In this document: in pieces, positions 1 to 38,126 of the stretch
Numbering within the stretch: the stretch's first letter is position 1
Layout: each line of letters opens with the position of its first letter
The notes under the pieces: model-generated
Databases searched by the model: none
What the model was told of the DNA's origin: nothing
Seen by the model: the letters and a program-made list of their open reading frames with translations, nothing else
Assembly (NCBI GenBank): GCA_001783695.1
Contig: MFNE01000026.1
Coordinates: forward strand, 190,192-228,317
Direction: 5' to 3'
DNA from: Candidatus Lambdaproteobacteria bacterium RIFOXYD2_FULL_50_16
GTDB lineage: Bacteria; SAR324; XYD2-FULL-50-16
Length of the DNA stretch: 38,126 nt
Program-made: the position numbers and the translations under genes

Positions 1-30
1 ATGCCAACGGTTTTATTAGACTCAACGCGC

Positions 31-49
31 TGCCATATAAAATATGGCA
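31..49. repeat. Perfect 8-bp inverted repeat upstream of folB
   Basis: TGCCATAT (31-38) and ATATGGCA (42-49) form a perfect 8-bp stem around an AAA loop, 24 bases before the chosen folB start. No T-run follows, so it is not a standard terminator. It overlaps an AT-rich TATAAA-like string at 36-41 with only a poor -35 match upstream. It could be an operator or a leader hairpin; the window edge hides what lies upstream. Confidence 0.4.
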
Positions 50-73
50 CCAAGCCCGCAAGCGGAGGTAAAC

Positions 74-433
74 TTGCGAACTTATCAAATAGAGGTTGCT
101 GGGCTTCAACTCTTTGGCTATCACGGCTACTATGAGATCGAGGCTAAACAAGGGCAGTTGTTTTTGCTCGATTTATGGTTGGATGTGGAGTCGGTGGACA
201 CCCATTCGGATCAACTGCAATCCTATGTTGATTACGGTAAAATGGTTCAAGAGATGGTGCGGGTGTTTAACGCCAATCGTTACCGCACCATTGAGTCTTT
301 GGCCGAGGCCATTTTAGAGGTGTTTATTGGGACTGAGGGGCTCAAAAAAGCCCGCTTACGTATTCGCAAACCTGAACCGCCAATTCCTCATCGGTTAGAC
401 CATGTAGCCGTGGTTTTTGAACGAGCCTACTAA
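74..433 (+). CDS. folB: Dihydroneopterin aldolase
   Basis: Converts 7,8-dihydroneopterin to 6-hydroxymethyl-7,8-dihydropterin and glycolaldehyde in cytoplasmic folate synthesis. The family pattern is visible: GYHGYYEIEAKQGQ near the N-terminus, DYGKMV in the middle, TIESLAEAI, and RKPEPPI near the C-terminus carrying the conserved lysine. I chose the TTG at 74 because GGAGG (64-68) sits five bases upstream and the resulting 119 residues match the usual FolB length of about 120. An in-frame ATG at 44 would add ten unconserved residues and lies inside a hairpin. The stop is two bases before alr, so the two genes are probably co-transcribed. No other folate gene is in the window. Confidence 0.9.
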   Translation: MRTYQIEVAGLQLFGYHGYYEIEAKQGQLFLLDLWLDVESVDTHSDQLQSYVDYGKMVQEMVRVFNANRYRTIESLAEAILEVFIGTEGLKKARLRIRKPEPPIPHRLDHVAVVFERAY

Positions 434-435
434 GG

Positions 436-1551
436 ATGTTACGCAAGACCTATATCGAGATTTCCCGCCAATCCTTTTGTCACAATATCGCTCAATTTAA
501 GAAATGCTTGCCCCCAGGCGGGCAGTTGATGGCGGTGGTCAAAGCCGATGGGTATGGGCATGGAGCGGTCCAGACCGCATTGGTTGCCCAGGCTGAAGGG
601 GTCGCTTGGGCCGGGGTGGCTTTGGTTGAAGAAGGGATCGAACTTCGTCAGGGCGGGGTGACCCTACCCATCTTGGTTTTGGGTGCTTGGCCCAAGGAAG
701 CATTGCCCTATTTTGAGCAGTACCAGTTAACCCCTACCATTCACAGCCCCGAATCAGCCCGACTTTTGCAAGATTTCGCCAAGGCCAAAGGATATCAGCA
801 GCCGGTCCATTTAAAGGTCGATACCGGGATGGGCCGGATTGGTTTTGGGCCGTCGCAGCTTTTTGAGTTTTGGGAACATTTTGACTCGTTTGACCATTTG
901 CGGGTCGAAGGGATTGATTCTCACTTGGCAAGAGCCGATGAGGGCCTAGACGAACCCACGGTGACCCAATTTACCCGATTTAACGCCCTCATCGAGGGCA
1001 TGGATGCCCGCTTTATGCCTCGCTGGACCCATATCGCCAATTCGTCAGGAACTTGTGATTTCAAAGATTTTGAGCGAGGAAATCTGTTTCGAATTGGGAT
1101 TGGGCTTTATGGCCAGTTACCTTCGGCGCAACTCCGAAACAAACCCGACCTTAAACAAGCGATTACCTTTAAAACCGAGGTCGTACAACTGCGTGACTTC
1201 GAGGTAAACTCGCCAATTAGTTATGGCGGCACCTGGGTGACCAAAAGGCCTAGTCGAATCGCTTGTATTGCGGTGGGTTATGGTGATGGTTACTCAAGGG
1301 CTTTGTCTAATCGGGCTCAGGTGTTGATCCGAGGCCAGCGAATGCCCGTGGTAGGGCGGGTTTGTATGGATTTGACCTTGATTGACGTCACCGATTTCCC
1401 AGAGGTATGCTTGGGGGACCAGGTAGTGTTAATTGGGCGGCAGGGGGATGAAGAAATATTAGCTAGTGAACTTGCTGATATCATGGGCACAATAAACTAT
1501 GAGGTCTGTTGCAACCTCTCTAAACGGGTCCCCCGTTTTTACCTAGGCTAA
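436..1551 (+). CDS. alr: Alanine racemase
   Basis: PLP enzyme that interconverts L- and D-alanine and supplies D-Ala for peptidoglycan. The PLP lysine is K36 in VVKADGYGHG. The second catalytic base is Y263 in ISYGGTW, equivalent to Tyr265 of the Geobacillus enzyme. The downstream VGYGDGYSR and GRVCMDLTLIDVT segments are typical of the C-terminal beta domain. At 371 residues it is full length. It begins two bases after folB and stops two bases before the DUF445 gene, which suggests one operon. The ribosome-binding site is weak (AAGG), fitting translational coupling. Confidence 0.97.
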   Translation: MLRKTYIEISRQSFCHNIAQFKKCLPPGGQLMAVVKADGYGHGAVQTALVAQAEGVAWAGVALVEEGIELRQGGVTLPILVLGAWPKEALPYFEQYQLTPTIHSPESARLLQDFAKAKGYQQPVHLKVDTGMGRIGFGPSQLFEFWEHFDSFDHLRVEGIDSHLARADEGLDEPTVTQFTRFNALIEGMDARFMPRWTHIANSSGTCDFKDFERGNLFRIGIGLYGQLPSAQLRNKPDLKQAITFKTEVVQLRDFEVNSPISYGGTWVTKRPSRIACIAVGYGDGYSRALSNRAQVLIRGQRMPVVGRVCMDLTLIDVTDFPEVCLGDQVVLIGRQGDEEILASELADIMGTINYEVCCNLSKRVPRFYLG

Positions 1552-1553
1552 CT

Positions 1554-2171
1554 ATGGAATTACTCGATTCTGACCTACCGAAACTGATTCTGATTCCGTT
1601 GGTTGCTGCTTTGATTGGCTGGCTTACCAACTGGGTCGCGGTAAAGATGTTGTTTCACCCTAAACAGCCCATTAATCTGGGTTTGTTTACCTTACAAGGG
1701 GTGTTTCATAAACGCCAAAAAGACCTAGCCCGTCGGCTGGGCGACTTGATTGAAACCAAACTTTTTTCTCATAGTGACATCCACGAAAAGCTCACCAGTC
1801 CCGAGTTTGTAGCCCGTTTGACCCCTATCTTAGAAAGACATTTAGACCAATTTATTGCAGAGCGCCTTACCGGGATTCATCCTATGCTGGCTTTGCTGCC
1901 AGAGCAGATGCGAAGTCTGATTAAAGAAAAGCTGATGGAAGAATTTGAGGCTTTTTTGCCCAGAATGTTAGAGGGTGCCTCTGATTCTTTAGAGGATTTA
2001 ATTCAGATAAAAGACGTGATCAGGAAGAAGGTGGAAGCCTTTGACGTCAGTCAGATGGAAGAAATATTGTTTTCGATTCTTAAAAACGAATTTAAGATGA
2101 TCGAATATGTAGGCGGGGTATTGGGCTTTTTTATTGGGATCGCCCAGGTGATGATTTATCGGTATCTTTAA
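1554..2171 (+). CDS. DUF445 family membrane protein
   Basis: A 205-residue protein with a hydrophobic N-terminal segment (about residues 9-30) containing LIGWLTNWVAVKMLFHP, which resembles the DUF445/YheB signature. A charged middle region of about 130 residues, likely helical, follows, and a second hydrophobic segment (VGGVLGFFIGIAQVMIYRYL) ends the protein. Both ends are therefore probably in the inner membrane with a soluble middle domain. The family has no agreed biochemical role. The stop overlaps the start of the next gene by one base (TAATG), so the two are translationally coupled. Confidence 0.8.
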   Translation: MELLDSDLPKLILIPLVAALIGWLTNWVAVKMLFHPKQPINLGLFTLQGVFHKRQKDLARRLGDLIETKLFSHSDIHEKLTSPEFVARLTPILERHLDQFIAERLTGIHPMLALLPEQMRSLIKEKLMEEFEAFLPRMLEGASDSLEDLIQIKDVIRKKVEAFDVSQMEEILFSILKNEFKMIEYVGGVLGFFIGIAQVMIYRYL

Positions 2172-2782
2172 TGTCTTTCGCGTTGGTGCTGTTAAATGGC
2201 GAGGCCCCTAGTTTGGCCTTGGTTCAGAGGTTTTGGGATAATGCGGATTTTAGAATTGCCGCAGACGGCGGTGCTAACCCCATTTTAGCATTAGGATTAA
2301 AGCCCGACTTGATTCTGGGAGATCTAGACAGCCTCGAAAAGGCTCCAGCCGGGGTCGAGATTAAAAAAATCGAATCTCAAAACAATACAGATGGTGAAAA
2401 AGCCCTAGAAGAGGTTAGCCGACGGGGTTTCAAAAAGGCGGTGCTATTGGGTGCCCTGGGGGGGCGGGCCGATATGTATCTATATAACCTATCCCTACCC
2501 CTGAAGTTCCCTCATCTAGCCCTAACCTTTTATACCGAGCAGGAACGTATTTTTTTAGCCCCCAAAACCTGTCTAATAGAGGGACCTGTAGGGGCTAGGG
2601 TTTCGCTTTTGCCTTTGGGGGAAGGGGTGGAAGGGGTAACTAGCCAGGGACTGGAATGGCCACTGATTGACCATACCTTGAGTGTCCACGCTTTTATGTC
2701 GATTAGCAACCAAATCAAAGCCCCTAATGCCCAAGTGCGCCACAAATCTGGGAATTTATTGATCTTTGTTGAAGAGATTTAA
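2171..2782 (+). CDS. thiN: Thiamine pyrophosphokinase
   Basis: Transfers pyrophosphate from ATP to thiamine to make the cofactor TPP. Family motifs are ADGGAN (about residues 32-37), GDLDS (about 50-54), NNTDGEKAL (the usual D-x-TD-x-E block) and GALGGRADMYLYNL. In the last motif the usual GGRxDH reads GGRADM, so the His is replaced by Met. Length (203 residues) is normal. No other thi gene and no TPP riboswitch is nearby, so the protein may serve salvage as well as synthesis. It is the last gene of the plus-strand cluster and meets a convergent gene two bases beyond its stop. Confidence 0.87.
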   Translation: MSFALVLLNGEAPSLALVQRFWDNADFRIAADGGANPILALGLKPDLILGDLDSLEKAPAGVEIKKIESQNNTDGEKALEEVSRRGFKKAVLLGALGGRADMYLYNLSLPLKFPHLALTFYTEQERIFLAPKTCLIEGPVGARVSLLPLGEGVEGVTSQGLEWPLIDHTLSVHAFMSISNQIKAPNAQVRHKSGNLLIFVEEI

Positions 2783-2793
2783 CCTTAGGTTAA
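2779..2793. repeat. 15-bp palindrome across two convergent stop codons
   Basis: TTAACCT-T-AGGTTAA is a perfect 7-bp inverted repeat around one central base. It contains the TAA stop of thiN (2780-2782) and the TAA stop of the opposing glycosyltransferase (2785-2787). The one-base centre makes a strong RNA hairpin unlikely unless the inner pairs open, and no T-run follows on either strand. It may be a weak bidirectional end signal or a protein site. Confidence 0.35.
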
Positions 2794-5121
2794 GGCCACG
2801 TCTTGCGCAACCAAGTCGTGTAGTTTGGCTAATTGGACCTCAGGGTGGTAACAGTCTTGAACCGTTTTGACGCCCTTGGCTCGAATCGCTGAAATATCAT
2901 ATTGCCCGTTTAAAAGATTTTGAATCAACTGGGGCAGTTCCTTTGGCTGGGAAGCGTTGTACAAAAATCCGTTTTCCTGGTCCTGGATAATTTCCACTAA
3001 TGCGCCAGAACGATTCGACACCACCACCACCTCTCGGGCCATGGCTTCAATCGCCGTTAATCCGAAGGCCTCGGGAACAATACTTGGGACTACTAGTAAA
3101 TCCAGGTTATCATAGATTTTTATTGTGTCCTGCTCAAACCCTGCGTAGGTGATGTCCCAACCACGTTTAATTAAACGGTTTATATGGCTCTGGAATTCGG
3201 CCCACGCCTTTTCTTCGGTTAAAAGGGGCTCCCCGTAGATCAATAATTTAATGGGCAAAACCTGCCCCCAGGACTCTAATGCAGTCAATATGGTTGACTG
3301 CCCCTTTGCTTGGCAAATCAAGCCAACAACCCCAATACGAATGGGGGTCTGTAAGAACGGTTTTCGCCGTACTCTAGGGACCTGGAAGAGCAGTGGAGAT
3401 ACCCAGTTAGCCACCGTGTGGATTTTGTTATATATAGCGTCGTTTTGATATTGTTTTTCTAAGGTGTTGGATACGGACAAGATCGACTTCACCGAAGGCA
3501 AACGACCAAAAAAGGTGACCACTCGCTTTTGTTGTCTGTCTAAGATCAAGTGAAGATGCCAAAATACCTTAAGTGGGAACAATAAAGACAACAAGCTACC
3601 GGACAAAAAGGTTCGTCCGCCGTTGCAATAGATGACGTCGATATTATATTTTTTGATCTTTTTACTTAACAGGTAGGTCGATTTAACACTGGAAAATAGG
3701 TATCTCGAAAGTTCGGTGATTAGGCTATTTTCGTAGGTTGGGCTCCAGGTGGGCACAGTCCAGTAGGAAAAACCATGTTCCTTGAGTTTTTTAGTAAAAC
3801 TGCCTTCGTTTGGCACCGAAATATGGATGTCCCAAAGCTCGGACTCTCGGAATTTTTCCATTATATCAAGCAGAATCACCTGACCCCCGCCCACACGGTC
3901 GCCATATTGATCCAGAAATAGGATATTGGTCCTTCTAGGAGCCAGCTTGACCACAGGCAAGGGCCGGGAAATCCGGTGCCGCGCCTGCGACTGGGCTAAA
4001 GCGTAGATATCTAAGTGTTCGCGGGCTGATTTTTCCCAGCTGAATTTCTTAACGTGCTTGAGCCCCTTTTCCCGGTAATATTCTTGGAGATCGGTTTTTT
4101 CCGAAAGGTTTAAAATGGCTTGAGCCATCCCTTCGGGGTTGTAGGGGTCCACCAGGAGCGCGGAATCGCCCACAACTTCGGGAATAGAGGCGCAATTAGA
4201 GGTAATAACCGGGGTGCCGCAAGCCATGGCCTCTAGAGTAGGCAGTCCAAAACCCTCGTAAAAGCTGGGGAACAAAAAGAGTTGAGCGGCCGAATAGATT
4301 GCAGGAAGGTCGTCGGTGGGCAGGTAACCGGTGAAGATAATCTTATTTTTCAGTTTTTTATCTTGTACTTGTTCCTTAAGCCCCGGGATGCCGGTCAAAA
4401 GGTTTTTATACTGGCCTAAGATCACCAAGGGCGGCAGATCGGGCCTCTGTTCTAGGGCGATTCGGTAACTCGTGACCAGACCAAAGATGTTTTTGTGGGG
4501 CTTAACGTTGCCGATAAATAGGAAAAATTCTTTAGGCAACCCATGACGATCTAATACCGCCTGTCGGTCTGCTGGCACCACGGGCCGAAACAAGGGGTCC
4601 ACTCCGTTATAGATAACCCGGATCTTTTCCTCTGGGATTTGGAAATACTTTATAATTTCAGATCGAGAAAACTCACTTACCGTGATCACATAGTCGGTTT
4701 TATTTAAAACCAAGCGCAAGAAGTCCCGCGAATATATTCGTTTCAAAAATCCTGGAAAAAACTGCCGCATGGCGACGTGGCAAACGTCGTGAACCGTGGT
4801 TATCAGCTGGCCAGGATAAAATAGGGGAGCGTTATAGTGGGGAACATGCAAAAGACCAAACGGATCGATCTTAGTGAGCCATTTAAATTGTTCGCGGATG
4901 GAATAAATTGGGTCGTTATAAGGACGAATGTTAAATTTGGAAAAACTTCTAATACCCGGAATATGCTCTTCACGGGCTAATATTTCAATAGGATGTCCAC
5001 TTGCGATGGTATTGTAATGGCGAATTAAATTGCCAATGTAGGTCCCAATACCGCTTCCGTCGAAATGGCGGCAGTCGAGATAAACCGGACTTTGTAATAA
5101 ATACTTGTTTTCGACGTTCAT
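2785..5121 (-). CDS. Two-domain GT4 glycosyltransferase
   Basis: A 778-residue protein made of two GT-B/GT4-type glycosyltransferase modules in tandem. The first (about residues 10-385) has [36 protein letters not shown] and the donor-binding signature [17 protein letters not shown] near residue 290. The second (about 398-775) starts with a GGGQ glycine loop and ends with [14 protein letters not shown] near residue 685. Such proteins normally use nucleotide sugars to build LPS, O-antigen or other envelope glycans. No signal peptide or membrane helix is seen, so it is probably cytosolic or peripheral. It follows a YbhN-like membrane protein on the same strand after a 71-base gap, and AAGG lies just before its ATG. 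Acceptor and sugar cannot be read from the sequence. Confidence 0.88.
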
Positions 5122-5192
5122 CGAGACCTTAGGGTATTGTACGGGTAGGATACTGTATGGACCCTGAAAAATAAAGTAAAATCCCTACTAGG

Positions 5193-6173
5193 TTAAACCC
5201 TCCCCTTGGCAGGAGCGATCTTAGTTTTAAGAGAAAAATAGATTAGGGCTCCAGGCATAAAAGCCAAGATTTGCAGGATCATATAAAAGTTAAAAACATC
5301 GGCCCCCCCATGATAACCGTAGAGTCCATAAAGTTGATCAAAAGCCGCATGCCCCAACCCCGCACCACCCGGTGCCAGCGGGATTACCGTAGCTATAAGA
5401 CCCAAAGGCATCAGCAGCATTTGTGGTAAAAGCTCCATTGATTCAATCCCAACAAGGGGGCAGAGCAGGTAAAACAAGCTGGCCACAAAGCTATGGATGA
5501 TAACGGTTAAAAACAAGGTTTGAAACAATATAGCCGGATGGTCCTCGAATTGTTTGAAACTTCGATAAATGGAAATTAAGTTTGGACCTAAGGGCATTTT
5601 TGTCAAAAGCCGGATTACCGGGTCTTTGCCCGCGGGAAAACGGATTAAAACAAGACTATAAAAACAAATAGTAAAGCCAGCCAAGGCGACAATAACCCAA
5701 CCGATTCCCGAAAAACCGGGGGTGCTAAGCCAGTGAGGGTTAAAGGCCAAGGATAAACTAGCCATCACCACCAAACCAAAAAGCCCGGTAAAACGATCTA
5801 AAACTAAAGAGGTTAACGCCTTGGTTTTTTGGCCTTCTTCGCCTGGTTGAATCACATAAAGCGCTTTGACCAAGTCACCTGTGACGGCGCCGGGTAAGGC
5901 GGTGTTAAAAAAGAACCCAATCCAGCAGACCCCATGGATACGTCTAAAGGGTTGATTGAGTCCGACCACGCCTAAAAAAAGTCTCCAGCGCCAGGTATTA
6001 AGGGGCAAAAAAACTAGAAACATCCCGGCTAAAAGTAGCCCAAAAAATCCAGGCCGATCTATTAAAAGTCCCAAACGCCCGAGGTCAAGTTTGCCAGTAG
6101 TGATCAGGTAGTAAAACAACCCAATCGTGACCACACCTTTAAAAATCCAATTTACTATCGCGCGTAGATTCAT
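5193..6173 (-). CDS. YbhN/LPG-synthase-TM-like membrane protein
   Basis: An integral membrane protein of about 326 residues with some seven or eight hydrophobic helices. The pattern resembles the flippase-like transmembrane domain of lysylphosphatidylglycerol synthases (UPF0104/YbhN): a WRWRLFL segment after the second helix, FFFNTALPGAVTGDLVKALYV, LDRFTGLFGLVV, and a glycine/proline-rich PLAPGGAGLGHAAF near the C-terminus. The catalytic synthase domain is absent. I chose the ATG at 6173, one base after the stop of the upstream gene; a TTG at 6185 would add four residues and overlap that gene. Its neighbour is a glycosyltransferase, which suggests envelope lipid or glycan handling, but no substrate can be assigned. 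Confidence 0.8.
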   Translation of the reverse strand: MNLRAIVNWIFKGVVTIGLFYYLITTGKLDLGRLGLLIDRPGFFGLLLAGMFLVFLPLNTWRWRLFLGVVGLNQPFRRIHGVCWIGFFFNTALPGAVTGDLVKALYVIQPGEEGQKTKALTSLVLDRFTGLFGLVVMASLSLAFNPHWLSTPGFSGIGWVIVALAGFTICFYSLVLIRFPAGKDPVIRLLTKMPLGPNLISIYRSFKQFEDHPAILFQTLFLTVIIHSFVASLFYLLCPLVGIESMELLPQMLLMPLGLIATVIPLAPGGAGLGHAAFDQLYGLYGYHGGADVFNFYMILQILAFMPGALIYFSLKTKIAPAKGRV

Positions 6174-6174
6174 C

Positions 6175-8025
6175 TTATTTCTCAAACCCGACTAGTTCGT
6201 CTGGGCCAATCTCTTGGTCTTGGCGCTCTGCCTGCCACTTCGCCACTAACTCCCCAAAATGGTCGATGATCGCACCTGGAGCGGATTTCTTTTTTAAAAA
6301 AAGTTCGGATTGGTTAATCGCAAAAAAATCTAACATCTTGTGTTCTTTAACCAGCAACTTGACCTGGGGCTCTAATTGAAAGCCTTGGGCCCGATAAAGG
6401 GCGAGGAGTAAACCCGAGATCCGGTAACTTGGGGAGGTTTCGATTTGGGAAGTGGTGTAATCCTCAATCACTTTTAAAAATTTAGCCCCGTTGGCCGAAC
6501 CTGCGCCTAAATAATAGCGGTGAACCAAGGCAAAAGAGACAAAGTAAGCCCACCCCTCTGAATAATCGGCCAAAATCTTGGTTTTTCCTGGTCCACGAGT
6601 GTTGGTAAGGCCCGCCAGCCGAAATGCGATCCTAGAGCAGTTTAAAAGGTCGGTTAAATTTTCGTTTAAGAGTTCTAGGCTAGTTTTAAGGGCTTTGATC
6701 CGGGTGGCTTCTTTGAACCGGACTGCGGACTCGCTGGCTAGCACCTTATCTATTTCTTGGTTTAGTCTAAAACCCATTTCATAAAGTTTGGCGTAGAGGC
6801 TATGGCGGTATTGGTCTAAATACCGGGCGATCCACTTTTCTGGCTTTGAACCCTTAGGAAGGTTGTCTAGGAGACCGCGCTGCCATACCCAAAGGGGGAA
6901 CCGGGCGAGTTCATCTTTTTGTTCCTGACTGAGGTGGGCTCCTTCGATTAAATGGAGTTTGACCCAGCCCCGCTTTCGAAGTTGTTGGCCGCGCTCTCTG
7001 ATGGTGCGCTTCCAAAGGTGCGCTAAATCAGGGTTTAAGTCTATTTCTTGGTGGGCCAATTGGTCAAGCCAATGATAACATTCGACCAATTCCCCCAAAT
7101 GCCCGGTGGCCAACTGCAACCGATCTTCGAGGGCATGGAAAAGGTTCCATTGTTTGGTTTCTTTAAAGAAATCGAAGTTTTTTTGCTCATGAGGTAGAAT
7201 CAGACCACCGCGAGGTAGCATATGATCCATCTGGCCGACGAGTTGGTCAAAAAAAACTTGATCATCCGCCTTTAGCCGCTCAATCACCTTGGTAAACCCG
7301 CGTTCGATCAAAGACGCCGCTTGGGGCTGGTGGCTTTTATTTTCGGACAGGGTCTTAAATAGGGCCTTTTGCCCCTGCTCTCGTGCTTTTGGCCCTTTAA
7401 AGCCCCTGGCTATGGCTTCTTGGTCGTAGTAAGCCTCTAGCTTTGGGTCAAGGTCGCCTAAAAACCGTAAAAAATAGAGCTTTTCTTTAAAGTCAAAATC
7501 AATCGGAGCCGATTGATCGGGCATTAGGGAAAAAGGCGGGCGACTGGGGACGTTGGTGCTAAAAAAAAGGTGCCCAAAAAGTTTAGAACACAGCAGCCGA
7601 ACGGTTTTTATGACAACTTCGGTGGTTTTTATTTCTAAAGGCAACACCAACTGCACCACCGGTTGACCTGGGCCTAACACCAGTTTGGCTGCGGGCAGCT
7701 CCATAGAGCCGGCTTTTTCACCAGATTTCTTTTCCCACTCGGCAGGCCCATAAAATTCCACTTTAGGCGCCAATGAGTTAACCCTAAGCCCCGCTTCGGA
7801 GGCAATAGCAAAACAAGCCAGAGCAATTTTTTTAATCGCCTCTTCGGCCTTGGGGTCAAGCCGACTGGCGTAGAAACTTACCGGAATCGGATAAGTTTTT
7901 TCTTCTTTGTGGGCATCTGCCCGATCGAGTTGGGCTTTAAAACGCTCTTTTTCTTTAGGATCGAAGCGCGAATCTAAGAGCGAATCGCCGATTCCGCCAA
8001 AACGACTTCCCCCCGGGGCCTTCAT
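6175..8025 (-). CDS. Unrecognised 616-residue protein
   Basis: I do not recognise a family. The product is a charged, Lys/Gln/Leu-rich soluble protein of 616 residues without signal peptide or membrane helix. The first 160 residues look like a mixed alpha/beta domain ending in strand-like text (KLVLGPGQPVVQLVLPLEI). The rest looks mainly helical, with conserved-looking Trp and Tyr positions and a late segment YSEGWAYFVSFALVHRYYLG. No Cys cluster, P-loop or other nucleotide motif is visible. Its ATG overlaps the cyaY stop by one base (TGATG), so it is translationally coupled to cyaY, and its stop is one base before the YbhN-like gene. Confidence 0.7.
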   Translation of the reverse strand: MKAPGGSRFGGIGDSLLDSRFDPKEKERFKAQLDRADAHKEEKTYPIPVSFYASRLDPKAEEAIKKIALACFAIASEAGLRVNSLAPKVEFYGPAEWEKKSGEKAGSMELPAAKLVLGPGQPVVQLVLPLEIKTTEVVIKTVRLLCSKLFGHLFFSTNVPSRPPFSLMPDQSAPIDFDFKEKLYFLRFLGDLDPKLEAYYDQEAIARGFKGPKAREQGQKALFKTLSENKSHQPQAASLIERGFTKVIERLKADDQVFFDQLVGQMDHMLPRGGLILPHEQKNFDFFKETKQWNLFHALEDRLQLATGHLGELVECYHWLDQLAHQEIDLNPDLAHLWKRTIRERGQQLRKRGWVKLHLIEGAHLSQEQKDELARFPLWVWQRGLLDNLPKGSKPEKWIARYLDQYRHSLYAKLYEMGFRLNQEIDKVLASESAVRFKEATRIKALKTSLELLNENLTDLLNCSRIAFRLAGLTNTRGPGKTKILADYSEGWAYFVSFALVHRYYLGAGSANGAKFLKVIEDYTTSQIETSPSYRISGLLLALYRAQGFQLEPQVKLLVKEHKMLDFFAINQSELFLKKKSAPGAIIDHFGELVAKWQAERQDQEIGPDELVGFEK

Positions 8026-8345
8026 CAGAAGTTAAAGGGCTGGCCCAGGGTTTGGGTAATCTCGCGCGCTAGGACCTTAAAAAATTCCTCACCCGTCTTG
8101 TCTGCCACCCAAAGGTCTTGGTCTGGGTCATAGTTAAAGTGGAGACCCTGTTTTTTAGTGGCCAACCAGAGTTGGCTTAAGGGCCGCTGGCGGTTGATCA
8201 CAAACACGGTGCCACTAGAAAAGGTAATACGAACGTTATCTGAGGACTCGAAGGCCTCGACTAGATCGGGGTCGTAGTCTTCGAAGGCGTCAAAAATTCG
8301 GTCGTAAACCTCTTTTGTAAGACGAACAAAATCGGCTGGTTCCAA
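8025..8345 (-). CDS. cyaY: Frataxin-like iron donor protein CyaY
   Basis: Bacterial frataxin binds iron and modulates iron-sulfur cluster assembly on IscS/IscU. The strand block INRQRPLSQLWLATKKQGLHF is nearly the family signature, followed by WVADKTGEEFF. The N-terminal helix is acidic (DRIFDAFEDYDPDLVEAFE), as expected for iron binding. I chose TTG at 8345: AAGGGGG lies six bases upstream and the product is then 106 residues, the same as E. coli CyaY. A longer reading from ATG at 8447 has no ribosome site and would overlap the divergent holA start. No isc or suf gene is nearby. The gene leads a minus-strand group with the unknown 616-residue gene. Confidence 0.9.
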   Translation of the reverse strand: MEPADFVRLTKEVYDRIFDAFEDYDPDLVEAFESSDNVRITFSSGTVFVINRQRPLSQLWLATKKQGLHFNYDPDQDLWVADKTGEEFFKVLAREITQTLGQPFNF

Positions 8346-8378
8346 TGGGATCCCCCTTATTTTTGCCTTGGCCACAAG

Positions 8379-8391
8379 CCCCGAAGCGGGG
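8379..8391. repeat. Short GC hairpin between cyaY and holA
   Basis: CCCCG-AAG-CGGGG is a 5-bp stem with a three-base loop in the 100-base divergent gap between cyaY and holA. There is no T-run on either side. It would sit in the leader of cyaY if transcription starts further upstream. I could not place convincing -35/-10 pairs for either gene here. Confidence 0.3.
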
Positions 8392-8445
8392 TAGATTCGT
8401 TTGTCTAACCTTAGAAAATAATCTTGTATAAGTCCAGCGGCGAAC

Positions 8446-9834
8446 ATGGATCCAGGCAGCCTTCTATTATTCGGCAACCAACCTCTTGAATTAGAAGAGC
8501 GGGCCCAAGCACTGATAAAAGAGGCTTTAAAGACCAAAGAAGAGAAAGAGGCGTTATTTATTTTTGACTGCCGCGATTTTTTAAAGACCGATCAACAGGG
8601 GTTCCAGGTCGCTTTGCAAGACCTCCGCAACGCCGCTGAGATGGTCTCTTTTTTTTCTGAAAATAAGGTGTTGTGGATAAGGCATTTAGAAACCTTGCCT
8701 AAAAAAAAGTCCCCAATAGAAAAGATCAACAAAGAGTTAAATGAGATTCATTTATTTAAGTTACCGGTCATCGGGGGGGAGGGGTGGTTTGATGCGGACA
8801 GCCTAAGCTCAAGGCCCCATGGGCATAATCACATCACCGCTAAACAACTGGTTTTAGAGATTCTGCCCCTTGAACAGGGTGGATTTTATTTTGAGTTGGC
8901 CTTGCCTTGGGTCGGAGGATGGATTCACCGGCAACATGGGCAAGAGGCGGAAGCGGTTGGGGTGCAATTGTTTTTGGAGCAAAAACTCAAATCCAAAATC
9001 ACTTTCGATAGACCCAATCTGGAAGAAATCAACGAGGACCCAGGTTCTAGTGGTTTAGTTAAAACCCTAACCGAGTACGTCTTAGACCCACCAGATGGGC
9101 TTAGACTGATTTTAACAGCTGATATTAAGAAGGAAACTGAACTCCCTAAAGACTTGGTTGCGGCGTTACAAAAAAATGGAAAAATCCAGAAATTAACGGT
9201 CGCTTATGACGATTTTTCACCGGTCACTTGGGTGCAGTCACGAGCGCGCGAGAAGAGGCTTAGTTTCAGTAAAGAAGCGGCGATGCAGTTAATCGAGATT
9301 GCCGGGTCAGATTTTACCACCTTAGACCACGAACTGGAAAAGTTGGTGGTGTTGCTTGGCCCAGGGGCTCAACCGAGCCCCCTAGAGGTGGCCGAAAAAA
9401 CTGGGCATTCAAAGAAATATTCAGTTTTTTTAGTGGCCGAGTTTTTATCCAAAAGGGAATTAAACCACGCCCTAGAAGCGATTGAGCAGCTTTTAGGGGA
9501 CAAAAAAACCGAGGCTCCCCAACTATTAGGCCTGATCGCCTTTGGTTTTCGCAAATTGATCAAGGTTAAGTGGCTATTGGAGGAGGGACTAAGCGCCAAA
9601 CAGATTGGAGAGCGTCTTAAAATGCCAGAATGGCAACTCCGCCCGCTTATTTCGCAAGCAGAAAATTTTGGGCGTAGCGAACTGGAAAACATTTTAATTG
9701 AACTGTCTGAGCAAGATTTAGCGACTAAATATGCAGGCAAAGAGGCGGGTACTATCTTAGAAAATTTGGCATTTTCAATTTGCCGGGGGCTATTTGCTGG
9801 TTCGAGGCCTATCAACGCCCATTGGGTGCCCTAG
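8446..9834 (+). CDS. holA: DNA polymerase III delta subunit with insertion
   Basis: Delta is the clamp-loader subunit that opens the beta sliding clamp. The C-terminal half matches the family: FTTLDHELEKLVVLLG (about residues 284-305), then LIAFGFRKLIKVKWLLEEG, and a final helical ENILIELSEQDLATKYAG-like segment. The N-terminal AAA-like part is split: FFSENKVLWIRHLETLPKK (residues 69-88) should run fairly directly into LVKTLTEYVLDPPDGLRLILTADI (204-227), but about 115 residues intervene. The protein is therefore 462 residues against about 340 usually. There is no frameshift; the insertion is in frame and reads like folded protein (several Trp, Phe and His). The gene is divergent from cyaY and three bases from the comEC start. 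Confidence 0.87.
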   Translation: MDPGSLLLFGNQPLELEERAQALIKEALKTKEEKEALFIFDCRDFLKTDQQGFQVALQDLRNAAEMVSFFSENKVLWIRHLETLPKKKSPIEKINKELNEIHLFKLPVIGGEGWFDADSLSSRPHGHNHITAKQLVLEILPLEQGGFYFELALPWVGGWIHRQHGQEAEAVGVQLFLEQKLKSKITFDRPNLEEINEDPGSSGLVKTLTEYVLDPPDGLRLILTADIKKETELPKDLVAALQKNGKIQKLTVAYDDFSPVTWVQSRAREKRLSFSKEAAMQLIEIAGSDFTTLDHELEKLVVLLGPGAQPSPLEVAEKTGHSKKYSVFLVAEFLSKRELNHALEAIEQLLGDKKTEAPQLLGLIAFGFRKLIKVKWLLEEGLSAKQIGERLKMPEWQLRPLISQAENFGRSELENILIELSEQDLATKYAGKEAGTILENLAFSICRGLFAGSRPINAHWVP

Positions 9835-9837
9835 GCC

Positions 9838-11328
9838 GTGTGGTCAAACCCCTTAAGAAATCCCCTCTGGTTTTTAACCCTACTAACCCTTTTGCAGTCT
9901 ATTTTCCTCTGGCCGGAACCTGAGGCTTGGGGGTGGCTTTTAGCGGCGCAGGTTGCCGTTTGTTTGGTGGCTTTAGCCTTTAGGGGTTGGCGTCTTTATG
10001 GGCTGGTGGCGCTGGCGATTTTGGTCGGGTCTAATTGGGCTTGGGTGACTAGCCCAGGAATTGAGACCTGCCAAAGCTCAATTAGCTCTATCGAGGGATG
10101 GTCCCGCCAAGGTTACCAAAAGGGGATACGCCAGATTGAGTTGATCCGTCCTAGGTTGCAATGTGGGAATCAAGAACTTTATTTGGCGATGGTACAAGTG
10201 GAAACCAATTTGCCTGCCCAAGGTTGGTTTCAAGCAGGGGACCAGATTCGCTTTGAAAGAGTGGAATTACAAGATGACCGTGGCCTACCTCGGTTTAGGG
10301 CGTTTCCCAAAGTTTTTAATTTGTCCTCCCAAGCCCACCAATTGGGCCGTAGCCCGCTTTTGTTATATCTACAATCAAAAGCCCGCCTCTATCTGAGTCC
10401 AAAAGCTTTAGCCTTTTTTAAAGCACTAGGCACCGCCGACCGAAGTGACCTGTCCTCCTTATGGCGGAGACATCTGGGCCAAATGGGTCTGGCTCACCTT
10501 TTAGCCATTAGCGGAATGCATGTGGGTGCCTTGTTTTTGTGGGTTAATTTAGGGTTACGCGCCATTGGGTCCTTTCATGTCAAATGGATCCTAGAGGGCA
10601 AAGGACTTCTATGGGTGGACCTTTTGACCTTAGCCCTGGTTTTTGGTTTTTTACAATTAATAGACTCCCCAGTCTCCGCCCGGAGGGCTTGGGCGATGTT
10701 GGCTTGGTGGGTGGCGATTAAACATTTTTTACCTGCCCAACCCCTTTGGCTGGTTCTGCTCGGCGTAGGTCAATATATCTTACTTTCAGAGCCTTGGGCC
10801 TTAATGCAAGTGAGTTTTCAGCTTTCCTTTTTGTCGGTTGGTGGCATTTTTATAATCCTGCCACTCTTGCCTAGAATTGGCCTTTGGCAGGGAGCGATCC
10901 GGCGGTTTATAGGGGCTTTGTGGTCCAGTTTTTTAATGAGTTGTTGGTTGTTTATCTTTACCCTACCCCTAGTGGACCGAATACAACCGATACACTCCCT
11001 GATTTCACCGATAAATAACCTCATCCATATTTTTTGGGTCGGCTCAGTGATGATGCCTGGATACTTGCTAGTATTGAGTTTTGCTAGCTTGAGCTATGTT
11101 TGCGGCGGACTGGTCGGGGAGGCGTGGGTCTTTGAATTAGCCGAATGGCTTGGGCAAAGTTGGCAAATCCTGCTGGATTTAACTTGGGCCATCAATAACT
11201 GGTTTTTAGTGCGCCTAGATTGGCAGCTTAAAGCACCCTGGATCACGCTTTGGACCTTTGGCTGGGCCGTCGTTATAAGGGCCGCCATTTATTTTAGAAA
11301 GGCGCCTGCTCTTATGAAAACTTCTTAG
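9838..11328 (+). CDS. comEC: ComEC/Rec2-type membrane protein, short form
   Basis: A 496-residue inner-membrane protein of the ComEC family, the channel that carries single-stranded DNA into the cytoplasm during transformation. The diagnostic HLLAISGMHV is at residues 220-229, inside the Competence domain with multiple hydrophobic helices. N-terminal helices (about 8-70) and a soluble OB-like region (about 75-180) precede it. The protein ends after the helical domain: the metallo-beta-lactamase-like C-terminal domain of full ComEC (about 750 residues) is missing. It starts with GTG three bases after holA. Its end overlaps the convergent TPR gene by 17 bases. Some bacteria carry such short forms, so function in uptake is plausible but unproven. 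Confidence 0.85.
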   Translation: MWSNPLRNPLWFLTLLTLLQSIFLWPEPEAWGWLLAAQVAVCLVALAFRGWRLYGLVALAILVGSNWAWVTSPGIETCQSSISSIEGWSRQGYQKGIRQIELIRPRLQCGNQELYLAMVQVETNLPAQGWFQAGDQIRFERVELQDDRGLPRFRAFPKVFNLSSQAHQLGRSPLLLYLQSKARLYLSPKALAFFKALGTADRSDLSSLWRRHLGQMGLAHLLAISGMHVGALFLWVNLGLRAIGSFHVKWILEGKGLLWVDLLTLALVFGFLQLIDSPVSARRAWAMLAWWVAIKHFLPAQPLWLVLLGVGQYILLSEPWALMQVSFQLSFLSVGGIFIILPLLPRIGLWQGAIRRFIGALWSSFLMSCWLFIFTLPLVDRIQPIHSLISPINNLIHIFWVGSVMMPGYLLVLSFASLSYVCGGLVGEAWVFELAEWLGQSWQILLDLTWAINNWFLVRLDWQLKAPWITLWTFGWAVVIRAAIYFRKAPALMKTS

Positions 11329-13051
11329 TTTTTTCTTCATGCTCGGTCATACGATTCCAGCGGTTGAGCAGGTCTTTCATTTCTTCGGTTTTTCGCAACT
11401 TTTTGTAGATTGTCGCTAAAAACATAAATACGTCTTTATCCAACTTCATTCGAAAGGCGATTTCAAAATGCTCAATCGCCTTAGACCAATGTTTCTTTTG
11501 TAAATAGGCTCGGCCTAAAAGAATGTTGGATTGCCGGTCCTTTTCCTCTTGAATCGCCTTTTCGCCTTGTTTGTACACCTCGTATTCCGCCATTAAGCGT
11601 TCAGCCCTAAGTGGTTGACGCAAAACTTGATAAACCGAGGCCGTTTTTCGCACGGTTTCAGGGGCACGCAAGACCGCTAAAGCCTTTTCAAAGACCCCGG
11701 CAGAGGCTTTGTATTTATTATCTCTAAAAAAAGCGTCTGCTTTGTCGTAAAAAATATCGTGAACTTCTTTAAGTTTGTCTTTGGCCCCAGCGTGGTCAGG
11801 ATCAGATTTAAGCACCCGTTGAAACGATTGGGTCGCTTCATCGAGGCTTTCTTGGGCTAAGTACAATTCTCCCAATTTCATTAAGGAATCTGAATCCTCG
11901 ACCTCGGCGCAAACTAACTGGTACAATTTTAATGCTTTGGCCGAATCCCCGTCGTCATAGGCTTGATGGGCGATCTGGATCAACTCGCTCAAACGGTATA
12001 TACCGTCTGACTTCTCTAAAAGGGCTGCCCCTATCGCTTGGTACTTTGCGGCCAAAAGGCGGTTATTGTGTTGTTTATAGAGTAGGCCCAGGTTGATGTT
12101 ATAAAAACGGTTGTTAGGGTCGTCAGCAAGTAGCCCCATAAAGAGCTCGGCCGCCGCTTCCCAATCGCCTAATAGGTCAACTGCAATCGCTTTGCACATC
12201 GCTTGAAATTCAGCTTCTAGGCCCTTTTGCTCCATTAGCTTAAGCTGCTGCATGGCCATCTTAGCGTCTAGCTGAGACAAGGCGTAGATTACCAAGTTCA
12301 TCCGGGTTCCAGCCATTTTTTTCAAACTAGGCTCTGCTTGGGCCTCGGCTAGTTCAATTTCTTTGAGAAACCCTTTGTAAATCGTTTCATTTGAGGGCTC
12401 TACAGGGGTTTCGTTAAGTTTTTTCAGCTCTAACAATAAACCCTTTTGTTCAACCAACTCTTGGGCTAATTCAGCCTTGGAAATGGCTCGGGACAATTCT
12501 TGTTTTTTAAGTAAAAGCCGATCCTCTAAAGCCGCTTTGACTTTAGCTTTTATTTTAACTTCAGTTTGGGGATCTAGTTGATAATCAGGGAGCAAATAGC
12601 CTCCTTGATTAGCAAATTTTTCAATAGCTGTGCGCACGTCATCGTCATATTTATTAACCTTGCCCATGCTGGCAGCTAGGTTATAAAAGGCGGTGGTGTA
12701 ACTATTGTTTGATTTAAGAGCGTGGCGATAAAGGTTATTGGCCTGTTTAAAATTCTTCTGGCGACGGGCACAATTACCCACTTGATTGGCCAATTTGTAA
12801 TCTTTAGGAAAGTTTTTAACTAGAATTAGGCCAATTGAAAGCCCAGCGTCGTAATTCTCTTTGCCAACAACTGCGTCAAACTCTTCACGTAGCCTTGGAA
12901 GTAAGACCTCTGGATTAAACTTAACCGCTTCTTCAAACTGGATCATCGCTTGTTTAAACATACGTCCATTCAACATTTGCAGCCCTTTTTCTAAGGAATC
13001 TAGGGCTTTGTCGGCACCGCCGGAGCTTTTCTTTCTAAAGGCGTCGAGCAT
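11312..13051 (-). CDS. TPR-repeat protein
   Basis: A 579-residue soluble protein built from tetratricopeptide-like helical repeats. Clear repeats occur near residues 35-50 (MFKQAMIQFEEAVKFNPE), 105-125 (FKQANNLYRHALKSN), 400-425 (DEATQSFQRVLKSDPDHAGAK) and 520-545 (WSKAIEHFEIAFRM). The central part (about 190-260) is a charged helical stretch. There is no signal peptide, so it is probably a cytoplasmic scaffold. The gene has its own sigma-70-like promoter and a palindrome just upstream, and its 3' end overlaps comEC by 17 bases on the other strand. The partner proteins are unknown. Confidence 0.8.
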   Translation of the reverse strand: MLDAFRKKSSGGADKALDSLEKGLQMLNGRMFKQAMIQFEEAVKFNPEVLLPRLREEFDAVVGKENYDAGLSIGLILVKNFPKDYKLANQVGNCARRQKNFKQANNLYRHALKSNNSYTTAFYNLAASMGKVNKYDDDVRTAIEKFANQGGYLLPDYQLDPQTEVKIKAKVKAALEDRLLLKKQELSRAISKAELAQELVEQKGLLLELKKLNETPVEPSNETIYKGFLKEIELAEAQAEPSLKKMAGTRMNLVIYALSQLDAKMAMQQLKLMEQKGLEAEFQAMCKAIAVDLLGDWEAAAELFMGLLADDPNNRFYNINLGLLYKQHNNRLLAAKYQAIGAALLEKSDGIYRLSELIQIAHQAYDDGDSAKALKLYQLVCAEVEDSDSLMKLGELYLAQESLDEATQSFQRVLKSDPDHAGAKDKLKEVHDIFYDKADAFFRDNKYKASAGVFEKALAVLRAPETVRKTASVYQVLRQPLRAERLMAEYEVYKQGEKAIQEEKDRQSNILLGRAYLQKKHWSKAIEHFEIAFRMKLDKDVFMFLATIYKKLRKTEEMKDLLNRWNRMTEHEEKTKKFS

Positions 13052-13071
13052 GGTGGTCAGGGTGAAGTGGT

Positions 13072-13083
13072 TTGTTTAAACAA
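13072..13083. promoter_or_regulatory. 12-bp palindrome, possible operator of the TPR gene
   Basis: TTGTTTAAACAA is a perfect 12-bp palindrome. It lies directly after the predicted transcription start of the TPR gene and 20 bases before its ATG, a position where a repressor would block initiation. No known regulator site is claimed. Confidence 0.35.
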
Positions 13084-13090
13084 CTTGTCG

Positions 13091-13119
13091 AATATACCGG
13101 AACTTTTAAAAAAGCTCAA
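13091..13119 (-). promoter_or_regulatory. Sigma-70-like promoter of the TPR gene
   Basis: On the minus strand TTGAGC (13119-13114) and TATATT (13096-13091) are separated by 17 bases, matching the consensus at four and five of six positions. The -35 box lies three bases beyond the stop of the upstream phosphatase gene. Predicted start is near 13084. Confidence 0.5.
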
Positions 13120-13121
13120 AT

Positions 13122-13583
13122 CTACTTGGCTAAAAGCCGGGTTTCTAAAAGGGATTGGACCCTAGACAACTCTGAATCAATAGGAGCCACCGTTTCCCCA
13201 AAAGAGGAATATTGCGGAGGAGGGCGGTAAGACTGAATTGGAATCCACCGGTCTCGTTGTTCTGGGTGAATCACACTTGGGCTGTCGTCAACTAGCCAAA
13301 CCTCGTCCGCATTCTCAACCGAGTTTAGGTCTTTATAACCGCCCGGGCCCTCAATATATTCAAATTGTTCCAAAAACACCTTGGGCGCCGCTCCCGATTC
13401 GACTAGGCTTTGCACCACCATTAACGCCGAATCAGCACTTAACAGGGTGTAAACCACGACCCGCTCAAACTGCTTAAAACAAAACTCCAAGAAGTCATGC
13501 AACCCTGGTCTGGGGATAATAAGTCGGCCTTGCCGAGCAAAAAGAGTGCCTTCTAGGTCTAAGGCTAATACGGTCGGTTTCAT
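13122..13583 (-). CDS. FCP1/NIF-like HAD phosphatase
   Basis: A 153-residue HAD-superfamily protein related to the NLI-interacting/FCP1-type phosphatases. HAD motif I is D9-L-E-G-T (LALDLEGTL), where the second aspartate of the usual DxDxT is Glu. Motif II is T46 in VVVYTLL, motif III is K84 in YKDL, and motif IV is D99-D100 in WLVDDSP. IPRPGLHDFL after motif I matches the NIF subfamily. It is a minimal core without a cap domain. The Glu at the acid/base position may change or weaken phosphatase activity. It lies upstream of the TPR gene on the same strand, but a separate promoter lies between them. Substrate is unknown. Confidence 0.8.
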   Translation of the reverse strand: MKPTVLALDLEGTLFARQGRLIIPRPGLHDFLEFCFKQFERVVVYTLLSADSALMVVQSLVESGAAPKVFLEQFEYIEGPGGYKDLNSVENADEVWLVDDSPSVIHPEQRDRWIPIQSYRPPPQYSSFGETVAPIDSELSRVQSLLETRLLAK

Positions 13584-13609
13584 AAAGTGGGTCGCATTAG
13601 AGCCAGCCC

Positions 13610-13638
13610 TTTACTTGAAGCTGGGCAAAGGCTACAAT
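13610..13638 (+). promoter_or_regulatory. Sigma-70-like promoter of the subtilase operon
   Basis: TTTACT (13610-13615) and TACAAT (13633-13638) are separated by 17 bases. The -10 box matches five of six consensus positions. The predicted start near 13645 gives a leader of about 20 bases with GGGAG at 13652-13656 before the ATG at 13665. Confidence 0.5.
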
Positions 13639-13664
13639 GAGGGAAATCTTTGGGAGCTAGTTTC

Positions 13665-14153
13665 ATGTCTTTTTTTGTTCAATTTGCAGACACCTTGGCC
13701 CTCTTTTTGGTGTTTTTTGGGCTTATGTTTTTTGTGCTCAGACGGTTTTTTTTCTGGTTTTTTGCCATTAGCGAGCGCCAAGAACGCTTGATACGTATTG
13801 AAAAAACCCAAGAGCAAATAAAAGCGCAACTAACCCAGGTACAAGAGCAAATACGTCAACTTGCAGAGCAGGTACCTACCCTTGATTCCGCTAATACCGA
13901 GCGGCTTAGAAACTTAGTGCAAAGTGAACTTACCCCCAATCCGCCCCTGGTTAAAAGGGACCTAGCACAAGACTTTAGACCATTTAACCCAAAGGTTAAA
14001 GCTCAAGTTCAAGCGCGAATAGAGCGGGGTGAGTGTGCTTACTGCGGCCAGCCCGCTGCGGCCAGCTTTTGCGACTTGCAACACGAAAAGGCCTATTTCT
14101 CGGGCAACTACCCTGAACCTTTAAACCTACCTAACAGTTCGGAGGATTATTGA
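13665..14153 (+). CDS. Membrane-anchored coiled-coil protein with Cys-His cluster
   Basis: I do not recognise a named family. The 162-residue product has one strongly hydrophobic N-terminal helix (about residues 8-34, very rich in Phe). A Gln/Glu-rich coiled coil follows (about 36-70, RIEKTQEQIKAQLTQVQEQI). Near the C-terminus is C124-x2-C127-x8-C136-x3-H140, a possible zinc site. I chose ATG 13665 because GGGAG lies eight bases upstream; a TTG at 13650 would overlap that site. The last codon overlaps the start of the secreted subtilase (TTGA), so the pair is coupled. Orientation in the membrane and the partner are unknown. Confidence 0.65.
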   Translation: MSFFVQFADTLALFLVFFGLMFFVLRRFFFWFFAISERQERLIRIEKTQEQIKAQLTQVQEQIRQLAEQVPTLDSANTERLRNLVQSELTPNPPLVKRDLAQDFRPFNPKVKAQVQARIERGECAYCGQPAAASFCDLQHEKAYFSGNYPEPLNLPNSSEDY

Positions 14154-16036
14154 ACAGGTTTTTCAGACTAGTATGCTTGGCTCTACTTTTGCCCAGTTTC
14201 GCTCAAGCAGAGGGCCAGTGGGCCGTTGGACCTGATGCTTGGGTTTCGAAAAAACCGGGCGAAAAATCCTTTTCTGGTTACCCGCCGATTGACCCTAAGC
14301 AGGTGGGGGTGCAAGCAGGGGACCCTTTAGAACGACGAGTGGTGCTGAACCGATTGGTGTTGTTGCTAAAGCCTGGAGCGGAGTTGGCGATATTTCAAAA
14401 CGCAATGTTGCGCCAGTACCCTAATGAAAACATTAAGTTTGTTGGCCAAGATTTACGTTTAAAAACCTTGCAAGTCGAAATTCCTCCTGCACAGGCTGAA
14501 GACTGGAAAAAACGCTTTAGTGAACATCCAAGTGTGGAAGCGGTATTTTTAGAGCCAATTTTAAGGGCTAATAAACTCCCAGATGACCCCGACTTAGAGG
14601 ATCAACACAAAGGACGTGCTTTGCGGCAGATTGACGCTAAAGGGGCTTGGGAAATCAGCCAAGGAGACCCAGAGGTAGTGATTGCAGTGGTAGATTCAGG
14701 GTTCGATGTCAAACACCCTGAACTGCGCGGTAAAATAAAGGGAATTTGGAACTCGGCCACCCGTAAATCGGAACAGGTGGGGGACGAAAAATTAAGGTTA
14801 CATGGCACCCATGTGGCGGCGTTAGCGGCGGGTAATCCGGGCAACGACCAGGGGGTATCGGGCACCTGTCCCAACTGCTCCTTATTATTAATTCAAGCCG
14901 CCGACGAAGAGGGCAACCTCTCTATGTCTTCAGTGGTCAACGGGGTATATTACGCCGTCTTCAAAGGGGCCCAAGTGGTGAACCTCTCGTTGGGTTTTTA
15001 TCCAGAGGTTAACGTGCAGGTACTCTCGGTTAAAGAAAAACAGCGGATAAGAGAATTGATTGTTAATGATTCAGCAGGGGAAGCGGCCTTTTGGAATCGA
15101 TTGTTTGCTTTTGCGGCTAAAAACAAAACAATTGTGGTCCAAGCGGCGGGAAACGACGCCTTTTTGGCCGGGCTAGACCCGATGAAACGGAGCCCATTAA
15201 CCTTGATTGTGGGTTCAGTTGGGCAAAATGGGCAGAAGTCGGTTTTCTCCAATTACGGACCGGAGGTCGGGCTTTCGGGACCTGGAGAAAAGGTTTATTC
15301 AGCCCTGCCGAGCAATAGCTTTGGCTTTTTAGATGGAACCAGCATGGCTGCGCCTCTGGTTGCGGGGGTGGTGGGGTTAATCAAGTCTGAAAAGCCAGAA
15401 GCCACCTCGGGGGATATCGCGCGGCTTTTAACGGAAACCGGCAGACCCGTGAGTTCGCAAGCGACTGAAGAAACGGGTCCTCTGGTTCAGGCTGGGGCCG
15501 CTCTGTCTAGGTTGACCGGCAAAGGTAAAGCCAGTTCAACCGCTGCTGTAGCCAATGAGTCTTGCGGGCCTGAACTGGCAAAATTGCGTCATGAAAATCA
15601 AAGATTACAGCAGGAACTGGCCGATATTAAAGAACAACTCTCCAAGGTCCTGGTCCTGCCTGAAGACCAAGAAGGTTATTCATTTACCAAAGGCGAATGG
15701 CACTCTGGGAGCAATCTGACCAATAAAAGTTACGAGCCAGTTAGACTCTTGTTTTCCTTTGACGGAATCGGAGGGGGGCGAATCACTTTTGACGAGGGGC
15801 CTGGAAAAAACTGTATTGCTAAGCTAAGGCTCGGTTTTGAGGGCAGTGCTATGTTAATTGAGCAGATCGAAGAGGCCCAATGTTTGGCCAGTGACCGAGC
15901 CTATCCTCCCTACCGATTTCGATGTAAAAATCGCGGCGTTCTTGGGGCCACCTGCCAAGTAGAAAACGAGACCCATCACTCTTTGCCGTTTCGTCTGTAC
16001 CGAGAAACAGACCTAAATGAACCCCAGATCAATTAA
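14150..16036 (+). CDS. Secreted subtilisin-like serine protease (S8)
   Basis: A 628-residue exported serine endopeptidase. A signal peptide ends at AQA (residue 20). A propeptide-like region (about 60-145) is followed by the S8 domain with D182 (AVVDSGFD), H218 (LHGTHVAA), oxyanion N335 (AAGNDAF) and S398 (DGTSMAAPLVAG), so the triad is complete. After the catalytic domain come a short coiled coil (about 474-502) and a C-terminal domain (about 505-628) with four Cys that I do not recognise. The start is TTG with GGAGG four bases upstream, overlapping the previous stop. Coupling to a membrane coiled-coil protein suggests joint action at the envelope, but the substrate is unknown. Confidence 0.9.
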   Translation: MNRFFRLVCLALLLPSFAQAEGQWAVGPDAWVSKKPGEKSFSGYPPIDPKQVGVQAGDPLERRVVLNRLVLLLKPGAELAIFQNAMLRQYPNENIKFVGQDLRLKTLQVEIPPAQAEDWKKRFSEHPSVEAVFLEPILRANKLPDDPDLEDQHKGRALRQIDAKGAWEISQGDPEVVIAVVDSGFDVKHPELRGKIKGIWNSATRKSEQVGDEKLRLHGTHVAALAAGNPGNDQGVSGTCPNCSLLLIQAADEEGNLSMSSVVNGVYYAVFKGAQVVNLSLGFYPEVNVQVLSVKEKQRIRELIVNDSAGEAAFWNRLFAFAAKNKTIVVQAAGNDAFLAGLDPMKRSPLTLIVGSVGQNGQKSVFSNYGPEVGLSGPGEKVYSALPSNSFGFLDGTSMAAPLVAGVVGLIKSEKPEATSGDIARLLTETGRPVSSQATEETGPLVQAGAALSRLTGKGKASSTAAVANESCGPELAKLRHENQRLQQELADIKEQLSKVLVLPEDQEGYSFTKGEWHSGSNLTNKSYEPVRLLFSFDGIGGGRITFDEGPGKNCIAKLRLGFEGSAMLIEQIEEAQCLASDRAYPPYRFRCKNRGVLGATCQVENETHHSLPFRLYRETDLNEPQIN

Positions 16037-16042
16037 GCCCAA

Positions 16043-16393
16043 ATGAGCGATCCGATTTTGTTAGAAACGGTGATTTATGCACGTTGGGAATTGGGGGAGG
16101 ATTTTTTCGATGAATACCTAGCCTACTTTACACAAACTTCGGCCCTGGTTTCCCAAGAGCTTTGGCATGCCTTCGAGGAGCAAAACTGGGAGCAATTCAT
16201 GGCCAAGGCCCACGATTTAAAGGGCTTGTGTAGTAACCTAGGGCTCGCGCGTTTTGCCAAACACCTAGCATTAATGGAAAACCTTGCTCAGACTAACGAA
16301 ATACCGAGCTTAAAAATAGCCTTAGCCCGCCTCAATAACCTCGCCGAAGAGGCGATTTCGGCGCTTAAAGACTACAAAGCTTCACAGGCCTAA
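16043..16393 (+). CDS. Stand-alone HPt phosphotransfer protein
   Basis: A 116-residue all-helical histidine phosphotransfer domain. The phospho-accepting His is H57 in AKAHDLKGLCSNLGL, matching the HPt pattern AHxLKGxxxxLG. No kinase, receiver or membrane segment is attached. HPt proteins relay phosphate between a hybrid kinase receiver and a response regulator. The only kinase in the window is the hybrid kinase at 28648, which lacks an HPt domain. The gene starts six bases after the subtilase stop with no clear ribosome site, and its end overlaps the convergent membrane-protein gene by 12 bases. Confidence 0.85.
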   Translation: MSDPILLETVIYARWELGEDFFDEYLAYFTQTSALVSQELWHAFEEQNWEQFMAKAHDLKGLCSNLGLARFAKHLALMENLAQTNEIPSLKIALARLNNLAEEAISALKDYKASQA

Positions 16394-17269
16394 ATCCTGA
16401 TAATAGGAGGCATATTCCTCGGCCACCTCTGGATAGCCTTTATAAAGCCAAAGGAAAAATTTAAAACTCGCCATTTTAACCAGGGAATAGACTGGCGTCG
16501 CTGAAACCCCGGCGATTAAGAGCCGCAACCAAAACGGGTCGATAAAAAGAAGCGCTCCTGCCGGTACCAGCCCCACAAAAATTCCCTCCAAAAGGACTCG
16601 TAAAGAAAAAAAGACCCAGGCCCGCCAAAACAGAGACCAATGGGTAAAGAGGTGGAAATAGAGGGTTAATTTTCGGGTGAAGCTGCCTTGATGTAATACG
16701 GCCAGCTTAGAGGAAAAACTGAGGCCCCCTAGGATAACGGGGCTGACCCCGCCTAAGAGAAAACCAAATAAAAGCAGCCCCCAGGCCCCCCCTAAAGCAT
16801 GCCAAAAAAAGCTAGCCAGCGTAAAACTGATACCAGCCCAAAACAGGCCGATTAAAACTAAGGACCCCACCGCGACCGCGTCCCAAAGGATTTGTGGGCC
16901 TTTTAACGCCAAGAGACTAGCCCAGATCCCCGAGTCTTCGCGCTCGCCGCGGTGCATCCGTCTTAAATCACTAGAGGGCCAAATACTAATCACCTGTTTT
17001 GCAATAAACAGGGCCGCCAAGAGTCCCCAAACTTGGGGGGAAAGGGCCCAACTCCAAAGCTTGGCAGGGAACTCCTCAAAAAACCAGGGGGCGGTTTGGT
17101 CGCCCCAGGCTTTGAGTTGGTCCAAACCCAAGGAGCTTTTGTCCACTTGTACGTAAGATTTAAGGAGCCGGTCCGCGATAAACAGGAGAAAAATCAATAA
17201 AAAAAAGGATTTATAACGGACCAACTCGCGCACTGAATGGACCCCTATAAGGGTAAAAAGGGTTTTCAT
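16382..17269 (-). CDS. Polytopic membrane protein, unknown function
   Basis: Not recognised. The 295-residue product has about six or seven hydrophobic helices, starting with YKSFFLLIFLLFIADRLL (about residues 19-36), and an Arg-rich cytoplasmic-type loop DLRRMHRGERED near residue 105. The N-terminus has no cleavable signal. It begins one base after the PAP2 stop, so it is probably the third gene of a minus-strand operon with the 54-residue membrane protein and PAP2. That setting hints at envelope lipid metabolism, without further evidence. Confidence 0.7.
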   Translation of the reverse strand: MKTLFTLIGVHSVRELVRYKSFFLLIFLLFIADRLLKSYVQVDKSSLGLDQLKAWGDQTAPWFFEEFPAKLWSWALSPQVWGLLAALFIAKQVISIWPSSDLRRMHRGEREDSGIWASLLALKGPQILWDAVAVGSLVLIGLFWAGISFTLASFFWHALGGAWGLLLFGFLLGGVSPVILGGLSFSSKLAVLHQGSFTRKLTLYFHLFTHWSLFWRAWVFFSLRVLLEGIFVGLVPAGALLFIDPFWLRLLIAGVSATPVYSLVKMASFKFFLWLYKGYPEVAEEYASYYQDLGL

Positions 17270-17270
17270 T

Positions 17271-18377
17271 TCAGTTAAAGGGCGGAGTGATCTGTTCTTT
17301 AGGGGTCACCTGGAGGTCGTTTTGACGATTTTTAGGCAAATGAAGTGTGACCCGGTGTTCGATCTCGGAGTAATAACCAATCGGATCAAAACGGGCTTTG
17401 ACCAAAAGACCCCCTAGATCGTCCGTATCTGCCCAATACCGAATCCGGTGCGTATTCGATGGCCAACCGAATCCCTGGATTTCAACCTCAATTACCCCGC
17501 CAGTTTCTTGGTCCCAAAGCACCTTAAAAGATTGGGGTTTTTCGCTCATTTGCAACTCAATGCTTTTGATTCGGTCGTCAAAATAGGGTAGATCGGTCCG
17601 ATCATTTTTGAAATAGGGGCGCCTCGTCATAAAGGCCATGGTGGCCAGCACTATAAACAGCACCATCCCCCCAAGCATCATCGCTCTTTTTTTGGGGTCC
17701 TTTAAGGGATCCCCGCCTTTTTCTTGGGGGCGGACCAGTAGTAAATGGAAAAAAAAGCTCGAGGCCAGCACCAACCCTAAAGACCAGAAGGCATCTGTGG
17801 GAAAATGACCACCTTGGACCATCCGGGCCTTGCTAATAAAGACGCCATATACTAGCCCCCCAATGACCGCCCCACCAGCTGCGAGGGGTTGGGTTCGGTA
17901 AAAAGTGGCTAGCGAGATAAAAATAAAACCAGAGGTGCAGTGCCCACAAGGAAAAGACTCTCCTCGTCCTGGTGTTCCAGGCTGGTAAAAAGGTAGATAT
18001 TCCCAAGCTCCGCCAAACTCGACCACCTGTCTGGGTCTGGGGCGACCCCAATAGTCTTTTAAAATGGCGTTGATTAAAATCGTACCCCCAATCAATGCGG
18101 TTAAAAGCACCACCAGCCAAGACCGGCGATAAGGGGCCAATCGTTTTATCAGATAACTACCTGCCACTCCTAACCCAGCAATTAGGGTTAGAATTAAACT
18201 AGGTATCGTACCTTCCTCGTAAAGCCATTTGTAAGGTTGTTCTTCGGCCAGGAAAAAGCCACTTTCGTAATATTGGGAGACCCAGCGCCGATCAAGGTCG
18301 AAATATTCAGCGACCAATGATAGCAGCGTCCAGATAACTAGGAGCCCTAGGGGCCGCAAAAGACGTTTACCACTCAA
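17271..18377 (-). CDS. PAP2-family membrane phosphatase
   Basis: A 368-residue integral membrane acid phosphatase of the PAP2 type, which removes phosphate from lipid phosphates or undecaprenyl pyrophosphate on the outer face of the inner membrane. The three motifs are KDYWGRPRP, FPCGHCTSG and SKARMVQGGHFPTDAFWS, carrying the catalytic residues including the His of GGHF. In the second motif the usual PSGH reads PCGH. After six helices there is one more helix and a C-terminal domain of about 120 residues with Trp-rich strands, unlike plain PAP2 proteins. The start is TTG, three bases after the small membrane gene. Lipid A or undecaprenyl substrates are both possible. Confidence 0.85.
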   Translation of the reverse strand: MSGKRLLRPLGLLVIWTLLSLVAEYFDLDRRWVSQYYESGFFLAEEQPYKWLYEEGTIPSLILTLIAGLGVAGSYLIKRLAPYRRSWLVVLLTALIGGTILINAILKDYWGRPRPRQVVEFGGAWEYLPFYQPGTPGRGESFPCGHCTSGFIFISLATFYRTQPLAAGGAVIGGLVYGVFISKARMVQGGHFPTDAFWSLGLVLASSFFFHLLLVRPQEKGGDPLKDPKKRAMMLGGMVLFIVLATMAFMTRRPYFKNDRTDLPYFDDRIKSIELQMSEKPQSFKVLWDQETGGVIEVEIQGFGWPSNTHRIRYWADTDDLGGLLVKARFDPIGYYSEIEHRVTLHLPKNRQNDLQVTPKEQITPPFN

Positions 18378-18380
18378 AAC

Positions 18381-18545
18381 TTATTCCCGGTCACGGGTAT
18401 TTTTTTTGGGACTGATCCATCCTTTTTCCATCAGCCAGTAGTCAAAGCCCTTAGGAAACATCTTGGCCCAGGTTTTAATGATCTTGTACCCGACCATCAA
18501 TAAAGCGATCAGGAACATCAGGTCCACAATCATCAGTTGGTTCAT
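18381..18545 (-). CDS. Small membrane protein, 54 residues
   Basis: A short open frame with ATG at 18545, TAA at 18383-18381 and GGAGG (18554-18550) four bases upstream, so translation is well supported. The product begins MNQLMIVDLMFLIALLMVGY, a single hydrophobic helix of about 20 residues, followed by a basic/aromatic tail (KIIKTWAKMFPKGFDYWLMEKGW). It lies three bases before the PAP2 start and shares its promoter. It may be a small subunit or modulator of the membrane enzymes downstream. No family is recognised. Confidence 0.6.
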   Translation of the reverse strand: MNQLMIVDLMFLIALLMVGYKIIKTWAKMFPKGFDYWLMEKGWISPKKNTRDRE

Positions 18546-18565
18546 CGTTCCTCCGGGTTTTGTTA

Positions 18566-18594
18566 TCTGTAAGGACTTAGGCGTGGTTTGTCAA
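18566..18594 (-). promoter_or_regulatory. Promoter of the small-membrane-protein/PAP2 operon
   Basis: A perfect TTGACA -35 box (minus strand, 18594-18589) is followed after 17 bases by TACAGA (18571-18566), a weaker -10. The start would be near 18559, giving a very short leader that holds GGAGG. Confidence 0.4.
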
Positions 18595-18658
18595 AGCCTC
18601 GCCCTTGCCAAGACCATCTCGAATAAGGAATATTAGAAGGTCCCAGCTACGGAGCAAA

Positions 18659-19423
18659 ATGACGTCCTTGATCCTTGCCATTAGAACCCTGACCCGGTTA
18701 CCCATCCCTGGGGAACATAAAGGCGCTTTAGCCCAATCCTTGCCCTATTTCCCATTTGTCGGTGCGATTTTGGCCGCCCTATTGTTGGGGACTGGGTATG
18801 TGTGGAGTCTCACCCCCTTTTTTGACTGGTACCGCGGACAGGCCTTAGTTTATGTTGTTTTGTTAGCCCTTTTAACCGGCGGGCTTCACCTAGACGGGCT
18901 GGCTGATTGGGCCGATAGTTTTGGTGCAGATGGGGATAAAGAGAGGGCCCTTCAAATCATGAAAGACCCTGGCCTTGGGGCCTTTGGGGCGGTGGCATTG
19001 GTATTATACCTACTTTTGCAGTTGGAGCTTATTACCAAGCTGCTAGAGATGGGCTTGGGGCTTTGGCTGTGGGTTTTATTGGTGTTGAGCCGCGGAATGA
19101 TGGTGGAGCTGATGTGTTTTTATCCAAACGCCAGGGGCTCTGGGCTCGGCCAAGCCTATATGGAAAGTGCTAACAAAACCCACCGACTCCTAGCGCAATT
19201 GTTTGCCCTGGTTTTGGTGTACCCATTTTTTGGGGCACCCGCCCTGTCGGCTTGGGGGGTGGCTTTTTTATGGACCCATTTTTTCGGCGTACTTTCAACC
19301 AAACGTCTTGGCGGGATTACGGGCGATCTAATTGGTGCTAATGGACTTTTGATTGAACTTATTCTGTTAATATTAGCCCTGATGCAACGGCCTGTTTGGG
19401 CTCCAATCTGGGGGGGCTGGTGA
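18659..19423 (+). CDS. cobS: Adenosylcobinamide-GDP ribazoletransferase
   Basis: Membrane enzyme that joins adenosylcobinamide-GDP with alpha-ribazole (phosphate) to complete cobalamin. The family core is TGGLHLDGLADWADSFG followed by ALQIMKDPGLGAFGA, and about six hydrophobic helices are visible. I chose ATG 18659 because GGAG (18651-18654) lies four bases upstream and the product then begins MTSLILAIRTLTRLPIP, as in other CobS proteins (254 residues). An upstream ATG at 18605 would add 18 basic residues not seen in the family. It opens the cobalamin cluster and overlaps cobQ by one base (TGATG). Confidence 0.95.
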   Translation: MTSLILAIRTLTRLPIPGEHKGALAQSLPYFPFVGAILAALLLGTGYVWSLTPFFDWYRGQALVYVVLLALLTGGLHLDGLADWADSFGADGDKERALQIMKDPGLGAFGAVALVLYLLLQLELITKLLEMGLGLWLWVLLVLSRGMMVELMCFYPNARGSGLGQAYMESANKTHRLLAQLFALVLVYPFFGAPALSAWGVAFLWTHFFGVLSTKRLGGITGDLIGANGLLIELILLILALMQRPVWAPIWGGW

Positions 19424-20820
19424 TGACGAGCCTAGCGATTTTGGGAACCGGTTCGGACGTGGGGAAGTCCTTGGTGACCGCTTTGATTTTGCGCCTCTTA
19501 AAAGACCGAGGTATTCAAGCGGCTCCCTTTAAGGCCCAAAACATGTCCAACAATAGTGCAGTTACCTCTGAGGGCCTAGAAATAGGCCGCGCTCAATGGA
19601 TGCAGGCAACGGCAGCGGGCCTGCTTCCAGAGGTGCTGATGAACCCGGTTTTAGTAAAACCGCAAGCTGATCATTCCAGTCAATTGGTGGTGATGGGCCG
19701 TCCCGTGGGGCAATTGGTTCGAGAACGCTATTTTGAAAGGGCTGAAGAATTAAAGGCTCAAGCTTATTCGGCATTCAGGACCCTTCGAGAAAAATACCCC
19801 AATATTGTGGTGGAGGGCGCTGGTAGTCTGGCGGAGGTAAATTTGCGGCACCGGGACTACATTAACCTGGGACTGGCCAGGGAATTTAATATCCCGGTGA
19901 TCCTAGTGGCCGATATCGATCGAGGTGGGGTGTTTGCCCAAATCGTGGGAAGTTTAGAGATTATCTCTCCAGAGGACCGAGCCCTTATAAAGGGAATCTT
20001 GATCAACCGCTTTCGGGGCAGCGCCTTATTGTTTCAAGACGGAATCGACTGGATCGAAAAACGTACAGGCTTGCCGGTTTTGGGGCTTTTGCCTTACCGC
20101 AAAGACCTAAAGTTACCGGCTGAAGACGCGGTGGTGCTTGATCAATTGGTCGAGCCGCACAGGCCCACAGGCCCGGCGATAGCGGTGATCGCCTACCCTC
20201 GTATCTCCAATTTTACTGACTTTGACCCTTTGCAAAATATCCCTGGTATTGAACTGCATTACCTTAGAAAACCCAGGAACCTAAGCGATTATAGCCTTGT
20301 TGTCCTGCCCGGAAGCAAAGCGGTTGTTGCCGATCTGGATTGGTTAAGGGGGGAGGGATGGCTTGAAGAAATCGAAAGTTACCGAAGGGATGGGGGTAAA
20401 ATTTTGGGGGTGTGTGGTGGGTTTCAGATGATGGGCCAACGTATCGAAGACCCGTTAGGGGTCGAGTCTGACCAACCCTTTGCCCAAGGCCTTGGCTTGA
20501 TCCCGATGGTCACGGTTTTTTCAGCGCATAAGGTGCTTAAACAAAAAGGTCCAGCTTACGAGATACACCAAGGACAAAGTCATTTTTTAAGCGACCATCA
20601 ACCCTGGCTGGGTGACGGTTGGCGAGGGGATGAAGGATGGGGAAGTTACCAACACGGGCTTTTTGAAGACCAGATTTTTTTAGCCCAATTTTTAAAACAA
20701 GCATTAGGACTAGACCTAGAACTACCAGCGCAATCTGATCCTTATCAAAACTTGGCTGAAGCCTTGGGACCCCACTTAGACCTGGACCGATTGATACAGA
20801 TTATGGAGGCCGGGGCGTGA
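19423..20820 (+). CDS. cobQ: Cobyric acid synthase
   Basis: Glutamine- and ATP-dependent enzyme that amidates four carboxyl groups of adenosylcobyrinic acid diamide. The N-terminal dethiobiotin-synthetase-like half has GTGSDVGKS, GAGSLAEVNL and DIDRGGVFAQ. The C-terminal class I-like amidotransferase half has the nucleophile C331 (GVCGGFQMMG) and H411 (GSYQHGLF). Length 465 residues is slightly short of the usual 480-500 but complete. I start at ATG 19423, overlapping the cobS TGA; a start at 19396 would lie inside cobS. It overlaps cobD by four bases (GTGA), so the genes form one operon. Confidence 0.96.
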   Translation: MTSLAILGTGSDVGKSLVTALILRLLKDRGIQAAPFKAQNMSNNSAVTSEGLEIGRAQWMQATAAGLLPEVLMNPVLVKPQADHSSQLVVMGRPVGQLVRERYFERAEELKAQAYSAFRTLREKYPNIVVEGAGSLAEVNLRHRDYINLGLAREFNIPVILVADIDRGGVFAQIVGSLEIISPEDRALIKGILINRFRGSALLFQDGIDWIEKRTGLPVLGLLPYRKDLKLPAEDAVVLDQLVEPHRPTGPAIAVIAYPRISNFTDFDPLQNIPGIELHYLRKPRNLSDYSLVVLPGSKAVVADLDWLRGEGWLEEIESYRRDGGKILGVCGGFQMMGQRIEDPLGVESDQPFAQGLGLIPMVTVFSAHKVLKQKGPAYEIHQGQSHFLSDHQPWLGDGWRGDEGWGSYQHGLFEDQIFLAQFLKQALGLDLELPAQSDPYQNLAEALGPHLDLDRLIQIMEAGA

Positions 20821-21872
20821 CCCATTATCAGCATGGCGGGGAGGCCTATAAAGCCTTTGCCCGTTATGGCCTGCCCCCTAAACAGGTGATTGATTTTAGC
20901 GTCAATCTCTCCCCTTTGGGCTTGCCTTTAGGGCTTAAGACGGCTTGGGCTAAATTAATAAACAGCCTAGCCCAATATCCAGACCCGGAAGGGGCCGGTC
21001 TTTTTGAGTATTATAACACGCTGTATCGATTAAGCGAAACCAACCTACTACCCCTAAACGGGAGCATCGAGGGGATTTATCTGCTTCCAGTCCATTTAGG
21101 ACTGAAACGGGTGCTAATCGCGCAGCCTGGCTTTTACGATTATGAAGCCGCTTGCAAGTTGGCCGGTGCAGAGATAAAACCTTGGCGACTCGACCTTGCT
21201 AACCAGTTTAGTTTTGCTGGTTTAGAAAAAGAGCTTGAGGGCGTGGACGCGGTGATTTTGGGTAGCCCTCACAATCCGACGGGACAGAGCCTAAAGCCTA
21301 CACAAATTCTGAAACTTTGCTCGACCTATCCACATATAAACTTTATTATAGATCAAGCCTTTATAAATCTTAGTTGTGACCCAAAAAGCTTGAGTTTACT
21401 GGGGCCCGAGTGCCTAAGGCCCAATCTCTGGGTTTTACATTCGTTAACCAAGGAATGGGCTTTGCCTGGTTTGCGTTTAGGGGCGCTGGTGGGGCCTGAT
21501 TCGGAAATTAGGGCCTTAAAAGCTAAATTGCCCCCTTGGCGGCTGTCGGGGCCTGCTTTGGCGGCTATCCCTTATTTATTAGGGGACACAGATTATTTAA
21601 AACAGGTTTACTCAACCCTCAAGCAGGAACGATCGCGCCTATTTTCTGAGTTAGCTTCTAACCCAAAACTTACCTTGATCCCCACTGACGCCAACTTCTT
21701 TTTGGCTCGTTATAACCCCCAAGAGGGCTTAGACCCCCTACTAAAGAGTGCCCTAGAAGCAGGGCTGATGCTTCGGGATGGGCGCAATTTTAAGGGACTA
21801 GAAGGCGCCTGGTTCCGCTTCGCTATTTTGGCACCTGCCCAAAACGACCGTTTATTAGAGTTTTTAAAATGA
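20817..21872 (+). CDS. cobD: CobD/CobC-type threonine-phosphate decarboxylase
   Basis: PLP enzyme of the aminotransferase fold that makes (R)-1-amino-2-propanol phosphate for the nucleotide loop of cobalamin. The PLP lysine is K212 in HSLTKEWALPGLRLG, nearly the signature of Salmonella CobD. The N-terminal HGGEAYKAF...IDFSVNLSPLG is also typical, and GSPHNPTGQ binds the cofactor. It has 351 residues. The start is GTG with GGAGG seven bases upstream, overlapping cobQ; its end overlaps cobU by four bases (ATGA). The exact substrate (L-Thr-P or L-Thr) is inferred from the family. Confidence 0.92.
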   Translation: MTHYQHGGEAYKAFARYGLPPKQVIDFSVNLSPLGLPLGLKTAWAKLINSLAQYPDPEGAGLFEYYNTLYRLSETNLLPLNGSIEGIYLLPVHLGLKRVLIAQPGFYDYEAACKLAGAEIKPWRLDLANQFSFAGLEKELEGVDAVILGSPHNPTGQSLKPTQILKLCSTYPHINFIIDQAFINLSCDPKSLSLLGPECLRPNLWVLHSLTKEWALPGLRLGALVGPDSEIRALKAKLPPWRLSGPALAAIPYLLGDTDYLKQVYSTLKQERSRLFSELASNPKLTLIPTDANFFLARYNPQEGLDPLLKSALEAGLMLRDGRNFKGLEGAWFRFAILAPAQNDRLLEFLK

Positions 21873-22393
21873 AACCACTGGTTACCCTTTTGACGGGCGG
21901 TGCCCGTAGTGGCAAAAGCCAAAAAGCCTTAGAACTGGCCCAAAAAGCCAAACACCCCTTGTTTGTGGCCACAGGCCAAGCGTTCGATGCTGAGATGAAG
22001 GACCGAATCGCACGACACCAAAGAGAAAGAGGCCCCCAGTTTGGCTTGGTAGAGGAGCCCACCGAATTAGCCCAGGTTTTACAAAGGCTTCCTCAAAATA
22101 CGGATTTGGTTTTGATTGATTGCCTGACCCTATGGCTTAACAACCTTATCTATCAAGAGGGGGAGCAGGAGCGATATCCCCAAGTTGAGGCCTTGTTACT
22201 TATCCTGAAAAAACCACCTTGCCCAGTCATTCTGGTGACCAATGAATTAGGTTTAGGGATGGTGCCCGAAAACCCGTTGGCTCGGCGGTTTCGCGACCTG
22301 CAAGGTCGGCTCAACCAAGAGGTAGCGGCCCTGGCCGATCAAGTATTGATGATGGTTAGTGGTCTGCCCATTTTTTTAAAATCAGTTGATTGA
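21869..22393 (+). CDS. cobU: Adenosylcobinamide kinase/guanylyltransferase
   Basis: Bifunctional enzyme that phosphorylates adenosylcobinamide and attaches GMP to give adenosylcobinamide-GDP. The P-loop is GGARSGKS (residues 10-17). DRIARHQRERG contains H50, a good candidate for the GMP-accepting His. DCLTLWLNNL and VTNELGLGMVPENPLARRFRD are further signatures. At 174 residues it is full length. It overlaps cobD by four bases. The cobalamin riboswitch follows about ten bases after its stop, so cobU and the genes before it are not under that element. Confidence 0.95.
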   Translation: MKPLVTLLTGGARSGKSQKALELAQKAKHPLFVATGQAFDAEMKDRIARHQRERGPQFGLVEEPTELAQVLQRLPQNTDLVLIDCLTLWLNNLIYQEGEQERYPQVEALLLILKKPPCPVILVTNELGLGMVPENPLARRFRDLQGRLNQEVAALADQVLMMVSGLPIFLKSVD

Positions 22394-22403
22394 CAATCTA
22401 GTT

Positions 22404-22530
22404 TCGAGTGCTCAAGTTACTAGTTCCAGGAGGAAGTAGGGTGCGAATCCCTCACTGGCGCGCAACGGTGATGCAGCTTGCTGACAAGTCCGATCTTCCC
22501 TCATCCTCGCGTACAGGAGACTTGCCAGGG
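22404..22530 (+). ncRNA. Cobalamin riboswitch aptamer
   Basis: The stretch between cobU and cobT shows the conserved order of a B12 aptamer: GAGGAAGTAGGGTGCGAATCC (22429-22450 region), then GCGCGCAACGGTGATG (B12-box-like core, about 22458-22473), GACAAGTCCGA (22483-22493), and CAGGAGACTTGCC (22514-22526). Cobalamin binding should reduce expression of cobT and cbiB. It is placed inside the cluster rather than at its head. The fold was judged by eye. Confidence 0.85.
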
Positions 22531-22535
22531 CTTGC

Positions 22536-22578
22536 CCGGGAATCTCCCGGAGATCAAAAACGGCGGACCCAATCCGCC
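22536..22578 (+). promoter_or_regulatory. Riboswitch expression platform with two hairpins
   Basis: CCGGGA (22536-22541) pairs with TCCCGG (22545-22550) around ATC, and GGCGGA (22562-22567) pairs with TCCGCC (22573-22578) around CCCAA. No T-run follows the second stem, and the cobT start lies 17 bases on. This favours control of translation initiation over termination. Confidence 0.5.
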
Positions 22579-22595
22579 CAAAAGTGAGCCCAAAA

Positions 22596-23657
22596 ATGGA
22601 ACTTAAAAATCTTCTTCAACAGATTAAGCCCGTCGATCAAAGCCTTAAACCCGCTCTTTTAGCCCATCAAGCGGACCTGACCAAACCTGCCGGCGCCCTA
22701 GGGCGTTTGGAAGAAATTGCGGTCCAATTGGGATTGATCCAAGGAAAGATTGAACTCAATCTAGGCAAAAAACGAATCTATTGTTTCGCGGGAGACCATG
22801 GGATCGCGGACGCTGGAGTTTCGGCTTTTCCACAAGCGGTGACCCCACAGATGGTTTTGAATATGCTTAGCGGCGGAGCGGCGATTAATCAGCTAACAGA
22901 GCAAGCCGGGGCTGAATTATTGGTGGTGGATATGGGGGTCAAAGCTGAATTTGAGGACCATCCCCGTCTGATCAAGGCCAAGGTGGCTTTGGGAACGGCC
23001 AACTTTTTAGAACAACCAGCCATGACCTTGGCTCAAACGCTCCAAGCGGTAACCACCGGGTTTGAACTAGCTACGCAAGCCCAGGCAGATGGGGTTAGAC
23101 TCTTGGGAACCGGGGAAATGGGGATCGCGAACACCACCTCCGCCGCAGCCCTAATGTCGGCTCTACTGCCGATCCCTCCTGCGCAAATTGTGGGTCGAGG
23201 TACCGGGATTGATGACCCAACCCTGGCTCATAAAATAAAGGTTATCGAAACCGCGCTCATCAAACACCAAAGAGCCTTGGCAACCCCGCTTGATATCCTT
23301 GCTGCCCTGGGTGGGTTAGAGATTGCGGGGATTGTGGGGTTAATCTTGGGTGCGGCGGCGAATCAGGTAGCGATTTTGGTAGATGGGTTTATTAGCTCGG
23401 CGGCGGCCTTAGTGGCGCTTAGGCTCAAGCCGGAAGTGGCGGGCTACCTCTTTTTTAGTCACCTTTCTGCCGAACAGGGGCATAAATTATTTATCCAAAA
23501 AATGGGGATTACTCCTTTGATTGACCTGGACTTACGTCTTGGGGAAGGCACTGGCGCGGCTATCGCGATGAATTTATTAGAGGCGGCGGTTTTTTGCCAT
23601 AACCGGATGGCCACCTTCTCGGGGGCTAAGGTTTCGACCAAGTCTTTAAATATTTAG
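22596..23657 (+). CDS. cobT: Nicotinate-nucleotide:DMB phosphoribosyltransferase
   Basis: Activates 5,6-dimethylbenzimidazole to alpha-ribazole phosphate for the lower ligand of cobalamin. Signatures are KPAGALGRLEE, GDHGIADAGVSAFPQAVTPQM, GTGEMGIANTTSAAAL and SHLSAEQGHK, where E293 corresponds to the catalytic Glu317 of the Salmonella enzyme. I favour ATG 22596 (353 residues), with GTGAG at 22584-22588 as a poor ribosome site; a GTG at 22584 in frame is possible. The gene follows the cobalamin riboswitch and precedes cbiB by 15 bases. Confidence 0.95.
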   Translation: MELKNLLQQIKPVDQSLKPALLAHQADLTKPAGALGRLEEIAVQLGLIQGKIELNLGKKRIYCFAGDHGIADAGVSAFPQAVTPQMVLNMLSGGAAINQLTEQAGAELLVVDMGVKAEFEDHPRLIKAKVALGTANFLEQPAMTLAQTLQAVTTGFELATQAQADGVRLLGTGEMGIANTTSAAALMSALLPIPPAQIVGRGTGIDDPTLAHKIKVIETALIKHQRALATPLDILAALGGLEIAGIVGLILGAAANQVAILVDGFISSAAALVALRLKPEVAGYLFFSHLSAEQGHKLFIQKMGITPLIDLDLRLGEGTGAAIAMNLLEAAVFCHNRMATFSGAKVSTKSLNI

Positions 23658-23672
23658 GGGCGCTAGCATAGA

Positions 23673-24638
23673 GTGGCTATAATCTTAGGGCTGATTTTAG
23701 ACCGTATTTTGGGTGACCCGGTTTACCGGTTTCACCCGGTACGGCTTTTGGGTTCTTGGGCGCTGTTTGTAGAATCCCGATTACGGGCGTATGAATACAC
23801 CGGGAGCCTCGCAGGCCTTGTTCAGCTTCTCTCGGTTCTTCCTTGGGTTCTAGGGCTGTTGTTGTTAGAAGCCTTCCTCAGGGGGCCTTACTACCTTGCC
23901 TTTGAGGTGTATCTGTTTTACAGCCTAATTGCTTGGGGAGATTTAAGGCGGCACGGAGTTCGTCTTTATCAAGCACTCCAAGCTGGTGACCTCTGTTTAG
24001 CGCAAAACCGGGCGCAAATGTTGGTCAGCCGAGACGTAAGTCAGATGGACTCGGGGGCCGCCGCAAGGGCCGGGATTGAATCCATTGCTGAAAACTGGGT
24101 CGATGGCTTTTTGGCTCCCCTGCTTTTTTTTCACTTATTTGGCCTACCAGGGCTTTTAATCTTTAAGTGGGTCAGCACCTTAGACAGTATGGTTGGTTAT
24201 AAAAACCCAAAATACTTGGCTTGGGGGGGTTGGGCGGCTAGATTGGACGATTTATTTGTTTTTATTCCGGCTCGTTTGTCCTGGTTACTACTTGGGTTCA
24301 CGGCCCTGCTGTTACCCAAATACCAGGGCTGGGCGGGCATACGTCTTGGTTTTTCGCAACACCACCTCCTGCCCTCTCCTAATTCAGGGTGGCCCGAAGC
24401 GACCGTAGCTGGCGCTTTGGGGGTTCGGCTTTTAGGCCCAGTTTACCGGGAAGGCCAGCCCCATGATTCACCTTGGATTGGGCTTCCCGAAGCCCCCGAA
24501 GCGGGCCAAGAACACCTAAAACAGACCCTTTGGCTTGCCGAAGGGGCTTGGGCTTTGGTGTTGATATTTGAGACTATATTAAATTGGCCGGGGTTAGTAA
24601 GGTGGTTTACCCTAGCCTTTGGGGCTGACCTAATATAA
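23673..24638 (+). CDS. cbiB: Adenosylcobinamide-phosphate synthase
   Basis: Membrane protein that joins adenosylcobyric acid with aminopropanol (phosphate) made by CobD. The N-terminal LDRILGDPVYRFHPVRLLG, central ESIAENWVDGFLAPLLF, and FKWVSTLDSMVGYKNPKY with WAARLDDLFVFIPARL are all characteristic. About five hydrophobic helices and 321 residues agree with the family. The start is GTG at 23673 with no close ribosome site; AGGGG lies 13 bases upstream. The gene ends the cobalamin cluster, and its stop overlaps a perfect TATAAT that may serve the ferredoxins. Confidence 0.93.
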   Translation: MAIILGLILDRILGDPVYRFHPVRLLGSWALFVESRLRAYEYTGSLAGLVQLLSVLPWVLGLLLLEAFLRGPYYLAFEVYLFYSLIAWGDLRRHGVRLYQALQAGDLCLAQNRAQMLVSRDVSQMDSGAAARAGIESIAENWVDGFLAPLLFFHLFGLPGLLIFKWVSTLDSMVGYKNPKYLAWGGWAARLDDLFVFIPARLSWLLLGFTALLLPKYQGWAGIRLGFSQHHLLPSPNSGWPEATVAGALGVRLLGPVYREGQPHDSPWIGLPEAPEAGQEHLKQTLWLAEGAWALVLIFETILNWPGLVRWFTLAFGADLI

Positions 24639-24639
24639 T
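24634..24639 (+). promoter_or_regulatory. Possible -10 box before the ferredoxin pair
   Basis: A perfect TATAAT hexamer spans the cbiB stop codon, 28 bases before the first ferredoxin ATG. No good -35 box is found 16-18 bases upstream, so it is only a candidate. Confidence 0.3.
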
Positions 24640-24666
24640 ATCAACCAACCTATTTTAAGGAGAATC

Positions 24667-24867
24667 ATGAAAAATACTCGTATTGTTTTTGTCGAAAAAG
24701 CGGAATGCACCAGTTGTCAACTTTGTGCAGATGAGTTGCCAGATGTCTTCCGAATGGATGAAGATGACCTAGCCGAGGTGCACCATATTGATGGGGCCGA
24801 AGAGGAAGAGATTCAAGACAGCATTGACTCCTGCCCAGGAGAATGTATCCATTGGAAGGATGAGTAG
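24667..24867 (+). CDS. Small [4Fe-4S] ferredoxin, copy 1
   Basis: A 66-residue single-cluster ferredoxin for low-potential electron transfer. Cluster ligands are C14, C17 and C20 (ECTSCQLC) and C56 (SCPGEC), with C60 as an extra cysteine four residues later. The protein is acidic (EEEE stretch around residue 46) and ends CIHWKDE. AAGGAG lies six bases before the ATG. It overlaps a second ferredoxin of the same length by eight bases. Redox partners are not evident; the neighbouring GMC/aldehyde dehydrogenase genes and CbiB are candidates only by position. Confidence 0.9.
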   Translation: MKNTRIVFVEKAECTSCQLCADELPDVFRMDEDDLAEVHHIDGAEEEEIQDSIDSCPGECIHWKDE

Positions 24868-25060
24868 TAAATGTCCGCCGATTGTCTGGATTGACCAACC
24901 CGCTTGTGTTCAATGCGGGTCTTGTTATAAGGCGCTTCCCGAGGTTTTCGCCCCAGAAGACGACGGCACGGCGCTCGTCCATAACCCCAATGGCGCTTCG
25001 AAGGAGTTGATCCAAGAGGCGTTGGACCGCTGCGCCGGTGGCTGTATCCATTGGCGGTAA
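24860..25060 (+). CDS. Small [4Fe-4S] ferredoxin, copy 2
   Basis: A second 66-residue ferredoxin. Ligands are C16, C19 and C22 (ACVQCGSC) and C58 (RCAGGC), with C62 four residues later; the ending CIHWR matches copy 1. The usual Pro after the fourth ligand cysteine (CP in copy 1) is Ala here. The ATG at 24860 lies inside copy 1, directly after GGAAGG, so translation probably depends on coupling. An upstream ATG at 24788 would overlap copy 1 further and adds non-ferredoxin sequence. The pair looks like an old tandem duplication, with copy 2 less acidic. Confidence 0.87.
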   Translation: MSSKCPPIVWIDQPACVQCGSCYKALPEVFAPEDDGTALVHNPNGASKELIQEALDRCAGGCIHWR

Positions 25061-25116
25061 ATCTTGCTTTGGCTAGGCTAAGGGGGTATCCTTGAAGCCT
25101 ATCCCAGGGTTAACCA

Positions 25117-26532
25117 ATGAACTCTAAGCAATCCAACTCCATAGAAGCGCTATTCCAGGCGCAAAAAGACGCTTTTGCACTCGAACCATTCCCTAGCGCC
25201 CGACTCCGTAAAAAAAGGCTTAATCGCCTTAAAACCCTTCTGTTGCAACATAAAACTGAATTAGCCGAATTAATCAGCCAGGATTTTGGTTGCCGAAGCC
25301 CTATTGAAACCGCGTTAGCTGAGGTATTTACTAGCTTAGAGGGGATCAACTATCAAAAAAGGCATCTTGGGTTATGGATGAAACCTGAGGACCGAGCGGT
25401 TTCTCTTTGGTTTTTCCCAGGGCGCTGCCAAGTTTATTATCAACCCAAAGGGGTCGTTGGGATCATCGCCCCCTGGAACTATCCCCTTTACCTGACCCTT
25501 GGGCCCCTAAGTACGGCCCTGGCCGCAGGCAACCGGGCAATGTTAAAATTGCCAGAACAAACCCCATTATTCTCAGAGCGGTTAGCCCAACTGATTGGAC
25601 AATATTTTGCCCCAGAAGAGGTAGTCGCGGTAACCGGCGGCCCCCAAATAGGCCAGGATTTTTCGGCAATCCCTTGGGACCATTTATTTTTTACTGGTTC
25701 GACCGAGGTGGGAAAAAAGGTGATGGCCCAAGCGGCCAAAAATCTGGTGCCTGTGACTTTAGAATTAGGCGGCAAATCGCCCTGTATCATAACCCCCGGT
25801 TACCCCGCAGCAAAGGCAGCCGAGCGGATTTTGGTTACCAAGGCGCTTAACGCTGGGCAAACCTGCATTGCGCCTGACTATCTTTTGGTCCCCAAAGGGG
25901 AGTTAGCCCCCTTGATTACCGCCTTTAAAGACACCATGGCGCTCCATTACCCCAGTGTTGAAGGCAATCTGGACTACACCTCGATTATTAATAAAAAACA
26001 CTTTGATCGTCTTGAAGCACTCTATAAAGAAGCGTTAGCCCTAGGGGCCAAACCAATACCCCTATTAGAGGGTCCGGTTTTTTTTGGAAAGTCCCGGAAG
26101 ATTGTCCCCACCTTACTGACTAACGTGACGGGCTCGATGCGAATCATGCAAGAAGAGATATTTGGTCCTTTTTTGCCTATCCTTGAGGTTGAAAACTTCG
26201 ACGCCGCGCTAAACTATGTAGCTCTGCAACCAAGGCCCTTGGCGGCTTATTTATTCAGCGAGAAACGGGGGCAGGTCAAGCGGTTTTTAGAACAAGTGCA
26301 CGCTGGCGGAGTGGTGATCAATCACTGTTTGTACCACGTCGCCCAAGACGATCTGCCTTTTGGGGGCTTAGGGCCCAGTGGTATGGGGCGCTACCATGGT
26401 TTTGAGGGTTTTCAGACCTTTTCTAATGCCAAGTCGGTTTACCGCCATGGGTTTATAGACTCGGCTAAGTTGACCTATCCCCCCTATGGTAAAGCAATTG
26501 GACGCCTATTAAAACTCATGTTATTCCGATGA
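25117..26532 (+). CDS. Aldehyde dehydrogenase, ALDH3/coniferyl-type
   Basis: NAD(P)-dependent oxidation of an aldehyde to its acid. The substrate-binding IAPWNYPLYLTLGPLSTALAAGN, FTGSTEVGKKV, the general base E216 (LELGGKSP) and nucleophile C250 (GQTCIAPDY) are present, followed by EEIFGPFLPI. The subtype resembles coniferyl-aldehyde and class 3 enzymes, and 471 residues is normal for them. The end overlaps the Tat-signal gene by four bases (ATGA), giving a three-gene operon with a GMC oxidoreductase: alcohol to aldehyde to acid. The natural substrate (long-chain or aromatic alcohol) cannot be told. Confidence 0.92.
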   Translation: MNSKQSNSIEALFQAQKDAFALEPFPSARLRKKRLNRLKTLLLQHKTELAELISQDFGCRSPIETALAEVFTSLEGINYQKRHLGLWMKPEDRAVSLWFFPGRCQVYYQPKGVVGIIAPWNYPLYLTLGPLSTALAAGNRAMLKLPEQTPLFSERLAQLIGQYFAPEEVVAVTGGPQIGQDFSAIPWDHLFFTGSTEVGKKVMAQAAKNLVPVTLELGGKSPCIITPGYPAAKAAERILVTKALNAGQTCIAPDYLLVPKGELAPLITAFKDTMALHYPSVEGNLDYTSIINKKHFDRLEALYKEALALGAKPIPLLEGPVFFGKSRKIVPTLLTNVTGSMRIMQEEIFGPFLPILEVENFDAALNYVALQPRPLAAYLFSEKRGQVKRFLEQVHAGGVVINHCLYHVAQDDLPFGGLGPSGMGRYHGFEGFQTFSNAKSVYRHGFIDSAKLTYPPYGKAIGRLLKLMLFR

Positions 26533-27014
26533 TCCTAAGCCGACGAGATTGTTTTAAAACCGGAATTTTGGGTAGTTTGACCCTGGTTCTAGGTCCTTTT
26601 AGTACCAGCGCTTTTGAGCTAAACTGGCTCGATCCCAAAGGTGCCGCTATCTTCCGCGCCTTGATCCCGCAATTTTTAGAGGGAACCGAGGTTTATGCGG
26701 TGCAAGATGTTTTAGAAGGGGTGGACCGGGCGATAGGCGGGCTGGAACCCGCAACCCAAGCTGAATTAAGGGAGCTTACTAATCTCCTATCGTTCCCACT
26801 TACCCGGTTTTTCTTAAGCGGCCTTTGGTCCCCTTGGGAAGAAGCCCAGGCCGAGCAATTAAAAGCCTTTTTGGACCGCTGGCGGAATTCAAGATTTGCC
26901 CTGTTCCGCGCCGGATACCAAGGAATGGCGGAACTGGTAATGGCCTCCTATTATGGCAATCCTAACGGCTGGTCTGCAATCGGCTACCCAGGCCCTCCGG
27001 TGCTAAGCAAATGA
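26529..27014 (+). CDS. Tat-signal small subunit, gluconate-dehydrogenase-3-like
   Basis: A 161-residue exported protein. The N-terminus MILSRRDCFKTG carries a twin-arginine motif (R5-R6) followed by a hydrophobic stretch, so it is probably sent out folded by the Tat system. The C-terminus YYGNPNGWSAIGYPGPP resembles the family of gluconate 2-dehydrogenase subunit 3. Such subunits carry their GMC partner across the membrane. The gene overlaps both neighbours by four bases (ATGA), as expected for a strictly matched complex. No cofactor motif is seen. Confidence 0.8.
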   Translation: MILSRRDCFKTGILGSLTLVLGPFSTSAFELNWLDPKGAAIFRALIPQFLEGTEVYAVQDVLEGVDRAIGGLEPATQAELRELTNLLSFPLTRFFLSGLWSPWEEAQAEQLKAFLDRWRNSRFALFRAGYQGMAELVMASYYGNPNGWSAIGYPGPPVLSK

Positions 27015-28573
27015 ATATCACTCAAATGGGGGTTGATCGCCTCCGCGCACCCTTAGACGCCTCTGCGCTGGCTAAAGATTTGTATTTAGAAACAGAGGTG
27101 GTCGTGATAGGTTCAGGGGCAGGTGGCCTAGTGGCGGCCGAAGCGCTAGCTAAAGCGGGGATTTTGACTTTGCTGGTCGAAGAAGGCGATTGGGTTGGGC
27201 CGCAAGATTTTCATATGCTTGAGTCAGAGGCCTATCCCAGACTTTACCAAGAATCGGCGTCGCGCAAAACCGCCGACAAGGCGATTAAAATTTTACAGGG
27301 TAAAGGCGTTGGTGGTAGCACCCTGGTAAACTGGGCCAGTTGTTTTCGCCCTCCCCAAACGGTTTTAGACTATTGGCGGACTGAACTGGGTATCACTGGC
27401 ACCGAAGCCTTGGCCGCCCCTTTAGACCGTTTGGAAAAACGCTTAAATGTAAACGCTTGGGATAATGCCAATGCGAACAACCAAAAATTAGAAGAGGGTT
27501 GTCAAAAACTCGGTTACCGCTGGGGAGTGATCAAACGTAACGTAGCTGGATGTTTGGACTTGGGGTATTGCGGTATGGGCTGCCCGCTAGGGGCCAAACA
27601 AGACCTAGCCCGAACCCTCTTGCCAGACTTCTTGGCGGCTAAGGGCAAGCTCCTTTACCGGGCGAAAGCCCTGAAGCTGGTTGAAAAGGGGGGACAGATT
27701 GACGAGTTATTGGCCCAAGCGGTGGAAGGCTCAGGGCTGGGCCCAGCCCAAATCAGGATCAAGGCCCAGGTGTATGTTTGCGCGGCCGGAGCAATTAGTG
27801 GCCCTGGCCTAATGTTAGCCAGTCACCTGCCCGATCCGCACAACCAACTTGGGCGCCGAACCTTTTTGCACCCCGTTAATATTTCAGGGGCTTTTTTTAG
27901 CGAGCCCATCGACGCCTTTGCCGGCGCGCCTCAAAGTCGCTACTCAGACCATTTTATTAATGCCGCCCCTTTGGGGTTCAAATTAGAGGTGCCTCCAGTT
28001 CACCCGATCTTGGCCGCAACCACGCTGGATGGGTTTGGTCCTGAATTCCGGGCGAAAATGGAGCGGTTTAACCATCTGCAAGTGATGCTGGCACTACACA
28101 AAGATGGGTTTCATGCAGATGCCCCTGGTGGGCAAGTGCGCTTAAATGACTATGGCAGGCCAGTCCTTGATTACCCGATAACCCCAACCCTTTGGGAAAG
28201 CTTTTTTGCGGCTTATGAAGCCATGGGCGAGATCCAGTTTGCCGCTGGGGCCCAGGCGGTTTTACCCATTCACGAACAGGCAAAGACCTATAAAACGATG
28301 GGCGAACTCAAAACCGGATTGGCTGGGCTTGAGCGGGCTCCACTAATGGCGCGTCTGGCTTCGGCCCATGTAATGGGCGGTTGTGCCTTGAGCCCAAGAC
28401 CAGAGACCGGGGTAATTAATTTGGACGGGCGACACCACCAACTAGAAAACCTATGGGTCGCCGATGGCTCTGTTTTGCCCACCAGTTTAGGGGTCAATCC
28501 TCAAATGACCGTGTTTGCCCTGGCGACCAAAATCGCGGATGCGCTGGCCAAAGAACTTCGTCCCTCTGTTTAA
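27011..28573 (+). CDS. GMC-family FAD oxidoreductase
   Basis: A 520-residue flavoprotein of the glucose-methanol-choline family. The FAD dinucleotide motif GSGAGGLVAAEALAKAG begins at residue 34, and GVGGSTLVNW follows as the second FAD contact. The C-terminal catalytic pair is H453 (SAHVMGG) and N496 (VNPQMT). No signal peptide of its own is seen, so it is likely co-exported with the Tat subunit encoded just upstream. A Cys-rich GYCGMGCPLGAKQ segment near residue 195 is typical of the long-chain-alcohol-oxidase-like branch. The set with aldehyde dehydrogenase suggests oxidation of an alcohol, with electrons passed to an unidentified acceptor. Confidence 0.9.
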   Translation: MNITQMGVDRLRAPLDASALAKDLYLETEVVVIGSGAGGLVAAEALAKAGILTLLVEEGDWVGPQDFHMLESEAYPRLYQESASRKTADKAIKILQGKGVGGSTLVNWASCFRPPQTVLDYWRTELGITGTEALAAPLDRLEKRLNVNAWDNANANNQKLEEGCQKLGYRWGVIKRNVAGCLDLGYCGMGCPLGAKQDLARTLLPDFLAAKGKLLYRAKALKLVEKGGQIDELLAQAVEGSGLGPAQIRIKAQVYVCAAGAISGPGLMLASHLPDPHNQLGRRTFLHPVNISGAFFSEPIDAFAGAPQSRYSDHFINAAPLGFKLEVPPVHPILAATTLDGFGPEFRAKMERFNHLQVMLALHKDGFHADAPGGQVRLNDYGRPVLDYPITPTLWESFFAAYEAMGEIQFAAGAQAVLPIHEQAKTYKTMGELKTGLAGLERAPLMARLASAHVMGGCALSPRPETGVINLDGRHHQLENLWVADGSVLPTSLGVNPQMTVFALATKIADALAKELRPSV

Positions 28574-28647
28574 ACTTGTTTTTCCGATGGAAACTTCGCC
28601 CTGTTTCGAGTAAGTTTAGCAAAAAACACCCTCCTAGAATGCCTTAA

Positions 28648-31600
28648 ATGCGACGGTTTTCCACGCTCCTCTTTTTGTGTATGTTCCCCCTATGGGGCTG
28701 GGCAATGCCGCCGCGGGTCTTAATGCTTCACGCCGATTCCGAATTACATCCTTGGACCGAGGCGATTGAGGCGGGCTTTAAAGCGGGATTGGAATCTAAG
28801 TTAGGCCCGTTTATCAGCCAACATTACCCGGTTGGGAGGCTTGAATCCAGCGACCCTGAAGCGGGCTTACTGCTGCTGTCTTTACTTAAAAAACAACCTG
28901 AACCTGATTTAGTGGTCATTTTAGGTGATGAGCCCTTGGACTGGGCGACTGGAATGGGTCGTTCTTGGTTGGCGCAAAAGCCGTTGGTCATTGGAGACAG
29001 CCTTAATTTTAGCGCATTGTTTCTCTCAGGGAGCCAAAAAATTACTGGAGCAAAACTAGACCCCGATTTGAGGCAGGTCTTTTCCAAGGCGTTGGCACTA
29101 TTTCCTAATACAAAGGAGGTTTTGGTTATCAACGATTCCTTGGGTAAAGGCGCTCGACTTAAGCCCTACTTCACCCAGTTGGTCGCAAATTTAGAAAAAA
29201 TCGATTTTGTATTTGTTGAAAAAGGCGGACCCGAGGTCATTGAAGAGGAAGTAAAAAAATTAGGTCCGAATAGTCTGATTTTTGTGGGGTTTTCTACGTT
29301 GCTGGCTCAAACGTCTGATCCGCAAGGGTTACTTAATCGTTCTAACTTGCCTGTAATTGGGTTATTTGCGCACCAGGTGGGTCGGGGAATGCTGGGGGGG
29401 CTGGTATTTGATGGGGAAGCCCTGGGCCGAATTTTGGGGGGGCAAGCAGCGGCCTTATTAAAAGCCAAGCCTTTTTCCGAATACCAAGCGGTTTGGACCA
29501 GTCCCAAAAAATATCTCTATTCAGCCCCTGACTTAACTCGTTTTGGATTAGACCGCTCTGATTTACCTGAAGGTGCCCAATTGATCAACCAAGATGCGCA
29601 GCCCGTAGAGCCAGGAGCGCCACTTTGGAGCATTGTGGCCATTGGTGGTCTTTTGATGGTATTGTTTTATTTGGCCTATTACTACCTCAAAAAAACCAAA
29701 ACCGAACGAAATCTAAAGCAGGTTAATCTATGGCTAGAAAACCAAGTCAGTCGATCTACCGATGAATTAGAACAAATTTATCGCCGCATTCACGCAGAGC
29801 TTTTAGAAAGAAAAGGGGCCGAAGAAGCATTATTCTTATCGGAACAAAGGTTTAAGGCCTTTGTGGATCACACTCCCGTGGGTATTTGTGTTACCGATGT
29901 AGAGGGTGGAATTGAATATGCCAACCAGGCTTTTTGCGAACTCTTTGGGATTAAATTGGAAAGTATTTTTGGCAAGTCGGCCAAAGAAGTACTACCTGCT
30001 GGAATTATCGGGCAGCCCCGAAGCTCTGAAGACCATTTAGAGGTTCCAGTTAAACTACCGGGGCGGGGAAACCTAGTTTTATTGACCAAAGGGGCGCGCT
30101 TTGAGGTCCCAGGAGGCGAGCCGCAAGAGATTACCTTTGTGCTTGACATCACCTTTCAAAAACGAATTGAAAACAAGCTCCGCTCAGCCAATGAGGAAGC
30201 TAAACAGGCGGTAAAAGCGAAGGCCGAATTTTTAGCCACCATGAGTCACGAGATCCGCACGCCCCTCAATTCGGTTTTGGGTATGTCCAAATTAATCCTT
30301 GGAACCGAACTTAATGAAGAACAAGAAGAACTGACCCAAGCGGTGGTGCAAAGCGGGGAAAACCTGTTGCAGATCTTAAACGGGATTTTGGACTATTCGA
30401 AAATCGAAGCAGGCAAAATGCCTATTCACTTAGGGCGGGTTGATCCGGTTGAATTGATTGAGTCTGTTATAGAAATGATGGAAGTCCAAGCAAAGGCCAA
30501 GGGCTTAGAATTGGTTTGCCAAATCGAACCGGGGAAAATAACGGCTATTTATTCTGACGAAATCCGGCTTTCGCAGGTCCTACTAAACCTCTTAGGCAAC
30601 GCCATTAAGTTTACTGATCGAGGGTATATCCAGGTTGAAGTCAAAGCCAGCGAAGAGAGCTTTTTGTTGTTTAAAGTCAAAGATACGGGCATAGGTATTG
30701 ATGAAAAGGACCAATCTAAACTCTTTGAAGCCTTCACCCAAGCTGAGCAAAATAACCAAGGTCGGCCTTCGGGAACTGGGCTGGGGCTGGCTATTTCTGC
30801 GCGGCTTATCAAACTTTTAGGGGGACGGATCTGGTTAGAAAGTCAAAAGGGTCAAGGGACTAGCTTATTTTTTATCCTGCCTGCTAAACCCTTTGAACGC
30901 CCAATTAAAGACTACGAAAGGCCGGGGACACTGGGGCCAAGGCGGGTGTTACTTGTAGGGGATTTTGCGCCTAGGAACCTCGTTCTTAGCGAATTGTTGG
31001 AATTTTGGGGCTTACCTACCCAAGTGGTGCACTCTAAATTTTGGAACCCTGAAATTTTAAAAGGTCCACTCGATTTGATTTTGGTAGATCACAATTTAAC
31101 CGAGCCTGAACCGGGAGAATTGCTGGCTTTGATCCGGCAAACCGCCTCTTGTCCCGTGATGAGTATAGCTCCAGCCAGCCAAGCCCGAAAAGACCGTTTA
31201 GGTTTGGCGCTACCGCTTAAGCGGGCGAACCTTTATCAGGGGCTTCAAATGGCCCTTAGTGTCCAACAATCCCCTAAAAAAGCGGTAGTGCAAGCTGGGC
31301 AGTATCCCCAACTCGCCCAAAGCCTACCCTTGGCGATATTAGTGGTCGATGACAATCCTTTGAATCGAAAATTGACCCAAAAGATGTTGGCTCGCATGGG
31401 TTATCTAGCCAAGGTTGCCCAATCGGGAATAGAGGCGGTGGCCTTGGCCCAATCGGGCGGATTGCAGCTGATCTTGATGGATATCCAAATGCCCACAATG
31501 GATGGTTTGGCCGCTACCAACCTGATCTGGGAAACCGTAAAGGCTAGCGACCGACCGAAAATTGTCGCTTTGACCGCCAATGCCAGTCCTGAAGACTTGT

Positions 31601-31728
31601 TAATTTACCGTTCCCGGGGCTTTGACGGTTGCTTGTCCAAGCCTTTGATGCCGGAAGAATTGATCGAATGTATCAGCCTATGGGCGAGATTTTTTAATCA
31701 ACAAGACCAAACCTCCGAAGAAGCATGA
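28648..31728 (+). CDS. Hybrid sensor histidine kinase
   Basis: A 1026-residue membrane sensor kinase. A signal peptide (residues 1-19) leads a periplasmic ABC-substrate-binding-like sensor (about 20-320), then one membrane helix (about 326-349), a short linker coil, PAS (about 395-505), HisKA with H534 (MSHEIRTPLN), HATPase (N651, then DTGIGI near 680 and GTGLGL near 710), a degenerate receiver (about 770-875) and a good receiver (about 893-1015) with D945 (LILMDIQMP). The first receiver lacks the paired acidic residues (VGDFAP) and its KP motif is altered. There is no HPt domain, so a separate HPt protein is needed for a relay. Ligand and output are unknown. It is four bases from the small exported gene that follows (ATGA overlap). 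Confidence 0.93.
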   Translation: MRRFSTLLFLCMFPLWGWAMPPRVLMLHADSELHPWTEAIEAGFKAGLESKLGPFISQHYPVGRLESSDPEAGLLLLSLLKKQPEPDLVVILGDEPLDWATGMGRSWLAQKPLVIGDSLNFSALFLSGSQKITGAKLDPDLRQVFSKALALFPNTKEVLVINDSLGKGARLKPYFTQLVANLEKIDFVFVEKGGPEVIEEEVKKLGPNSLIFVGFSTLLAQTSDPQGLLNRSNLPVIGLFAHQVGRGMLGGLVFDGEALGRILGGQAAALLKAKPFSEYQAVWTSPKKYLYSAPDLTRFGLDRSDLPEGAQLINQDAQPVEPGAPLWSIVAIGGLLMVLFYLAYYYLKKTKTERNLKQVNLWLENQVSRSTDELEQIYRRIHAELLERKGAEEALFLSEQRFKAFVDHTPVGICVTDVEGGIEYANQAFCELFGIKLESIFGKSAKEVLPAGIIGQPRSSEDHLEVPVKLPGRGNLVLLTKGARFEVPGGEPQEITFVLDITFQKRIENKLRSANEEAKQAVKAKAEFLATMSHEIRTPLNSVLGMSKLILGTELNEEQEELTQAVVQSGENLLQILNGILDYSKIEAGKMPIHLGRVDPVELIESVIEMMEVQAKAKGLELVCQIEPGKITAIYSDEIRLSQVLLNLLGNAIKFTDRGYIQVEVKASEESFLLFKVKDTGIGIDEKDQSKLFEAFTQAEQNNQGRPSGTGLGLAISARLIKLLGGRIWLESQKGQGTSLFFILPAKPFERPIKDYERPGTLGPRRVLLVGDFAPRNLVLSELLEFWGLPTQVVHSKFWNPEILKGPLDLILVDHNLTEPEPGELLALIRQTASCPVMSIAPASQARKDRLGLALPLKRANLYQGLQMALSVQQSPKKAVVQAGQYPQLAQSLPLAILVVDDNPLNRKLTQKMLARMGYLAKVAQSGIEAVALAQSGGLQLILMDIQMPTMDGLAATNLIWETVKASDRPKIVALTANASPEDLLIYRSRGFDGCLSKPLMPEELIECISLWARFFNQQDQTSEEA

Positions 31729-31988
31729 AAAAGAAACTGGTGATTACGGCAGGGCTTTTGCTTGGGTTATATACGAATCTACTTGCAGTAGAACTGGCTG
31801 AATTTGAAAAATGCAATAATGTTCATCGGCGATATTGTCAGCCAGGGGCTCACGAAGACAAGACCAACGAAGAACTTTTAAACACTAAAAAAAAGGGCTA
31901 TAAGGTCACGATCCCCATGATCCGCTACGTCGCCCAGAAATACAGCCCCAATTTCAATCCGGCGCCCATCCCCGCTACCCCTCCCTGA
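31725..31988 (+). CDS. Small exported protein, 87 residues
   Basis: Not recognised. A typical signal peptide (MKKKLVITAGLLLGLYTNLLA, cleavage near residue 21) leads a short mature part of about 66 residues with two cysteines (C30 and C38), a basic segment (NTKKKGYKVTIPMIRYV) and a Pro-rich end. The ATG overlaps the kinase stop by four bases, so it is translated with the kinase; it may be a periplasmic partner of the sensor domain. The flagellar sigma-54 promoter begins 20 bases after its stop. Confidence 0.6.
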   Translation: MKKKLVITAGLLLGLYTNLLAVELAEFEKCNNVHRRYCQPGAHEDKTNEELLNTKKKGYKVTIPMIRYVAQKYSPNFNPAPIPATPP

Positions 31989-32008
31989 TCTAATAAACCA
32001 AGACCAAC

Positions 32009-32024
32009 TGGCACAAGCGATGCA
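32009..32024 (+). promoter_or_regulatory. Sigma-54 promoter of flgF
   Basis: TGGCACAAGCGATGCA matches the sigma-54 consensus TGGCACGNNNNTTGCW at all but two positions, with the invariant GG (32010-32011) and GC (32022-32023) separated by exactly ten bases. Transcription should start near 32035, 37 bases before flgF. Confidence 0.8.
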
Positions 32025-32034
32025 TAACTTCTCC

Positions 32035-32054
32035 TTAAGAAACCCCTTTCTTAA
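32035..32054 (+). repeat. Perfect 8-bp hairpin at the 5' end of the flgF leader
   Basis: TTAAGAAA (32035-32042) pairs perfectly with TTTCTTAA (32047-32054) around a CCCC loop. It lies at the predicted start of the sigma-54 transcript and five bases before the GGGAGAAGG ribosome site. It has no T-run. It may protect the RNA 5' end or bind a protein. Confidence 0.45.
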
Positions 32055-32071
32055 ACCTGGGAGAAGGCTTT

Positions 32072-32842
32072 ATGGACTCAATCTATTCTTTAATGTCGGC
32101 CCTCAAAGGCCAGCAGCGACAGATGGACGCCGTAGCCAACAACTTGGCCAACACCGAGACTCCAGGTTATAAGAAAGACTCGGTCTTGTTTCGGGAAATG
32201 TTTTCTGAATATGCCGAACAGGATAGGGAATCAGACCAAGAAAGTTTTGCCCATGAGGAGTTTATGTCTCCCTTAGGCCGTGGCCATACCTCTTATGTAA
32301 TGCCCGACCACGTATCCCCAAGGATGACCACTGGGCGTATCACCCCTACCAATAGCCCCTTTGACTTAGCCCTGCAAACCGATGGCTTTTTTACGGTCGA
32401 GTCTGATCGAGGATTGGCCTATTCTCGTAATGGGCGGTTTTTGCGGGACGCGGCGGGGTACTTAGTGACCGGCAACGGCGAGAGGGTGATGGGGTATAAT
32501 GGGCCTATCCAGGCCAAAGGAAAACATTTTTCAGTTGGAACGGACGGCACTGTTTTGGTGGATAACCAAAAGGTGGATGTGCTTAAAATTGTTCGTTTTG
32601 AACAGCCTGACCGGCTAACCAAGATGGGCAATAACCTTTTTGTCCCCAGTTCTGACGCCCAAGCGCCCATCCTTCAAAAAGAACCTTTGATTCAACAAGG
32701 GGTTTTTGAAGGTTCCAATGTGGACCCGGTGCAAGAATTAACCGAAATGATCAACCTCAATCGCCACTATGACGCCGCCCAGCGTGCCCTTAGGGGTAAC
32801 GACGAGTTGACCGAACAAGCCATAACGATCGCTAGGATATAA
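32072..32842 (+). CDS. flgF: Flagellar basal-body rod protein FlgF
   Basis: Proximal rod component of the flagellar basal body, exported by the flagellar type III apparatus. The N-terminal ALKGQQRQMDAVANNLANTETPGYKK is the shared rod/hook motif, and the C-terminal EGSNVDPVQELTEMINLNRHYDAAQRAL is the matching coiled segment. 256 residues suit FlgF. GGGAGAAGG lies four bases before the ATG. It is the first gene of the flagellar block and has a strong sigma-54 promoter. FlgF and FlgG are similar, but the order here (F before G) and the better FlgG fit of the next gene decide the name. Confidence 0.93.
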   Translation: MDSIYSLMSALKGQQRQMDAVANNLANTETPGYKKDSVLFREMFSEYAEQDRESDQESFAHEEFMSPLGRGHTSYVMPDHVSPRMTTGRITPTNSPFDLALQTDGFFTVESDRGLAYSRNGRFLRDAAGYLVTGNGERVMGYNGPIQAKGKHFSVGTDGTVLVDNQKVDVLKIVRFEQPDRLTKMGNNLFVPSSDAQAPILQKEPLIQQGVFEGSNVDPVQELTEMINLNRHYDAAQRALRGNDELTEQAITIARI

Positions 32843-32863
32843 CCCAGAAGGAGATAGCCCACT

Positions 32864-33652
32864 ATGATGACCTCATTGTTCACCAGTGCCACTGGGATGA
32901 GCGCTCAGCAAGCTCAAATCGATACCATCGCCAACAACTTGGCTAACGTGAACACCAACGGGTTTAAACAAAGCCGTAACAACTTCCAGGACTTGTTGTA
33001 CTCCAACGAGATTGTGGCAGGTTCGGCCACTAGCTCTAACACCATCAGTCCAACGGGCCTACACAAAGGGCACGGGGTTAAGTTGACTGGTACCCAAAAG
33101 GTCTTCACCCAGGGCAACCTTACTCACACGGGCAACGATTTGGATATTTCTATTGATGGCGATGGATTTTTTCAGGTTTTGCGGCCAAACGGCTCGATAT
33201 CTTACTCCAGAGATGGGGCTTGGCAACGCGACGCGAATGGACGGGTGGTCAACTCGGACGGATACCCGATGGAACCCGAAATTGTGGTGCCTCCTGAAGC
33301 CACTAAACTGGTAATTTCTCAAGACGGCGTGGTTCAGGTATTAGTCGGAGACGACCCGACCCCCACCCGGATTGGTAACGTTCAGTTGGCTAAATTTATT
33401 AACCCAGCGGGTCTAAACCCGATTGGAAAAAACCTTTTTATGGCCACTGCCGCTTCGGGCACCCCGGTTACCGCTGATCCGGGCCAGGATGGGATTGGGA
33501 TGGTTAGTCAAGGATTTTTGGAAAAGTCGAACGTTTCGGTGGTGGATGAGATGGTAAACATGATTGTGGCCCAACGGGCTTATGAGGTAAACAGTAAGTC
33601 GATTCAGACTTCAGATAATATGTTGCAAACTGCTGTTAATATAGTCCGTTAG
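32864..33652 (+). CDS. flgG: Flagellar distal rod protein FlgG
   Basis: Forms the distal rod of the flagellum. The N-terminal FTSATGMSAQQAQIDTIANNLANVNTNGFKQSR and C-terminal GFLEKSNVSVVDEMVNMIVAQRAYEVNSKSIQTSD are close to the universal FlgG sequence. It has 262 residues, as usual. I keep the first of two ATGs (32864 and 32867) because AAGGAG at 32848-32853 is nearer to it, though ten bases away. It follows flgF by 21 bases in the same unit. Confidence 0.97.
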   Translation: MMTSLFTSATGMSAQQAQIDTIANNLANVNTNGFKQSRNNFQDLLYSNEIVAGSATSSNTISPTGLHKGHGVKLTGTQKVFTQGNLTHTGNDLDISIDGDGFFQVLRPNGSISYSRDGAWQRDANGRVVNSDGYPMEPEIVVPPEATKLVISQDGVVQVLVGDDPTPTRIGNVQLAKFINPAGLNPIGKNLFMATAASGTPVTADPGQDGIGMVSQGFLEKSNVSVVDEMVNMIVAQRAYEVNSKSIQTSDNMLQTAVNIVR

Positions 33653-33667
33653 GTTTAAGGAGAACCC

Positions 33668-34663
33668 ATGATCCGACCCATTCATTCGCTACTGACCGGT
33701 CTCGCCCTTTTGGTCCTGGCCTTTTTCCCTGGCTCCCCGGCTGAAGCTGCGGGAATTGAAGGGGCTCAAGTAATCGAAATCCGCGTATTGCCAGAAGCAG
33801 CGGTGTACGGTGAAAGCTATCAACTAGGCGATATTGCCGAATTGGACGGGTTTGATATCGATTTGATCCAGAAGCTGGCAACCGTCGAAGTGGGCAAAAG
33901 TCCGCTACCTGGGCGTAGCCAACGGGTGACCAAAAGTCAGATTGAATCCCGGCTAAATGGACTGATCCACCCAGATCAATATCAGCTCTTAGTGCCTAAA
34001 ACCGCGCTAGTTTCTCGGGCCAGTATTAAGATCTCTGGGAGTCAACTAAAAGAGATCATTTCAGAAGAAATTACCAAACAATTTAAAGACTTTAAAGAGG
34101 TTAACGTCACCTTGGTTAGTCGCATAGACGACCAATTTGTTCCCAAAGGAAAGGCTAGCTACCGAATCGCTCGGATTGGCCAACCGGTCAAGGCTGGAGG
34201 CGTGGGAAGCTGGGCCGTGGGCCTAGAGGTGGACACCAAGCTATTCAAAAAACTTGTAGTACGCGCCAAGGTTGAGGTTATTGACGAGGTGGTGGTAGCT
34301 AAGGACGATATTCCCAAAGGGAAAACCATTGAAGAGGCAGATCTGGTTACGGTCGAAAAAGACGTCTCGAAATTGCCCCAAAACTACCAGTCTAGCTCGG
34401 AATTAGTGGTAGGCCAACAAGCGAAACGACAAATCAGCCAAAATGAGTCGGTGCGGGTGAGCTTAGTTGAGGAACCAATCGTATTAGAAAAGGGCCAGCC
34501 CGTGAGGTTGGTCTATCAAAACGATAAAATCTACCTTTCTAACATCGCCATTGCCTTACGTTCGGGCAAAAAAGGGGAAGTGGTCCCAGTGCGTACGGTC
34601 GATGGGAAAAAGACGGTTTACGCAAGGATAGTGGACTCTGAGCAAGTAGAAGTGGCTCTATAG
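33668..34663 (+). CDS. flgA: Flagellar P-ring assembly chaperone FlgA
   Basis: Periplasmic chaperone for FlgI during P-ring formation. A signal peptide ends near PAEA/AEAA (about residue 27). The C-terminal SAF-like domain has VVVAKDDIPKGKTIEEADLVTVEKD and the closing VRLVYQNDKIYLSNIAIALRSGKKGEVVPVR. The total of 331 residues is longer than the 219 of the enteric protein because of an extended N-terminal domain, as in deltaproteobacterial FlgA. AAGGAG lies before the ATG. It follows flgG by 15 bases. Confidence 0.93.
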   Translation: MIRPIHSLLTGLALLVLAFFPGSPAEAAGIEGAQVIEIRVLPEAAVYGESYQLGDIAELDGFDIDLIQKLATVEVGKSPLPGRSQRVTKSQIESRLNGLIHPDQYQLLVPKTALVSRASIKISGSQLKEIISEEITKQFKDFKEVNVTLVSRIDDQFVPKGKASYRIARIGQPVKAGGVGSWAVGLEVDTKLFKKLVVRAKVEVIDEVVVAKDDIPKGKTIEEADLVTVEKDVSKLPQNYQSSSELVVGQQAKRQISQNESVRVSLVEEPIVLEKGQPVRLVYQNDKIYLSNIAIALRSGKKGEVVPVRTVDGKKTVYARIVDSEQVEVAL

Positions 34664-34670
34664 GAACAAA

Positions 34671-35486
34671 ATGGAAAACAAAACCTTAAAAAACGCGCTT
34701 TTTATTCTGCTGATGCTTGGCCTGCTGGCCGGTTGCAGCGAGAACCGAATGCGTCTGCCCCAACCCAGCACCCCTCCACCCCCACCTCCCCCGCCGGAAG
34801 TGGATTATACGGATGTGCGCGAGCATAGCTACCGAACCCGAACCTCGATTCCTTCGGAAGAAAACCGCTATGAAGGCAGTCTTTGGCGAGACGAATCGAG
34901 CTGGGGTAACCTCCTTCGTGATCACCGGGCTCGTTTTAAACGCGATGTGTTAACCATCACCGGTTTAGAGGATATTATTATTATCTCAAAACCAGAAAAA
35001 AAGTCGGAGGCGCCTAGCGCCCAAGCCTTAAAACAGCCCGGTATCGAAGGGGCTGCGGCCAAGGCCAATCAGTTGCTTGACATCGCCCAAGCGGTGACTG
35101 GCGAAGACAAAATCGAAGCCGAGCAAAACGAGGTATTGTCTGCATTAAAAACCATTTCTGCCCGTGTGGTTAACGTTCTGCCCAACGGCAACATGGTCGT
35201 GGTCGCAGAAAAAATTGATTATCGGCAGCAAAACTCGGTTCGTTACTTAACCAAGATCCAAGGGATCATCCGGCCAGAAGATGTGTCCGATAAAAACGAG
35301 ATCGAAGCCTTGAAGCTGGCCCGTTCTGAGGTGCAGATCAAAAGACAGGTTTCTAGCCGAAGCCTAAACCTTGGGGCCTTAGCACCTATCGTAGGCAAGC
35401 AAAGCGCCGGATTAATGGACCGCTTAGGGCATATGACAACGCCGACCAGTGGAAACCGGACGCAAACGGTTAATACAAACAAGTAG
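34671..35486 (+). CDS. flgH: Flagellar L-ring lipoprotein FlgH
   Basis: Outer-membrane L-ring lipoprotein. The lipobox LLAG-C22 ends the signal peptide. A run of eight prolines follows within the first 50 residues, before the FlgH core: GSLW near residue 65, LRDHRARFKRDVLTI, and VVNVLPNGNMVVVAEK with TKIQGIIRPEDVS. The 271 residues exceed the usual 220-235 because of the Pro-rich linker and a Lys/Ala/Glu-rich insertion (about 105-150). It is the last gene before a strong terminator. Confidence 0.93.
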   Translation: MENKTLKNALFILLMLGLLAGCSENRMRLPQPSTPPPPPPPPEVDYTDVREHSYRTRTSIPSEENRYEGSLWRDESSWGNLLRDHRARFKRDVLTITGLEDIIIISKPEKKSEAPSAQALKQPGIEGAAAKANQLLDIAQAVTGEDKIEAEQNEVLSALKTISARVVNVLPNGNMVVVAEKIDYRQQNSVRYLTKIQGIIRPEDVSDKNEIEALKLARSEVQIKRQVSSRSLNLGALAPIVGKQSAGLMDRLGHMTTPTSGNRTQTVNTNK

Positions 35487-35493
35487 CTTTACT

Positions 35494-35521
35494 AAAAGGC
35501 TCCGTTCGGGGCCTTTTTTTT
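35494..35521 (+). terminator. Rho-independent terminator after flgH
   Basis: AAAAGGC-T-CC (35494-35503) pairs with GG-G-GCCTTTT (35508-35517), with one T-G wobble and a four-base loop, followed by a T-run to 35521. It ends the flgF-flgG-flgA-flgH unit eight bases after the flgH stop. Confidence 0.85.
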
Positions 35522-35547
35522 GTCCTTTTTATCCCCTGGTTCCCTCT

Positions 35548-35563
35548 AGGTACAACCCGTGCA
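35548..35563 (+). promoter_or_regulatory. Sigma-54 promoter of flgI
   Basis: AGGTACAACCCGTGCA has the invariant GG (35549-35550) and GC (35561-35562) exactly ten bases apart and agrees with the sigma-54 consensus at most other key positions. Predicted start is near 35574, about 31 bases before the flgI ATG. It lies just after the terminator, so flgI-flgJ form a separate unit. Confidence 0.7.
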
Positions 35564-35604
35564 TTTATAGAGTTAGGCATCCCCTCATCTAGCCAAGGAT
35601 ATCG

Positions 35605-36732
35605 ATGAACAAAGGCCGCCTTTATCGCCTGCTCTGCATACCTATTTTGGGCTTACTCGCCCTTACCGACATCGCCCAAGCGGTCCGTATAAAGGATCTA
35701 GCCGGGGTGCGAGGTATGCGAGAAAACCAATTGATTGGCTTTTCGATTGTTATTGGCCTTAATGGCACTGGCGATACCGAAGAGTCCCTAATGCCCCGAA
35801 AGCCACTGCGTAACGCATTGGAGCGAATGGGTATTTCAATCAATCTATCCGAAATTAAAGGCCGATCTTTGGCCGCAGTTATGGTGACGGCAACCCTACC
35901 CGCTTTTGCCAAACAAGGGCAAAAATTGGACGTCACCGTTTCCGCTTTAGGGGACTCTACCTCTTTACGGGGGGGGATCTTGGTAATGACCCCTTTAAGG
36001 GCTCCAGACCGAGAGGTATTTGCTGTAGCCCAAGGGCCAATCGTTGATATCCCCATGGGGGTCGAGCTTCCCGATGCTAGAAGTACTATTGGATCGGTAG
36101 AGTTTAAGTTTGATCCTAAACGAAACATTGTTCCTACTGTGGGCAAAGTCGTGGGCGGGGCCTTGGTTGAGCGCGAAATTAACTTAGAACTAAACAGTCG
36201 CACTCGGATCTTTCTAAACCTTAAAGAGCCCGATTTCACCACGGCTTTTCGATTAGCCAAGGTGATCAACCGCAACCTAGGAGACGGTTCCGCCCGAGCT
36301 AGTGACGCGGGTATGGTTGAGGTTTCGGTGCCTTCGAGTTACTTGGGGCAGACAGTCGAGTTAATGAGCCGGATTGAAAACATGGAGATCGAGCCCGACG
36401 CCATCGCAAAAGTAGTACTCGATGAACGAACCGGTACTATTGTAATGGGCACCCATGTAAGGATTCTGCCGATTGCGATCTCCTACGGGAACCTAAACAT
36501 CCGTATTGGCGAAAAACCGATTTCTGAAGCCGAGCGTAAAGCTGCTAGGGGTAAAGAAATGGTTGGCGAACCTGAAGAAGAGGGCAATGTAATCCTCTTT
36601 AAAGGGGGCGTGGATATTAAAGAGGTGGTCGATGGACTCAACAAGATTGGTATTTCCAACTCCGACCTGATCGAAGTTTTAAAAACCATCAAATCGGCAG
36701 GTGCATTACAAGCCGAATTGATTATCAAATAA
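35605..36732 (+). CDS. flgI: Flagellar P-ring protein FlgI
   Basis: Forms the periplasmic P-ring around the rod. A signal peptide ends at AQA (residue 26). The mature start VRIKDLAGVRGMRENQLIGFSIVIGLNGTGD is the family hallmark, followed by LDVTVSALGDSTSLRGGILVMTPLRAPD and KVVLDERTGTIVMGTHVRI. The C-terminal VVDGLNKIGISNSDLIEVLKTIKSAGALQAELII is typical. It has 375 residues and no odd feature. AAGGA lies six bases before the ATG. Confidence 0.97.
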   Translation: MNKGRLYRLLCIPILGLLALTDIAQAVRIKDLAGVRGMRENQLIGFSIVIGLNGTGDTEESLMPRKPLRNALERMGISINLSEIKGRSLAAVMVTATLPAFAKQGQKLDVTVSALGDSTSLRGGILVMTPLRAPDREVFAVAQGPIVDIPMGVELPDARSTIGSVEFKFDPKRNIVPTVGKVVGGALVEREINLELNSRTRIFLNLKEPDFTTAFRLAKVINRNLGDGSARASDAGMVEVSVPSSYLGQTVELMSRIENMEIEPDAIAKVVLDERTGTIVMGTHVRILPIAISYGNLNIRIGEKPISEAERKAARGKEMVGEPEEEGNVILFKGGVDIKEVVDGLNKIGISNSDLIEVLKTIKSAGALQAELIIK

Positions 36733-36739
36733 GGAATCC

Positions 36740-37087
36740 ATGGGTCTCGACGTCAACGGTCACATCGCTCTTTACAAGTTAAAAGGACCTACACCCAAAT
36801 CCCCGGTGGATCAACTGGCTAAGTTGGTCAAAAAAGGAGAGATGGAGCAGGGCGAGAAGACCAAGTTTAATCAAGAGCTTAAAGAGGCCAGTGATGGCTT
36901 TGAAGAGATTATGGTTAAAAAAATGATTACCTCTATGAGGGCGAACACCTTCAAGGTAGGCATGATCGACGGGGGCCCAGGTGAAGAGATATTCCAAGAC
37001 ATGCTTGACGACAATTACTCAAAGTTGATTGTAAGTAGCGGTAGTTTGGGCTTATCTGATCTGCTTTATCAACAAAACAAAAAATAA
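36740..37087 (+). CDS. flgJ: Rod-binding protein FlgJ, short form
   Basis: A 115-residue protein matching only the N-terminal rod-binding (rod-cap) domain of FlgJ: FNQELKEASDGFEEIMVKKMITSMRANT, then GGPGEEIFQDMLDDNYSKLIVSSGSLGLSDLLY. The C-terminal muramidase domain of the enterobacterial protein is absent, which is common outside gammaproteobacteria, so another hydrolase must open the wall. It starts seven bases after flgI. Confidence 0.93.
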   Translation: MGLDVNGHIALYKLKGPTPKSPVDQLAKLVKKGEMEQGEKTKFNQELKEASDGFEEIMVKKMITSMRANTFKVGMIDGGPGEEIFQDMLDDNYSKLIVSSGSLGLSDLLYQQNKK

Positions 37088-37091
37088 ATAT

Positions 37092-37119
37092 TAAAGGTTT
37101 ACCCAATAGCAGCCGATAA
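37092..37119 (+). promoter_or_regulatory. Sigma-28-like promoter P1 of flgM
   Basis: TAAA (37092-37095) and GCCGATAA (37112-37119) are 16 bases apart. The -10 octamer is identical to the FliA consensus; spacing is one base longer than the usual 15. Confidence 0.7.
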
Positions 37120-37163
37120 GTAGGCAGGGCCACAAATACGGTGACCGGTCCGAAAAAAAAGAT

Positions 37164-37191
37164 TAAAGTTTTCCTTAAAAGTTGCCGATAG
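37164..37191 (+). promoter_or_regulatory. Sigma-28-like promoter P2 of flgM
   Basis: A second copy, TAAA (37164-37167) and GCCGATAG (37184-37191), has the same 16-base spacing and lies exactly 72 bases after P1. Its start would be near 37198, 36 bases before flgM. Confidence 0.7.
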
Positions 37192-37233
37192 GGAAAAAAG
37201 GCTAGAAACCATATCATTCCACAAAAGGGAACC

Positions 37234-37527
37234 ATGAAGATAAACGGTCAATACCCGAAGCCGACGGCTGGCGACCGCAATGTCCAAGGGGCTACGACAA
37301 ATGAGGCTAAAAAAGCCTCTAGTCCTGTTATCCAGGCCCCACAGCAGAAATCGATCCACCCAGAGCTTACCTTAAACAAGGTTCGGGCTAAGATCGAGGC
37401 CGAGCCGGACATTAACCAAGCCAAGGTAGATGCGATTAAGGCTAAAATCGCCAAAGGGGAATATAAGGTTGACGCCAAATTATTGGCTGCCAACTTAATT
37501 AAAGGGTCTCTCTTAGAAGACCAATAA
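37234..37527 (+). CDS. flgM: Anti-sigma-28 factor FlgM
   Basis: Binds FliA (sigma-28) until the hook is complete, then leaves through the flagellar export channel. The C-terminal half holds the sigma-binding region: KIEAEPDINQAKVDAIKAKIAKGEYKVDAKLLAANLI, close to the family pattern of VDEAKVxxIKxxIxxGxYxxD. The N-terminal half is polar and probably disordered. It has 97 residues and two sigma-28-like promoters upstream, so it should be under its own target's control. It precedes flgN by 11 bases. Confidence 0.93.
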   Translation: MKINGQYPKPTAGDRNVQGATTNEAKKASSPVIQAPQQKSIHPELTLNKVRAKIEAEPDINQAKVDAIKAKIAKGEYKVDAKLLAANLIKGSLLEDQ

Positions 37528-37538
37528 CCTAAACTTCT

Positions 37539-38027
37539 ATGATCTTAGACACCCTCATAGAAAACCTCGAATCCCAGGTCGAGTGGCATCAAATGCTGCT
37601 CGACATATTGGGGCTAGAAGGCGAGTTAGACCAGCGGGTTATGCTGAACGACTTAGAGGATGTGCTTTGCCAAAGAGACCGCATTGGGGAGCGGATCAAA
37701 GCCTTAGAGGGCCGCCGCCAAACGGTGGTCGCTAAGCTGATCGACGATCTTGCTTTGCCGCCAGCAACCAACCTCGAGGGTATTGCCCAAGTGGTGGAGC
37801 CCCTTAAGGCCGAAAAGTTGCGTAAACTTAAAAATCAGCTGTTGTCTTTAATCGGTCCGATTCGCGACCGAAGCCGCAAAAACGCAGAGCGGGCCCAGGC
37901 TCGTCTGAACTGTTTCACCGAAGTGTACGACGGGGTGCAAAAAACCTTTGATCGTCGCCCTACTTACAGCCCTTGGGGACAGATGAAAAAGCCCCACGGA
38001 TCGGTCTTCCTGGCCAAATCTGTATAA
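37539..38027 (+). CDS. flgN: FlgN-like flagellar export chaperone
   Basis: Cytoplasmic chaperone for the hook-associated proteins FlgK and FlgL. The 162 residues are almost all helical and highly charged, with a long heptad-like helix at the N-terminus (MILDTLIENLESQVEWHQML) and a second from about 95 to 130. FlgN sequences are poorly conserved, so the call depends on its size and position after flgM. The expected flgK would lie beyond the window edge; 38028-38126 holds no gene that I can see. Confidence 0.85.
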   Translation: MILDTLIENLESQVEWHQMLLDILGLEGELDQRVMLNDLEDVLCQRDRIGERIKALEGRRQTVVAKLIDDLALPPATNLEGIAQVVEPLKAEKLRKLKNQLLSLIGPIRDRSRKNAERAQARLNCFTEVYDGVQKTFDRRPTYSPWGQMKKPHGSVFLAKSV

Positions 38028-38126
38028 AAATCCATCTTTTTTGATTAAACTTTAACCTCTGGCCCGTTTGTGCAGGGGTTTTGCATTATATCCTTTAGGA
38101 GTCCCCGCTCGTACTCTGTCCATCCT

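Follow-up and report, generated by a model that had tools for sequence, protein, structure and literature searches.

Within the cob cluster studied here, cobT and cbiB probably make up a second transcription unit that begins with a compact, class IIb-like cobalamin riboswitch, and corrinoid binding is predicted to repress this unit. The window, which is the whole 38,126-nucleotide stretch that was analyzed, corresponds to positions 190192–228317 of contig C26 in a genome of 3.14 Mb. As given by the open reading frames and NCBIfam, the cluster runs on the plus strand in the order cobS (18659–19423), cobQ (19423–20820), a cobD-like gene (20817–21872), cobU (21869–22393, stop codon TGA at 22391–22393), a gap of 190 nt, cobT (22584–23657) and cbiB (23673–24638). 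The NCBIfam cut-offs are exceeded by cobS, cobQ, cobU (NF004469, 189.5 bits versus 161), cobT (TIGR03160, 441.1 bits versus 319.3) and cbiB (TIGR00380, 184.7 bits versus 165.9), whereas the cobD-like protein is slightly short of its own (275.8 versus 290.55). cobT starts at GTG 22584, with an alternative start at ATG 22596. The first four genes overlap one another, cobS and cobQ in TGATG (19421–19425), cobQ and the cobD-like gene in GTGA at 20817, and the cobD-like gene and cobU in ATGA at 21869; the spacing between cobT and cbiB is 15 nt. Upstream of cobS, no Rfam match at E ≤ 5 was found in 18200–18800.

At the gathering threshold, Rfam gave no match in the window. In a local scan (401 nt, 4227 families), RF00174 (Cobalamin) matched 22397–22543 on the plus strand with an E-value of 2.4e-6, at 31.3 bits versus a cut-off of 31.5; genome-wide, this element ranks second among the RF00174 matches (E 4.4e-6). 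To build one covariance model, R1, we aligned nine compact elements taken from seven genomes of the family to which this genome belongs, leaving the window element out. When R1 was run on the window, it matched 22415–22520 on the plus strand (87.4 bits, E 8.6e-21) and gave no second match there; a scan of all 3.14 Mb of the genome gave no other match at E ≤ 10. The original prediction had placed a cobalamin riboswitch between cobU and cobT, able to reach cobT and cbiB only, with no such element ahead of the four coupled genes, and on all these points it agrees with the R1 match, the covariation described below, the 15-nt spacing and the two negative scans. In the comparison it proposed with the Rfam cobalamin model, the score stays just under the cut-off.

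In a scan of 52 genomes from the class, R1 gave 17 matches with E < 1e-6 in 13 genomes, nine of the 17 being the elements that built the model. No genome of the window's own genus was among the relatives searched. These compact elements are a coherent group that Rfam mostly misses; counted under stricter filters, just 5 of the 17 attain a cut-off in any of three cobalamin families. On the window element, RF01482 (AdoCbl) scored 38.1 bits, below its cut-off of 50, and aligned at positions 25–96 of 149, and a search of the genome with RF01689 (AdoCbl-II, cut-off 36.5) under strict filters gave nothing in the window at E ≤ 1. We placed the window element in the wider cobalamin riboswitch clan by its structure, not by its RF00174 score.

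The aptamer core spans 22429–22499 on the plus strand (71 nt), with coordinates checked base by base. As supported by R1 and by covariation, it contains P3 (22429–22433/22495–22499), P4 (22438–22441/22449–22452), P5 (22456–22457/22463–22464), the P6 base (22466–22468/22490–22492) and P6 (22474–22476/22481–22483), the loop of P6 being 4 nt in length. L5 (GCGCG, 22458–22462) is the kissing partner of L13 (CGCGU, 22508–22512), with which it can form five pairs including one G-U. L13 belongs to the P13 hairpin (22504–22518, UCCU-CGCGUAC-AGGA), which is located by R1 and the alignment; the 3′ strand of P13 together with G22519 forms one Shine-Dalgarno-like AGGAG (22515–22519). The limits originally predicted, 22404–22595, contain the element but are too wide for it. 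Rfam aligns a strand of P13 as the B12 box (∼22514–22526); this alignment of the 3′ half was rejected, because comparison with the relatives, together with the pairing in P3 and the compensated pair in P6, gives 22486–22496 instead.

The features of the clan are present, including the P3–P6 four-way junction, the conserved P4 loop and the ACUGU/B12-box pairing, in which U-A is swapped for G-C in step. The window reads ACGGU and GUCCGA at the sites where most elements read ACUGU and GUCAGA; the odd bases, G22467 and C22491, form one compensated pair at the P6 base. Fourteen of the 17 elements have U-A at this pair, the other three have G-C, and none breaks it; the G-C carriers are the window element, the element that precedes a TonB receptor in G005 and the one that precedes metE in G008. 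When RNAalifold was run on the nine relatives alone, P3, P4 and P6 were recovered, whereas P5 and the B12-box region were paired otherwise. In the 10-sequence alignment, the named structure pairs 85.6% of the cells, compared to 37.9–50.4% when it is slid along the alignment; with 17 sequences, which were fitted to the structure and so lean towards it, the values are 90.5% and 36.6–56.8%, and double changes occur in 17 of 23 pairs (0 of 500 shuffles as high). The L5–L13 kissing loop is weaker than the helices: in the family register, 67.5% of its cells are paired in the 10 sequences and one pair carries double changes, from C-G to G-C or G-U. Energy models that include neither ligand nor pseudoknot put the aptamer fold about 6 kcal/mol above the free ensemble. 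A decayed or chance resemblance with no function would fit the score under the Rfam cut-off; with 87.4 bits from the independent R1, a compensated P6 pair, and P3, P4, P5 and L5/L13 all intact, we regard it as highly improbable. Judged by its covariation and its relatives, the element is a real, conserved cobalamin riboswitch, ordinary in kind.

Like RF00174, whose larger members are class I, the window element has the P3–P6 core junction, an equivalent of the B12 box and the L5–L13 kissing loop; different from it, the window element lacks P1/P2 and the P7–P12 extension, both class I features, and scores under the cut-off. According to PMC11260477, class IIb is marked by the absence of P8–P12, GGAA at J3/4 and UCU at J6/3. 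All three are found in the window, with GGAA at 22432–22435 and UCU at 22494–22496, although some of these bases could equally extend P3. Together with P13 close behind the core, they are shared with class IIb and RF01689; in contrast to this likeness, the window is unmatched by RF01689 at E ≤ 1 under strict filters. Because the class IIb features are all present, adenosylcobalamin is expected as the ligand, and we consider it the most likely one.

The cobU-riboswitch-cobT arrangement is also found in G002 (Candidatus Lambdaproteobacteria RIFOXYD2_FULL_56_26), which belongs to another genus of the same family. The G002 element scores 34.9 bits with RF01482 (cut-off 50) and 86.7 bits with R1, which it helped to build; like the window element, it is compact, has the same gene neighbors and is preceded by TTGACA over the cobU stop. 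By sequence, the nearest element (83% identity) is that of G005, which stands before a TonB receptor, not cobT; the identities to the TonB and cobT elements of G002 are 72.6% and 57.5%, respectively. Simple descent in place is thus not established, since the G002 cobT element is just 57.5% identical and TonB elements are closer. In G002, cobT and cbiB, which are 15 nt apart in the window, are separated by a second compact element (L066 5963–6077, minus strand), a TonB receptor (L066 3881–5836, minus strand) and further genes, pointing to an uptake cassette that was gained or lost along with its riboswitch. Both G002 leaders share one stretch containing GCATTCTGGCGT, well 3′ of P13 (L066, downstream of 7343–7463 and 5963–6077, both on the minus strand).

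When the best 80 of 488 cobT loci were searched for the motif, L086, which is that of G002, was the only one with cobU and cobT adjacent and an element directly between the two. In Dictyobacter vulcani (L127) and Tengunoibacter tsumagoiensis (L161), an element follows cobU, and about 2 kb then separate it from cobT; riboswitches placed within cob clusters are therefore not new in themselves. Among the open-licence matches listed for literature on Lambdaproteobacteria/SAR324 riboswitches and on internal cobT riboswitches, none dealt with this element. Within the R1 group, 15 of the 17 elements stand before cobT, cobS, cbiB, cbiK, cbiM, metE or a TonB receptor, and the remaining two before proteins with no Pfam match (E ≤ 1e-5). 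These two proteins (L172 762–2204 in G006; L077 3310–4755, minus strand, in G003) are alike, lipoprotein-like and 481–482 residues in size, and possibly are B12 genes not known before.

The idea of a separate transcript is strengthened beyond the original prediction by one −35-like hexamer, TTGACA, located over the cobU stop (22390–22395, plus strand). Seven of the 17 elements carry TTGACA within the 100 nt upstream (0.02 expected per element; P 2.4e-8), and the G005 element, an eighth, has TTGACT instead. In the window and in both G002 elements, it is 25–27 nt ahead of the R1 model start. The predicted transcript start, ∼22425, is right before P3; the −10 hexamer is poor, and a strict promoter scan gave no promoter. 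The hexamer over the cobU stop suggests that the element may have its own promoter and transcript.

Before cobT, no intrinsic terminator was found on the coding strand, and the hairpin there has no T-run. The hairpin at 22562–22578 was rejected as an intrinsic terminator for cobT, as its T-run is on the minus strand only; read on that strand, it is followed by GTTTTTG and is terminator-like. With no coding-strand terminator, control of cobT is probably translational, or by Rho. The original prediction had favored translational control from the missing T-run; the observation fits, while Rho is left as another route. In a transcriptional version, by Rho or otherwise, the ligand would leave a leader of ∼85 nt unread, and RNA polymerase would stop before or within cobT. 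The lack of an intrinsic terminator agrees with this, as do leaders of 86–650 nt ahead of the main gene in several relatives; these observations do not tell it apart from translational control. We regard transcriptional control as unlikely and keep Rho as a possible helper in the mechanism given below.

The AGGAG of P13 lies 64 nt ahead of the cobT GTG, so that its masking could act on cobT only indirectly, through some further link. cobT itself has no clear Shine-Dalgarno sequence, which says little, because such sequences are weak for many genes of the window. Downstream of P13, a stable three-way junction (22528–22591, plus strand) is predicted, in which GGGCUUGC (22528–22535) pairs with GUGAGCCC (22584–22591) and buries the GTG start; it includes the 22562–22578 hairpin. 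The fold has a z-score of −4.67 (0 of 200 shuffles). The cobT GTG is paired in both the free and the aptamer-bound models; among the 30 starts compared in the window, it ranks fifth from the lowest, and others are equally buried.

One candidate link is a short leader open reading frame. It starts at TTG 22522, is 21 codons in length (22522–22587, plus strand) and ends in TGA over the cobT GTG, as GTGA; it is a weak candidate, with a spacing of 2 nt from AGGAG. The alternative start, TTG 22532, gives 24 codons and lies 12 nt from AGGAG. If the riboswitch gated this leader and not cobT itself, a translating ribosome would open the junction that buries the GTG and re-initiate at GTGA, a reading that refines and does not contradict the preferred one. 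The AGGAG within the L13 hairpin, the missing cobT Shine-Dalgarno sequence, the frame ending over the cobT start and the burial of GTG in the junction all agree with it. The relatives support it as well: in 7 of the 17 elements, two of which (G030 and G031) are congeners, an ATG occurs at an offset of 11–14 nt, counted from where the 3′ strand of P13 begins. All seven ATGs open a short frame of 8–40 codons, not the main gene, which begins 98–650 nt past the element. Against background offsets of 20–59, the probability of this enrichment arising by chance is about 1e-5, or 1e-4 when the choice of offset window is allowed for. The seven cases are those at L083 3785–3915, L179 1986–2108 (minus strand), L072 4305–4439, L085 5650–5765, L169 321–435, L081 4792–4910 and L082 5482–5601, and the main genes behind them are cbiK, TonB receptors and cbiB.

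The window, however, has no start codon at offsets 11–14, and its TTG codons stand 2 and 12 nt from AGGAG. The burial of GTG is not unusual, and the leader peptides are dissimilar among the relatives. The GTGA overlap may be due to chance, since in the window A often comes right after a start codon (in 19 of the 32 starts listed, cobT GTG included). Similar anatomy was confirmed by experiment in the Mycobacterium tuberculosis ppe2 riboswitch (PMC11260477), where there are also one Shine-Dalgarno-like sequence in the L13 hairpin, a main gene with no clear Shine-Dalgarno sequence, an overlapping stop and start, and cob genes nearby. Different from the window candidate, which has TTG starts only, the ppe2 leader starts with AUG and its translation was shown experimentally; the ppe2 switch itself departs from its class. 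In Salmonella, one small open reading frame aiding a structured start is described in PMC8092293. The leader reading is supported in the relatives, and the window itself is just suggestive of it; for cobT, we consider it possible, though short of an even chance.

In the preferred mechanism, a corrinoid cofactor, most likely adenosylcobalamin, would bind the aptamer, upon which L5 and L13 would kiss and P13 would close. With P13 closed, AGGAG would be hidden in the 3′ side of the hairpin, ribosome loading on the leader of cobT would cease, and cobT-cbiB expression would drop, perhaps with the help of Rho. When the ligand is absent, P13 would open and cobT-cbiB would be expressed. cobS, cobQ, the cobD-like gene and cobU would be transcribed from one upstream promoter and not be switched by the cobT element.

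The sign of the response is not certain, because one activating cobT riboswitch is known. cobT riboswitches have been described in Alkalihalobacillus halodurans (PMC10653944) and Sporomusa ovata (PMC9600662); according to PMC10653944, that of A. halodurans is activating and responds to cobinamide, whereas the others tested repress. The window element might likewise sense cobinamide or an incomplete corrinoid and raise cobT, and the sole known activating corrinoid riboswitch (PMC10653944) is indeed upstream of cobT. The common target is cobT; the A. halodurans switch works with a terminator, its P13 being an antiterminator, whereas the window has no coding-strand terminator and its element sits inside a cob cluster. 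The nearest relatives precede TonB receptors and one group member (G008) precedes metE, which fits repression by an OFF switch. Activation of cobT would therefore surprise us.

The genome has one other cobalamin riboswitch (L001 1481–1604, minus strand; RF00174, 61.1 bits), which is large, of class I type and cut at the contig end. It heads cobB, cobA/cobO, cbiF, a chelatase-like gene, cbiC, cbiD, cbiE-T, cbiL, cbiG (in two reading frames) and cbiH (L001, L078). With the corrin-ring operon and cobT-cbiB each having a riboswitch, two of three pathway parts are under riboswitches. The original prediction had set final assembly apart from lower-base activation in the response to B12; the lack of an element before cobS fits such a split, but the corrin-ring operon is also riboswitched, so that the part without such control is limited to cobS, cobQ, the cobD-like gene and cobU. 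In addition, cbiB, which had been grouped with lower-base activation, is not a lower-base step. BluB, the dimethylbenzimidazole synthase, was not found over its cut-off in this genome (best 37.8 versus 150 bits).

With its own element, and with none before cobS, cobT-cbiB can answer B12 separately from the four preceding genes, and probably is adjusted separately from them. The B12 pathway of this organism would then be divided into parts that are each regulated on their own, with a class I type riboswitch for the corrin-ring operon, a compact one for cobT-cbiB, and neither for cobS, cobQ, the cobD-like gene and cobU. A broader proposal for this Lambdaproteobacteria family, tentative and rather doubtful, is that its compact riboswitches gate ribosome entry to leader open reading frames, so that leader translation, and not masking of the main start, relays the B12 signal; the window element would be an internal operon valve acting on cobT by re-initiation at GUGA. 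If these leaders are real, the family would provide a second, unrelated lineage beside the experimental case of M. tuberculosis.
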